In this document: positions 1 through 64,000 of the stretch, in pieces
Position numbering within the stretch: position 1 is the first letter of the stretch
Layout: each line of letters begins with the position of its first letter
Assembly (NCBI GenBank): GCA_028583605.1
Contig: CM053331.1
Coordinates: 14,244,857-14,308,856 of the forward strand
From: Dastarcus helophoroides
Lineage: Eukaryota > Arthropoda > Insecta > Coleoptera > Bothrideridae
DNA: 64,000 bases
Reading direction: 5' to 3'
The notes under the pieces: generated by a model
The model's database searches: none
Told to the model about the DNA's origin: nothing
Seen by the model: the letters and a program-made list of their open reading frames with translations, nothing else
Translations under genes and position numbers: made by a program

Positions 1-11
1 TATTATCATTC

Positions 12-1145
12 TTATAATTTTCGTCTTTTCCTGACCCTTTTTTCTTCAAATGACCTGTGAAGTGGATTTCTGCTACGTTTTGTTCCTTTTTCTTGAGTTT
101 CTCTGTGTAGCATCCAACAGTAATCTGCAAACATATTTATTCCCCACTGTCCCTGAAACCGCCGTTCAAACTCTTTGAGATCTTGGTGAAATCTTTCTCC
201 TTGCTCTTCACTGAAGTCTCCGTTATTCTCCGGGAATTGGTCAAGATGCGAATCAAGGAAGTGCATTTTCAAATTCATTAGGCAACCTGAATGCTGAAAA
301 TTTCTTATCATATTTGCCACAATGCTTTTGTAATCAGCATCCTTGGTATTGCCTAAAAATTTGGTACACACTTCCTTGAAACTTAACCACGATGCCTTTT
401 CTTGGTCATCCATGACTGCAACAAACCCTTCATCTTTGAATAACTTTCGGATTTCCGGTCCATCGAAGATGCCTTCCCTTAGTTTAGCATCAGATTTTTT
501 TTTAAACACAGTACGCAGGTACGTAAAACATTCACCATCTTTATCAAGAGCTTTGACATACTGTTTAATTAAGCCAAGTTTTATATGAAGAGGAGGAATG
601 AGAATTTTGGCTGGATCAACAAGCGGTTTCTTTATTATATTATGTGATCCAACCTTAAATGAAGATCGTAAAGGCCATTCTTTTTTTACGTAGTGATTTT
701 TTCGATCCCTACTGTCAAACATACACAAATAGCATGGATATTTTGTGAATCCAGATTGCTGTCCAAGGATCATGGACAAAATTTTTAAATCACCACATAC
801 TTGCCACTTATGTTCTTCGTACTTTATTTTCTTTAGGACAACTTCGAGGTTTGAATACTCTTCTTTAAGTACACTGGAGTGGGCTAAAGATAGAGGAGCG
901 AATTTGTTGGTGTTGTGGAGAAGGACTGCCTTAAGACTCTGTTGAGACGAATCAATGAATAACCGCCAATTTTCTGGCTCATATAAATTTGGCTTAAATT
1001 CATCGATAAGTCCTTTTACATCAGTGCAATAGAGTAAATCTTCATTTTTTTCAAAATATTTACGGAAGGCTTCTTCTCGATTCCGATAAAACGAAACTTT
1101 AGTACCTTTTGTCAATAGATTTCTCTTTTTCATATTCGAAGCCAA
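12..1145 (-). CDS. C-terminal conserved domain of the same repeat-family protein
   Basis: 377 residues, open to a natural stop at 12-14, ending in a basic tail (RKRRKL). I recognise the sequence type: FIDSS...LKAVLLHN, EEHKWQVCGDLK, GFTKYPCYLC, PPLHIKLGL, then EEQGERFHQDLKEFE and MFADYCW. This pattern occurs in very many copies in insect and cnidarian genomes, without a function known to me; a transposase or transposon-encoded accessory protein is a reasonable inference. The reading frame extends upstream of the first ATG (codons KEAAEILAS are open), overlapping the end of the 1163-1861 frame. The pair is therefore best explained as one gene split by a single missing base at about 1155-1163. 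Otherwise the sequence is well preserved, with no internal stop in 377 codons, so the break is recent or the two halves are expressed separately. Confidence 0.6.
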   Translation of the reverse strand: MASNMKKRNLLTKGTKVSFYRNREEAFRKYFEKNEDLLYCTDVKGLIDEFKPNLYEPENWRLFIDSSQQSLKAVLLHNTNKFAPLSLAHSSVLKEEYSNLEVVLKKIKYEEHKWQVCGDLKILSMILGQQSGFTKYPCYLCMFDSRDRKNHYVKKEWPLRSSFKVGSHNIIKKPLVDPAKILIPPLHIKLGLIKQYVKALDKDGECFTYLRTVFKKKSDAKLREGIFDGPEIRKLFKDEGFVAVMDDQEKASWLSFKEVCTKFLGNTKDADYKSIVANMIRNFQHSGCLMNLKMHFLDSHLDQFPENNGDFSEEQGERFHQDLKEFERRFQGQWGINMFADYCWMLHRETQEKGTKRSRNPLHRSFEEKRVRKRRKL

Positions 1146-1162
1146 TATTTCAGCCGCTTCTT

Positions 1163-1861
1163 TTAGAGTTTAGCCTCTCTGAATAAATCATTCAGATGTT
1201 TTTGATCGTATTTTTCCGGCTTCCGATCTTCACCAATAGGTCTGTATTCTTCATTGCTCGAAAACTCTTCTTCCTCAGATTCGCTAGAAATGTTTTCACT
1301 ACTAGTATCAAACTCTTTATCAATAAAAGCTGAATTTTCAGGATCGACGTCGACTTCCATTGTGTCTAATCCACTAGTCAGACTGTCTTGTGACTTGTCA
1401 TCTTCTAAACCTTCTATGAAGTTTGCAACTGGTTGTTGAACACTTGACACAGAAGGATAAGAAATTTTATCCTTATGCATTCGGCCCACAGTGTTGACAT
1501 TTGTTGTGCAAAAGTAACAATTACTTGCATCAAGTGGCTTTTTCCATATCGCTGGAGTTTTAAATTTAAGATTCGCCTTGACCTGGTGCTTTTCAAATCT
1601 ATTGATCATATTATAACATGAGCCACAAACAAAATTGGGTATCCAATTTTTGAGATCGAGGGAAACTTTCATATTGAAGCACTTTTCATACAAAGTCACG
1701 AAACGATCTGTTAGTTTCTTTGTATTTTTTATCCCTATGTACTTTGCACAAACGTAGCAAAAAGCATTGGGATTTCCAGTACATTTGTGATTGCCACGAG
1801 TACTAGAAGTTCCAGCAAAATTTTCAGTAGAAGAATCCATGAAAATAAATAAACCCCGCAC
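1163..1861 (-). CDS. N-terminal part of a repeat-family protein, cysteine-rich then acidic
   Basis: A 232-residue open frame that I read as the first half of one gene with the downstream frame at 12-1145. Seen: a cysteine cluster that could bind zinc (C27, C35, C38, C61, then the C79-x2-C82 and C115-x2-C118 pairs), followed from about residue 150 by a long acidic Ser/Glu/Asp-rich linker. Known: proteins with this arrangement recur as uncharacterised multicopy genes in arthropods and cnidarians, which suggests mobile-element origin; I cannot name a Pfam family. The frame stops at 1163, where the family normally runs straight on into the conserved C-terminal domain, which continues in a different frame. 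Start choice: the ATG at 1859-1861 opens the longest frame; a second ATG at codon 8 is also plausible. Confidence 0.6.
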   Translation of the reverse strand: MRGLFIFMDSSTENFAGTSSTRGNHKCTGNPNAFCYVCAKYIGIKNTKKLTDRFVTLYEKCFNMKVSLDLKNWIPNFVCGSCYNMINRFEKHQVKANLKFKTPAIWKKPLDASNCYFCTTNVNTVGRMHKDKISYPSVSSVQQPVANFIEGLEDDKSQDSLTSGLDTMEVDVDPENSAFIDKEFDTSSENISSESEEEEFSSNEEYRPIGEDRKPEKYDQKHLNDLFREAKL

Positions 1862-2336
1862 GCTAGAATACCTAGGCCTAAGTATGAGGGCTTTCCGACA
1901 AGGACAATGTCAACTCATCGTCGGACACACTACGGCATCATTCTCATATTCTAGCGCTTCCCTGCAAAACATCGCGCCTTCGCTGGCTTCGATACGCCGA
2001 AATGTTGACTAGCGAATCATTCTACACATCCCGATAAAGGGCAGTTGTCATCGTAGTCCAATCATTCCGGAGTAGCAGGTTTCTGCCGGTAAATGTACCG
2101 ATTTAGTTAACCATTTCCTTATTTTTTGTCAAAAACAAAATATCATCTATGTGACACTTAAATAAGACACAATAAGTAGTGAATTAACGTATTTGCACAT
2201 TACGGTTGGATATTACAGAGAGAAACAAGTAGAAACTCCAAGATGATAATATCATACAGAAAAAAATACGAGATCGTGATTTTTATCGGTTTTTTTGGTT
2301 TTTCTCCACTTTTAGCAGTTTGACCCCCAATTTAAA
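1862..2336. other. GC-richer upstream region of the repeat-family gene
   Basis: No gene seen. The first ~250 bases are clearly less AT-rich than the surroundings and lie directly 5' of the minus-strand gene start, so they may be the element's own 5' region or promoter. I could not find a terminal inverted repeat pairing it with the sequence left of position 12, which is at the window edge. Confidence 0.3.
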
Positions 2337-4025
2337 CTACAGATTCGTGTTCAGCGGAAAAAAATACGCCGGACTATGTGGGTCCGACACCCAGCACACA
2401 CCACTTTTTTTTTTGTGGGCCTGTGGATTTATTGTAAAATTTAAAATTTTGCAATTTTGGGAGAACTGAAAATTATAAAAAAAATCACAATTTATAAATG
2501 GAAAATATGGCTTAATTTTAAAATGAAGGTAAATTTTAGGGAAACAGTCCTTAAATTCCTTGCCCTGAGACACAAACCGAACACTTCTTCATTCATGATA
2601 AAATTGCATGGTTTCCTTGATTATTATGATTATGTTATACATTATAAAATTATCATACAATGTGTTTTAAAAGTTAATGTGCCTAAACAAAGACAAGTTC
2701 CGTATTATTTACCTTTCCTAAAGTTCTGACAAATAATAATATTTGAACTGTAGCATTTTTAATTTACAAGTTGAGAATACCGCCGTATAAATACACTCAT
2801 CATCATCACATATCTATCATCTACAAATTAAAAGAATGCTTCTTCCATTATGAATGTAACGCATGAAGTTTTTTGTATTTATACATGACACATTGACACA
2901 AATTATATAATAGAAGTTCAACTAGTTGTTGGTTTACTATATAAATCAATTTCTGCATTAAGTGCTTAATTGCACATTTAATTATATCAACAACTAATGT
3001 GTTGTTAAATTATCATATGAGCGACACGCTCTGACCTATGAAACGAACTGACCCTGTTTAATTTAAGCGAAATTTAATTACACTATAAATTAGAATTCAC
3101 TTAGCATGAGGAAAACGTAGCCTTTAGTTAAACGGGAATAGTGGTTTACTGTAGCAAAGTTATTAATTGACTGACATTTGCATCCATAATTGATCTGAAA
3201 TTTAATTTTCTTTGGAAGTGAAGTATTTAATTTTGCTTTCTGCTTGGCACTTTTTATTTTTGAATTAATGCATAAAGACAACTCCGTAATTAGATTCTGA
3301 TATAGAATAATGGAGGTGTACATATCTCAGATTTCTTGAACAAACTAGAATTTTACGCCGCCCTCCAAGCTCTTGGTTTTAAGTCCATTTTAAGAAGCAT
3401 TTTCAAGAGACTTCTTACCTAATGTCCATTAAATTTAGTATTTTAATTGACAGTAATTTACAAAATATGAGCTATCTAAAGCAGATGAATAGAATATAAT
3501 TTTTTTAAGTATTCAGTTACTTTTACTTCAATTGGCCAAATTTCTAAAATACATAACCGTGAGTCGTGAATATTAAAATATTTCAAAAGATCGAAAATGA
3601 GAGCTAATTAAACTATATGAATTTAAGTATATATTAAGGAATTCAAGTAAATCTGAACTGCATGGGGTTGTCATACTATCGGGATATGTCAAAAGTTTGC
3701 CATATCTCTATTTGAAGTGATTCTGCACCAAATCAATTGGAATATAGCGCTCTGAATAGAGAAGAGCGTTTTCAAAAAGGTGATAATATGTTTGGCTTTT
3801 AACAATTGTTGGTAAACTCAAAAATGCACACCGCTGGCACTAGTTTTATAGTTTATAGTTTTTTTTGCAGAAAAGCAAAAAGTTTTTTTCAAGCTCAATA
3901 CATAACAATTTACTTTTGTTTCCAAAACAATTCTTATCTTAAACATACGTTATGTCAATGCGATTCATATGAAAAAGGTTCCTCATCATATTGTAATTCT
4001 CATATGACCGTTACAGTTATAAGCA
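2337..4025. other. AT-rich non-coding sequence, no gene seen
   Basis: Open frames here are short, low-complexity and lack homology I recognise. The stretch at 2337-2420 is compositionally distinct (GC-richer, ending in a run of T) and may be a fragment of an unidentified repeat. The rest looks like intronic AT-rich sequence inside the glutamate receptor gene or its 3' part. Confidence 0.4.
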
Positions 4026-4124
4026 CCCAAGCAACACTGAATGGTATATAAACGTTTTTTAAGGTTAAAATAAACGCAATTTTAGTTTAATAAATATTTA
4101 TTATACTAATCAATGTTGCTTGGG
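4026..4124. mobile_element. 99-bp MITE-like element with short inverted ends
   Basis: Left end CCCAAGCAACACTGA (4026-4040) is the reverse complement of TCAATGTTGCTTGGG (4110-4124) with one mismatch. The interior is AT-only and non-coding. Outside the ends, TTATAAGCA on the left is matched by TGCTTTATAA on the right, so the palindrome may extend further with small gaps. No clean target duplication is visible, so the superfamily is not assigned. Confidence 0.5.
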
Positions 4125-4153
4125 CATTATTGCTTTATAAATTTACTGTAAGG

Positions 4154-4870
4154 CAGTGGCGGCTCGTGGTGAAAAATGCAGGAGGTTCATACAAAAATTA
4201 CTATTAGCTCTTTTTACATCAGTTATGATTAGCTAAGAATGTTGTAAAAATGCACAGTGAACTCGAGAGCAAATGGCAGCATATTTATTACATTTACCAC
4301 AACCGAATAAGTAGGTACATTTTATGGCAAATTTTCACATTACAACAATAATACAATAATAAAAGTAAAAAAAAATTAAATTGATAACGCAAAACTATGC
4401 GCAATGATAATGCATTTAATCGAAATTGCTGAATTCCTATATGTAATATAATAAATTCCGCAAACTCGTTGAATTGGCACCTAGGGAGTGTGCCGAATAC
4501 GAGAGAAATGCTTATAAACCATATTAGACAGAAAGGGAACTCAGCCATTGTGATGTTATCAAAATACTTTTCACTGCTTTGGAGGGGCCATGGCTCACAC
4601 AGCGTATAGCGGTATGGTGCGGACTAGTCCCTGGCGTGGACATTGAAATTATCTAAGTAAGCGCGGATAATGTATTTTACCGACTGAATAATAAAAATAA
4701 AAATAAAATCCACGTACATTGTTTTGTAGATTTAACATACGTCTTTGTATTAAAACAGTGAATGGTGAATCGATAATTATGAAAAAATATTCTATTACTT
4801 TTTTTGCACGCTATATTTCTTTTGTCCGAGGGGCACGTGTTCTTGTGCTTCTATTTACAAGCCTCCGCTG
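4154..4870. mobile_element. Non-autonomous hAT-type element, 717 bp
   Basis: Left end CAGTGGCGGCTCGTGG; right end, read inward on the opposite strand, CAGCGGAGGCTTGTAA. CAGTGGCGGC-type termini are a familiar hAT end in insects. An 8-bp target duplication supports this: CTGTAAGG at 4146-4153 against CTATAAGG at 4871-4878 (7 of 8). No transposase is encoded; open frames inside are spurious. The element sits next to a copy of a dispersed repeat that begins right after its right-hand target site. Confidence 0.7.
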
Positions 4871-4878
4871 CTATAAGG

Positions 4879-5262
4879 ACAAAACTGTCAGCTAAAAGTC
4901 AATTCGTAATTTGTGCAGCTTCCATTTCTGTGACAATTGTAATACATTTAGGTATCTTATTATTACTTTTATGTGGTTTCTACATAGTTTTCAGATATCC
5001 AGCATTGAATATCTGCAGCGATTATTCGTGGGCAATGATAGTTCTGATATCAGTTGTGACAAGCTTGTTACAATTTTGTCATCATCTGAATAAACCAATT
5101 TCTAAGAAATGAAAAGAAAAAACTTTTCGTTACATAAATTTTTGTTGAAAATTAAAACGAATTACCTCTTGCTCTTTTACACTGTGCCTAAAGGCAACTT
5201 GACCTACAATATGTACAAAAATTATAAGAACCTGAAACTCCTAACCACTAAGATATTTTAAA
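4879..5262 (-). repeat. Dispersed repeat family T/S, copy A
   Basis: Read on the minus strand, the inner half (about 4880-5090) matches 11797-11995, including CAGAACTATCATTGCCCA and AAGCTGCACAAATTACG. The outer half (about 5090-5262) matches the minus strand of 51480-51632. This explains an open frame across 4804-5112 that superficially resembles a membrane protein: it is the antisense of the repeat joined to the hAT end. Confidence 0.65.
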
Positions 5263-5739
5263 AATGTTCCGAAGGTATGATAATTTTTAATCTTTAGATG
5301 CTTTAGAAAAAGAAGTTGGACTTTTTGTGACTTTGCAAGCTAATATTGTTTTATTTTACGATGGCAAACGTTAAATACTCACTTTTAACAACAAATGATT
5401 TATAATCCGTTGGGAAGTTTTTAATGAAGACATGTTATTAAGATCATTTTTAACAAGTATATCAGATATGTGTTTTAATATTTATCTACTAGTTCAAAGT
5501 AATTTATCCGTGAAAAAGGCAGCATGAGGAACAGCTCTTTGCTGGATAAGGAATACTTAATGCATTGTGTCTTCACTGCTAGGAAAAAACCATTCCGGCC
5601 TAAATCGCGTGGCTTTTTGTGAAACAATTACCTTTCAGAAACCAGAGAACCTTTAGCAATGTGTTAAAAAAGGATGTGTCAGCTATTTCAATAATAGAAA
5701 TATTCTCTGTAATTTATTTGCGAAGTAATCATATTTGTA

Positions 5740-5890
5740 TGCAGTTTTATTGGCTTTTTCTTCGCCGGTCACTCCTTTTACAATCCTAAATTTCAGTACC
5801 TTCTATTAAGGAATGGCAATCTGTTATAGATTGCCGCAAACAGCAATTGCGTTGGATCTTGGTTTGTCAATCGCTGTTTGGGACTTAACA
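5740..5890 (+). repeat. Dispersed repeat with a GGCAATCT hairpin, copy 1
   Basis: Contains the perfect 8-bp-stem hairpin GGCAATCT-gttat-AGATTGCC at 5815-5835. The same hairpin with a variant 5-base loop occurs at 10515-10535, and the 100 or so bases upstream of both hairpins can be aligned with gaps. This suggests two old copies of one element. No coding potential. Confidence 0.4.
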
Positions 5891-5984
5891 CCAAACAACA
5901 CTTAAAACCATATTAAAATCTAAACGACGTCAAACAATGGCAGCCACATACCGAGTAGGTCCTTATATGTGAGAGGTCTATATA

Positions 5985-7251
5985 CGAGGGTTGCCTTCTA
6001 TGTTTCGGGATTTGGCAACCCTAGTGTTGCAATCTGGCAACTGACAGCTGTATCGTAAAGTTGGACATTTTTGAGGTTATACGTACTCAGAACGTTTTGA
6101 CAGAGGAGCGCTACTTCTGTTTACAGTAACTTAAAAGATTCATCTCAGCCCAAAAATGGAATTAAATCGTGAACATTTTCGTGCGATTATTTTTTACAAC
6201 TTTCGACGTGGATTAACTCAGCAACAGTGCATGGATGAACTTAATTCAATTTTTGGCAATAAAGCTCCATCAAGGACCAGTGTTTATCGATGGTATGGTG
6301 AATTCAATCGTGGTCATAGTTCACTCCAAGACGAATTTCGTGAAGGTCATCCAAAATCAGTTGTTGTTCCGAAAACCATTGATGCTGTGCGCGAACTGAT
6401 ATTGCAAGATCGTCATGTGACCTATCGTGAGAATGAGACAACCTTAGGCATTAGTGGGACCAGCATACATTCAATATTGCATAAACATTTGACCGTCAAC
6501 AAAATTTGTTCGCGTTGAATTCCACACAATTTGTCAATCGCTCAAAAAAAGGCTCGTGTCGATTGGTCGAAAGAAATGCTCAAAAAATACAATCGCGGTG
6601 CTTCCAAACACGTCTATGACATCGCGACAGGTGATGAATCGTGGATTTAGGCGTATGAGCCCGAAAGTAAACAGCAGTCGACTGTATGGATGTTTCAAGA
6701 TGAGCCAAATCCAACAAAAGTTGTTCGCGCACAAAGCATTTCCAAGCAAATGGTCGCCTGTTTTTTCGGAAAAACTTGACAGTCGCAACCGTACCACTAG
6801 AACAACGCAGAATAGTCAATTCTGCGTGGTACACAACCATTTGTTTGCCAGTTATCTTCCAAGAAATCAAGAAAACCAACCGCCGAAGACGGATCACTCT
6901 TCACCACGACAATGCGAGCTCTCACACATCGGCTCAAACAACTGCATTTTTGAGCATCCATCCGCTGTATAGTCCTGACTTGGCACCGAATGACTTCTTT
7001 TTATTCCCGTACGTGAAAAACAAACTGAGAGGTCAACGTTTTTCAACACCTGAAGAAGCGGTTGCTGCATTCAGAATGCATGTTTTGGAGATACCTCAAT
7101 CAGAGTGGCAAAAGTGCTTCAACAATTAATTCAAACGCATGCAAAAGTATATAGATCTTCATGGGGAATATTTTGAAAAACAATAAAGTGATTTTCCATA
7201 GTAAATATTTGTTTTTATTCTCTAATCCCGAAATATAAAAGGCAACCCTCG
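5985..7251 (+). mobile_element. Mariner transposon with both ends, 1,267 bp
   Basis: 28-bp terminal inverted repeats: 5985-6012 (CGAGGGTTGCCTTCTATGTT...) and the reverse complement at 7224-7251, differing at a few positions. TA duplications lie at 5983-5984 and 7252-7253. Length and the single intronless transposase gene are as expected for mariner. It lies inside intron 1-distal sequence of the glutamate receptor gene, on the opposite strand. Confidence 0.9.
6156..7129 (+). pseudogene. Mariner transposase, inactivated
   Basis: Starts MELNREHFRAII with the N-terminal paired helix-turn-helix region, then the WVPHNL-equivalent linker and the DD34D catalytic domain. Breaks seen: an in-frame TGA at 6516-6518 where the family has Trp; a TAG at 6648-6650 just after the first catalytic Asp (GDESWI); and a frameshift near 6775, after which the reading continues in the 6776 frame (VATVPLEQRR, HHDNASSH, SPDLAPNDFF). 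A TAA at 7127-7129 falls about 18 codons before the natural end. The spacing between the second and third catalytic Asp is 27 instead of 34 residues, so 21 bp are deleted in frame. It cannot encode an active enzyme. Confidence 0.9.
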
Positions 7252-7253
7252 TA

Positions 7254-8440
7254 TGCGAATTATTAACCTAGAAAGCACCGAATTAAATGCATAATGCCAT
7301 TTGCTCCTTTTGTGGTGTCAATTTTTCATTATTGCAGGACACTTGGTTGGACAGGTTATTGACTAATTGGATATTGTTGATATTCCGTTAATAAAATAGC
7401 CACCTTACATTACCAATCTCAGTCCCACTGAACTTTTAAAGAGTGTCCACCGAGAGTTATTAAGAAATCGTAAAAAGCCAAAAAATCTACCAAAAGTAGA
7501 AATTTCAAGTTATTAAAGAAACAAATGTGAAAGTGTAAACATTCAAATCAAAATTTTGACAAATAAAGTAAAAAATTTCAATTCTATTAATACATACATT
7601 CAAAGTTTTGTGTTTAAAATGGATATTTGTAATAAGATTAAAAATTGAAATTTATAACAGAATTTCAAACTCAAAAACTGAAGTTCAAAGTCATATTTTT
7701 AGGAAAAAAATTAAGAATAGAAATGCATCTTGAGGAAAATTTACTAAAAAAATTAATGGCAAAAAATTTTAAAAGAAATAAACCGTTGGAGAAAAAGCTA
7801 AAATATAAAATAGATTTTTGGGAAAAAAATAGGAAACTATAAGGGGATGAATTTTGAGAAAAAGAGGAATATTTAAAAAATCGAAAGTTACAAAGGTTTT
7901 AGATTTTCAGATTTAGTGCCAAAATAAAAAAAATCTTGAAATTAGGGAGCATAGAATAAACTTTTCTTTTGTGCACATAGACGAAATCGTGATTAAGTTT
8001 CCTATTTAGTAATTGAAATTCCCTATTCAGCCGTTGGTTGGACGCGGCACACGGAATCCAGGGTTAGGTTTCTAAACCAGGAATTCAGATTTGGGCACAA
8101 GAAGAACGCATTGCTTTGAAACATGAAATCTAATCAGGAATGCGGGCAGTGACTGACGTCTGAATCTGAACGGCTGGTTCGGAATTCGAAGTTTTGAGTT
8201 TAGAAAAATATTTTGAAAAAAATAAATATTAAATTTATAATTTCGGCACTTAAAAAGACTTAATTAAACAAAAACTTTAAGTTTATAAAAAAAATCTTAA
8301 ACGTTCTTACTTAAATCTAGATATTTCACGAAAGTTAAAAATTTAGGAAAAAAGAAAAACCCTATTTTAAACTCGCAATTTTAGTAAAAACGTAGAAAAA
8401 ATTTTAATAAATAGAAAATGACATTAAAAAAACACAAACT
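7254..8440. other. AT-rich, cryptically simple sequence
   Basis: No gene. Large parts (7500-7950 and 8180-8420) are made of shuffled AAAATTT / GAAATTT / TTTGAAA words, the same composition seen at 16960-17900 and 40570-43330. The stretch 8030-8180 is less biased, but I see no recognisable feature in it. Confidence 0.5.
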
Positions 8441-8447
8441 TTAAGGC

Positions 8448-8581
8448 ATAAGGTAAATACCGCGCATATACTTCCACCGCATAAAGTTAATAAAATGCTT
8501 AGCATAGGCTCGCAGATGAACGTGCTGCGCGGCACATACTGGGTACAATATGTCGAGTATGCCTTACCGTAGTATTTACCT
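8448..8581. repeat. Short inverted-repeat segment
   Basis: AAGGTAAATAC at the left is mirrored by GTATTTACCT at the right, enclosing about 130 bp that is GC-richer than its surroundings and contains a second, imperfect mirrored TAAGGCATA / TATGCCTTA pair. Possibly an eroded foldback element; no target duplication is visible. Confidence 0.35.
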
Positions 8582-10359
8582 CGTGTTTGAAGAGGAGGTC
8601 AGATTTGTCAAAATTATTGCAAAATATCCTTGTTTATGGAGGTATACTTTTAAGAAATATGGCAATTCTTGAAATTTTTTAGCGATTAATTAAAATAGTA
8701 AAATATTTGCTGCACTTGTTCACGCGGGTAAACTTCGTGACACATATGGCATGTTGCAAGTTTGATGTAGTGTGCCTTAGTGCAAAAACTTGTTTTGAAA
8801 TTCCGCAGAAAATAATGCATGAACATTTCAAAATTGGAAATTTGGAGAAAAGTCAACAATTTTAAGGAGAAAAAAATATGATTTTGAGAAAAAAACAAAT
8901 TTTAGGCATCAAAACGTAAAAATTCAACTTCTAACCAGAAATCTAGAAAAAAACCAAGATGCTGATAGGGAACTTCAAATTAAAAAAAAACGTCTAATTT
9001 TTCAAAACTAAGATTTTGCTTTTGAAAGAATATGCGAATTTTGTAAAAAAACCGAAATATTTGGGGCTATACTACAAATTTCAAGTATAAGATTAAATGT
9101 TGACAATTTCATATTAATATTACTTCGACCCAGTATGTACATATTTATACTTCTTAGTAATGAAAATTGACAATATTGAAGCAAAGTTAGAATTTTTTGA
9201 GCTTAAACTCGCGCACCCCCTTAGCTATACTGCCTGCGTAGAGATTGCGAAGGGAATGAATATTATACTTAATTAAGTTTTGATCTTGTAGATCTTTTCG
9301 CATAAAAGGAACTTTTCAACAATTCATTTTATCAATTAAAATTTTTCAAGGGGCAAATTCGATCATCTGCTTATTGGATACGCAATACAAGACCGGTAGG
9401 AGCAGCGCCCCTGACCAATTGCATAAGTTTATTGTATTTGCATCATATTGATTACTTGAACTTAATGTAAATAATTTTGATTAAGATTACCTAAGATAAG
9501 CAGGTCAGTGTGTTAATTATGACAAAGATTTTGAGATTTAAATATTAACTTGGGTAGGATCTAAAAAAGTGTAATTATTGTAAAGTAGGTAAATAACATA
9601 CTTTTCGGCATGCAGACATGTTAATTTAGTGGCAAATGAGACATGAGCCATTTAGCCTGTATATGTTCATGTATTCATTAAAACAGCTTGGAAATTTTAT
9701 CCCCTTCATAACTGCCGAAGTGGTAGAAAATGAGATTTTTGCAGGTAAAAGTATTAACATGACCTTATTATGTAAAATAATATATGATTATTTTTTGAAT
9801 GGAAAAACGATAGAGTCCTTGCTTTTAAAGAATAAATTAACAATAACTCTAGCTGCATGATACTGTTAAAAACCCCCAAACACATTTAATTACCATCATT
9901 CACAGCAATTATAAAGAAAGTGTTATTTGCATAATTTCAATAAAAGTATATCCATATAATTTGTAAGCATTTTTGAAGCACGAGCCGTGGAATATAATAT
10001 TGGTCGTAAATTTCACTTAATGTCCAGAAAAGCTTTAGAGGGTATTTTCTACTCCTAATTATTCACGTTTTTAATGCCGATGAAATTATAAACAGCATTA
10101 AGGAAATAAACTTTTCACAAAATTACTTTAAATGGCTTTCTGAAAGTTAAAATTAGTTTGTCAATCTTTTTATCTTCTTTTATTATATTTTATATTTAAA
10201 TTACAAATGTGCTAACTGTACATTAAGATATCTTTGGAGAAACCGCAGATACCAAAATATAATAAAATATAATTATTCTTGCTAATTTAGGAGCTGATAC
10301 TAATTAAGTAAAAATTACATTTATTTATTTGGTAAAGATAATTTCTGTATCTTCCTTGG
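8582..10359. other. AT-rich non-coding sequence, no gene seen
   Basis: Short open frames on both strands have low-complexity composition and no recognisable domain. 8820-9080 again shows AAAATTT-type cryptic simplicity. Confidence 0.4.
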
Positions 10360-10560
10360 GAAGTATGGTTAATTCCATTCATATTGATTGGCATTTTCTT
10401 CCTCAGTTACTTCCTCCGTAAGTTCAGATTTTTAGTAACCTTTTTGGCAAACGGCAATTTGCGACAGATCTTAATGTATATCTCAAATTAACATCTAGCG
10501 CAATCGCTGCTTGGGGCAATCTGTAAAAGATTGCCAATCCTTAACCAAAAAGATTACTGA
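10360..10560 (+). repeat. Dispersed repeat with a GGCAATCT hairpin, copy 2
   Basis: The hairpin GGCAATCT-gtaaa-AGATTGCC is at 10515-10535. The preceding bases (GGCATTTTCTTCCTCAG..., TTTCAG/TTTTTAGTAACCTT) parallel those at 5740-5815, with gaps. Confidence 0.4.
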
Positions 10561-11796
10561 AAACCTGAACTTATAAAGGAAATGCTAATCAATATTCGTG
10601 TAATTTATTTGGTTGTAATGAAATAATTTATTGTTTCTTAATATCCTAAAAGATCAATTATCAGTTTATGTAGTCATATAAATTCTATTACACGGTTACA
10701 TTTTGAGAATATCCTTATTTGATTATTAGCATATAAAAATGTGTTTCCTTTTTTAACAGCTGACTTAAATGTCTCTTATTAAAAATTATTTATATATTCG
10801 AGACGTCTGTGAAATGTTAACAAGTAGTTTTTCTAGGTACAACCAACTCGCAAAGGGAAATCCTAATATGCCTTCGTAACATATACACAAAATCCAGAGC
10901 CCCTGAAAAACCATAACCTAAATATATCAAAACTTATTTTCTTAAAGTCTTGAGTTTTCAGATATATTTTACTACTTGGAAAGAGATTTATAATTTAAAC
11001 TTAAAATTTAGAGAAATATAACAAAGCTTGAAGAAGTTAAGATCTCTAAGAAAGCTTAAAAGCTTGAGAATAAAATTAAGACAAAACATTAAAATTACCT
11101 ATAATTTGGAAAACTTCGACAAAAATTTGAAATCAAAAAAATTATATATAAAATCATAATCATAATCATATATAAAATATTGGAAATATATTAAAATTTG
11201 TTTCTTCAATAAAAATGTTAAGAAGACATAAAAATTGACAATTACCATTAAAATATTATAATTACCATATTACAAATGTTTTCTATGAACTCTCTATAAA
11301 TAGTAAATTTTCTTCCCAAATGACCTTTTCTAAAAATATTCTTTTTTTTTTAATGTTGACTTAATGTCGAAATATAGATTTCTTTCTTAAGGTTCTAAGT
11401 TACCATTTTGAATTTCTTATTTTCTAAACTTAACTTTTCCACTTTTTCAAACCATTTTGATTTTTATCGAAACTTCTACAGATTTGTCTGAAAATTTTAA
11501 GTTTGAACTCAAAAATGTTGCTAAAACTATATAATAATTATAATAAACATAATTTATTAGAGAACTTAGGAAACTTAGGAATCTCAGGTATATGTATTTT
11601 TCATACATATTGTAGATCAAGTTTCTCTTACGTATTATACAAAAAAGTGGCAGGTAATTCATTTTCATTTTCAAGAAAAATTATTTAAACGAAATTTTTT
11701 TCTTTCCACTTCATAGAATTTGATTTGTGCTCTTTGTTTTAATGATAACGAAATCATAACAAGCGAGTCCAAGATCACACATCAAATTTTATTATT
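10561..11796. other. AT-rich non-coding sequence, no gene seen
   Basis: No recognisable gene, RNA or element end. 10980-11230 is dominated by A-rich cryptic simple sequence. Confidence 0.4.
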
Positions 11797-11995
11797 TCAG
11801 AACTATCATTGCCCAAGAATAATTATCTCTGCTGATATTCAACCTGGGATACCTGAAAAGTGCCATGAAAATAAAATACCGAAATAAAATCTATTGTAGC
11901 CTAATTGTCATGGAAATAAAAGCTGCACAAATTACGCTTTGACTGTTACCTGACATTACCTGACTGTTATCTTTAAATTCTTACAGTAAGTTCAC
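11797..11995 (+). repeat. Dispersed repeat family T/S, copy B
   Basis: Shares CATTGCCCAAGAATAATTAT and TGTCATGGAAATAAAAGC with 60665-60860, and matches the minus strand of 4880-5090. Non-coding. Confidence 0.65.
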
Positions 11996-13095
11996 TAAAC
12001 AGGATGCTTATTGGCGAACAAAACATTTTTATTTACAACCACTCTAATAGGGCATTTGGCTCTTATTTTTAAATTATCCTAAAATGTTCAGACTGCTGCA
12101 TTAGTTCGTATAAATTTTTATTTTCGTTAAATAAAATCGGTTTATACGATAAAATAGGTTAAATAAAATTCACCTATTTAAATTGACGTAGAAACATAAA
12201 ATATCACAAATGATGCTTGATCAACTGACTAATTATATGCCCATTTTTGTAAGTTATAGCTATTTGCATTGTGTGATACCGCGCCCGCCCAAGCATGTTA
12301 AATTGTTTTGTCATTATGGTTCCTGATATAAGTTGAATAATTTGGCTACATTTTTTGTTTACAGGTTAAAGCTGTGGATGATTTGTAACTTAATTTTATA
12401 AACAAATAGACCAAGATACCATATTTCATCATAGAACCTAAAAAATAATTAAAAGCTAACACTAATTTTAGATGTGGTCTAAGACCGCGCGCGCCTCATC
12501 GTGTTACAAAAGATGACGCGCCTACTCTAGGGTTAATGTGGGACATCCATTTTGTTCACTAAAGCTGTGCAAATAAACGAACAAATGGCTATGAACTAAC
12601 CAAATTCAGGGAAAAATCTTTAAATCGACCCTTTAACCCTCTCAAAAAATTTGATGAAGTTTATTGTAATAGAAAATAAATTATCCTCGAATAATGTCAT
12701 GTCCTTATAAATGTGAAACATGGTGTATATGTGTAATATAACGACATGACATTTTTTTCTCGAAGTTTTGCCGGATCCCACCATCACTTGTATCCCACGG
12801 GACTAAGGATTCTCAAACCCGCAAATACCGAAACTAAAATTTTTGTTGGGGGATTGCATTCCCTAATATGGATATTATTACTATAATTGATTATGCTCCT
12901 AATAATTAACAATTGCGTTTTTAATAACGTGGTTTACTTAAGCAAAAATACACTTTTAAAATGTATACTAAAATCAGTTTTATTCTTTGTTGAAGTAAAA
13001 TAGAATATATTTTAGACAAGTTTCTCATGCCCACTAGAGAGTCGCTTCTAGTACAAAAAATTACCTCCTTGAAAACTGTAAGCGGTTTACTTTAC
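11996..13095. other. Non-coding sequence downstream of receptor exon 2 (intron 2)
   Basis: By position this is the start of the intron following receptor exon 2. I see no further receptor exon here or anywhere between 1 and 13095: no stretch on the minus strand encodes the expected next part of the amino-terminal domain. Small GC-rich patches (12480-12540) have no identity I can give. Confidence 0.4.
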
Positions 13096-13257
13096 CTTTT
13101 TTGCTAGCATGAAAGCTGTCATCTCTTGGCACGTACTGAATATCGTACACTAGGGACGTGTAAGGCAGCAACGTTTTATCTCTGTTGATTTTGTACACGG
13201 CGTATTTGAAGGCCAATTCGGTCGGACCATCCTTCTGATCTTCAGTGAAAATTGCTC
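13096..13257 (-). CDS. Exon 2 of a kainate-type ionotropic glutamate receptor
   Basis: 162-nt exon bounded on the minus strand by an acceptor (TTATTTCAG before 13257) and a donor (GTAAAG, 13095-13090). Entered in phase 1, it encodes G-AIFTEDQKDGPTELAF, then KYAVYKINRDKTLLPYTSLV and YDIQYVPRDDSFHASKK, leaving phase 1. This is the conserved start of the amino-terminal (LIVBP-like) domain of insect kainate receptors (GRIK2-like/clumsy group). Exon 1 at 37562-37640 ends with the G that completes the Gly codon, giving an uninterrupted VIRIG-AIFTEDQ junction. The protein would be a plasma-membrane glutamate-gated cation channel subunit. The codon and base composition is much less AT-biased than its flanks. 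The remaining exons, with the ligand-binding core and pore, must lie beyond the left edge. Confidence 0.88.
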
Positions 13258-13966
13258 CTGAAATAATATAATCCTTTTCAATAAGCGTACATCATAGGTT
13301 TACCAACTGTACGTTTTATTGATTTTCATTTTAACACATGAATACTAATAACAATGAAAAAGGCGGAAACATTTTAGAATGAATTTCACTAGACCCAAGT
13401 CAATATTAGTGTTCAATTTTTTTTAAGTTTAAGCAATGCAAATGTCGATTTATTTCTACATACTGCTGCATAAACTAGGAATATTTTAAGAAGATATAGG
13501 TATACCTGGTAGCTCATTGAAAGCTCACAAGAATGTATAATTGTCAGGTAACGATCTCGAATAGGTTAATCTTATTGCGAGGGAACTTTCCACGCAAAAT
13601 TCCTGATTCAAATTACTTTTTAAAAAATGTTCAAGTAACTAAATTATTTGTTACGCTGATAATTACCTATATGCTGATAATTTGTTTTTAAAATGCCACA
13701 AATTGGTTTATAAGATATATCGAATCCTAAAACTTCATCATTACTTATTAAGAAAAATGTAAAATAAATATCTTCCACTATTTTCAAGTAAATGTACTCT
13801 TGGTAGTTGCTGGCATGATTAAGCCATCACCGCTCTCAAGTTTGCGCCCAAGGTAAATATCGACACAAGAATATCTAAAATTTTTCAGTAGTCCTAGTGA
13901 TTTTTATAAAAATTGTTCATATTTTATGATTAAAAGTCTAAATTTCGTTAAATTCATATGTATTGG

Positions 13967-15310
13967 GTGTAACAGGATCATGGTACACTCCCTATTTTAT
14001 CTTCATTTATGAAAAAAAAAATTGCTTGCGACATTTAATATACCTTGATGTACAGGGTCTTTGGTTATAAATGTACCCCCCATTTATCTTTCGAAATATA
14101 AGAGATACGAAAAATGTTGAATACAAAAGTTTCTAGACTTCATTTAAATTTTTATTTGAAATAAGTTTGCGATATATAGGCTGTTACGTTTTTTAGAATT
14201 AAAATCATTTTGGTTTTTTAAAGAGAACACCCCAATTATTTATTCATTTTTGAATTTTCCTAAATAGTCCACATACGTTTAATATAACATACCTATTTCA
14301 AAATTTAATTATGATCTTGTTTTTTCATAAAGAACAGATATCTATAAGAAATATTTAATATAAAAGTATAGAAATCGTTTAAATTCTTGTTTCAAATAGT
14401 CTTGCTACAAGCAGGGTGTTTAGATTCCCATAGTCCAAATCAATTTTGATATTTTAAATAGGACATCTCAATTATGTTTTTATATCTGAACTACGTTGAT
14501 AATTCTACATGTATTTCATAAAACATAGATTATTCTCAGATTAAAATGCTTTAAAAATGTTATTATTTAAAAAATTGACAATTTTCCAATCTTAAAACAA
14601 AAACCTAAAATTATAACTCTCAAACTGTTTACCGTTACCGTTTTATTTTACTATTGATATATTTTGAAATAATCCAACTTTTTATGTTATATCATTTTTT
14701 TTTTATTTAACCTTGAATCAAAATGAACTTGAATCATATTGACGATTTACAACTACCAATATTTCATCAAAAGTTAACTTTAAATATGCTGCATGTTATA
14801 TAAAATATAGGTAGAATTTTCAGGAAAATTCAAAAATAAACAGAATGTTTTCTTTAATAAACCAAATAAGGTTTGGATTCTGAAAAAACGAAGCACCCTG
14901 TATATTGCTAAATTATTTTAAACAAATACTTGGGTGGTTTTTAAAAATATTATATTTAAATTTTTTTGTAGATGCCTAATTATAAGTATAAAATCAAGAT
15001 CACATTGATGATTTACAATAGTCGGAAACAGTTGAATTGAAACATGGGTATGTTATATAAAACTTATGTAGAATTTTCAGGAGAATTTGAACTTGAAAAA
15101 ATAATTTGGGTGTTCCATTTAAAAGGTTGACTTTGATTTTGAAAAAACGTAGGACCCTTAAGAGAAGTCTAGAAATGTTTATATTCTATGGTTTATTTAT
15201 AACCAAAGACCCTGTACTTATAAAATGTCAATTTTTGACATAAAAATGACATTCCTACAGCTGCCACTTTCTGAACAATTTTCTGAAGAGAGTGAATATA
15301 AAATAAGGGG
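13967..15310 (+). repeat. Dispersed repeat family X, copy 1, interrupted by a transposon
   Basis: The flanking halves 13967-14052 and 15215-15310 together match 63499-63700: GGGTGTAACAGGATCATGGT, then TTGATGTA/TTATAAAATGTCAA across the join, then GACATTCCTACAGCTGCCAC. The interruption is the element at 14053-15214. Reverse-orientation copies are at 15485-15660 and 38890-39060. Confidence 0.7.
14053..15214. mobile_element. 1,162-bp near-palindromic element with TA target duplication
   Basis: Perfect 20-bp ends: CAGGGTCTTTGGTTATAAAT at 14053-14072 and its reverse complement at 15195-15214, with TA at 14051-14052 and 15215-15216. Both arms align inward for several hundred bases (for example GTTACGTTTTTT...GAACACCC and TATAACATACCTAT on the left against their complements on the right). 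Each arm carries a second, diverged module beginning CAGGGTG (about 14408 on the left, 14890 on the right, complement). No coding capacity. The uninterrupted target is visible in the related repeat at 63499-63700. Probably a non-autonomous Tc1/mariner-type foldback element; the superfamily is inferred only from TA and the long arms. Confidence 0.75.
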
Positions 15311-15484
15311 ATAAGTAAGAAGGTCAAGACTTATTCTAATTAATTCTAATTGACCAAATTAACGCTCCAAATTTAAAATCGCCTAAAAAAAGAAGTATTT
15401 TATTCTTTTACTAAGTGATAAGCTTCCTTGTATCTAACAGTTTCGCGATCCCAATAGTGAAAATTGAATTTGGTTCAACCAGTA

Positions 15485-15660
15485 TATAAAAATTAAAAGT
15501 TGATATCAGCTCCTTCAAAACTGTCAACAGTAGGAGTATTATTTTTATGTCAAAAATTGATATCTCGTAAATATATTAAAATACTAATATACATTAAATG
15601 TTATTATTTCTTCGCAAATACAGGAAAAATATGGGATCCGCCGTAATTCTGTTACATTCG
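15485..15660 (-). repeat. Dispersed repeat family X, copy 2 (reverse)
   Basis: AAAAGTTGATATCAGCT, AGTAGGAGTATTATTTTTAT and TGTCAAAAATTGATATCTCG parallel 38900-38980 base by base with scattered differences. The far end (GGATCCGCCGTAATTCTGTTAC) is a diverged form of the family terminus. A short open frame crossing it is not a gene. Confidence 0.55.
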
Positions 15661-18583
15661 ATATATCGATTTAAACTTATAAAACTTGAAAAAATATTGA
15701 AATTTATACCGGGTGTTTTTTTTAGTTGGGAGGTTACCTTTATATGGAGTCTCACTTATTATAAATGCAAAATGATTTTGTCGATATGGCTAATCGGAGC
15801 TAAACTACCTTTCAAAAATATTTCAACTTCCTCCAACTTTCGGTTATACCAGAAGTAGACATTAACTTTCTTATTTTAAATAGCAACCCCCAAATTTTAT
15901 ATTTTATTTGGATTCTACGTAGAAAAATAAGGTGAGTTTATGTATACATGTTTATTGCTATCTTTGGTAGTTTTTAAGATATTTCAATTTTTCGAAAAAA
16001 ACTGACAGAAAAGAGGGTTACTTTGACTCTTTGCATCTTTTTTATTATTTACAATAAAAACATGAAATTTGGGTTGAAGTCATGGAATATTATGGAGACT
16101 ATAATAACGTAATCAAGATTTACATTTATTACACAGGGTGATGGAAATTCTGTGATCTTTATTGTTTTCGTTTTATTCAAAAAAACTCTGTTTTTTAAAT
16201 GGGAACTATGTCTTTTAAACATTTTTGAATTCCTTAGGTAAAAAGAAGAAAAAAGTTATATGACTAATTTTTAAAAATTCTGCACCGTTACAGAGATATA
16301 ATGCAAAATAAAAAAAATATATATATCTTTTTTTTTCTAGTAGCAACTTGGTAGTAGACAACAAAATTTTCAAACAAAAAGATAACCACAAGGCCTAAAA
16401 ATGTTAGCCTAAATAACATTTAAAAGATAAACGCACAAAACGAATAAGTTTTTGGCTAATTGTTAGAATACTTATTGAAAAATGTTTAGGGAGCCACGAA
16501 TGTAAGTTTCGTAAAAATGGTTTGTTAAACAGACTTCTTTTTGGAGTAATGAAAATCAACAACAAATGTTCAAGAAAATTCGTCCTTTAACTGTTATGCT
16601 GTTAGATTAGAACTAAGGATTTTTAAGCGTCAAATTTTACAATAAAAATTAAAATGGAAATTTTTTAGTGATTTTTTTACAACTACTGCATGACAAGCAT
16701 ATTGCTAGGAACAATCGAATGTGCTTAAAAACATTATTCAATTCAAAATCTTAAAATATGCCTTTAAATGTATTGAAACAGAAGATCGCCCCTGTTGTTC
16801 TTGATGTAAATTTTTTGTCAATTATTTTTGTTTCCTATTAATTATTATGGTTAATTCTTTAAGCTTTTATTGCCTACAGTTAATTTCCTACTTGAACAAA
16901 AAAGATATGTTTGATTCTTTTTATTTTGAGAATTATGTAAAATACCTCTGTAGTGGTACAAAATTTTAAAAAATAAGTAAAATAACTTTTTTCTTCTTTT
17001 TATGTGAAGAATCCAAAAATGATTAAAAATCATATAGTTCCCATTTAAGAAAACAGAGTATATTACGGTAAAAAATCTCGAACTTTTCAAGAAAAAATTA
17101 AATATTTGAATTCCTAATTAAACGGCCCCAAATTTTAAGACCTAATAACAAAATTACAAAAAAGACACCATTATTTGTACCAGGCAAAAATTTTTCTCCA
17201 AATTTTTAGTTTTGAATCCGGAATTATTTTTCAAAAATAGAAAAGTAAAAATGTTAAAAATGAGGCGAAATTTATAAAACAAATTTAGTTTTGACTTGAG
17301 GTTTCGAGAAGAGAGTTGAAATAAAAAGAATGGGCTCGACATTTTCACGAATTTTAGATTATAAAGGAAAAATGTTTGAAGTGAATTTAATATTGAAAGT
17401 AGAAATTTCGAGAAAAAAATTAAAGTTTTAAAAATATTCATAAAATGTAACAACTTTCTAAGTTATCGAAAATAAAATTCACGACGAAAGTCGAACCTTT
17501 TTAAACTTTAACAATTAAGGTTATCACAAGATAATCCAAATATTCCAGTTTGAAGGAAACATTTGGAAACAAAGTAGCCTTTAAAGCTACATTCGAAATT
17601 TCACGCCGAGTTTAGGCAGAAATAAAAAAAGTCCAATTTTTAGAAAAAAAGTCGTACCTTGCTGTATACCTGCAGAATTTTGGGAAAAATATTCCAAATT
17701 TTAGGACAAAATCTACAAAAATACTGCAAATGGGCGGAAAAAATCTCGATAGCATGAAAAATGAACATTATAAATATCATGTTGGAAGCGTAAAAATGTT
17801 CGAATTAAATTTTGATTAAAAAAAAACAATATTTCTAGTTTAATGTACAAATATCAAAAAAAAGCTTAAAAATTGGTAAAGAAAAATAAAACAAAATCAA
17901 AAAAAAATTACAAAAGCTTCTAAATTGATCGGTTTAAGGATTTAGAAGTTATCAAGAGTAAACGTCAAATGACCTTCCACTATAATGAAAATCATAATTG
18001 TGACTTTGGATTTTACGGTATTTTTTTGGGTAAATATTAGGCTTTATTTTCATGCATATGTTGTGTGCTAAATTTTTTTCCAAAGGCTGCAAAAACCATC
18101 TTTACACAAATATTTTCCAAACAATCATCCTTCCGCAAAAATAATTATTGCAAAATATGGAGGTCTAAACTAAGGAGGTATTTTTAAGGAAGTTATTTTT
18201 TTTTAGGAACCTTATTAAAATTTTACAGGTATCTTTAAAGAACGAAACAACTTCTTCAAAAACACAATAAAACCCTATCGAGACTTTAAAAAATAAAGTT
18301 GGTTCTCCTAACAATGCCATTTGAGGGGAACAATTAAATCTAAGAACTTTTGTTAAATTATTTTTCATAATAACGAATATTTCGGTAAGTACAAGCAACT
18401 TTCCATACTTTTTCCTTATGTACACAGGGTGACAATTTAAAAAGTAGCAATCAGGAATATTTCTTCGAACAAACCTCACCCCAACTTATTTTGTTTAAAT
18501 AAGAACCCACCTCGTGTGGCACATCGTTGGAAAGGTCATTGCTTTTGCTTTAAAGTTCTACAGCAAAATCTTAAATCCTAGGA
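15661..18583. other. AT-rich repeat graveyard with ACAGGGTG-type termini
   Basis: No gene. GGGTG or ACAGGGTG motifs near 15704, 16134 and 18423 resemble the element ends at 14053, 22224, 22768, 37747 and 60339, so several eroded members of such families probably lie here. 16960-17900 is cryptically simple AAAATTT/GAAATTT sequence. Confidence 0.45.
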
Positions 18584-18754
18584 TAAACGATTGAAATACA
18601 AATCTTGTCCACTAAAACCAAGAAAAATTAAAAAACAACAGAGGTTGCAACTTCTGTTCTGTTTTTTAATCTGTCTTGGTTTCAGGGGACAAGATTTGTA
18701 TTTCAATTTTTAAAGATAACCAAGGACTAGTCCGTCCCACCAAAATTATGGCTT
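18584..18754. mobile_element. Short palindromic element, copy 1 (core lost)
   Basis: Inverted arms TTGAAATACAAATCTTGTCC (18591-18610) and GGACAAGATTTGTATTTCAA (18687-18706), followed by the family's one-sided tail AAGATAACCAAGGACTAGTCC. Bounded by a 7-bp repeat CCTAGGA (18577-18583 and 18755-18761), probably the target duplication. Compared with the copies at 23000 and 29607, the centre holding the ribozyme-like core is deleted. Confidence 0.6.
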
Positions 18755-19011
18755 CCTAGGACTAGTTTCTGAAATATCGATGTTTAAAATAAGCAATATT
18801 TTAGAAAACTAATAATTTTGATTAGGTCTTAGACTAAGAATTCTGTCATAAGGTTTTTAAATATACATCGGGGAAACCACAGAATGTGTTTTTTGACTCA
18901 CCACCCCTCATATATAAAAAAATAAGTTGGGGCATAACCCCCTAAGGGGTAAGGCTGGGTAAGTGAAAAAGTACCTTACTTTGATTCCTTGTCCAATGCC
19001 CGGATATGTAT

Positions 19012-19311
19012 TGTAACGAAATGTAAATTACAGAATTTAGTACGTAAGAAAATTCTTTAGAAAGACCTGATAAGAGAAAGTTGCCGCGATAATGAAGCAA
19101 ACGGCAAATAAGCGTTTCAGAAGCGTTTCAGAAATTTCAGCAAACGATAAGCCTTATCTACTGGATTTTTCTGGAACCTAGAAGTGAAAACTATATAAGG
19201 CGGTCGCCTTTCCCTTAAATCAGTCAGTCAGTTAGTCAGTGTAGTTAGCGAGTGAGTTAGTAGTTAAAAGTGAGTTAATTGTTCAGTTGCAGTGTACCGT
19301 GGCTCGCAGCA
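19012..19311 (+). repeat. 5' LTR
   Basis: Begins TGTAACGAAATGTAAATTA and ends ...CTCGCAGCA (TG...CA). It aligns along its length with 21800-22148 but lacks about 50-75 bp near its 3' end, just after CAGTTGCAGTGT. A TATATAAGG sequence near 19194-19202 (CTATATAAGGCGG) is a good core promoter. Confidence 0.88.
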
Positions 19312-19313
19312 TC

Positions 19314-19331
19314 TGGTGTCAGAAGTGGGAT
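19314..19331 (+). promoter_or_regulatory. Retroelement primer-binding site, tRNA-Leu type
   Basis: TGGTGTCAGAAGTGGGAT two bases after the 5' LTR. It is complementary to the 3' end of an insect tRNA-Leu as I remember it (ATCCCACTTCTGACA plus CCA); the tRNA assignment is from memory. Confidence 0.7.
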
Positions 19332-19403
19332 TATTTCTGGAATGTGCTTTATTACTCAAAAAAAAATTCGTTGACTTTATCTCGGAAGTTATACACTGTT
19401 AAG

Positions 19404-21768
19404 TAGTTATGCGGTGGCCTTGTCTGGGTCCACCTGGTTTTCAACTTTGGACTTAAAAAGTGGATATTGGCAAGTGAGCATAGACCCCGACGACAAAGAA
19501 AAGACGGCCTTTTTATCTGGGAGTGGATTATGTCAATTTACGGCTATGCCTTTTGGACTCTGCAACGCACCTACTTTCGAACGTCTAATGGAACTGGCAC
19601 TTCGAGGACTCACTTAGAAAACTTGCTTGGTTTACTTAGATGACGTCATGGTGATGTGCAATAGCTTTAAGGAACATCTTCAAGAAGTCTTCCACCAATT
19701 AAAACAAGCTAACTTAAAGCTGAATCCGAAGAAGTGTTCTTGGTTCCAAAGGAAAGAAGAATTCGTGGGCCACACTGTATCAGCCGCAGGAGTAGAAACA
19801 AATATCAGCAAGATTCAAGCAATCCGCGACTGGCCAAGACTCAAAGATAAACATAAACTGAGGAATTTTCTGGGGTTATGGACGTATTACAGAAGATTTG
19901 CGAAAAGTTTTGACAACATCGCTGCGCTATTAAACCGACTAACGGAAGGAAGAACGCCGTTTATGTAAACTTCCGATTGTGATACCGCTTTCCGAAAGCT
20001 GAAGTTCGCCTTGTGCACAAGCCCTATCTTGGTTTATCCTCAGCAGAATGGAAAGTTTTATTGGACACTGATGCCAGCAACGTCGGCATTGGGGTTGTAC
20101 TTTCCCAAGTTCAAGGCAGTGAAGAAAGAGTCATCGAATATTACAGCAAGATTCTGACGAAGCCGAAGAAGAACTATTGTACCACCAGGAAGGAACTTCT
20201 CGCGTTAGTGAAGGCCGTGGAACACTTCCATACGTGTTTGTATGGGTAAGAATTTCTCATCATAACAGATCATTAGGTGCATTCTTGGTTACTCCGAATG
20301 AAGAACGCCGAGGGACAGATGGCTAGATGGTTGGAAAGGCTCCAACAGTGTCACATCGACCGGGACGACAGCATAACAATGCTGACGCTTTGTCCAGAAG
20401 ACCTTGTGGGGATTGCAAACACTGCAGACGGGTTGAGGGCCATGAGGACATGGTGAATATACGAGTCACGTCTGTACAGCCAGAAGACGAATGGTTTGTT
20501 GAAGGTCTTCGAAAGCTACATAAAATGGAAAGAAGCTGGAGATAGGCCGGATAGGCAAGAGGTTTCTGACAGAAGTCCAGCTCTTAAAAATTTATGGGCC
20601 CAATGGCAATCCCTTTAGGTAGAGGATGGGGTGCTGAAGAGGGCATGGGAAAGTTCGGATGGAAAGCGCGTCAACTTGCAGTTGATGGTGCCTGAGGAGA
20701 AGATTCCATAGGTCTTGTGGGAGGTGCACAATGGGACCTCTGATGGACATTTAGGGATGAACAGGAACCTGAAAAAGATTCGGAAACGTTTCTATTGAAG
20801 GAAATGCAGGGAGGACGTCGAGTGGTGGTGTCGGAAATGTGTCACCCGTGGTGCATCCAAGGGTCCAAGTACAAGAACCAAAGGGGCCCTAAAGTAGTAT
20901 AATGTAGGAGCTTCATTTAAAAGAGTTGCAATCGATGTGGCAGGAGCATTCCCAACATCAGACAATGGAAACAAGTACATCCCGGTGGCCATGGATTATT
21001 TCAATAAATGGCCTTAAGCTTATGCCATCGCGAACCAGGAAGCTACCACAGTTGCAAGGGTTCTTATGGACAGCTTCATCTGTCGATTTGGTGTTCCCTT
21101 GGAACTACACTCGAACCAAGGAAGGAACTTCGAATCGGGGGTCTTTAAAGAGAAGTGCCGTCTTCTTGGAATAAAGAAAACTCGAACGGCACTTCTTCAT
21201 ACACAGTTTGATGGAATGGTGAAAAGATTTAACAGAACATTACAGGAACATCTTTCAAAGGTCGTTTCCAAGCATCAGACAGACTGGGACTGACATCTAC
21301 CACCGTTTTTAATGGCCTATCGCGCCGAAACTCATGAAACTACGGGTCAGACTCCGCTAAAAGTGATCTTCGGGAGGGAACTGCGGCTTTCGTGTGACTT
21401 GGTGTTCGGATCACCAAGGAAGATCCCCAGGGAGACGATGGGTTTCGTAGGCGACTTGAGGGAAGCGATATCGGAGACGCGTGCCCTGGTGCGGACGAAG
21501 ATCAACTTGGCGACGGACCGGATGGAGACAATATATAACGTAAATGCTAACCATGGTGGTTTCAGTGAGGGCGAATTTTTATGGCTATACAACAGCGGAG
21601 GAAAGGAGTTTTGCCAAAGTTTACGCCATCTTGGGAAGGGCCGTACAAAGTGCTAAAGAGAATCAATGACTTGGTATACAGGATGCAAAGTAGCCCGAGG
21701 ACTAAGATGAAAGTGTTACACCTGAACAGACTGTGCAAGTATAGTATCGAAGTGACTGATTGGAACTA
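19404..21768 (+). pseudogene. Ty3/gypsy pol remnant: RT, RNase H, integrase
   Basis: Domains in order, in several frames. Reverse transcriptase from about 19414 (FSTLDLKSGYWQV, MPFGLCNAP) with the catalytic YLDD at 19633-19644, and its thumb/connection to 19968. RNase H at 20013-20249 (LLDTDASNVGIGVVLSQ, TTRKELLALVKAVEHF). The integrase zinc-binding region is around 20730-20870, with catalytic-core fragments at 21066-21293 and 21312-21656. The GPY-type C-terminus is at 21581-21768 (WEGPYKVLKR, HLNRLC). In-frame stops at 19615-19617 and 19966-19968 and several frameshifts, plus the loss of everything upstream of mid-RT, make it non-functional. Confidence 0.9.
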
Positions 21769-21799
21769 ATCGGGACGATCAGTCTTAATGGGGAGACAA

Positions 21800-22148
21800 T
21801 GTAACGAAATGTAAATTATAAAATTTAGTACGTAGAAAAATTTTCTAGAAAGATCTGATAAGGGAGAGCGGCCGCGATAATAAAGCAAATGGCAGAAAAG
21901 CGTTTTAGAGATTTCGGCAAACGATAAACCTTATCTGCTGAATTTTTCTAGAACCTGGAAGCGAAAACTATATAAGGCGGTCGCCTTTCCCTCGAATCAA
22001 CCGGTCAGTTAGTCAGTGCAGTTAGCTAATAAGTTAGTAGCTAGAAGTGAGTTAATTATTCAGTTGTAGTGTTTCGAGTTTAGTTTAGAAATAAAGTGGA
22101 TATTATTCTTCAAGTGTTAATTATCGTTCAAAGCGACGGCCTGCAGTA
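21800..22148 (+). repeat. 3' LTR
   Basis: Begins TGTAACGAAATGTAAATTATA immediately after the purine tract and ends ...CCTGCAGTA. The expected terminal CA is TA, consistent with a C-to-T change. It is 49 bp longer than the 5' LTR because the latter has a deletion. AATAAA at about 22090 fits an LTR polyadenylation signal. Confidence 0.88.
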
Positions 22149-22223
22149 GTATTTTGGTTTGTAATGGTTATAGCATTTTTAGTCTAGGAGATATTCCCGA
22201 TTGCTACTTTTAGAATTGTAACC

Positions 22224-22960
22224 CAGGGTTATTGATAATATATTGACCCATAACCTATCTCGTTTATTTTTAAAAATACGAAAAAAAATGTAAGAGATTA
22301 GGTAGGTGTGGATTTAAAAATATTTTTATTATGTGCTATCAGAAAAACAATTGAATAATCAAATTTTGATAAATTTAACAAACATCAGTCTTTTTAAATA
22401 GAACACCCTGTACATTTTCACATAATCTGATAGCTCTATTTTTTCTCATTTCAATCTTGTATACTAGTTATACATTTATTTTAACCACTTTGGCAGAAAC
22501 GAGAAAATAATTTTTTGAAGTTAGAAATTTGCTCAAAATGACCTCCATTTCAATTTCAAATGATATTTTAGATTACTGGCTAAGTCATTAGACATATAAT
22601 TTATCTCATTGTTTAACAGTGTTGAAAACTGTAGTTTTACACACAGCCTAACGGAATGGTTATTGTGTTAAAAATACGTTATTTCTGCCAAAATATTTGG
22701 AATAAATATTAAACTTATTATGCATCATTGGAATCAGAAAAAAAGGCTACCTAAATATGTTAAAATATACAGGGTGTTCCATTAAAAAAAAGATATTTGT
22801 TAAATATATCAAAGCTGTGTTATACAATTGTTTTTTTTAATAGCATATAATAAAAATATTTTAAGATATACACCAATTTGACCTTATATGTTTTTGTATT
22901 TTTTGTATATTTAAAAATAAGCAAGATAGGCTATGGGTCAATATAGGATTCAGAACCCTG
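22224..22960. mobile_element. 737-bp inverted-repeat element with ~190-bp arms
   Basis: Left arm 22224-22412 (CAGGGTTATTGATAATATAT ... GAACACCCTGTA) is the reverse complement, with scattered changes and small gaps, of the right arm 22768-22960 (TACAGGGTGTTCC ... ATAGGATTCAGAACCCTG). Shared blocks include GATAGGYTATGGGTCAATAT and TAATAAAAATATTTT. The spacer 22413-22767 is non-coding. Each arm has ACAGGGT-type sequence at both its ends. It begins 75 bp after the LTR element. No clear target duplication. Confidence 0.65.
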
Positions 22961-22999
22961 CACGTAGATTTAACTTAAATTATTATTATAATGGTTACT

Positions 23000-23209
23000 A
23001 AAATTGAAACACAGAACTTGTCCCCTGAAACCAAGAAAAATTAAAAAACACAACAAAGGTTGCTCTAACGCGTTTCGACGGCCAAGCTGTCATCTTCAGA
23101 GAGAAACTACTACTACTTTCTTGTGTTTTTTAATTTTGCTTGGTTTCAGGGGACAAGTTCTGTGTTTCAATTTTTGAAGATAACCAAGGACCAGTCCGTT
23201 CCATCAAAA
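23000..23209. mobile_element. Short palindromic ribozyme-bearing element, copy 2
   Basis: 210 bp with perfect 11-bp flanking duplications TAATGGTTACT (22989-22999, 23210-23220). Arms CAGAACTTGTCCCCTGAAAC and GTTTCAGGGGACAAGTTCTG are inverted copies. The one-sided tail AAGATAACCAAGGACCAGTC follows the right arm. The left arm retains the hammerhead-like core; the right arm has lost it. Related to 18584-18754 and 29607-29854. Variable-length duplications with no TA or fixed 8-bp site argue for target-primed insertion (Penelope/retro type) rather than a DNA transposon. Confidence 0.75.
23059..23107 (-). ncRNA. Candidate type-I hammerhead ribozyme (palindromic family)
   Basis: On the minus strand: stem I 5' strand GTTTCTCT; core CTGAAGA; a T; stem II GACAG-CTTGG-CCGTC (one A-C mismatch); GAAA; self-complementary ACGCGT forming stem III in a dimer, ending in GTT as the cleavage triplet; then stem I 3' strand AGAGCAAC, which pairs with the 5' strand as 4 bp, one mismatch and 3 bp. 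All invariant core bases are present. GTT instead of GTC at the cleavage site would be slower. Not folded computationally. Confidence 0.6.
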
Positions 23210-23220
23210 TAATGGTTACT

Positions 23221-24065
23221 TATATTGTTTTATTGTACATATGTTTTCCCCACGTATTTCTAAAATATTATTTTAAAGCCTATCCTGAATATTCGTTATA
23301 CCGAAGTAAAGGAAATATAAAACTGATGTTTTATATTTCCTTCCTCACGATGCAACACTAAATGAAATCAGATTCTTAACCTTATATTATGCAAATGTTA
23401 CCTGTGATGTAACGGTCAATGGTAATAATATGCTCGTTTTGGAATACATGTAAAAATTTAATTATACATATTCGAATAAAAAATTTAAAACAGTGTATAA
23501 AGTATCCTCAGGTAACACGAAACAAATTCTATCTTTAAAACCGTTGCCCTAAAGCCACTACACTTAGAAAGTTTACAGTGTGCAATAAAATGGCTGTTTG
23601 AAAACTATTCCATACTGTTGATCTACCTTGAGACTAATTAACTATTATTTATTAAGGAACTGACCCAATCTTAAATAAGGAATGTAACGTAAACTATGCA
23701 GAAAATTATCGTGGATGCCAATAAGCGAAGTATTTGGATAATCTGCAAGTTACAAGATAACTTAAGTTTTTGTTAGAAATCAGCCATCCTAAACCAAATT
23801 GCATTAAATATTGCTTAATTACTGCAAAATGTAAGGTAACATTGAAAGGTCTTCGAAGCAACTTAATATCGGACAGGTCTGAGCAACTTTACATCACTTG
23901 CATGCACTTAAAGCCGGCTCGTATCTAGTAGCAGCATGATGGGACTTCCTGAATTTAATGTTCAGGAAGCTCTTGTTCCTAATTAATACTGCATCCTTCA
24001 ATACCGCACTGATTTCTATTAAACCTCAACTAATACATTTTATCTTGTTATAGCAATTAGTGTCA
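23221..24065. other. Non-coding sequence, no feature seen
   Basis: AT-rich, with no recognisable gene or element end; open frames are short and featureless. Confidence 0.4.
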
Positions 24066-24621
24066 TACGATGATTTACACCAGAACGCGAAAAATTGAAA
24101 ATCAGTTTCAGAATTAAAATTTAAGCCAAATAAGTGAAATATCATTTTTTATTCTATCCGACTTCGTTTTCCAGAAATTAAAATTGTGCAATTTTCAGAC
24201 CATAAAATAACGGTAAGTCATGTGAAGTATTTTTTTTTTAATTTTTTATCAATTTTTGACGATTTTTGTATATTGCACTTGATAATTTTTATTACAGTTC
24301 CCGCACATGCTGCAAGAAATGTGTTACATTATGTTTGGGTAAGTAGACGCGGCCCAGTAGGGTGGCCCGCTTGAATAAGAGATATTTGGCTTTTAACTTT
24401 AATTTTTATTGTAACATAAAACAGTCTATTCAGAAGAAATAAATAATGAGGAACAACTGCTTGCATTGTTTTAGATAACTTGATGTTATTTCTGAATAAA
24501 ACAAAATCGTAACTTAATATGATAAGTGAAGCCCAATAAAAAAAAATGATATTTCACTTTTTTGCCTTGGACACCGAAACAGATTTTCAGTTTTTCGCCT
24601 ACTGGTATAAATTACCCTGTA
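24066..24621 (+). mobile_element. 556-bp transposon derivative with ~85-bp inverted ends
   Basis: The left end (TACGATGATTTACACCAGAA, GCGAAAAATTGAAAATCAG, AAGTGAAATATCATTTTTTA) is mirrored at the right end by complements of GTAATTTATACCAGTAGGCG and GTGAAATATCATTTTT. Inside, 24300-24375 reads PAHAARNVLHYV and then VSRRGPVGWPA. This resembles the region around the second catalytic Asp and the GRRGP-EWPARSPDL stretch of the transposase type found at 25547-26549. It therefore looks like an internal-deletion derivative of an autonomous relative. Probable TA target. Confidence 0.6.
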
Positions 24622-24981
24622 TACGCTTATATTAGGTTATGGCAACAATTGCACATTTTTATATTTAATTAATTTAAAATATTTGTTTTATGAAACTTAT
24701 TCACCATGGCATGGAATGTATCCGAAAACGATATTGTATGAAACTAACAACATTTGTCATTGGAAAAACCATGCAAAAGCCTTTCTCTGCCTAGTTGCCT
24801 GCTACATTGCTTGACTTTAACATGGGTGCTCAATTGATGTTAATGTGACAAGTTAAACATCTAAAGACTTTTTCTGCAACACAATGATAAATGTATTCTA
24901 ATATAACAAATAAGTTTAAATTTAAGAATCATTTAATCTACTCATTTGCTTTGATACACATTGTGTACTTAAATAATTATA

Positions 24982-26896
24982 CAGTATGTCAATTTGAGTT
25001 GTTTTATAAAATTTTGAAATCGGAAAAAACACGTTAATTTTATTTTTAAGATAAACATCTTTTCAGCCAACTTTCAATTAACAATTACATTCACCCTTGA
25101 GCTGGGGCGGAGTCAACCCCTAAAAGCATAAACACGAAAGGGGTTAAGCGATAGCTTATTTTAAAGATAGTTCAATTGCTTTTTTAAGTACATCAATACT
25201 TGACCTTTCTCTTCAGTTTTTTTCAAAAAATCGAGGAAAACCCCTAAACAAGCTATAGGTTCGAAAAACAGTAATTATATCGATATTACTTAAGTTAATT
25301 GGTTAAAATGGATAAAGTTGAAGTCAAAAAGTCGTTTGAAGTTTCCTTTTGCTTTTTGCTACGAAAAAATATTTAAATGCTTGGTAGAAATAAAGAAGAT
25401 AATGATAAGGAGTCGGTACCAAATGTTCAGAGATAAAAAGAACGTAAGGCATTCTTCAGGTCTTTGTCAAATTTTTATTATTAACCTTCACTGTAAATTT
25501 AGTTTTGCGAGTTTAAAATTGTGCGTTTTTAAAATTGTCTTCCAAAATGGTGTACACACGTCAACAAAGAACAAAGAATCTGGAAGATGTGCTAGAAGAA
25601 CGGCAGCAATTTTCAATGAGAGAAATCTGCATAGTAATTTAAATCACAAGTATGTCTTGAAATTATTTGCAAAATTTACTGAAACCGGTTCCCTTTCTAA
25701 CAAAAGGAAGAAACAGACGTGTTTAAAATGAAGCAGCTCAAATAGAAGTTTTAGTTACCGCCACCTCACTTCGTACTGCAGCTCACGAAGTAGGAATGTC
25801 ACACGAAACAGTAAGGAGAGCGCTAAAATTAAATATATTTCATCCATATAAAATGCAAATTCTTCAACAACTTTTTGATGACAATTTTGCCAGAATGATT
25901 CAATTTTGCGAAACAATTAGAGATTTCATAAATAACAACCAAAATATTTTGAACAACATTTGCTTCGGTGATGAGTGTCCAATTTTCCCTAATGAATATG
26001 TTAACAAACAGAATTGCCGGTACCCAGATATCCAGAAAAAATTAAGGCATTGGCTGGTATACTTGGAAATGCAGTTGTTAAACCTATATTCATTGAGGTA
26101 ACCCAACTAGTTAGTGCTACTTAAATTTTCTTGATGATATAATAGATCCCTTAATAACAGATAATTTAGAAAATCAAGTTGATGAGGCTGGTAATGTTGC
26201 TTGTAAGAAGATTTTCGCTTCAAACAAGATTGAGCTCCCACTCACCTTACTCTCTTCCAGCTAGGGAATGATTAGATAGCAGATTTCCTGGCAGATGGAT
26301 TGTTAGAGGAGAAGTAATCAAATGGCCACCACGATCACCCTACGCCCCTATTTTTTTTTTGTGGGGATACCTTAAGTCAATTATTTTAAAGCACAGCCTC
26401 GAGATTTAAAAGTACTGAAGGGAAGAATTACAGCTGCGTGTAGAGAAATTGAAGTGCAAATTTTTCAGAACGATAGAGAAGCATTAGACAGCAGACTATA
26501 TCATTGTTTAGAAAATAATGGAGAACATTTCGAAAATTTAATTAAGTAAACTACTTTTTACCAACTTGTTTAGGTTTCATTACAATTACATTTATTACTT
26601 AACTTGTTTAGTAGTTTTTCTTGATTTTTCAAAAACAGTTAAACAGAAAGGTTAAGTATGTGGCATACTTAAAAAGGCAATTAAACCACCTTTCAAATTG
26701 AGTACCGCTCAAACCTTCTCTCGATTTAAGATTTTAGAGGTTGTCTCTGCCCCAGGTCATGGGTTGATGCAATTTTATTTAAAATCAGCAGAAAAGATGT
26801 CCCCTTAAAAATAAAATTGAAGTGTTCTTGCCTAATTCCATATTTTGTAAAAAAATTGAAATATTAAAGGTGGTACGTTTCCAAATTGACACAGTG
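24982..26896 (+). mobile_element. Tc1/mariner-type transposon with ~290-bp terminal inverted repeats
   Basis: The ends read CAGTATGTCAATTTGAG (left) and, on the opposite strand, CACTGTGTCAATTTGG (right). The similarity continues inward for roughly 290 bp on both sides, with landmarks TTTTATTTTTAAG, CATCTTTTC, GAGCTGGGGCGGAGTCAACC against GACCTGGGGCAGAGACAACC, and AATTGCTTTTTTAAGTA. TA lies at 24980-24981. The right target is blurred by a TGTG microsatellite before TA at 26901-26902. The size fits a single-transposase element. Confidence 0.75.
25547..26549 (+). pseudogene. DDE transposase with N-terminal HTH (DUF4817-like), inactivated
   Basis: Start ATG at 25547 (MVYTRQQRT...), then an HTH-type region readable in another frame (NLNHKYVLKLFAKFTETGSLSNKRKK), then SHETVRRALKLNIFHPYKMQ and the catalytic domain. 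First Asp in CFGDECPIF (about 25964-25990); second in a KQD-APTH remnant (about 26226-26245), immediately followed by an in-frame TGA. The third-Asp region, RSPYAP...FFLWGYLKS (26330-26375), has lost its Asp. The C-terminus is REIEVQIFQN...LYHCLENNGEHFENLIK ending at TAA 26547-26549. Multiple frameshifts. I recognise the family as a very common insect transposase of the IS630/Tc1/mariner group. Confidence 0.8.
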
Positions 26897-27751
26897 TGTG
26901 TATTTATTTACAAATTAATAACCTTGGGAATTTGAATATGTATCTGAAGATTTCCTTTAATGATATTTTATTAATTACATTTATTGAGGGTTACAAATAA
27001 TAGAAAGAAAATTTACAACAATCAAAATCAAAATGTAGACAAAAATCAAGATATTTTACGCAGCTAATCTTAATAATTCTAACTGATCAGAATTAAGAGT
27101 CAGATTAAGGGACTTAAAATCACTCACTCTTTATGTTAAAGTTATAGGCACTTTCTCAAGAATTAATAAAAGCTCTTTAAATTTACATGAATTGAAAAAT
27201 CTTTTATGAAACAAACTTTACTAGTCGGAAAATTAACAAAAATCTTTCGTTAAATTTAATAAATAGATGAGATTATTGTAACATAACATCCTAGGATTTA
27301 GCTAGTAAAGCAACAGTTTTAATCAGTCTCTCTTTTCTCTTAAATATAAAGAAAACTAATCTGACAGGAACATCCTAATTTGAATTGCGAAAGTATGATC
27401 TGAGAAATAACAACACTTCCAACGCTCATGGCCAAACCTTTTGGTTTTAAATACAAGAATTTTATTTCAGACCAGCATAGCAATCCCGCTGAATTAATTA
27501 GCGCTGCTTGTTCGGAATAAAACTTCGTGTATTTTATATTAAAATGATAAACAAGTAATTTTGTTGAGAGCACTGACACTAAGTATTTCGTTAGGTAAAG
27601 TCTATTTTACAATAATTTTCAAGTGATGTTAATCTCGAAAATTCCGGAATCAGAAAAATTTAATCTCAAAAATTTCGGGACTAAAAAGCGGTCGAGATCG
27701 CGGTTTCTCGAAAATCGGGATCCCGAGATCAAATCCTCTAATAAAAATGTA
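26897..27751. other. AT-rich sequence, then a stretch of TCTCGAAAAT-type words
   Basis: No gene. 27625-27735 is GC-richer and built from repeated CTCGAAAATTCCG / CTCAAAAATTTCGGGA / CTCGAAAATCGGGATCCCGAG words, a degenerate short tandem or simple repeat directly upstream of the Penelope relic. Confidence 0.4.
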
Positions 27752-28110
27752 AAAGTAGTACCAGCCAATCGCAGTATTTGCAATAATTTAAGTAATGCTA
27801 AAGATAAATTAGACAAGCTTCAGAATTCGGGAATTAACCAAATAAGCTGCAACAATTATAATTTATCATATACAGGACAGAGCAAGAGATTCCTTAAAAC
27901 TAGATTTAAAAAACATATAGGTCATTTTAGATACAATAGAGAAGAAAAATTAAGTGTCACCCAACATATGATAAGTACACGGGACATAACATTGAAAATT
28001 TAAAGTTGTTAAGATCGGTTTCAAATAACAGAGAACTTGATGCATATACAACAATTTACACCCACCAGAGGCCAGATACACTTAAAGAAGGTACCATTCG
28101 CGGCCTCCTG
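27752..28110 (+). pseudogene. Penelope-like element: GIY-YIG endonuclease relic
   Basis: The reading KDKLDKLQNSGINQISCNN, then YTGQSKRFLKTRFKKHI, then EEKLSVTQHM is the GIY-YIG endonuclease found at the C-terminus of Penelope-like reverse transcriptases (consensus ...SGVY-I-C---C---YIGQT-R-F-TR-KEH...). The GIY tyrosine and one of the paired cysteines are replaced. A one-base frameshift near 27975 moves the continuation (TGHNIENLKLLRSVSNNREL, then DAYTTIYTHQ) to another frame. The reverse transcriptase upstream is absent. Dead fragment. Confidence 0.7.
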
Positions 28111-29595
28111 TTTATTGAAGGTTATTTGTGGCAGGTCAAAATTGCATGCACCAGGTAAGTTAAACAATTAGAAATAGGAAAAAAAGTAAAAGACTGCCAG
28201 TATTGCTTCCTTTGCTAATAAATTAAGGTTAGTGGGCTTGAAAATGTCAGTTCTGCTGACAAAATTATTTGTTTAATTGCCGATATGGTAAAGGGGTAAA
28301 ACCTTCTATGAATTTAATCATAAGTCGCGGTATTTAGTTGAATGCTACAGTAAATATGACTCCGTTTTTTTGTTCTCGCACTTACCTTAGTGTTAGTTTC
28401 TTTTAAAATTTTGGAAGATGCAATGGCGATTACTGGACCATTGACGCGTTCCGAAGTTTTTTGCGTTCGATTTTAAATTTTTCTTTATATTTCAAAGCGT
28501 TTAAACCAAACCTACAGAAAAACTTACTGTATTTGCAACATTTCTGTAAGAATAGTCTTTTAAACGTAATTGCTGCACCAATGCACAAATTTCAGGAATT
28601 CAATATTTATTCGTGCCCATTTCGTAAAACTAAATAACTAAAATCAATTAAATTTTACTATTCCAATCAAGTTTAATGTATTGCTTTACTAACCTCACTT
28701 ACCACGTTCACAAACACAAATTCAGATAAACGTATTGATTTTTTTGACCAACAGTTAATCTGACTGCATTACATCCAAGTTACATTTATTTCCGGCAATA
28801 CATGTAAAGCAGTGGCAGCAATCTATGACAAATAGATGGTGACCGCAAGTTGGAACCACATTTTTGATTCCCCAGTTTTAAAATGATTATGATTTATTCT
28901 CGTAAGATAAAGTGTATATATTTTTTTGGCTATGACTTTATCTAGCCCTTAAGACTAAATCAGCTAAAACCAAAATCCGCGTCACTAACATTCTACTATT
29001 CTAATAAATGTTTCCTACATGTGAGCTAACAAATTACAAGTTAAGTGTCGCACGATTAATCTATGAATATTCATGAGCTTGTTAGCAGAATGAATGGATA
29101 TTGTCGGAAACTTTTCCACAGTAAAAGGTCTTGCTGATAGAAATGCACACAGAGGCCGAAGGCAACTTAACTTTTAATTTTCCTTTAAACTCTGAATACC
29201 AAGTAAGTTATCCGTTGGGGAAAAATGAGCAGGATTCATTAAAAGCTACGTTGCCAAGATTTCGTCCAGTATAATATATGTTATATAGGTAGTCCAAAAA
29301 TTTCATCGACAACGTTTGACAATAAATTTTGGACGATAAATAAATGGGTAAGATTACGAAAAAAAATCTAGTTGTCGAGTTAAAGGTTTTGAAAGTTGAA
29401 ATAAAATAAAGTTGAAAGTTGTCAAGAAAAAAATTATTTCATTAATTATTTCATGACCTGTTTAAAAATAAAGTCAAGATTTTAAACCTAAATTGAGACT
29501 ATTGAGGCGTATCATTAACTATAATTTTAGTGAAAGCAAAATACAGGTTAGATTTTTTCGCCCACCTACCTAATGTACAGATCACTACTTTTACC
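28111..29595. other. Non-coding sequence, no feature seen
   Basis: No open frame with recognisable domains; AT-rich throughout. Confidence 0.4.
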
Positions 29596-29606
29596 ATGAT
29601 AGTATT

Positions 29607-29854
29607 GAGATACAGAACTTGTTCCCTGAAACCAAGAAAGATTAAAAAACACAACAAAGGTTGCTCTAACGCGTTTCGACAGCCAAGCTGTCATCTTCAG
29701 AGAGAAACTGTTTCTCCCTAAAGATGACAGCTTGGCTGTCGAAACGCGTTAGAGCAACCTTTGTTGTGTTTTTTAATGTTTCTTAGTTTCAGGAGACAAG
29801 TTCTGTATTTCAATTTTTGATGATAACCAAGGACCAGTCCGTTCCATCAAACTT
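29607..29854. mobile_element. Short palindromic ribozyme-bearing element, copy 3
   Basis: 248 bp with perfect 11-bp duplications ATGATAGTATT (29596-29606, 29855-29865). A near-perfect palindrome centred at about 29709: ACAGAACTTGTTCCCTGAAA ... TTTCAGGAGACAAGTTCTGT. Both arms keep the hammerhead-like segment, on opposite strands. The asymmetric tail GATAACCAAGGACCAGTCCG follows the right arm, as in the other two copies. No coding capacity; an open frame across it is an artefact. Confidence 0.8.
29660..29708 (-). ncRNA. Candidate type-I hammerhead ribozyme (palindromic family, best copy)
   Basis: Minus strand: GTTTCTCT, CTGAAGA, T, stem II GACAG-CTTGG-CTGTC (five perfect pairs), GAAA, CGCGTT, AGAGCAAC. 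Stem I pairs GTTTCTCT with AGAGCAAC (seven pairs, one mismatch). Stem III is the self-complementary ACGCGT, as expected for minimal hammerheads that act as dimers. The mirror copy on the plus strand (29710-29758) reads CTAAAGA in place of CTGAAGA; it has lost an invariant G and is probably inactive. Confidence 0.62.
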
Positions 29855-29865
29855 ATGATAGTATT

Positions 29866-30240
29866 TTTGCAAAGCTGCCAACGCCAAAAGAAAGGTCATC
29901 TTACTCCAAAGAAATGTCGTCTCCTAATAAAACCGCCTACAGCTAACCATTCTGGAGCAAAATTTCTGTTTGTGTCGATTTTTGAAATAAATACTCTGGA
30001 ATTAAAATCCTCTATTCAGCACGCCATTCTAGCAATTCTATTTTCACCTGCAATTTAAAATTAGTGCATTGGTTTAATCAAAGGGTGATTTTTTTTATTA
30101 AACGTTTATAACATTTTTTGTATTTTAACAAATCATTAATCTTTTCTGCTGTTAGTATTAGTTTTACATATATTTAGTTGTTGTGGCATAGTGCAAACAT
30201 TTCTTTGGCTTATTTTACCAAATTAGGAATGAATTTCTTT
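29866..30240. other. Non-coding sequence, no feature seen
   Basis: Short featureless frames only. Confidence 0.4.
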
Positions 30241-30243
30241 ACA

Positions 30244-30500
30244 TACCGTGTGACCCCTGAAGAGGGGTATCCTCTTTATTTGTGGATTTATTGAAATAAA
30301 TAATTCTTTATTAAAACTCCTGCTTGATCTTAAATCACTGAAAATGACATTTTATTTATTTCTTATATAGGAAGTTCAATTATTTGAAAATGCTAAAATA
30401 TGACCTGGAATAAATTGCCGTTATTTTTGGTAGTATCAGAAAATATTATTTAAAATTATGGTTTAGAAGTATTAAAAAAGCCCAAACTTCAAGTTTTAAT
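30244..30500 (-). repeat. Dispersed repeat family V, copy 1 (reverse)
   Basis: On the minus strand it contains CAAATAATTGAACTTCCTAT, AAATGTCATTTTCAGTGATT, AAGATCAAGCAGGAGTTTTA, AATAAATCCACAAATAAAGA and CCCCTCTTCAGG. These parallel 35566-35715 and 48340-48590. No coding capacity. Confidence 0.65.
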
Positions 30501-30540
30501 TTATTTTTAGAAATTGTTGCAAATAGAATAGACTTGAACC

Positions 30541-30568
30541 GTTGAGTGATAAATATTTATCACTCAAC
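30541..30568. repeat. Perfect 28-bp palindrome
   Basis: GTTGAGTGATAAAT followed directly by its reverse complement ATTTATCACTCAAC, with no spacer. It could be a dyad-symmetric protein-binding site or a cruciform-forming relic of a foldback element; nothing nearby decides. Confidence 0.6.
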
Positions 30569-31060
30569 ACTTGAACTGCAATAACACAGCCTTTTCAACG
30601 TGGGCATTATCGCCCTCTGCGTCTATTCTGCTTGCATGACAGTTGTTGAAGGTATTCCATCCTTTCTTCTACAGCCCGATAGTTGGCTCTATACTTTGAA
30701 ATTTGTGCTTACTTGAGAAAACACCACAAAGAATAATTCGAAATATTAAACTACAATTTATTTTTAATTAGACTTGAAAAGTAAAGCGAAAACCTAAGTT
30801 AATTCGTTATTATTGACAAATCAACAATAATATTTGTTTAAATAGATAACATCACCAGGATGATTTTTTCACTTCTAGTCACAGTTTATTTTTTTTCTTC
30901 AGAAAACACAGAAGATTCAGTGCCGCCACTAATCACATTTGAGAACATTTGTAATTTTATAGTGTATACTTTCAAAAGGAGCATTTGTTAGGTTGAATTT
31001 GAGTGTTCCAAATTGATGGGATCTAACAAGATCGAAACTGGTATTTGTTTTCCAAACTCT

Positions 31061-33084
31061 TCTTCTTCTTCATGTGGCATGCTCTTCCAGAGCGTTGACG
31101 ATAAGTTTAACTTTGTATCTTTTCTAAATAAATATGTTGTGGACAAACCATACCAGTGATGCAGATTTTTAAGCCATGATGTTTTGCGGCGGCCCGCACC
31201 ACGTTTTCCATCTATTTTACCCTGGATTATGAAATGCAATAATTTGAATTTATCGTTAAGCATAATATGTCCAAAATATTCCAGCTTTCTTCTTTTAATG
31301 ATATTCAAAACTTCTTTTTGTTTATTCATTCTCTGTAATATGTCTATATTTGCTACTCTATCAGTCCAGGGAACTTTCAATAATCTACGATAGGTTCACA
31401 TTTCAAATGCCTCTAACTTTCTGCACATTGCCTCTGTATTCTGTAAGTGTTTCATATTAGTAAACGATCTTCTAGCCCGCTCGATGCGGCTTCTAATTTT
31501 AAATGTCAAGTCCCATTTGTCGCCTACTTGATAACCAAGGTATTTGTGTAGAAGTGCACACGTTTGATCACCTCATTTCCAACCGTAAGGTTCGGATGAA
31601 TATGGATAGGATTTTTACTTACGACGAGTCTTTTTAATATTAAGTTTAATATTCTTGGCTGTGCTGTGTTCTGCAACAGTTATCACAGTTTCTTGGAGAT
31701 CTTACGGCCACTCCAATAGTTATTCTTCTCTGCATAAAGGTTAAAAGGCAGAGGGGAAAGAACACGCCCCTGTCACACTTCTCTCTTTATCCCTATTTCA
31801 TCCGACACTTCTCCATTTACTCTCAAGGTGGCTACTTGATTCCAGTCAAATCTTTAAGGATGTTTACTAATTTATTGTGGTTAACAGTGTCGAAAGCTTT
31901 TTCATAATCCAGAAAACATTCAAAGATCTTCACATTAACATCACGGCAACGCTGTATTAAGATTTGGACACTAAACAACGCCTTCCTTGTCCCGAATCCA
32001 TCACAAAATCCGAACTGAGAGTCGCTGATCGTCTTTTTACATTTACGATAGATGCGGTTATGTATGATGTTAAGAAATATTTTCAGCAGGTGACTCATGA
32101 GGCTGATAGTTCTGTAATCTCTGCAGTTGGTTTTTTGGACAGTTTCACGATAGTTAATTTTAACCAGTCCTTAGTATATAAAAAATAAGTTGACTCAAAT
32201 GAATAGCAAGCTATCCTGCAGAAGAACCTTAAGTATCTTTACATGCATTTCATCTGGATCTGGTGACTGGCCATTTGCTATTAGTAAATGTTCAACTTTT
32301 GAGTTAGTTATATTAAGTTCGCCACTAGATTCACAATTATGGACTTCGCTCCTGTTGCTAAAAGATTTTCAACATATTTACTCCATTCCTTTAGTTTATG
32401 ACGTGTTGATGTCAGTATGTTATTCTATTCGTCCATTAATATTTGCGATCTTTTGTGTTTATAGTTACCCGACACCTCTTTAAATTTTTTGTATAAATTA
32501 AACGAGTCGTGCTTTCTTTCCAGAGTTTCAGTTTCTTCGCCTCGTTCGGACAACCAGTTTCGCTGTTGTAATTTTCAATCTAATTTCACGTTCAATTTCT
32601 TTCTATCTTTGTGCATATCAGTTTTTGCATCCTCTTCTTAAATTCATCAGTTATAATATGTCGTCGGTCATCCGTAGTTGTTCTTTGTGCTTTGCGTCTG
32701 ATTTTAGATATTTATCTCTAACTTCTTTCAATGTGGTTTCTACATGGTGCCAAGTGTGTTCTATATCTATTTTACCGGTTATGTTTGGTATGCTTCCTAG
32801 TTTTATACTTATATCGTTCTTTACTTGATCCATTACCGCAATGTCTTTCAATTTTCGTGTATTTAGTCGATGTGCATTTTCTGATATAATACATCTTTTC
32901 AATTTTAGATTTATGTTTGCTACTAATAAATTGTGATCTGTGAAAAATTCAGCACCGGAATAGCTCTTAGCGTTGTTTAATGAGTTTCGAAATCGTTTGT
33001 TAATTTAGGATACAATCTATAAGGTTCCTTACATCTCTATTTGCGTTAGACGTCCACGTGTATAAGCATTGTGGGTACTATGTA
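31061..33084 (-). mobile_element. 5'-truncated LINE with 12-bp target duplication
   Basis: Bounded by identical TTTCCAAACTCT at 31049-31060 and 33085-33096. On the minus strand the order is: the C-terminal end of the endonuclease (TWTSNANRDVRNLIDCIL, FFTDHNLLVANINLKLK, about 33070-32905); the linker (RKLKDIAVMDQVKNDISIKL, 32860-32800); the reverse transcriptase fingers (LLKIFLNIIHNRIYRKC, SDSQFGFCDGFGTRKALFSV, DYEKAFDTVNHNKL, 32098-31840); a decayed RQG-VLSPL-FNLY region near 31790-31740; and the C-terminal domain (RRKLEYFGHIMLNDKF, GKRGAGRRKTSWLKNLHHWYG, 31290-31160). The 3' end is a (GAA)4 tail at 31061-31073. I do not see the YADD box, so the middle is deleted or scrambled. Confidence 0.85.
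31062..33084 (-). pseudogene. LINE ORF2 remnant (endonuclease end, RT, C-terminal domain)
   Basis: Readable in at least three frames with stops between the blocks described for the element. Clear pieces are 31832-32098 (88 codons of RT with the F-DYEKAFD motif), 32651-32902 (endonuclease/RT linker) and 31075-31380 (C-terminal GKRG-GRRK-SWLKNL segment). Residues beyond MPHEEEEE in the last frame are host sequence. The type is the widespread insect 'endonuclease-reverse transcriptase' LINE; the clade is not certain. Confidence 0.75.
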
Positions 33085-33418
33085 TTTCCAAACTCTGAAT
33101 TTGGTAAATGTTCAAACCTATTGGCCGGTGCATTAGAATTCAGAACATAAAACTGCAGATGCGAAACGCATAGAAAATTATGAAGAAAGTAGAAATTTGT
33201 ACATAAGCAGGCGGTAATTCCTTTAAATGATGATACTTTAGTTTAACCACTTATTGTTATTATCAAATATGTTTTTATTTTCTTGTATCTAACCTTAATT
33301 TGTGATTTATTTTGATTAGTTTTTAAAAAATTAGCCGAAATTTTGATTTTTGCCAATTTTCTTCATTACATACTACATTTGTGAGTAACAACAATTTACT
33401 TTTGGTAATTTTTAAATA

Positions 33419-35565
33419 CAGTGAACGCTCTATATAAGCAACTTATTTGAACCAATTTCAATAAAAAAGTTTCTTATTAGAAAAAATTGCTTTTAGGTAA
33501 AAAAGGAGTATAAAAATACTTTACGACTGGAAAATATTTTTACTTATTTGTTTTACTAACTAAACTTTGTAGAATAAATAAATTTAGTTTTATTTTGCAA
33601 AAGCGTAGTTATTAATTATATTAAAAAAACAATCCAATTTTAATAAATCTTTCGTTTAGTACAGTACTAATTGCCAAAACAAACAAAAACAATTATTTGT
33701 TCATGATAGCTTTTTCTCTTATTCTTTGTAACAAAAGAACCTCATTGCCGGGTAAGTCATTTTCTTTTGCCTATTCTATCACCAAATTAAAAGATTTATA
33801 ACATCATTGATGTTTTTATTGGAGTTATCCGACGTTATTTCATTTTCTTCAACAGGAGTAGTTTTACTTTCTACTTCAGGATTTTCTTCAAGGTTAAGTG
33901 GATGATTTGCCTCGCTTGTTCCACTTGCCCACTCCATAATTTCAGTATCTGTTAAATTACAATCATTAAGTATAAAATTTACAATCTTACCAAGGAAATA
34001 TCATCTTCTTCTGAAAAGTGTTCAGAAGGAATGTTGTATTGAATTTCATCACTTGACGAAAAAATATGTTTAAATGAATTTTGTATAACTGACACGGGAA
34101 TTTCATTCCATGTCTGCACCACTAAATAAACAACATCTTTCAAATTTATATTTTTCATTGCTGAAACTATTCTATCTTCTGCACCTAAGGTTGCAAGACA
34201 TGTAAGTAGATGTTTGCGTTAGCGTTGTTTTAGTGATTTTATCACATTTTGATCTAGTGGTTGCAATAATGCTGTGTTATTAGGGAGAAAAAACATAACT
34301 TTGAAATTCAAGTTACCAGTAAAATTATTCTCAGACCCATGGCAAGTTGCATTATCTACTAAGAGAAGGACTTTTACGAGAAGGTTTTTAGATCCCAAGT
34401 GTCGGGTTACTAAAGGTATGAATATATCATTATACCAGTCGCTTAAAAGTGTATAAGTTTGCCAAGCATTTTTGGATGATTTGTAATATACTGGCAAATC
34501 CATATTTTTGAAGCAACGAGGAGATTTCGATTTTCCTATCATCATCAAATCTAATTTATGCGTACCTGTAGCGTTTACGCATGGCATAATTGTTACTCTT
34601 TCCTTCATTGCTTTTCTTCCAGCAGCGGATTTTTCAAAATTTGTAACGTTAGTTTCATGGGGCAAGCTTTTATAGACGAGACCAATTTCGTCGTAATTAT
34701 ATATTTGTTCAGGCAAAAAGCCATTTTCAGTAATATAATTTTTAAATTTATTTTTAAATGAATTAGTTAGCTCCACATTGCAAGACATATGTACTCTCTC
34801 GACAAACAGACAAAATCCGTATACTGTGGCGTTTTTTAAATTTCGTTAACCATCCATCACTTGCTACAAATGTTTCAGGTCCATTATTTAATCTATTTAC
34901 TTCAACTGCTTTTAATTTTATCATTTCAGTTGGAACTAAAACGTTTAAGTGTCGCCGCTCCAAGAACCAAGAAAACACTGTATCGTCGATTTCACTATAT
35001 TTTATTGTCTTCATTCGCTTCATTTTACTCTGATTCACATACGTTTTGGATGCATATTCTTTTAAATTTTCTTTATTTTCTTTTACTTTACTTATTGTAG
35101 ATTTATCAACTTTATATACGTTACAAATGTCTTTTGTTTTCTTATCATTTTTAATGTCTTTTAAAATGGATAGTTTATCTTTTAACGAAATTGAACTTCT
35201 TTTTTTTCTTCTGATTCATATTTTATGGTTGAATTTAAAGCACAAAAATACTAATTAATTAATTAATTTATTAATTAACAGAAACTAACAGAATTTAGGT
35301 AACTATTCTATTTAACAGAAATTTACTTTAATACTGGCAGTACAAAACACATACATATTCCAATAAGAATTTTTTACAATTTGATGTTATGTTGTTATGA
35401 ACAGCTGATTTTACTTCTGAATTAGTCTAAACTTAACTCAAATATTTAGCTTTAAGAAAATAAGTTGTTTATACAATATAGTTGAACTAAAAAAAATTGC
35501 TTGTATAGAGGTTGCTTATAAAGAATGTTGCTTATATAGAGGTTGCTTATATGGAGTGTTCACTG
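33419..35565 (-). mobile_element. Pogo/Tigger-type DNA transposon, 2,147 bp
   Basis: 24-bp ends CAGTGAACGCTCTATATAAG... (33419-33442) and the complement at 35542-35565 (two mismatches), with TA at 33417-33418 and 35566-35567. The right end carries four tandem GTTGCTTATATAGAG-like units (about 35494-35558), plausible transposase-binding subterminal repeats. CAGTG...CTTATA-type ends are typical of the Tigger/pogo group. The target was a family V repeat, whose empty site is visible at 48429-48430. Confidence 0.85.
33779..35219 (-). pseudogene. Tigger/Jerky-like transposase, nearly intact but frameshifted
   Basis: From ATG 35219: a poly-A tract with a one-base slip; an N-terminal psq-type HTH (SISLKDKLSILKDIKNDKKT, VYKVDKSTISKVK); a CENP-B-type HTH (VFSWFLERRHLNVLV, ASDGWLTKFKKRHSI); a one-base frameshift near 34795-34810; then the DDE_1 catalytic domain (34219-34788) with IYNYDEIGLVY, KVLLLVDNATCHG and NNTALLQPLDQNVIKSLK carrying the three acidic residues. 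A single in-frame TAA at 34219-34221 interrupts the C-terminal part, which stays open to about 33990. After another shift it ends at 33779 with an acidic tail. The lesions are few, so the copy is relatively young. Confidence 0.85.
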
Positions 35566-35567
35566 TA

Positions 35568-35715
35568 ATTGAACTCCCTGTACAAAAATCGCAAAAACAT
35601 GTCATTTTTGATGATTTAAGATCATGCAGAAGTTTTTATAAGGAATGATTTTTTCTCATAAAACCACAAATAAAAAAGAAATCCCCCTTCAGTACTATAT
35701 AACGGGACAAACTGT
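35568..35715 (+). repeat. Dispersed repeat family V, copy 2 (right half, split by Tigger)
   Basis: TAATTGAACTCCCTGTA, ATGTCATTTTTGATGATTTA and CCACAAATAAAAAAGAAATC align with 48429-48590. The left half ends at 33418. Confidence 0.65.
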
Positions 35716-36417
35716 ATGTAATTTATAGCATACTCTTTAAAAGTTGTCTTATAAGAATATATTTGAAGGCTATTATAATTAGTCAGTATAAAAATGAAGA
35801 ATTATACCTTCAATCATAGCAAACGATCATATTAGTATAGCATAAAAACAATCAAAACACACTTTATTTCCGCAGTCTACTAAGGACTAAAATTTAAATC
35901 CTTGGGCACTCAACTCACGAGCTGTAACAAATCGGCACTAAATAGTCAGTTTTATCAAGAATGATTATAACTTATTTTTTCCAAAGACAACATTTATTTG
36001 AAATAAAGTGACTTCTTTTAGGATAACCATTTAACAAAAATAGGATCACGGTAAAAATTTTGATTGGTAAAGTAGGTAAAGAAGTGGAGAAAGCTACCAC
36101 CCAGAATATCGTTTTTACTAAAATTATCTAATAAGTGTTTTAAAATTTTCATATTATCGATAAAGAGGTTTTAAAGTTAATAAACAAATATTGTTTGTAG
36201 GCAACTTTAAAAGTCTATAATAACTTTTAAACTAAACATTGCTAGAATTTATCTTTCGTCAATCATATTTATTTATGGTCCCAATCAAGCGTTGTCGGTG
36301 AAATTTCTGCACATCCTTTGACAAATTACAGTTAGGTCCAAAATTAAAGCATAAATGCATTATTTAAGTAATTTCAAATTTATGAGTGAAATCCTAAAAC
36401 AGGTCGATTTTTCATTC
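35716..36417. other. Non-coding intronic sequence, no feature seen
   Basis: AT-rich; no recognisable gene or element. Confidence 0.4.
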
Positions 36418-36420
36418 TAA

Positions 36421-36761
36421 TGTGCCGTTTACACGGGATAGTAATTGCGCTAGCTCTGGCGAAAGCGACTTGTGAGAGCGAATATATTTATTGACTATAC
36501 ACGACTATTTCTACCTCCAAATGTACGACTTGCACAATCCAATTGCAGACAACTACCAACAAATTGGAAATAAATCTGAACTTGCCTACAGCGCTATCTA
36601 CGCTTGTTTACACGTGTAAGTAATTATTGCTGCAAGCACTTTCGCAAGCTTTATGTCTTACTCTGAGAGCACTCTCAGAGACTGTTTATACTATGCAAGT
36701 CGCTGGAAGTGCTCTCAGACATCGACTTGCGATAGTTTTACTTGCTCGTGTAAATGGCACA
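36421..36761. mobile_element. 341-bp PIF/Harbinger-type MITE
   Basis: Ends TGTGCCGTTTACACGGGATA and, on the complement, TGTGCCATTTACACGAGCAA. Flanked by TAA on both sides (36418-36420, 36762-36764), the 3-bp TWA duplication typical of PIF/Harbinger. Internally it contains CTTGTTTACACGTGTAAGTA and a CTCTGAGAGCACTCTCAGAG palindrome. GC-richer than its surroundings and non-coding. Confidence 0.75.
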
Positions 36762-36764
36762 TAA

Positions 36765-37561
36765 GATCACATTTTGAGAGCATAACTTTGTGCTTTCCCC
36801 TTTAACCCCCTTGTAGTGACAGTTACCTTTTTAACATTTTTAAATTGAACAAGGGTGAGGTGACAGTTCATTTGAAAGGGTTTTTAATTCTTTATTAGCA
36901 ATGTAAGTTTTTTTAAATTTTATTATTATTCGTTCAGAAAATTAATTTTAAAGATTTTTAAAAGTATTTGAAATGCATAAAATCAAATGTATTTTAAACT
37001 ATACTTATGTGTCAAATATCTGTCAAAAAATAATTATGACACAAAATCAATTAGAATTGTCAAATTTAATAAATAATTTGATGGGTAAGATAGATTTGAT
37101 GCTATATTTAAAAATGTTCAAATTTGATTTTCTTGACGAATATTAATATTTTTTAAAAGAAAAACTTACAGCCTTGGATAAATAATTAAAAATCATTCAA
37201 AATGAGTTACCACATGCACACGTCTTTAATTTAAATATTGGAAAGGGCTAACTATCACTCCTAGGGGGTTGGAGATGGGGGCATAAAATTATGCTTAAAA
37301 AATATCATTTTAGAATAAAAAATCGACCCGACGTAACTAGTATATGATCACTGATAATCACTATTTTTCCATATAGTAGTAGAAAAGACTCTTAGAAAGA
37401 ATTTTTGTTTCAAGTTATTACTAATGTAACGCTATAATAACACCTGTGCGACGGATAAGTACCTTTCAGATGTTTTAGACATATTGGAAAACTGTTTAAT
37501 ATGATAACAAATAACCAGTACTTTTCTGATATCCATTTAAAAATAATTGATTTCGCTTTAC
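36765..37561. other. Start of the 24-kb receptor intron, no other feature
   Basis: Non-coding sequence between the MITE and exon 1; the exon 1 donor GTAAAG is at 37561-37556. No conserved element recognised. Confidence 0.4.
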
Positions 37562-37640
37562 CTATTCTGATTACTGGGGGTAGTCCATTTACTATTGTGA
37601 AAATTTCAACTAGGGCAAATGCCCAGGTACTCAGCTTCAT
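37562..37640 (-). CDS. Exon 1 of a kainate-type ionotropic glutamate receptor
   Basis: 79 coding nt from ATG 37638-37640: a signal peptide (MKLSTWAFALVEIFTIVNG, hydrophobic core AFALVEIFTIV) followed by LPPVIRI and the first base of a Gly codon. It ends at a donor AATAG/GTAAAG. LPPVIRIG is the conserved mature N-terminus of insect kainate-type receptors and joins in frame to exon 2 (13096-13257). The start is fixed by an in-frame TGA two codons upstream and a favourable ACC ATG context. The intron that follows is 24,304 bp and holds about a dozen identifiable insertions, among them a gypsy element, two palindromic ribozyme elements, a LINE and a Tigger. Confidence 0.88.
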
Positions 37641-37746
37641 GGTTCATGGCGATCAATTTTTAAATTCTTCATCTTCGTGCGGAAATACTTTAATCTGCAA
37701 CAAAAGAAATCTTTGAATTAGGTATTACATACTTTCTTCTATTTAT

Positions 37747-37990
37747 ACAGAGTGTTTCAGTCATAATGTTATTAAATTTAAGATAAAATAGCGAAAAATG
37801 ATTATGATATGATTACCTGATAAACCATTTTCGCGGATATTTAGTCGAAAAAAAAAATATTCAAATTATAATTTAAAACCTCTTTTAGGATGCATCTGAT
37901 TCCAAAAAACTTTAAGATTGTCAGATAATGCGACAGTTTTGCCACTCGGAAATGGAGAGAAACACGCCCTTGTTTACATTATGCCTAACA
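37747..37990 (+). repeat. Dispersed repeat family R, copy 1
   Basis: ACAGAGTGTTTCAGTCATAATG, then AAGATAAAATAGCGAAAAA, AATTTAAAACCTCTTTTAGG and GATTCCAAAAAACTTTAAG parallel 60339-60510. It lies just upstream of the receptor start codon, so it may be within the 5' region of that gene. Confidence 0.6.
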
Positions 37991-38889
37991 GATGAAAACA
38001 TGCAAATCACCAATTCATATTTTCTTCTCCGAGATCTTCAAAGAAGTCTTTTTCGGCATTCAAGCCACTGTTTTAGCCGGCAACTAATCGATGAATTCAA
38101 ATATTCGGTTGATTTTGCAATAAGTAATGGCAACATTCAATAGAGGATCAAAAGAGCTTATCATAAAGATGTAACTTGCCCTAGTTTCCTTATTTCGTTT
38201 TGATGGTGAAATTCTCTCCTGCTCGGCAATGAATAGTAGTAATCGCACCGCACATTCTAAGAATACTGCATTGATAGCGCTAAAAACGATCAAATTGTAA
38301 CTGTCAGTCTAAACAAGATCTAAATATTTTTATTTTAGGTTTTTTTATTCAAAAGAAAGTATTGCGAAAATTAATCAATAGATTTCAAAAAAATTGCAGA
38401 TAATGAATAGACACTTAGACAAGCTCTCCAAAAATATGTTGCTCGACTTACCTTCCCTATTTAAATTAAGGGGAAGTAAGTCGTCCCCTCTAGGGCTGTG
38501 AGAGGGCAAGCAAGCTTTCCCATCGGAAGTAAAATTTACTGTTTTTCGGTTTTTCAAAATTCTTAACAGCTCTAGAGAAAACTGGAGTGCAAACTTTTAA
38601 AATGGACACCCTCTATTTGTTTGAACGAGCAGATAGAGCCTTCAAAACAATAAGATTTTCCAAAAAATATAAATTTTACGAAAAAAAAAAAAGGTTATTA
38701 CATAAACTGTGGAATATTTTCTTTAGTTTTATTTGGTATATTAATGTTTTTATCGTGGAATAAGTCGGAAAGGAGATATTATCAAAAAACTGCTTTTAGG
38801 TGTCATTTTTCCGATTTGGCGGCCCGACCGGCAAAGATACGTTCAAATAAGTTGAAATTCGGAAAGAGCATGTCAAACTAGGGTTTTCT
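37991..38889. other. Region upstream of the receptor gene; one hairpin
   Basis: No gene recognised; frames on both strands are short. A hairpin CGACTTACCTTCCC / GGGGAAGTAAGTCG spans 38444-38483. A GGACACCCTC motif near 38603 resembles an ACAGGGTG-type repeat end. I could not identify a receptor promoter. Confidence 0.35.
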
Positions 38890-39060
38890 ATTTAAAAATC
38901 AAAAGTTGGTATCAGCTTTAGCGAAAGTGGCAGTAGTAGGAACGTTATTTTTATGTCAAAATTTGATATTTTATAAGTGCATCAAGTGTGGTAACTTTAA
39001 AAAAAAAATTTTCTTTATAAATAAAAAAGGGGGGTGTACCATGATTCTGTTAGACATGAT
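38890..39060 (-). repeat. Dispersed repeat family X, copy 3 (reverse)
   Basis: AAAAGTTGGTATCAGCT, GCAGTAGTAGGAACGTTATT, AATTTGATATTTTATAAGTG and GGGGTGTACCATGATTCTGT match the reverse complement of 63499-63660. It ends with the family terminus. Confidence 0.65.
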
Positions 39061-39879
39061 ATGTATTTTAAAAAAAATTACGATGATTTTTCTGTCAACT
39101 TGTAATGCAGTAAGCCTGGGTTTATGTGCTACATTTACCAGTAACAAAATTCCATTGCTAGCTACGTGACGTCAAACGTTTAGGGAGCTATTTAATCCAA
39201 AAAGAGAGTGGTGAACGGTCAACGGCGGGTCAAAAAAAAATTATTCCTTTTATTCTGTTTGGACATTTTATAAAGCGGCCCGTAACAAGGTAGTAGTTTT
39301 GGTCAAACGCGTTTCTTTTTCAAGCAGCGGGAATGGGTAAATATTAAAGTCAACCTTAAATTACGGCAAAAATATTAAACCTACAAGGGGTTAGTTGGCG
39401 CCGTTTTAAAAATATTATTCTAATTATGTGAAGGTCTAGGTTTCAATTCCAATCACGGATTTATACACCTAAAACTCTAAGATACGGAAAGGTGATGTGG
39501 ATGAGGGAATAATTGAAATACTCCTAAAATCTGTAATCATTTAAGTTATACTTTTTTGTGATTTATCATGATTTTTTTTTTAAATATGTATCAAGTATTC
39601 TTGCCGTTTCAAAAATTTCATTTTAGCTTATCGAGCCCATTTTGAAAAATATTTAAATTATTATTTAAATAATTGAAATTTAATCTAATAATTTAAGTAT
39701 CCTACAAAGTGAACTCGGTGAGGTATAATAAAATTTTTGAAATAATTTAAGACGAGTCAATGATGATACAAAGATGAAAAAATAATTCTTGCCACCTGCG
39801 AACTTAATCAATGTTATTTATCTTACACAAGTGTTTTTAAATATTTATAGGTACAAGATACATATCTGAAAGTTATTAA
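39061..39879. other. Non-coding sequence, no feature seen
   Basis: No recognisable gene or element end up to the mariner pseudogene. Confidence 0.4.
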
Positions 39880-40412
39880 TTATTTTTCTACATAACCTCC
39901 TGGTTTTGTTATGGATTTTTCCCAACAGATTGGGAGTTTTTTAATGCAACCATCTTAAAAAGAAGGGAGGGGTGTTTGCGCACAAATGTCTCAACAGCAG
40001 CATTTTTTATGGAATCGCTCACCTCGTAGAGTTTCTTTTAGTGGCCCAAACATATGATAATCGCATGGGGATAAGTCAGAACTAGAAGGAGGGTGTTCTA
40101 ATGTTACCCAATGCATTTTTTCTAATTTATGATGTGTCAGCTTGGCTGAAAGGGAACGGGCATTGTCGCAAAGCAAAATCACATTTTTGATCGAAAATTC
40201 CCGCCTCTTCTGCCGATATGCACATTTTGCTTTATCCTATAGCTGGCAGTAGTAGGTAGCATTAACCGTACAATGTTCATGTAGAAAATCGACGGGCACA
40301 ACTTCCAAAACACTGTCGCAAAAACCTTTCCAGCTGCGAGGTGAGTTTTTGCCTTGACGGGTGCACCCTTCCTTTTTTCTCCACTCCATGCTTGCTTGTT
40401 TAGATTCAGGGG
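39880..40412 (-). pseudogene. Mariner transposase, C-terminal half (split by a hAT-like insertion)
   Basis: From the insertion point leftward: YTPESKQASMEWRKK, AKTHLAAGKVFATVFW, FLHEHCTVNATYYC (40412-40240), then after a frame change VILLCDNARSLSAKLTHHKL with the second catalytic Asp and DLSPCDYHMFGPLKETLRG with the third (40190-40000). It closes with a WEKSITKPGGYVEK-type end and TAA at 39880-39882. The upstream half is at 44507-45014. A different mariner subfamily from the element at 5985-7251. Confidence 0.8.
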
Positions 40413-40569
40413 TGTAATGGTAGGGATGCAACATCGTTCAAAAAAGTATCGATGTTTGAACATCGACATTTTTTTCAATAATACATCGATGTCTTTTACA
40501 TCGGTATTCGATATCAATACATCGATGTTTTTTCAATGTTTTTTATTAAACATTTAATTGCAAGTTTAA

Positions 40570-43330
40570 GAAGTCAAAATTAGACATTTTTTTGGAAATG
40601 TCGACTTTTTTCTCAAAATTCCGTGATTAAAGTTGAAATGTCTACTTTATCTCGAAATTTCTACTTTCTTCTCCAAATTTCGTCTTTATTCTCAAAATTT
40701 CGACTTTTTCTTAGAAATTCCGAGATTATTTACTTTTTCCACAAAATTTTTATATCAAACTGAAAATCTACGTTTTTGAACTGCAAGATTAACGTTTTCA
40801 AAAAAATTTTGAGATTACTACCCTACATTTAAAGGTTAAACTCAATACTTTAAAAACTCCCACTTTAATCTCAAATGTTTATAAAAAAATGCTCGAAAAA
40901 GATTCAAGGTTAATGCTGGATCTAAAGAAAAAGCTCAAAAATCGGGAAAAAAACTAACGTTTATAAAAATAAAATTTAATTTAATGCAAAATTTTGGAAT
41001 TTTTAAAAATAAATAATTGTAAAAATGTCAAAATATTTAAAATAGCCAAAATTTTAAAAACGAATTTAAAATTCAAAGAAACGTCGGAGATTAAAAAAAA
41101 AGTCGAAATTTTAATCAAACTCCTTTAAAGAAAGTCAGGCAAAATCTTGCAAAAATGCCGAACTTTATAAAAGTCTGAATTTAAAAAAAGCGAAATTTTG
41201 ATAAAATTTCGAATTTTAAAAAATGTAGGAGTCGCACTAATAAAAACAAAAAAGGAATTTAAAATTTTTCAAAAAACAAAATTTTCGGTAAATTTCAAAT
41301 TTTCGAAAAAGTCGAAATTTTAACAGATGAATTTAGAATACAAATTTTAGTATTTAAAATTTAAAAAAATATCGACATTTTCATATAAAGTCAAAATTTC
41401 CAATAAAAATATTTCCAAAAATGTAGAAATTCTGAAAAAATGGTAAAAAATTTAAAGACAAAATTTTGAAGATTTGAAAAAAAAAATTTTTAAAAAGGCT
41501 AAATTTTGGAAATTGTACTAATTTTATCTAAAGATAAATTGTTATTTTGACCAAAGTAAAGATTTCCAAGAAAAGACGAAATTATAAAAAATCGTCAAAA
41601 TTTCAAACAGGACAAAATTTGGAAACAGCGCTAAAAATTGAAAAATATCGAGACGTTTAAATAAAAATCGAAATTTTCAAGACGATTGGAAAATTTCAAA
41701 AGATGCTTTTCAAGAAAAATTGAATTTTTTTTATATTAAAAAACGAAATTTCCGCAAAAGCCAAAGTTTTTTAAAAGTGGTTTTAATTTAACTTAAACAA
41801 TGAAAAAAGTAAAAATTTAAAAAAAAATCCAAATTTTGAAAAATACCAAAAAGTTTAAAAAATAGGAGAAATTAAAAAAAATGTTTTAAAAAAATCTGAA
41901 TTTTTAAAAAAATTGAAATTTTAAAATAATCTAAATTAAAAAAAAAATGATAATTTAAGAAACATCGAGGTTTTCAAAAAAGTTTCAAAGTTTTGATCAA
42001 AAAGTGAAATATTTAGAAAGTCACAAATTTTGGAATTTTAAAAAATAAGGAGATTTTAAAAATGTCCAAATTTTTAAAGTAGCCGCAATTTTGAAAAAGA
42101 AATAACATTTTGAAAAAATTAAAAGTCGAAATTTTGAAAAATGCTGAAATTTTCATAAAATATTAAAATTTTCAAAAAAATTCCAGTTCTTCTAAAACAA
42201 TTCGAAATGTTTAAAAAAACTCAAACTTTTTAAAAATGTCAGTTGGTTTTCTAAAAATGTCAAACTTTTAAAAGAACGAAGTTTTGAGTCCTAATAATTA
42301 TCAAAAGAAAACAAAATTGTGAAAGGACACAAAATTTTGAAAACTCAAAATTTTTATAAGAATTTCAAGTTTTGTCTCCTTTTGAAAATAAGTAGGACTC
42401 AACCTACTAATTTTGAAAAGAAGACAAAATTTTGAAAGGAGACAAATTCAAAATTTTTAAAAGAATTCGAAATTTTTTAAAAAACGAAATTCTTAACAAA
42501 ATTCCAAATTTTCGAAAAAACGGAAATTTTGAAATACAGACGAATTTTGAAAATATATCAATAGTCGAAATTTTTAAAAATATCGACATTTTCATAAAAA
42601 TTTAAAATCTTCAATCAAAAGTGAAGATGTCCAAAAAAAGGGGAATATTTTGAAAAATTCGAATTTTCTTAAAAGGTATTTTGAGCCGAAGAGTACGATT
42701 GAAGTTTAAATTTTTCGAATAAAGCAGATATTTCTAAATTACAGACCTACATGGGAGAGAAACTTTAACTTTTAAAAGTTACTCTCAAAAATCTAAAAAT
42801 TTAGACCTAAATATTTTTAAAAAATGTGGGAATTTTCGATAACAATTCAAGACTTAAGTCCGGATTTGGAAAAAAAAGTTCAAATTTCGAAATAAAACTA
42901 AAATGTATAAAAATAAAATTTGGTTTAATACAAAATTTTAGGAAAATGTCGAGATTTCTAAGATAATTTGGAATTAAAAAATACGCAATTTTCAAATTTA
43001 AACATGGAATTTTGATATAAATTTCCAATTTCTGGTAGGCAATATTGAAGAATTGTTTGCTCAAAAATTGACAACTTGTCGAATATTCTAAATTTGGAAA
43101 TTAGGCTCTAAATTTTGAGAATTCTGTTTTGGTTTTAATCTGAAAATTTTTTATTTAGCTTGAAAATTGGTCTATTTCTAAAATTGTTTATCTTTTTTTA
43201 TGAATAGTTCGACTTTTTTAAGAGGATTTAAATTAAAATACATAATTAACAAAATGAAAAGTTCGAAAAAGAGCAACTAATGTAAAAAAGTTGTCTTAAA
43301 AGAAGTGAACTTTTAAAGTTTAAGTTAGAA
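40570..43330. repeat. 2.7 kb of cryptically simple AAAATTT/TCGAAATTT sequence
   Basis: Almost the whole stretch is built from permuted words AAAATTTT, GAAATTTT, TCGAAATT, TTTCGAC and AAAAAGTC, with no fixed period. The first ~180 bases are mostly in the opposite sense (TTTCGACTTTTTTCTC, AAAATTTCGTCTTTATTCTC). No coding capacity. Similar sequence occurs at 7500-7950, 8180-8420 and 16960-17900. Confidence 0.6.
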
Positions 43331-43483
43331 ATCTTTATAAAATAAGAATTTTCTGTTTGCCCCAAGATATAAAATAATTAATATTAAATAAATAATAAAT
43401 ATGATAACGAAGGCTTCCACGGCCAGAGTCAGTACAGGATATACTTCTTCCGGGATTGGACCGTGTCAAAGAACTACTAAAAG

Positions 43484-43528
43484 TGTTCGACGTTTCGCCC
43501 ACCATCGTAGGGGGCTTCTTCAGGAACA
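43484..43528 (-). ncRNA. Candidate type-I hammerhead ribozyme, sense pLTR
   Basis: Minus strand: stem I TGTTC; core CTGAAGA; A; stem II GCCC...GGGC closing an 11-base loop; GAAA; self-complementary ACGT giving a minimal stem III; cleavage triplet GTC; stem I return GAACA (five perfect pairs). All invariant positions of the hammerhead core are present. Minimal type-I hammerheads are documented in Penelope-like pseudo-LTRs, and the neighbouring tail supports that context. Confidence 0.72.
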
Positions 43529-43597
43529 AGGAAAGAAAAATAGATGAAATGAGGGAATATGCAAAAAAGAAAAATAAAAATAAAAGGCCAATTTTAA

Positions 43598-43830
43598 AAC
43601 ATCAGAGCACGGTAACTCAGTATGTCCACCATACCAGAGGCGAAACTCTTCTGAATTGAAAATTGGTACAAAGGATAAGAAAGTTTAGACAGAAGAGCAC
43701 GGTAACTCAGTATGTCCACCATACCAGAGGCGAAACTCTTCTGAATTGAAACTTGGTACAAAAGAAAGTTTAGGCAGAAGAGCACGGTAACTCAGTATGT
43801 CCACCATACCAAAGGCGAAACTCTTCTGAC
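43598..43830 (+). repeat. Three tandem ~85-bp units
   Basis: Units start at about 43604, 43695 and 43779 with AGAGCACGGTAACTCAGTAT and contain CCACCATACCAGAGGCGAAA, CTCTTCTGAATTGAAA. Spacings are 91 and 84 bp, the third unit diverging after CTCTTCTGA. The first overlaps the end of the pseudo-LTR arm. They lie between the coding tail and the sense arm. Confidence 0.75.
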
Positions 43831-43875
43831 AGGAAAGAGGGAAAGGGAAACTTTATATACCACGCGTCTGTGCGA

Positions 43876-44064
43876 TCACTTCCGAAGATTTCCTATGGTT
43901 GGTTTCCAGGTGGAGGAAAACATGTAACCTTCGTCTCTGTTGATGTTATTGGGGAATTTTTGGATTTCGATGGCCTCGCCTATCTTCCTATTATAGTAAT
44001 TGGGAATATTGGATATAATTGAAATATTATCGAAGAGAATCTTATGTCCGGTCTCATGTTGATG
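43876..44064 (-). pseudogene. C-terminal tail of a Penelope-like reverse transcriptase/endonuclease
   Basis: 63 open codons to TGA (43876-43878): HQHETGHKILFDN, NYYNRKIGEAIEIQKFPNNI, NRDEGYMFSSTWKPTIGNLR. EAIEI-K-PNN-NR--GY--S-TW-P is the hallmark tail following the GIY-YIG domain of Penelope-like elements. The rest of the protein is absent: the insertion is truncated at about 44064, where the inverted arm begins. Confidence 0.75.
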
Positions 44065-44195
44065 TCAATTCAGAAGAGTTTCGCCTCTGGTATGGTGGAC
44101 ATACTGAGTTACCGTGCTCTGATGTTTTAAAATTGGCCTTTTATTTTTATTTTTCTTTTTTGCATATTCCCTCATTTCATCTATTTTTCTTTCCT

Positions 44196-44240
44196 TGTTC
44201 CTGAAGAAGCCCCCTACGATGGTGGGCGAAACGTCGAACA
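44196..44240 (+). ncRNA. Candidate type-I hammerhead ribozyme, inverted pLTR
   Basis: Mirror copy of 43484-43528, same bases, on the plus strand (TGTTC, CTGAAGA, GCCC/GGGC stem, GAAACGTC, GAACA). Confidence 0.72.
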
Positions 44241-44506
44241 CTTTTAGTAGTTCTTTGACACGGTCCAATCCCGGAAGAAGTATATCCTGTACTAAATAAT
44301 AAATAAGTGTGAAAATTCAGTTTATATTTTTGATGGTGCTAATTCTATCGTGATGCGATGCATCGATTTTTCAAGCATTGTTTATAAACTGAACGATGTA
44401 TCGATATTTGTTATGCTTTACCATCCATGTTAAGACATCGATGTTTATAAACGATACATCGATGTTTTCAAAACATCGAACTATCGTTTGCATCCCTATG
44501 AAATGG

Positions 44507-45014
44507 TGGACCCAGGTCTCATCACACGTAATAATACGTTGCAAAAATTCATCACCTTTACGTTGAAAACATCCAAGATGGCGCTAACAAATCTCCAGAC
44601 GTTGTTGTTTTTGTTCTTTAGTCAAAAGACCAAGCTTATTTTTATCCGAGCTGCAATTTCACCAACAGTTATATGGCGATTATCTTCCAAACGGCGTTAA
44701 ACAGCCTTAAGCTTGTCTGCAGTCACACTGGTCCAAGGACGACGGGCATGGGGTTCATTTTCAACTTGAATTTGTCCTTCCAAAATTTTTTTGGGCCATT
44801 TATACACTTGAATTTTCTTCAAACAAGTATCCCAAAAGTCTGCTTTTAGTCTGCGAAGAATTTTGGCACGCTTTACACCTTGAACTGCAAGAAATTTAAT
44901 AATAATGCGCTGCGCAACGTGCAGATGAACTTCTTGCTCACTCTTTGTATTTACAAATGACGAACGGCGAGAACGGAATTCGCTTGAGCGCAAGAATTTA
45001 CGTGATATCCCCAC
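44507..45014 (-). pseudogene. Mariner transposase, N-terminal half
   Basis: HTH region AQRIIIKFLAVQGVKRAKIL, LKKIQVYKWPKK (45014-44697) ending in a TAA, then RLEDNRHITVGEIAARIKIS. A deletion of roughly 25-30 residues follows, then LLTKEQKQQRLEIC, a TAG, and FLQRIITCDETWVHHF with the first catalytic Asp (44560-44507). Continues at 40412 beyond the 4.08-kb insertion. I could not find the terminal inverted repeats of this mariner. Confidence 0.78.
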
Positions 45015-48000
45015 CTAACATGTCTAAGAGTATGCGCACACTCCCCACGTCCTCATGGCGACCTGATAGAATTTCCGGTACATACCCTTGTATTTCATTT
45101 TACATTTGGATCATATTTTGTTGTTTTTGCTTTTGCTATTGTTTTACATGGTATTCAAAAATAGTCGTGTCGTTTTGCACTGTTGTTATAACTGTCAGAA
45201 TATTATTTTTTTTTGTGTTCGTCAAAAGGCTTAGAACTCTCATCGGAAAATGTGTAGTAATATTAGTTGCTTAAAAACCTATTTCGCTGCAAACAGTTAG
45301 GGGTTCCACTTTTCGAGACAAAAAGAGACAAAGCGCTCCCGCTTTCAGGAAATTAACGTGTTCGAGCGAAACTGAATTTTTTGGAACCTCGGACTGTTCA
45401 AACTTAACGCTAAATTGAAAAGGTTGCGTTTATCTACCTTGTTTCATGGACCCTCTACATAAAATTACCAAAGAGAGTAAAGCGAACCTTCACTTTTAAC
45501 GTGCCATGGCCATCGGCCGCCCATCCGTTGCCTCTTCAAAGGCAATAGCTTCTTAAATTTTTGATATCATGTGATTTTTTTAGGGAATTTTGTCAATGGT
45601 AGTTGTAACATATCAAGTCACACTTGATCATACATAAATTAACAGAAAAATCGTTGTAACTTTAAATATTTTTGAAATAAATATATAAACATAAATATTC
45701 TTGAAAAGCAGAAAAAATGTTCTTCCATTTATAACCCATGCCTACTACAGTTTCCATTAAAAAATAAAACTTTAGGTTATAATCTCAAGAGCAAAATACC
45801 AATTAAAATATAATTTACTTCATTAAATTCTACCTAAAAAAATTACATTAAGAACAGCTGTAATCAAATTTTTGTAGTTAACCGAAAAGGAGCTGTAAAA
45901 TTGTGCCAAAATGGGTAAAGATACAACATTTTCTGATGACCAGGTCATTTATGTCACAAAATTGGTTCATATTTGTAAAAACCTCGATCCTCTATCTCTG
46001 CTGGTAATAGTAGTAATAGGCAAAGCCATCGAAAATGAGGCATTGCAGTTTTTTAGAATTAGCCAAAAGCTACAGATGTAGTGATCGCACTTTCAATTAA
46101 CCTTCCCTTTTTTTCAGGTATCAGTGGACAAGATAATGGAGCATGGAATTTTAAGTACCTACACTTTGAACCATAATCGTACTTTGGATTGGCCGTCTAT
46201 TTATTGGATACGTTTTTGTCCCAATTGTTTTCATCAGAAATTGGACAAAAATGTTTGATATTTAAGACTGCAATGAAACGTGTTGACGGCCCGAAACTGC
46301 ACCAGAAATTTTTCGTGCTAATTCGACCGAGAACATGCGATGTGCGACCTGACGGAAATAAACAAGATTTATTCGCACGTTAGGTGTTTTTGCGATGACT
46401 TGTGTGACCAACTGACTAGTAATTAATAAAAATAGCTATAAGGGCTAATAACTTCAATTAATCGAAGTGGGTGAAATCGGAATGATTTTCACTTTTTAAT
46501 TTAAACATCAGTCAAACTAGTTACAAAAACTTAAAAAAAAGGTTTTGCCATTTAAAAAATAGTTTAAAAATCTTCTAAAGAAATATGGCATCATAGGAAA
46601 GCATTATTTTTACATTTTTCTAAGTCAAGTTATTTTCTACATCTTTGCAATTGGAAGTACAACTTTCTCATTTCAAACAAGTCTAATGTCAGGCTTAAAA
46701 AAAACACTGTATATGATTAAGTGTATTAATGCTTATCTATCATGACATAAACATAAAAATCAAAACATTCTTAGATTAGAAAAAAAAATACCCTTAATAA
46801 GGCTGAAAATATAAAGTAATGAAGTAGGATATCTCAGTTTAAAACGAAAACAATTTTCAAAATGGAGGATTTTAATTTATCTCTATATTTTTACGATAAG
46901 CTAAAATGGAAAGCTTCCTACATAAACTAGAGTTAATATACAAACTATAATGAATTTAAGCATAAGCATTTGCGCTAAATTCGATGCGCACTATGTTTCA
47001 TAATAAAAATTTCATCAGGAAAATTGATGAGCGATATAATTATATACCTTCATAAAAAAATAAATTAAATTAAATCGACTCATAAAAGATGCGGAAAATT
47101 AGAAAATGTAGCTAGTTCATGTTAAAAAGAATTTAAAAACAAGTCTTTCTAATGTATTTGCCACTGTTGGAAGAATTATGCAAATGATATAAATCACTCA
47201 TTTTATTTAGCTTTTCGATTGCCGTATGTTTTTTCCACAATTCTAAATGTTCATTCTTTATGGTGGACTCTTATTGATCGGAAGCATTATGGTTATTCAT
47301 TAATTTTTTGATATTTTCATAATTTATTTAACATAATTTTTCATGTCTAATTATGGTCTTCTATATTTTATTTTTTCCCATCTATGTAAAATAAACTGAC
47401 CTATTTTTTCTCCTCATAATGTGACATATTAAAAATATGCTAGTCATATTTCAAAAAATGTTTCAGAATATTGTCAACTTCCATTACTAAAAATGTAAAT
47501 ATTTCTAAACTCTGACTTGCAGAAATTCTAAATAAATCTAAATGTTTGGTTTTCTTTTCTTTTTTGTTCTTTAAAACTGTTTATTATAAATAGAAATCAA
47601 AATGAATATTTTGAAAAAACAAAATATTTCGAAATTAAAAATTGACAAATAATACATTATACATGATTAATATTTTGTTCTAATTAGGGATGCCTATAAA
47701 AAATACTAAAATATTTAAAATAAAATGAATTCTAATTAATTAATTTAAATAATACCAATTAAATACTTTGCTAAAACTAAATATTATTTTTATACATAAA
47801 AAACCCCAATCCTTTAATTTGGAAAAATGTTTACTTTATTTAATTTGAAAGAAAAATATATTTTTTATATTAAAATATCTTTCAGCGCCTAACATTTATT
47901 GCGAAAATAAGAAAATATTAAATTATTATGGACAGATCTAGCATTTGAAATATTTCGTCGGCGGTTACACCGAAAATTTCTTTAGCCGTTGTTTTGCTAA

Positions 48001-48339
48001 CAAGCTCCATGGATAGCAGACTCCTACGAATATTCCGGCTAATCTGAATTCTCGTCCAAAGCTTCAATTAGAGGTGTGTTTAGAAGATCAAGCTGCTCGT
48101 TCATAAGTGTAAATTGACTAGATTGTAAATATGCAATTTACACTTATACGAAATATGATACTTCAATCTTAAAGAAAAGGGTCTGCAGAGTTGGATACAC
48201 AACCGGTCTCGGACTTTTCCATCTTACTGCACTGGCAGTTTTGCCATAGATTTTCGACGTAGACCAACTTGAAGGCCATCGCACTCAAACGGACTCAAAG
48301 GAGAGAACCTGTTGGTTGTTATTTATTGGGTGTTCAAAT
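45015..48339. other. Intergenic sequence; one short spliced-looking frame and one hairpin
   Basis: No gene I can support. 45300-45560 is GC-richer and may be an unidentified repeat. At 46116 a TTTTTTTCAG is followed by an open frame of about 47 codons (VSVDKIMEHGILSTYTL...), without recognisable homology. 46400-47900 is AT-rich and featureless. 47930-48330 is GC-richer; a minus-strand frame there (MELVSKTTAKEIFGVTADEI) could be part of an eroded gene or element, unidentified. Confidence 0.35.
48103..48147. repeat. Hairpin with 14-bp perfect stem
   Basis: ATAAGTGTAAATTG and CAATTTACACTTAT separated by 17 bases. Function unknown; no coding gene ends here that it could terminate. Confidence 0.5.
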
Positions 48340-48590
48340 TTAAATTTGAAATTTAGGCTTTTTGCAGTTGTAAACCATATTTTTAAATAATAACACTTTA
48401 CTTCAAGTCATTCTCTCAAATTTTTAAATAATTGAACTCTATGTATAAAAAATAAACAAAATGATGTCATTTTCAATGATTTAGGATCAGACGGGAATTT
48501 TTATAAAGAATGACTTTTTCTCGTAAATCCACAAATAAAAAAACAAACTCCTCTTCAGCACTTCATCTTGAGGGACACTGTAAGTTTTTA
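48340..48590 (+). repeat. Dispersed repeat family V, copy 3 (uninterrupted)
   Basis: TTTAGGCTTTTTGCAGTTGT, AAACCATATTTTTAAATAAT, TTTTTAAATAATTGAACTCT, GATGTCATTTTCAATGATTT, ATCCACAAATAAAAAAAC. The TA at 48429-48430 corresponds to the TA duplicated by the Tigger element at 33419-35565. Confidence 0.65.
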
Positions 48591-49309
48591 TTTAGACAAG
48601 ATTTCAAATGTCCACTGTTTGCTTGTTAGTAAAATTTAAGTCGATAATAAAATTCGTGTGTAATGTTTTATAAAATATCGTGATCCAAGATTTTTTAAGA
48701 AAAAATTGGGGCTTAGTTCTTTTGGAAAAAATATAAAAACGCAGTAAAATGTGACTAGTCTTAAACAGACATCAACCTCTTTCCGACAATTTGCAAGAAA
48801 AATGTTGGTCCAGCTTTAGTAAATTTGTTTCAGTTTACGTTTCCACGCCAATTTTTTTTATGCGAGAATTGGCCTCATTATTGATAAATGGAAAAAATTA
48901 TTCCAAAATATATATTTGATTATTTGTTTTGTGTCATTTATTTTATTTCATCATTTAACTTCTTAAAAATTGATTTGATAGGTAACTAAAGAAATGTTTC
49001 AATATATATAATATACGCTGGAGAAGTCGTGGTGTTCTGCTAATATAATTGATTCACTCTTATCAATTATCCTTTATTATATAAAAAAAATTTATAACAT
49101 GTTTTTGATTCGACCGAATATATTTAACCATGATGAATCATATGTGTAAATACATATTAAAATATAAATTAAGCTCCTTACCAAGTCATCAGTTGGAGTT
49201 GAAACAGTAATTAGTAGAAAAAAAAGACCATTTAATTCATTTTTTAATGACTAAACTAATAACTGGAAAAGCAATATAGCGTTTTCCCCTAATTAAAACA
49301 GATGGTTAC
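48591..49309. other. 5' flank of the odorant-binding protein gene
   Basis: AT-rich sequence with no recognised element; contains whatever upstream control the OBP gene has. Confidence 0.35.
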
Positions 49310-49316
49310 TATAAAT
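49310..49316 (+). promoter_or_regulatory. Probable TATA box of the odorant-binding protein gene
   Basis: TATAAAT in the context TTACTATAAATACC, 85-91 bp upstream of the ATG at 49401. It would place transcription start near 49340 and give a 5' UTR of about 60 nt. Another A/T match (TTATAAG, about 49369) is closer but weaker. Confidence 0.45.
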
Positions 49317-49400
49317 ACCATTAATACATATTACAACTTACGATTGGGTCAAGCAAGGTTACTTGACATTATAAGTATTCTTTTTATTTTAACTTTAGAA

Positions 49401-49439
49401 ATGAAGTTTATAGTAATTACATTGATTATATCAAGTTAT
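49401..49439 (+). CDS. Odorant-binding protein, exon 1 (signal peptide)
   Basis: 39 nt coding MKFIVITLIISSY, ending at a consensus donor GTAAGT (49440-49445) in phase 0. Joined to exon 2 it gives the signal sequence MKFIVITLIISSYVYA, predicted to be cleaved before EDHIV. Start chosen because it is the only ATG that opens a hydrophobic leader followed by a donor in the right phase between the TATA box and exon 2. The intron is 2,575 bp. Confidence 0.82.
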
Positions 49440-49999
49440 GTAAGTATACTTTACATTCCGTCTGATTTTTTATAGAGGTTTATTGGCCCAAAAAACATTA
49501 TATCAATCTCAATTTCATTTTATTATTTTGTAAAGATATATATTTAGTAAATACACTAGCTGGTTGGTTTCCTTTTCCTTAAGAGATCAAGATAGTATGC
49601 TAAATTCCAACAATTAAAACTACAAAGTTGTAGTATATTTCAGACTTGGTTTCAAAATAAGAAAGCTCGGTAAATCACAAGTTTTGAAAAATTAGGCAAA
49701 AGAAAAATTCGATTATTTTCGATAACGTTTCGTATGTCTTGAATTACTTTAATGGTTCAGATGCTTCCTTTTACTAATAAATCGTTATGTTAAGTTTAGT
49801 TTATTTCAATTTATGTTCATCTCCTTGCTCAGGGAAGTTAGCATGAGATAGCTAACCGATAAAATAGAGAAGATAAGTTTTCCTTTTTTCGAAACTGGTT
49901 TCAGTAGAATCTAATTTGTAGCTGTTATGCGGGTGCTTACAATTTAGCTTCCGATTTATCAGAATATCATCAAAATATCGTCAACATTTTAATGTGTAA

Positions 50000-50290
50000 T
50001 ATGTGGGCTTCCTCATGCGCAAAGAAATACGAGTAGAAGAAAAAGTTAAATAAATGAAGATGTGAATAAACTGCCGCTTCAAATGCAGACAAATTATAAT
50101 CATTAGGAAAAATTCCGATCGATAACCTATTCCAGATTTTGGAAGATCTACAGAAAATTGCGTCTTCAAGTTCTGAGTGTGCCAAGCTGATATTCTTGCA
50201 TGTTTTAATAATATTTTTCTTGAAAGAATCAGAGCCACTTCTTTTTGAGAACGTCTTTCGTGATCTGTTTCTGCAGTGAGGCAATGTTTT
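50000..50290 (-). pseudogene. Possible LINE ORF2 C-terminal fragment
   Basis: Minus-strand frame MPHCRNRSRKTFSKRSGSDS...SSKIWNRLSIGIFPNDYNLS...FEAAVYSHL resembles the last ~80 residues of many non-LTR retrotransposon proteins (R-C-R....SF-.....WN-LP......F). Weak match by eye; it could be chance. Confidence 0.3.
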
Positions 50291-51329
50291 TTTACGAATA
50301 TTTTAACACTTTTATGCACTCCAAAGTGATGAATTGTGTTAAAAGTCAGCTTTACTAAATTAATTTAATGCATAGGGAATATTCTGATATAAATATTTTG
50401 TCTATGCTGTTTACTGCTAATTACTTATCACAATAATCGCAACAGAGAAAACATCAGTGATATTTAAATTAACACAATATCATGGCAATTTAGTAAAAAA
50501 AAAGTACATTCTTTATTCTTCAGATTCAATTAATCGCTTTCAATTAGCTTTTCGCTTAATATGGTCCTATTATTACTACAAATTTTATGAATATTTAAAT
50601 TAAAATGTGCTTAAAATATCATTTCCAATTAAGTTGCCGCCACTGTATGTGTAATAAGCAACAAGAACGTAGGACCAAAGGGGTTAGATAGATTATTTCG
50701 ACCTATTCTAAGACAGGCTGTACCCATCGCTGTAAGGAGATGTGTGGCTAGGACAACTGCCAGCTCAGTAGTGCATTTTTCAAGAACAATGAGAAAGTTA
50801 CTATCAAGATAACGAGTCTTCTGTGTGTTGAGATCCAGAGAAATTTTTATGAATTTGTATTATCTGAACAGCTTTAGGAATTGATGTGCCAGTCCTAAGG
50901 ACAGGGCGATCTCTGTTATGTAACTCAAACTGTAAATTTTAAAGGCATCAGATGAGCCTTTTCAATGGAATTCACTGTGATAATGATTTATCTCATTCAG
51001 CAGGTGTAGATAAACTAGTATGTATTAATATTTTAATCTCTAAGTTATCGAATCCAAAGACTTAAATCGTTGGTAAAACCAAATATTCACACCAAGGGAA
51101 TTGGTTTTATAGTTTACAGTTAAATTTTCCCAGAAAATCAGAAAGTTCGTATGTTTATCAAGGTGCATTTCCAAAAAAAATATTCCTTATATTTTAATTT
51201 TCCTGTCTATATGGAACTTAGTTGTAAATGAAAATAATAAATAGGCATCTTGTTTAGTGAATTTAAAGACAAAGTCACTAAACGCAATCATTATTTTACA
51301 CTACATTTCATTTTGCTACCTTATACTCA

Positions 51330-51640
51330 TGGTTGGGTAGTTTTCAGCTATCTCACATGGAAAGTCAGTAATAATTATTATCCTTCAACGATGATACTTC
51401 CAAAATAAATAACATATTTGATGTGTCAGCTTTGACACGCTTGTCATAATTTCGCCATTATGTGATCAAAGGCCACAAAAAAATTTCTATGAAATGAAAA
51501 GAAAAAACTTGTTGTTAAATTAAGTTTTCTCAACAAAAAAAACGAATTAGGTGTTACTCTTTTACAATGTACTTGGGACGAACTTGATCTACAATATGTA
51601 TGAAAATTATAAGAACCTGAATTTTTTAAGTTTGGTTGTT
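51330..51640 (-). repeat. Dispersed repeat family T/S, copy C
   Basis: Minus strand: ATGACAAGCGTGTCAAAGCTGACAC and TCATCGTTGAAGGATAATAA match 60620-60690. 51480-51632 (AAATGAAAAGAAAAAACTT, CTACAATATGTATGAAAATT, ATAAGAACCTGAA) matches 5098-5262. Confidence 0.65.
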
Positions 51641-52014
51641 CTCTAAAACACTAAGTTTTTCTTCGGCAGAATTGCAAAAATCGAAGAATTGGGAACTGCA
51701 ACCTGATAGCAGACATTTATGTAGACTGACAATCGTTTTTCAGTGACGAATTTTAAAGTTAATTCTAATTTAAAAATATAGCAAGTAAAATCATCGTCTA
51801 GAGAAAGCTCTTTTCTGTTCAAAAAGCTATATTATAACTGATCTGCGTCACAAGTACCCGATATATAATCATTTCTATGAGAAAAAGTCGTGTTTTTTTG
51901 GCATTTTTTGATGATAGGGCAAACTACGACTAACGATCGTGGTGTGCAATTTCAGAAATAGCAGCTTTCCTAATTTTGAAGGACCACCTAATTATTAATT
52001 CTTTTCTTTTATAG

Positions 52015-52377
52015 GTATACGCAGAGGATCACATTGTAGCAGAAAAATTAAAGAAATGTGCTCAAGAGAATGGAGTGAGTCACGAAGATTATGAAAAGAT
52101 GAGAACATTCGTTGTTGTTGAAAACGATAAGGCAATGAAGACCATGGTTTGCCTTTACAAAAATATTGGATTTATGGATCCGAAGGGAAAACTACAAGAA
52201 AGTGGTGTAGTAAAAATTCACGTAGAAAAACTTTCCATGTCAAAGAAAGAAGCTGACCAACTGGCTGCCAAATGTATTAAGGAAGGGAAAGCGGACTCAG
52301 TGGAACAATCAGCCTTATTGTTCTGGAAATGTAATGTAGAGGAGATTAAACACATGAACAAAAAAAAACATTCTTAA
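52015..52377 (+). CDS. Odorant-binding protein, exon 2 (Minus-C type PBP/GOBP domain)
   Basis: 363 nt from the acceptor TTCTTTTATAG to a TAA, entered in phase 0: VYAEDHIVAEKLKKCAQENG... to ...KHMNKKKHS. Complete protein 133 residues with a ~16-residue signal peptide, the normal OBP size. Motifs: KKCAQENGVS (C1), TMVCLYKNIGFMDPKG (C3; the position four before it, normally C2, is Lys), AAKC (C4), SVEQSALLFWKC (C6; the usual C5 position is Val). Loss of C2 and C5 with C1, C3, C4 and C6 kept defines the Minus-C subgroup, which would form two disulfides instead of three. Role: a small soluble helical carrier of hydrophobic ligands, secreted into sensillar lymph or haemolymph. No clustered OBP neighbour is seen in the window. 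Confidence 0.92.
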   Translation, partial: VYAEDHIVAEKLKKCAQENGVSHEDYEKMRTFVVVENDKAMKTMVCLYKNIGFMDPKGKLQESGVVKIHVEKLSMSKKEADQLAAKCIKEGKADSVEQSALLFWKCNVEEIKHMNKKKHS

Positions 52378-52473
52378 AATTTTCCACTTATATTATTAAT
52401 TACTGAAAAATGATATAAAACGTAAGTTAAAAAGAATTATTTTTATGCTTTAAATAGATGTAGAAGAATTTGA

Positions 52474-52479
52474 AATAAA
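52474..52479 (+). terminator. Polyadenylation signal of the odorant-binding protein gene
   Basis: AATAAA 97 bp downstream of the stop codon, followed by T-rich sequence (TTGTTTTATTTTTACAG). Normal distance for an OBP mRNA. Confidence 0.6.
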
Positions 52480-53751
52480 ATATTATCAATACATTGTTTT
52501 ATTTTTACAGGCATTCATTTTGAAAACTATTGCTGCTTGTTTGGTGTGCACTTTCGTTACTTAAATGTTAAGAAAATGATTGGATTTGATGGTTAATTTT
52601 TAATCTTGCAGAAATAACACCCGACATTTTTGTCACAGTTAGCCAGTATAGCATACAAGCCTGTTGGTAAAGTGAAGAAAAACAATTTGAACATATTTTA
52701 GTATAATTTTAATCTTATTTTACAATAGTTGCCAATAAGCTTAATTCTCTAGTTGCATTTCCAGCTCGTGAGGGCGTTCTCTTACGTGAATCGTCCTGTA
52801 CATTATAAAACTGAAATTAAAGGCGTGTTTTAATTCTGAGGAATGGTCACAAAAAAAAACGAAGAAAATCATTGAAATATTTATAATAGTAAAAGGGTGT
52901 TGTTATATCTCGTATGAATATGGATGAGTCTACTCTTAAGTAACTTAAGTACAAAAAATAAAACATTATTCTTAAACGAACTGAAGCAGCGGTTACCATG
53001 TTAATATGTACCTGCAAAACAGTATACCATACTATCTGAATTGAGCGCTTTCCGATTATTTTTCTTAGTAACATGTTCAGGAATGAGTTATATTATGGAT
53101 GCCAAATTTAATTATTTAAAAATAAAAACAAATTGCAATGTCAAGAAAATGCTTACGAAAATACATTAAAGTTAAAGCAGAACAATGATGAAAAATAAGA
53201 AAAACCGAAAAGAAGAGTGAATGTTATAACGGAATAAAATTAAACATACCTTTTATAACACAAAACGTTTTGTAAAAATCACTCAGCGAAAAAATTAAAC
53301 ATGTAATTGGTGGCTTTTAATAAGTGAACTTCCACGGGAGTGGAAATGGGTGGATATGATAAAATGGAGGAATTGAAAATATATTTATTAATCAGAACTC
53401 TATGTAAAGACCCTAAAAGGAATAATTAATGTAATTTTTCGAACGTAAAAATTCAATTAGAAATACCGAAGTCCAAGTAATGCAATAAAAATTTAAAATG
53501 TGATTTACAACCTACAATAATAATTGTTCTCTATCAGATACTTCATTTTCCATTTAAAAACTTTCTCTCTTCAATGATCCAGGTTACTCAAACCATAGTA
53601 GTTTCATTTAATCTAAATTGAAAATTGATTAACTATTGTTATACATTTTTTCTCCAAAAAATCGAGTTAATAACAAAATATTTATAATGATTCATAGCTC
53701 TATGCTGAACAAATCAAATTTTTTTGGTTGTTTTAACTACGAAATACATCA
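52480..53751. other. Intergenic AT-rich sequence, no gene seen
   Basis: Short featureless frames only. Confidence 0.4.
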
Positions 53752-53764
53752 ATTTTTACAACAT

Positions 53765-55590
53765 GGTTCCGTGAGGAAGTTAAGAACCTAGCAAAGAAAA
53801 GACAACCTATCTCTAGTATAGAGCAAAGTGATAACGTACGATGAATACAAACTGGTCAAAAACAGGGTAAACAATGCAATACAAAACATAAGACAGGAAC
53901 ACTGGGAGAAATTGTCAACTGACATGGAGCACAACCTTTATGGAGCACAAAAACAAGTCGAAAAAGACCAATTAATGAATATGTACAAATGACCAAAATT
54001 AAATCGGAAGAACGGGAAACACATTTTTGAAACTATGCGATAGACCAAACACAGAAAACAAGAAAGAACTAAGCAAAGACTTAGACGACGAAATGAAAGA
54101 ACAAGACCAGGGTAAGACACAAAGCTTCATAATTACAAAAGAAACAGTCCAACAAATGGCAGACAAACTAAAAAATAGAAAATTAGCAGGCCCAAGCAGA
54201 ATAGCAAACGAATTGATGAAATATGGAAAAGATCCATTGAGGAATGAATTAACATCTCCTTCCAACAAAATAATGGACACTGAAAAGCTACCCACAATCT
54301 GGAAAGAAAGCGTAACAATACCTATTTTCAAAAAAAGAGAGAAAGCCGACCCAAGAAACTACCGTGCATTACTCAATTAAGCGGCGTTTTAAAACTATTG
54401 ACTAAAATATTGCCAATGAAAATAATAAAAACAGGAATTTGTGAAGAACAGCAAGGGTTTAGACAAAATAGATCCACAATCCATGCAATCTTCATACTGC
54501 GGTAAATAGCTGAGAAAAGGATCGAACACAACTAATCAGCTATTATGTGCTTTGTGGTTCTTACACAAGCATTTGACAGAGTAAGACTCACAGAAATCCT
54601 CGCAATACAAATAAAAAAGAGAAATAAACAATAAAATAATAGCTATCATCAGAGTTGATCACAAAGAACTTAACAACAATAAAGGTAAGCAATAAAATGA
54701 CGTAGAAAATACCAGTCGTAGATGGAATAAGACAGGAAGACAACCTTAGCCCAATTCTTTTTAATTTTATTATGGACGAGATAATCAGCGACATACAAAC
54801 AATCGATAAAGGATACCGAATGGGTAGGAAAGCTTTTAAGGTAGTTTGCTATGACGACGACGTAGTCTTGATATCAGAGGAAGAAGATGCAAAGAATGCT
54901 ATATAAAACGAGACAAGTGGTGAAGAAATTTAAAATGATCATATACGTGGCGAAGATCGAAGCCCTAACTATTTCTAAGAAACCTAGATGCTGCATACTG
55001 GTTATCTGTAACCAAAGTGTAGAACAAAGAATAGAGTTTAAATCCTTGGGAGTAAACAATACCAGCAACCGAAATATAAAAGAGAAACTAAAAGATAAAG
55101 TGGCAAAAGCAACTTTAATATCAGGATTCCTATAAGATATTAATTGGAGGAACAAATACGTATCCATTAACGCTAAAATTAAAATTTATAAAATGAAATG
55201 AATAAGACCAGTAATGACATATGCAGCCCAGATTGGAGTGGAATTGACCGTTACTAAACGCCTTCTAAGAATAGCCGAAATAAGAACTCTTCGAGCAATT
55301 ACGGGTCATACACTACAAGATAGGAAACCTAACGACGAAATAAGACAGGCATGCCAAATGCACGATGTGGTAGGATGGGTTCGAGAAAAATAGAAGACAG
55401 TGAAGGGACTACGTCGATAGAATGACAAACGACAGATTACCTAAGGTAGTTAAAACCCAAAAACCAAACACTTCCAGACCACCAGGAAGACCCCCAAAGC
55501 GATGGTATGAGAACAGGACGTTCGCATTACAGGAACAAGAATAACATACGGAATAACAGAAGCTACAAAAAGAACAGGGCATACGTCCTG
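53765..55590 (+). pseudogene. LINE ORF2 remnant (reverse transcriptase)
   Basis: Readable pieces: 54027-54380 open (ITKETVQQMADKLKNRKLAG, KLPTIWKESVTIPIFKK, DPRNYRALLN), then after stops EEQQGFRQNRSTIHAIFILR (about 54435-54500), CFVVLTQAFDRVRLTEIL (54550-54600), GIRQEDNLSPILFNFIMDEI (54724-54785) and CYDDDVVLISEEEDAKNA (54848-54900), where the catalytic box is Y-D-D-D rather than YADD. Several stops and frameshifts; not functional. Confidence 0.8.
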
Positions 55591-55619
55591 GCTTAAGAAG
55601 AAGAAGAAGAAGAAGATTA
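53765..55619 (+). mobile_element. Second 5'-truncated LINE, 1.85 kb, with target duplication
   Basis: Flanks ATTTTTACAACAT (53752-53764) and ATTTTTTACAACAT (55620-55633), identical apart from one T. Plus-strand content: WFREEVKNLAKKRQ linker, DEYKLVKNRVNNAIQNIRQE, the RT domain, and a C-terminal RPPGRPPKRWYEN region. It ends in an (AAG)n tail at about 55595-55615. The same style of tail ends the LINE at 31061-33084, but the coding sequences differ. Confidence 0.85.
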
Positions 55620-55633
55620 ATTTTTTACAACAT

Positions 55634-57417
55634 TTTTTCAGAATATTCATTCATTTGTTCCATTCCGAAATTTTGAAAAAGTATTTTTTTATTTTTCATT
55701 CATTTTAATCATTTTTAAAAATTTTTTGCTGTATGCCTAACAGTATTTTAACCTTAACTTTTAAAAAGTATTTGTGATATTGTGTATTTGGTTCAAATGT
55801 TCATTTATTTAATATAAGTATTTCCAAATTCCAATCGAAATAATTCAATTTCGATATTTTCCTAGTGCTTTTTTGGAAAGCCTATTTAACAATTTTGATA
55901 GACAGGGTGTCTGAGTCATTATATTAGTAAATTTAATTACGCATTAGAAACGCCCAATAGACACAAAAGCGAAACAAAATATACCATACTTTAAAAATAA
56001 GGGAAACCAACCCAAAAACTCGGGTAGCAGGACACCCCTGGTTTGCAACAAACCACATCCATTCACTTAGGTTGATTAGGGAGGCTTGCGAAAGAGAATA
56101 TGGCCTAACCAATGAGAAATACATTTTTCCAAATAATTATTTGTATTTTTATCATCCAATAGAAACTAATATGTAAATAGTTGCAACTACTTTAAATTTT
56201 CTTTAATTTACCCTTCTTACAAAAAATAAAACTCAACTTTTAACAAGTAAATCATGTGTACAAAAATAATTAAGCGGCTTAACAAAATCTTAGGTATATT
56301 AAAAAATAAATGGGGGCGCATTAGTAAAATTAATGTTCAATGTTCAAACAGCCAGATTTTCGAGGCATATTAAATATTTATATGTAAATTTGTTGTCAAA
56401 AAAACCTGCAAAATATTTGTGAAAATCTTATGCTCTTATTATTTCGTGCATTACACGATGCTAAATTTTACAAAAAATTGACCCATGCACAGGCTGTTTT
56501 AGGGTAATTCTCTCTACTTATTTCTTGGATTGACATCTTAACCCAGGTTCTGGTCACTTTTTACGCCCACCATGACAATTTTTGTCATGTCAGAGGGTAC
56601 AACTACCGACATACTTACTATTAATTTTATTATTTACATTTTACTGCATTTTACATTAAGAACTGCAACTGTCACTATCATTGTTGACAGCTTTTTGTTG
56701 CTTATTATTTTTGTTTATTTTATAGCTATGTTATGACATAATAACACTATATTTTAAAAAAAATTAAGTCATTCAACTCCCTCTTATGCAAACTAAAAAT
56801 TACTGCAATTTAGAAATATTTCGTCATTTATAGGTTTGAGTGTCCAACGCCTGCTTTAACCTAAAATATCTCTTCGTCGGAAATTATGATAGTTTTGCGC
56901 CCATATTTATACGCAGATTTGCATAACTATTTACAGCATGTTCTGAATAATTTAGGTATACATTTTTATGTAAATTATTATGTTTTACACGAAGATAAAT
57001 TTTCCTGAAAATAAATTTAAACATTTAGGTACATGCACATTTTTTACAATATTTGGCATCGTGTCATGCGGCTTTTAGATTGTTGTATATGGAAAATGTG
57101 CCAAAGGTAAAATTTCTCAACATAAAAAATATAAAAAGAAAAAAAAATTACATTACACGCTGTATCTCCTTAATTGTCATTTTTTTTACTAAACTTACTT
57201 CAGCTAAATCGTAATATTTTTACAGATTTTGACCCATCAGTTTGGGATCATTCTGTATATTTCTGACAATTTGTTTTGTGTTAAATTTGTGTTTTTTTAG
57301 TTACTTAGTTGTCAAAATTTCTAAGAATAAGTAACTCAAAAAATGTACCTACATTTAAAAACCAATGCAACCGAAATCGTAAGCGACTTCTACAAAATAA
57401 CAGAATCCTTTTCTAAA
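55634..57417. other. AT-rich sequence, one ACAGGGTG-type motif, no gene
   Basis: A GACAGGGTGTCTGAGTCATTAT motif at about 55902 resembles the start of family R (37747, 60339). A small hairpin CATGACAA-TT-TTGTCATG lies near 56571. No coding feature is recognised. Confidence 0.4.
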
Positions 57418-58563
57418 GTGGTGTTCACACACTATAAGTATTAGTTTACGCATGCAGTAGCGACAAGAGGCGTCGATACCTTTGATCTTGAAATAGCTCA
57501 AATCGTTGACCTTTAATGCAGTCAAAGATGGGGCAGTAACGCCCCTGCGAAAACTTAAATTTGGTCATTGAACAGAATTACGAGTACAAAGTATATTAAT
57601 TTCGATAGTTTTTACCATTTAAATTCCAACTTACTGCTTTATCGAGAGCCAAAAAAATACCTGTCGGCATGTATTTTTTAAATAATATGTATTTTGTCGT
57701 TACTGGCATAAAGAATACAGCTTCATTAATAGACGCAAAATGGATGTACTGAATTGAGGTCAAAATTTTACTATTTGGTGTCTTTTCGCAATCTAAAAAA
57801 CTCTTTTTATAGGATTATTATTATTATTAGTTACATTCATAAGTAAAACATGTAAATGTATCTCTTTTATTTAATTTCATCTTATTAGTTTAATAATAAA
57901 ACATACCCAGCGTTGTCAGATATCCGAAATTGTCACGAAAAATTTCCATAGAAATGCCACGGTTTTAGAAATCATCGACCCGATTACATTTTTTCTGGAA
58001 TATGCATAAATCTAGATAAATTGTCTTGTCTTGTATTTTATTTATAAATGTATGAAAATATGAATATAGAACAAATATTATATTGTATCCAATATGCCAA
58101 AATTAAGTAAGTTGATAGGTGGTAGGTGTTTATTATCTTTTTAAAAAAACATTTAACACTGTTGAACTCTTTAAAATATCCTTCCTAAAGAACAAAATTA
58201 GTGCACTTCTGATTTTCTATACTAAATGCAGATCTGATAGCTGATCAAATTATACTGATAGTGTCATTCTCAATTCAATTTTACCATATCTACTGCAAGA
58301 AAAAAAATAGCACATTTTTGGTAAATCCTTTTTATATCATAAGGCTAGAAAATCGCACAAGTGCACGTTTTTCGTACATACTTGGCAACACTGAAGCGAC
58401 ATTCAATTATCAGTTGTTATAGATTAGATTAGAATAGATCACATTTCTGAAGATCAGAGAATACTGCCACCCCATGATAGGGATAGTACAAACAAAATTA
58501 GTTACAAAATATCTGCACTTTATCGCTACTGCATGCGTAGGCTAATATTTATATTGTGGTGTT
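57418..58563. mobile_element. Inverted-repeat element, ~1.1 kb, with 8-bp direct repeats
   Basis: ACTATAAGTATTAGTTTACG followed by CATGCAGTAGCGACA near 57431-57465 is mirrored at 58521-58555 by the complement of TATAAATATTAGCCTACGCA-TGCAGTAGCGATA. The pair is bracketed by GTGGTGTT at 57418-57425 and 58556-58563, which would be an 8-bp target duplication (hAT-type length). The interior has no transposase I recognise. The outermost few bases of the two ends do not match, so the boundaries are approximate. Confidence 0.55.
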
Positions 58564-60338
58564 ACTGAGAAGGCAGTGTGGTTTGGGAATTCGAAAACAC
58601 TAATCTAAAAGTGAAATCTAATGCATATTCTTATCGGAAATAAGAGGACAATCATCTTAAATTTTCTCCTACCATTGACGCATTTGACGTAAGCGATTAT
58701 CATAAAATAAGAAAAACAAAAACGTAAAACAAAAGAGAAAAATAATATAATTTCATTTTTATCACTATCGTGCTGTCCGTTGACCTATTCTTAACTCGAA
58801 TTCACCATAATAAAAGTAAAAGCCGGTTTCAGCCAAACAGCAGAAAAAGAGTATGCCTCGAAGATATAAAGGCATTTAAAGGATTTTCGGCAGACAAGAT
58901 AATTTTATGTCTGATCCCTCAAAACAATAAATTTACTAATACTTTACACCCGACAGAAGTTTTATTCAGGAATTCGGCACCATTTCAGATTCCCGTTAAA
59001 TACACAATAGCGTTAATGATTATCTTAATTTTTTACATTAAATTTAAAGACAGAAAGGGTAATTTCTGCTAACGCCATTAAACATTTATGTTTGCGCCTT
59101 TGAAATATTTTAAATATTAATGAGCCAATTTCTGGTCTTCACATGTATATGCGTGCATTACCATTTAATTCTATACATCACGATTTTGCGACAAAATAAT
59201 CATGCTATTAAAAATCGTTATGCGTGCCTAGCCTTATTTTATAATTCCAACGATTTTAAAGTAAAAAGAAAAAAAGAAGTTGTAACTTAATAGTAATAAT
59301 GTTAATAATAAGGATAATATTATTACTAGTACATTCTATCTTGCACTCTACTAACAAATTAATACCCGCCGTCCCATAATCATAAGATGAAAGAATTCTT
59401 TAAATTACATAATTTTCTAGAATATACTACTATCGTAACAACACTATAGGAGATTTATGGGGTCTGAATGAAATTATCCTTGGGTAGGTGTTTATTCCAG
59501 ATTTCGCTTGAAGTCGAAAATTCGCAACTAGTGCCTAAATAAACAGACGCGAGTCCCCATAAAATAGTTGCAATTTCAATGAACCGTTAATACGCAATAA
59601 AATTACTCTGTATTTATATTTATATGTTATATGAATATTTAATTGCCAGCTAATACCGTGGAAGCCTGTTTTGTTTTCAACCGAAAAGATAAAGACTGCA
59701 GAATAATTAATCTAAAAATCTTATAAAAACATTTTAATTTGATTAATGAACTTCAACGTCTAAAACAAAGCTAAACAGATTTAAATGTGTTGACCGAAGC
59801 CTTTTCTGCTTTTATTATTTACCTATATTGAGTACTACGGTTGCCTTTTCACGGTATCGATATAAATACATTTTCATTTATTAAAAGGAACCCCAACATT
59901 AATGGACAACCTTTTCAAGTAAAGTTTAAATATGAAAATATTAATTGGCGATTAAAAAGAATATAATCAAAGGCCAACGAGATGTGAAGCTTTCGATACC
60001 AAAAAAAAAATGTATGTCAGATCAAACAAGAAAAATGAAAGTCTTTTTTAATATTTACTACACATTTTGATCGAACTGCTTTATTACATAGAAATGCCAA
60101 AAATTCAACTTTTCGCCATTAATCTAGTTATATTTCATACAATTCTGGGCGATAAGTTGTAATATAGTCGGTTGGTTGGACTAAACTTTTCTCTAATTAA
60201 AAAATGATAGACATTCTGTCAGTTGCTTTATGTGTACGCATGTAGTCATCAGCCAAATAATTTAATAAGTTTTTTTTAAAGAATGACGCAGTTTACTAGG
60301 AAAGTCTCAAACTTAGGAATCAAAGGTAATTTAAATTT
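58564..60338. other. AT-rich intergenic sequence, no gene supported
   Basis: A frame at 58770-59072 lacks an ATG start and known motifs. Nothing else recognised. Confidence 0.4.
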
Positions 60339-60870
60339 TACAGGGTGATTGAGTCATAATGGCATTAATTTTAAGGAAAAATAGAGAAAAAACAAATATA
60401 ATATAAATACGTGATTAAAAAAAATTCCGGGCATAATTATGTTGAAAAATATTTAAAAATCGTAATTTAAACCCCTCTTTGAGCTGTCATTGACTCCAAA
60501 GTTTCAAGGGCCAGACAAATAGAAAGTAGAACAATTTACGGCTGTGCAGTTGGGCAAGGGCGAAATAAATAAACAAAACATTGTATATGCCTCTTGTACG
60601 GGTAATATGTTAATGAAGCTATGACAAGTGTGCCAAAGCTGATACGTTTAATTTATCACCCCGTTTTATAAAACTTCATCGCCCAAGAATAATTATCATC
60701 GCTGATAGCTAAAGAGCTAGAAACTATACATTATGCCATGAATGCCAATATACAGAAATTATATGTATTGTAGTAGTAGTCATGGAAATAGAAGCGGCAC
60801 AAATTTCGCAGTCACCCTTAGTTAACAATTTTGTCTGTAAATTCTTGCAGCAAGGACATTGAAACATTTA
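60339..60870 (+). repeat. Dispersed repeats R then T, copy D
   Basis: ACAGGGTGATTGAGTCATAATG (R start) through CCCTCTTTGAGCTGTCATTG matches 37747-37990. 60620-60860 (ATGACAAGTGTGCCAAAGC, CATCGCCCAAGAATAATTAT, GTCATGGAAATAGAAGC) matches families at 11797, 4880 and 51340. The adjacency suggests that R and T are parts of one longer element. Confidence 0.65.
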
Positions 60871-63498
60871 CTTACTACCACATAAAACATTATTCCCCAT
60901 CACCAACAAATCGTATGGGGTACGCAATTGAATAAGGCAAGTTTTTGTTAAACGCATGTTTTATTATAAGGTGCAGAATTAGATATGAAGTTTGAAGGCA
61001 AACTTGGTTATTATCCTGAAGCTTGATGTTCAAAGTGAAATTTTCCAATTCAAAACGTCAAAAATTTAGCTGCAAGCTGTAAAACAAAGTCGCGCTTTTG
61101 GTTTTACCAATAATTTTACATTTTTGAGAAATTCTTTTGCAAAAAAGTTCCACTTACATGATTCTTTAACAGCCTATTACTAATCTTTGATATATTATAA
61201 GAGAAAAATTTGTTACGCGTAGACATGTTAGCATAGTTTATTGAAATGTTGTACTCTTTAAAAAAATAATATCAATTACATGGATTATATGCATTATTCT
61301 AAAGTTTTTAATTAATTTTTTTTATACGTCAAGCAAAACTTTAATCGAAATGTTGGTCGAATTAATCAAAAAATATTTGTTTCAACGGATGAAGTGCAAA
61401 TGAAATTTCCCGTTAGTTATTGTTAGGGTGAACCATTGTTAGCTTTCAAGGCCTGATGGTTATGTCCTGACGATCTTAATTCAATAAGCGAAAAAATAAA
61501 AAGTTGTCCACAATCACAAGCAATACATATCACGAGACGAGCTTTCGAGATAAAATGCAAGTCAAGAGGAGCATTGCACTGTACGAAATCGAAATCCTCT
61601 ATTATGAGTGAAGTGTTTGTCGTCAATCATTTGAAATGTCCACATCATTGTGAAAATGTTTACTAATAGGGGGGTGTATACATCATACGTCAGACAGTGC
61701 TCGAGTCCAAACCATTCATCATTCAGAGTAGAGGCCTTAAATGATTATTATAAATGTGTTCCGATATTTATAATAAATATGCCAGACGTATCAGAGAGTT
61801 TGAATATTGTATAGAGAGATACGAAATTTGGCGCATATATGGAAATATATTAGGGCAGATACCAAAATTGCACAATTCGGGATTAGGCTTTATAGTTTGA
61901 ATTTGAAAATCAATTTTTTTGTTTACCTTATTTTAAATTTTGGGGAAAAATTTTAAAATAATAACAAAATTTCTTATCATTTTGCCTTGACATTTTGATT
62001 AAAATCTTCAAAGGTCGACCTTGCCTCAAAATGTTGCAAATTAAGTCGAACATTCAAATTTAAACGCTAAATGGCCACGTGGTTTTTACAAAATATCCAG
62101 ATATCTTACTAACTCTGATATTTATCAGAACATTTTGGGAGAGACGTTGATGCTTGGACTCCGAGCTTACATTTTTCACTTTCCTCAAAACGTCAAATTT
62201 AAAGTTGATTTCAGTCACAAAAACCTTTTTTTGGAAATTCGATTTTAGACGACTTTTGAACTGATTTTAAAATTTTCTCTTATACTGCTTCCAAATTTAG
62301 ATTTTAGTTAGTTTAATTTCGGATTACCTATTTTAAAAGAGCAAGGTACTCAAGTTGGAAAGGTTTTATATTTTTAACAAAATACCTTTTCTAAATTCTC
62401 CTTGGTCTGTAGATATTTCTGTAAGTATAACACATACGCATAAACAGCTATAAGTTTTCAAAAAGTTGGTAGTTGTTTCCTGACGAGGAAATTTACACGC
62501 GTAAATACTAAAGAAAGCCAGAACACTAAAACAGCTATTTGATGTTGTTAGGGTTAGCATCTATATTAAATATAATTCCCTTTCAAGAAAATAATAAACC
62601 TTTATATCTGCTTATTAAAGAACATAAGAGGCCAAAATTACAATAAACGTTACCTAACAACGGCTTAAATTTAGCACAATGTTTATGAAATAAAGATAAA
62701 TGAGGGATAAAAATCGTTTATGGAACAAATTGGATTTGATGTTTTGGTAAATATTATATACGTATTTATTAAACAACCAACTTATAAGGTATGATAAGAA
62801 TATTTCAAGAGGTAAAATTTAAATAAAGTTTTTCTTTTATGAATATTTGGCAGCTTATATATGAAAGACGAAAACTAAAAATTTTGTTAAAACACAAATT
62901 TACAGTTTCTTTACTTAAAATAATACCAAAATGCTAGGTAACGTAGTAACTTTCATAACTTTCATCTTATTAAGATAATAAAAACTTTGGGCACATTTAG
63001 TCTGATATTGTCCGATACTTCAAAATAAAAATATATTCGGCAACATTTAGAAATTGGCAAAATTTGTTCTTTTATTAACTACTATATTACATATTCGTTT
63101 TCATTTTCAGGTTCCTGCAGTAATTGATATCTCATTTATTTGAAGTATTAAGATATTTAAATAATAAAAAAGTTGCGAGATTTAATGCTGAATAACATGC
63201 AAAATAAAAGTTTAAAAGTTTAATGCTTTCTGAGATCTTAAAACAATCAAACATAGTGAATTTCCTCATCTCCAATTTCCTTGAAATCCAAAAATAAAAT
63301 CTGGGTTCGTTATTTACAGCTCATCAAATAATTTTCGTTAATATACTGTGAACATTTTGCTAAATTTTAATGAATCCATGATGTACCTAACATAGGCGAA
63401 TCTCACATAGAAGTAAATAAATGAAATGCTTTTGGCTTCTTTTGGTGTAAAAATATATTTTGATCATCCACATTATTGTCAATTACTATACTATATCG
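60871..63498. other. AT-rich intergenic sequence, no gene supported
   Basis: Small frames at 61423-61626 and 62366-62560 (minus) have no recognisable domain or splice context. Confidence 0.4.
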
Positions 63499-63700
63499 GG
63501 TGTAATAGGATCATGGTACACCCCCTATTTTTTCTTTATTTATTAAGATAAAATTTTAAAATTTGCTATATTTGATGTATTTATAAAATGTCAAATTTCG
63601 ACCTAAAAACGACATCCCTGCTGCTGTCACTCTCACTAAAACTGATACTAACTTGTTTAAATATAACCCCTATATAATATTACATTTTTGGAGTCTGCAC
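63499..63700 (+). repeat. Dispersed repeat family X, copy 4 (uninterrupted)
   Basis: GGGTGTAATAGGATCATGGT, TTTGATGTATTTATAAAATG, TCAAATTTCGACCTAAAAAC, GACATCCCTGCTGCTGTCAC. It provides the empty target site for the element at 14053-15214. Confidence 0.7.
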
Positions 63701-64000
63701 AATTTTCTGAATACAATACATATAAAATAAATACAAACAAAAATTTTATTGATCCCATTCTATTTGTCAACCTAGAAAGTTAGTTAGTTATGATTCATCC
63801 TAATTAATTCTAACAGATCATGTGATCGGTTAGGTTGCCAAAAATTAAATTGGGAAAACTTAGGAAGCATCATTTTTTTTAAATTTGTTTTCCACAGCTA
63901 TCTAATGTTCTTATCGAATAAATCTTCAAATAAAAGGAAAAGGAAAATTTTGAATTTTTTTGCTGTAACTTCAGTTCTATTGATTTTATAGCAAAAATGG

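What the first reader, a model, noticed from the sequence alone, without database searches (positions are those of the whole stretch)
29607..29854. Small palindromic retroelement family carrying a hammerhead-like ribozyme in each arm
Three copies (18584-18754, 23000-23209, 29607-29854) share arms, an asymmetric tail, and 7- to 11-bp flanking duplications that differ in sequence between copies, so they moved independently. The arm contains, in correct order, CTGAAGA, a 5-bp stem II, GAAA, a self-complementary ACGCGT and a matching stem I. The palindromic layout puts one ribozyme on each strand, so either transcript could self-cleave. Variable-length target duplications argue against a DNA-transposon MITE. 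I do not know this family as described; the closest concept is a non-autonomous Penelope or retrozyme-like element. Seen: structure and duplications. Inferred: ribozyme activity and mobilisation route.
Basis: partly seen in the sequence, partly recalled or inferred. Interest (0 to 1): 0.88.

Follow-up and report, generated by a model that had tools for sequence, protein, structure and literature searches.

The report
Ribozyme-marked double-ended Penelope retroelement insertions
The palindromes are not a transposon family of their own but two-ended insertions of the first ~143 bases of a jumping gene's (Penelope-like) RNA in an insect-like genome, and the points where their two halves meet mark both where that RNA seems to start and where its built-in ribozyme appears to cut it.

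Summary
The three palindromes and their 8-, 12- and 11-bp flanking duplications are real. They are not an independent family. Each arm is 5' leader of an abundant Penelope-like element (PLE): RT and GIY-YIG domains, 785-codon ORF, TATATAA 31 nt upstream of the leader start. The right arm ends in a ~33-nt 'tail', the left arm lacks it, as expected from the two internal RT start sites reported for Anolis Poseidon. Best explanation: both strands of a staggered break prime reverse transcription on PLE RNA, and the two cDNAs are joined where they run out. Inserts in which neither arm contains the other argue against simple copy-back. Genome-wide, exact palindromes are centred at the leader start (62 places) and at the predicted hammerhead cut (63), with 2, 5 and 1 in the three bins counted between. 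At the cut, 20 of 50 listed junctions have 0-1 nt filler, against 0 of 50 and 0 of 21 in two downstream bins. I read this as a genomic record of hammerhead cleavage (inferred; no RNA seen). Rfam models do not hit.

The parts
29596..29606 (.). Copy 3 target-site duplication, left (11 bp)
29607..29709 (-). Copy 3, left arm: antisense cDNA of the leader from about +103 to +1, no tail; intact hammerhead core on the minus strand (29700-29668)
29710..29851 (+). Copy 3, right arm: leader +2 to +143 including the tail; hammerhead on the plus strand with broken core (CTAAAGA from 29718)
29819..29851 (+). Tail between the two inferred RT start sites; holds GGAC-CA-GTCC
   Evidence: compare PMC11167929
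29855..29865 (.). Copy 3 target-site duplication, right
22988..22999 (.). Copy 2 target-site duplication, left (12 bp)
23000..23108 (-). Copy 2, left arm: leader about +109 to +1, hammerhead with one stem II mismatch
23109..23115 (.). Copy 2 filler between the arms
23116..23208 (+). Copy 2, right arm: leader from about +51 to +143 with tail 23176-23208; stops short while the left arm runs to +1
23209..23220 (.). Copy 2 target-site duplication, right
18576..18583 (.). Copy 1 target-site duplication, left (8 bp)
18590..18648 (-). Copy 1, left arm: leader about +106 to +46, no hammerhead core
18647..18753 (+). Copy 1, right arm: leader from about +46; right end about 9 bases beyond the usual one
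18754..18761 (.). Copy 1 target-site duplication, right
43390..44305 (.). Independent second PLE family, similar architecture: duplication AAATAATAAATA (43390-43401/44294-44305), 229-bp identical inverted arms 43431-43659 and 44065-44293, a hammerhead-like motif in each (minus 43523-43484, plus 44201-44240), extra tail-like bases on the left

Best explanation
The palindromes are products of two-sided target-primed reverse transcription by a Penelope-like element. Its RNA starts at AGTTTC (+1), carries a minimal type I hammerhead at +2 to +50 (cut 42|43), two RT initiation sites near +105-118 and +143, and the main AUG at +147. The enzyme makes a staggered break. Both 3' ends prime antisense cDNA, one at each site, often perhaps on the same RNA. 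Both cDNAs run towards the RNA 5' end and are joined there with little or no filler. If the RNA is intact they meet at +1; if the hammerhead has cut it they meet at +43. Full-length or broken RNA gives longer palindromes. Shown: element identity, arm anatomy, duplications, arm asymmetry, centre positions. Inferred: order of steps, a shared RNA, the ribozyme as cause of the +43 ends, and +1 as transcription start.
For: PLE identity: the L140 reading frame has RVT_1 (4.9e-13) and GIY-YIG (4.2e-05) and insect relatives; main AUG at +147, 785 codons. Leader start: 28 of 90 right arms end exactly at +1; TATATAA 31 nt upstream in long copies. Left arms start at +105..+118 in 33 of 41; right arms carry the tail by selection. 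Shared flank words >=9 bp in 34 of 41 two-armed inserts. Inserts in which neither arm contains the other (right arm alone has the tail, left arm reaches further 5'): window copy 2 (left to +1, right from +51), L081 (left to -140, right to -123), L086/L140 (left to -215, right to -40), and 12 of 41 two-armed inserts of the second sample (left to +6 or further, right from +16..+52), 6 of the 12 with 1-4 nt filler. 3-kb palindromes L138 and L139 with duplications, left start at site 1 and right tail. Palindrome centres, genome-wide exact counts: +1 62, +19 2, +27 5, +35 1, +43 63, +51 78, +75 21. Filler 0-1 nt: 20 of 50 listed at +43, 0 of 50 listed at +51, 0 of 21 at +75 (counted by hand). CpG loss does not explain the low +35: 21 of 25 left arms keep the +35 word, 20 of 25 the +43 word. 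The 12 loci checked (11 inserts; L151/L152 are one) with an arm ending at +41..+49 all have shared flank words of 11-19 bp. Two old copies show a stem II pair changed on both sides, GACAG/CTGTC to GATAG/CTATC (L013, L059). Published in vitro work on the Anolis PLE: both strands cut and extended, two adjacent internal RT starts, protein-assisted hammerhead (PMC11167929).
Against: No RNA was seen. In the Anolis work hammerhead mutants did not affect insertion in vitro and no cut ends were found in RNA-seq (PMC11167929). Rfam hammerhead models miss the motif, and there is one unpaired U before stem II. RNAfold prefers a stem I register shifted by 2 nt. The +51 bin has 78 places, more than +43; those listed have 4-8 nt gaps holding parts of +43..+50. 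The +75 bin has 21. The uniform-null test of right ends at +41..+44 is modest (8 of 33, p 0.006). L138 is a perfect palindrome (arms of 1501 bp differ nowhere but at the centre base), and 7 loci share non-reference bases between arms, which copy-back would also give. Central deletions of palindromes could mimic unequal arms. L150 and L164 have one arm ending at +1..+3 and the other at +42..+43, so the two arms need not come from one intact RNA. Seven copies found with the centre query (L017, L022, L023, L027, L028, L030, L033) keep a 10-12 nt inverted piece of the leader start at the centre beside a shortened or missing arm, which I do not explain. No duplication was found for L086, whose stretch does not reach the 3' end of that insert.
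Confidence: 0.78

Rival explanations
1. Copy-back (self-priming): a single cDNA folds back at its 3' end and copies itself, giving the inverted arm; unequal arms arise by later central deletion. Self-priming, on an antisense template, was proposed for rotifer Penelope palindromes (PMC3846280).
For: Perfect 3-kb palindrome L138; perfect 1-nt centres among the copies found with the centre query; short inverted pieces of the leader start at the centre of seven copies; shared non-reference bases in both arms at 7 loci.
Against: Left ends fixed at +105..+118 in 33 of 41 rather than running on through the tail; inserts in which neither arm contains the other (window copy 2, L081, L086/L140 and 12 of 41 in the second sample); left arms that stop early while the right runs full (L077, L099, L109, L129); fillers between full arms (L062, L102).
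Confidence: 0.12
2. A master palindromic SINE-like or retrozyme-like element that is transcribed and copied as a palindrome.
For: 40 places with the near-identical centre in the first search, 5'-shortened forms, target duplications.
Against: Junctions differ from copy to copy in the sample not chosen for the centre; one-armed leaders and ORF-bearing copies share the same ends; the TATA-bearing stretch lies upstream and is absent from the short inserts.
Confidence: 0.06
3. The +43 ends come from a reverse-transcriptase stop, a nuclease or an alternative transcription start, not from the hammerhead.
For: No RNA data; 6 of 33 truncated right arms end at +49..+52, as expected of a stop at the base of stem I.
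Against: A structural stop is expected near +51, not at +43; stem II at +18..+32 causes no pile-up (+27: 5, +35: 1). No TATA-like sequence at the right distance, by eye. Single extra bases are C/G in 13 of 14 independent places at +1 but 3 of 9 at +43 (hand counts from the listed places; Fisher p 0.005), as if +1 ends were capped and +43 ends not (post hoc).
Confidence: 0.25
4. Foldback DNA transposon or MITE.
For: Inverted arms, flanking duplications.
Against: Duplication length varies; ends vary; 5'-shortened copies with constant 3' end; arms match a PLE leader.
Confidence: 0.01

Closest known systems
Penelope-like elements with GIY-YIG endonuclease (Penelope/Poseidon type)
   Same: RT + GIY-YIG, pseudo-LTR, inverted copies, tail of ~30-40 bp, short variable duplications, minimal hammerhead in the leader.
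   Different: Many leader-only two-armed inserts, and palindromes centred on the predicted ribozyme cut; I found no such report in the papers my searches returned.
Poseidon of Anolis carolinensis, PAc (PMC11167929)
   Same: Two internal RT starts, both target strands extended, hammerhead cut ~26 nt after an AUG at stem II.
   Different: There the result is in vitro and cut RNA was not found in RNA-seq. Here the AUG at stem II opens only a 57-codon frame; the main ORF starts at +147.
Adineta vaga Pen families (PMC3846280)
   Same: Inverted pLTR 37 bp shorter than the direct ones, 31-bp tail on one, palindromic junctions, duplications of 8-10 bp.
   Different: Explained there by self-priming on an antisense template.
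Animal retrozymes (PMC7229834)
   Same: Small non-autonomous repeats with type I hammerheads.
   Different: Retrozymes are direct tandem repeats giving circular RNA; here the arms are head to head and derive from a PLE leader.

Membership tests
Penelope-like element (source of the arms) | RT and GIY-YIG in one ORF | tested here: met
Penelope-like element (source of the arms) | Pseudo-LTR and tail of ~30-40 bp | tested here: met
   L140 has the leader at both ends of the ORF; tail of 33 nt
Penelope-like element (source of the arms) | Phylogenetic place among PLE clades | not tested
   only a homology search
Hammerhead ribozyme, minimal type I | Core CUGANGA...GAAA with stems I-III in order | tested here: met
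   read from sequence; one unpaired U before stem II
Hammerhead ribozyme, minimal type I | Covariance-model match | tested here: not met
Hammerhead ribozyme, minimal type I | Compensatory changes | tested here: inconclusive
   one stem II pair changed on both sides in two old copies, L013 and L059
Hammerhead ribozyme, minimal type I | Self-cleavage | not testable with these tools
   only indirect: insert ends at the predicted cut
Animal retrozyme | Direct tandem repeats with hammerheads giving circular RNA | tested here: not met
   arms of the window copies are inverted; circular RNA not testable
MITE / foldback DNA transposon | Constant target-duplication length and fixed ends | tested here: not met
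SINE | Own internal (pol III) promoter | not tested
   no promoter search was made

The most novel reading that the evidence does not exclude
Penelope-like elements insert by two reverse transcriptases working from both sides of one break, and the centres of the resulting palindromes are a genome-wide in vivo record of hammerhead cleavage: capped templates meet at the transcription start, ribozyme-cut templates meet at the cut. A second, unrelated PLE family in the same genome shows palindromes centred on its own predicted cut (33 places; no control counts, and a TCGA microhomology could contribute).
Probability: 0.55. Interest if true: 0.86.

Novelty: new variant of a known kind. Interest (0 to 1): 0.72.

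Why it matters
[quoted passage not shown] These inserts offer hundreds of natural end-points in one genome that bear on both. They suggest that the ribozyme does cut in the animal and that cut RNA still serves as template, and that the classical inverted-pLTR structure comes from priming on both strands. Both claims can be tested with RNA ends and with an existing in vitro system.

Tried and rejected
MITE and foldback readings (variable duplications, PLE identity). A palindromic SINE with a master copy (junctions differ). I first took the AUG at +16 as the ORF start; the main ORF starts at +147 in another frame. I first read shortened left arms as random truncation of a palindromic RNA; three of them (L019, L048, L092) start at one U-run near +70..+77, so other priming sites are as likely. 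Rfam miRNA hits on the whole palindrome look like generic long-hairpin matches. MFE folding of the leader does not test a hammerhead.

Not done: no PLE tree, no promoter test, no species name for the genome (unnamed assembly), no control counts for the second family, no structure prediction, no count at +11 or +59.

Full report
What is there. The three window inserts share arms of up to ~105 bp and an asymmetric tail of 33 nt. They lie between duplications of 8, 12 and 11 bp. The window is G000:C7:14244857-14308856 of an unnamed 539-Mb assembly. The arms are the leader of a Penelope-like element. Locus L140 holds a long copy: leader, ORF with RVT_1 and GIY-YIG, and a second leader at the 3' end. 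The named relatives among the best hits are insect proteins: Molorchus, Aedes, Sitodiplosis and others. Numbering from AGTTTC as +1, long copies carry TATATAA 31 nt upstream. The AUG at +16 opens 57 codons; the main ORF starts at +147 and has 785 codons.

Two arms, two ends. One search scored 150 places (of 68,832 first-look candidates) and I read 90 of them (L048-L137). They were chosen for an intact right arm, not for the left. Of 90, 41 have a left arm next to the right arm; 49 have a right arm ending between -5 and +15, and 28 of the 90 end exactly at +1; 33 of the 49 are two-armed and 16 one-armed. Left arms start at +105..+118 in 33 of 41. The longest shared word between flanks is 9 bp or more in 34 of 41 two-armed copies; of flanks re-paired at random 3.4% reach 9. 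The seven below 9 are L068, L086, L093, L098, L100, L106 and L110. In the one-armed class 5 of 16 reach 9.

Why two-sided priming. For the Anolis element, Frangieh et al. report in vitro cutting and extension of both strands and RT starts at two adjacent internal sites, the stretch between them being the genomic tail (PMC11167929; parts 1 and 2 of 4 read). Here the left arm starts at the upstream site and the right arm at the downstream one. In L081 and L086 the left arm reaches further 5' than the right, while only the right has the tail; L086 is the 5' part of the long insert in L140, where the left arm ends at -215 and the right at -40. In window copy 2 the left arm runs to +1 but the right starts at +51. 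In the second sample described below, 12 of 41 two-armed inserts have a left arm to +6 or further and a right arm starting at +16..+52; six of the 12 have 1-4 nt filler, the others longer filler, some of it leader-like (L193, whose left match lies elsewhere in the element, is not counted among the 12). Neither arm can be a copy of the other in these, unless a later central deletion removed part. The reverse case, left arm shorter than the right by 14 nt or more, occurs in 11 of the 41 two-armed copies of the first sample. Two long palindromes, L138 (arms 1501 bp, no difference but the centre base) and L139 (1529 bp, 7 mismatched pairs, 6 of them at or next to the centre), also have duplications, a left start at the upstream site and a right tail. 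Seven of the two-armed loci compared share non-reference bases between arms (11 bases), which fits one template RNA but also copy-back. Rotifer Penelope palindromes were explained by self-priming (PMC3846280, passages).

Left unexplained. Seven copies found with the centre query keep 10-12 nt of inverted leader start at the centre while the rest of one arm is shortened or missing (L017, L022, L023, L027, L028, L030, L033). L150 and L164 join an arm ending at +1..+3 to one ending at +42..+43, so the two arms of an insert can have different template ends.

The hammerhead. In sense orientation the leader reads GUUUCUCU-CUGAAGA-U-GACAG...CUGUC-GAAA-CGCGUU|AGAGCAAC: stem I 4+3 bp around a mismatch, stem II 5-6 bp, stem III AC-GC-GU. 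Rfam finds nothing at gathering level in the window and no hammerhead at E<=10 in the stretches given; genome-wide RF00163 gives one place below cut-off, 73 candidates having been scored. PLE hammerheads are described as usually minimal forms lacking helix III (PMC6155905, passages). Old copies L013 and L059 carry GATAG/CTATC in stem II (L006 and L013 are one locus). A second PLE family in the window has unrelated stems and the same core.

Insert ends at the cut. Of 150 places, by hand count 63 were not; I fetched 60. Seven were dropped as repeats of one insert, leaving 53, of which 41 are two-armed. Of 33 right ends between +11 and +56, 8 lie at +41..+44 (binomial p 0.006 under a uniform null) and 6 at +49..+52; in 7 inserts both arms end between +41 and +46. 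Twelve loci with an arm at +41..+49 (L151/L152 being one insert) all have shared flank words of 11-19 bp.

Genome-wide check. For seven positions p, I counted exact palindromes made of 14-nt words starting at p with 0-8 nt between: +1 62, +19 2, +27 5, +35 1, +43 63, +51 78, +75 21. Each palindrome is self-complementary, so forward and reverse counts are the same places; some are tandem duplicates. The tool lists 50 places each for +1, +43 and +51 and all 21 for +75. Filler of 0-1 nt: 24 of 50 at +1, 20 of 50 at +43, 0 of 50 at +51, 0 of 21 at +75 (hand counts). The +51 places listed hold pieces of +43..+50 between the words, mostly one arm ending near +43..+46 or a GC overlap. The low +35 count is not CpG loss: in 25 left arms spanning both, 21 keep the +35 word and 20 the +43 word. 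A blunt join at +43 is not explained by microhomology there (no CTAG in the native sequence). Single extra bases at the junction are C or G in 13 of 14 independent listed places at +1 and 3 of 9 at +43 (hand counts; Fisher p 0.005). That would fit capped ends at +1 and uncapped ends at +43, but the test is post hoc and small.

Second family. The window insert 43390-44305 has identical 229-bp inverted arms, a 12-bp duplication and a stretch in the middle that I recognise by recall as PLE C-terminus-like. Palindromes centred on its predicted cut GUC|GAACA occur at 33 places, 11 of them with no filler, 5 of those 11 being one tandem array. No control positions were counted for this family, and TCGA across the cut is self-complementary, so a 4-nt overlap could give the same junction.

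What it does. The short inserts are most likely dead by-products: they lack the TATA-bearing stretch, and a transcript through them would fold into a hairpin (inference). The live system is the PLE. The proposed cycle is in Best explanation; which steps are shown and which inferred is marked there.

In print. I searched full texts for Penelope with hammerhead, inverted, twin priming, palindrome and template ends. Among the papers these returned I found the PLE papers cited and no report of inserts centred on a hammerhead cut; most I saw only as listings. Cervera and De la Pena 2014 on PLE hammerheads was not held and is known to me by recall only. Most subscription papers are not in the library. 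PMC7229834 was seen as part 1 of 6 plus passages; PMC12910113 as passages.

Verdict. The new point is the set of end positions, which makes both the two-sided mechanism and ribozyme cutting testable.

Noticed in passing
window 43390-44305: Second PLE family, head-to-head insert with a different hammerhead-like motif in each identical arm; 33 genomic palindromes centred on its predicted cut.
   Followed up: partly
window 27803-27967: PLE GIY-YIG endonuclease fragment, 49% identical to the L140 protein over 55 residues.
   Followed up: partly
L138 1979-4981: A 3.0-kb perfect palindrome (arms identical over 1501 bp) with a target duplication; should be checked for assembly artefact.
   Followed up: partly
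L017, L022, L023, L027, L028, L030, L033: A 10-12 nt inverted piece of the leader start stays at the centre although the rest of one arm is shortened or missing.
   Followed up: partly
L019, L048, L092: Left arms of three inserts start at the U-run near +70..+77, perhaps a minor priming site.
   Followed up: no
G000 C10:12942451-12942908: Tandem array, period ~108 bp, of cut-site palindromes of the second PLE family.
   Followed up: no
window 6135-7129: Mariner-like transposase reading frames, by eye from the translation; not searched.
   Followed up: no
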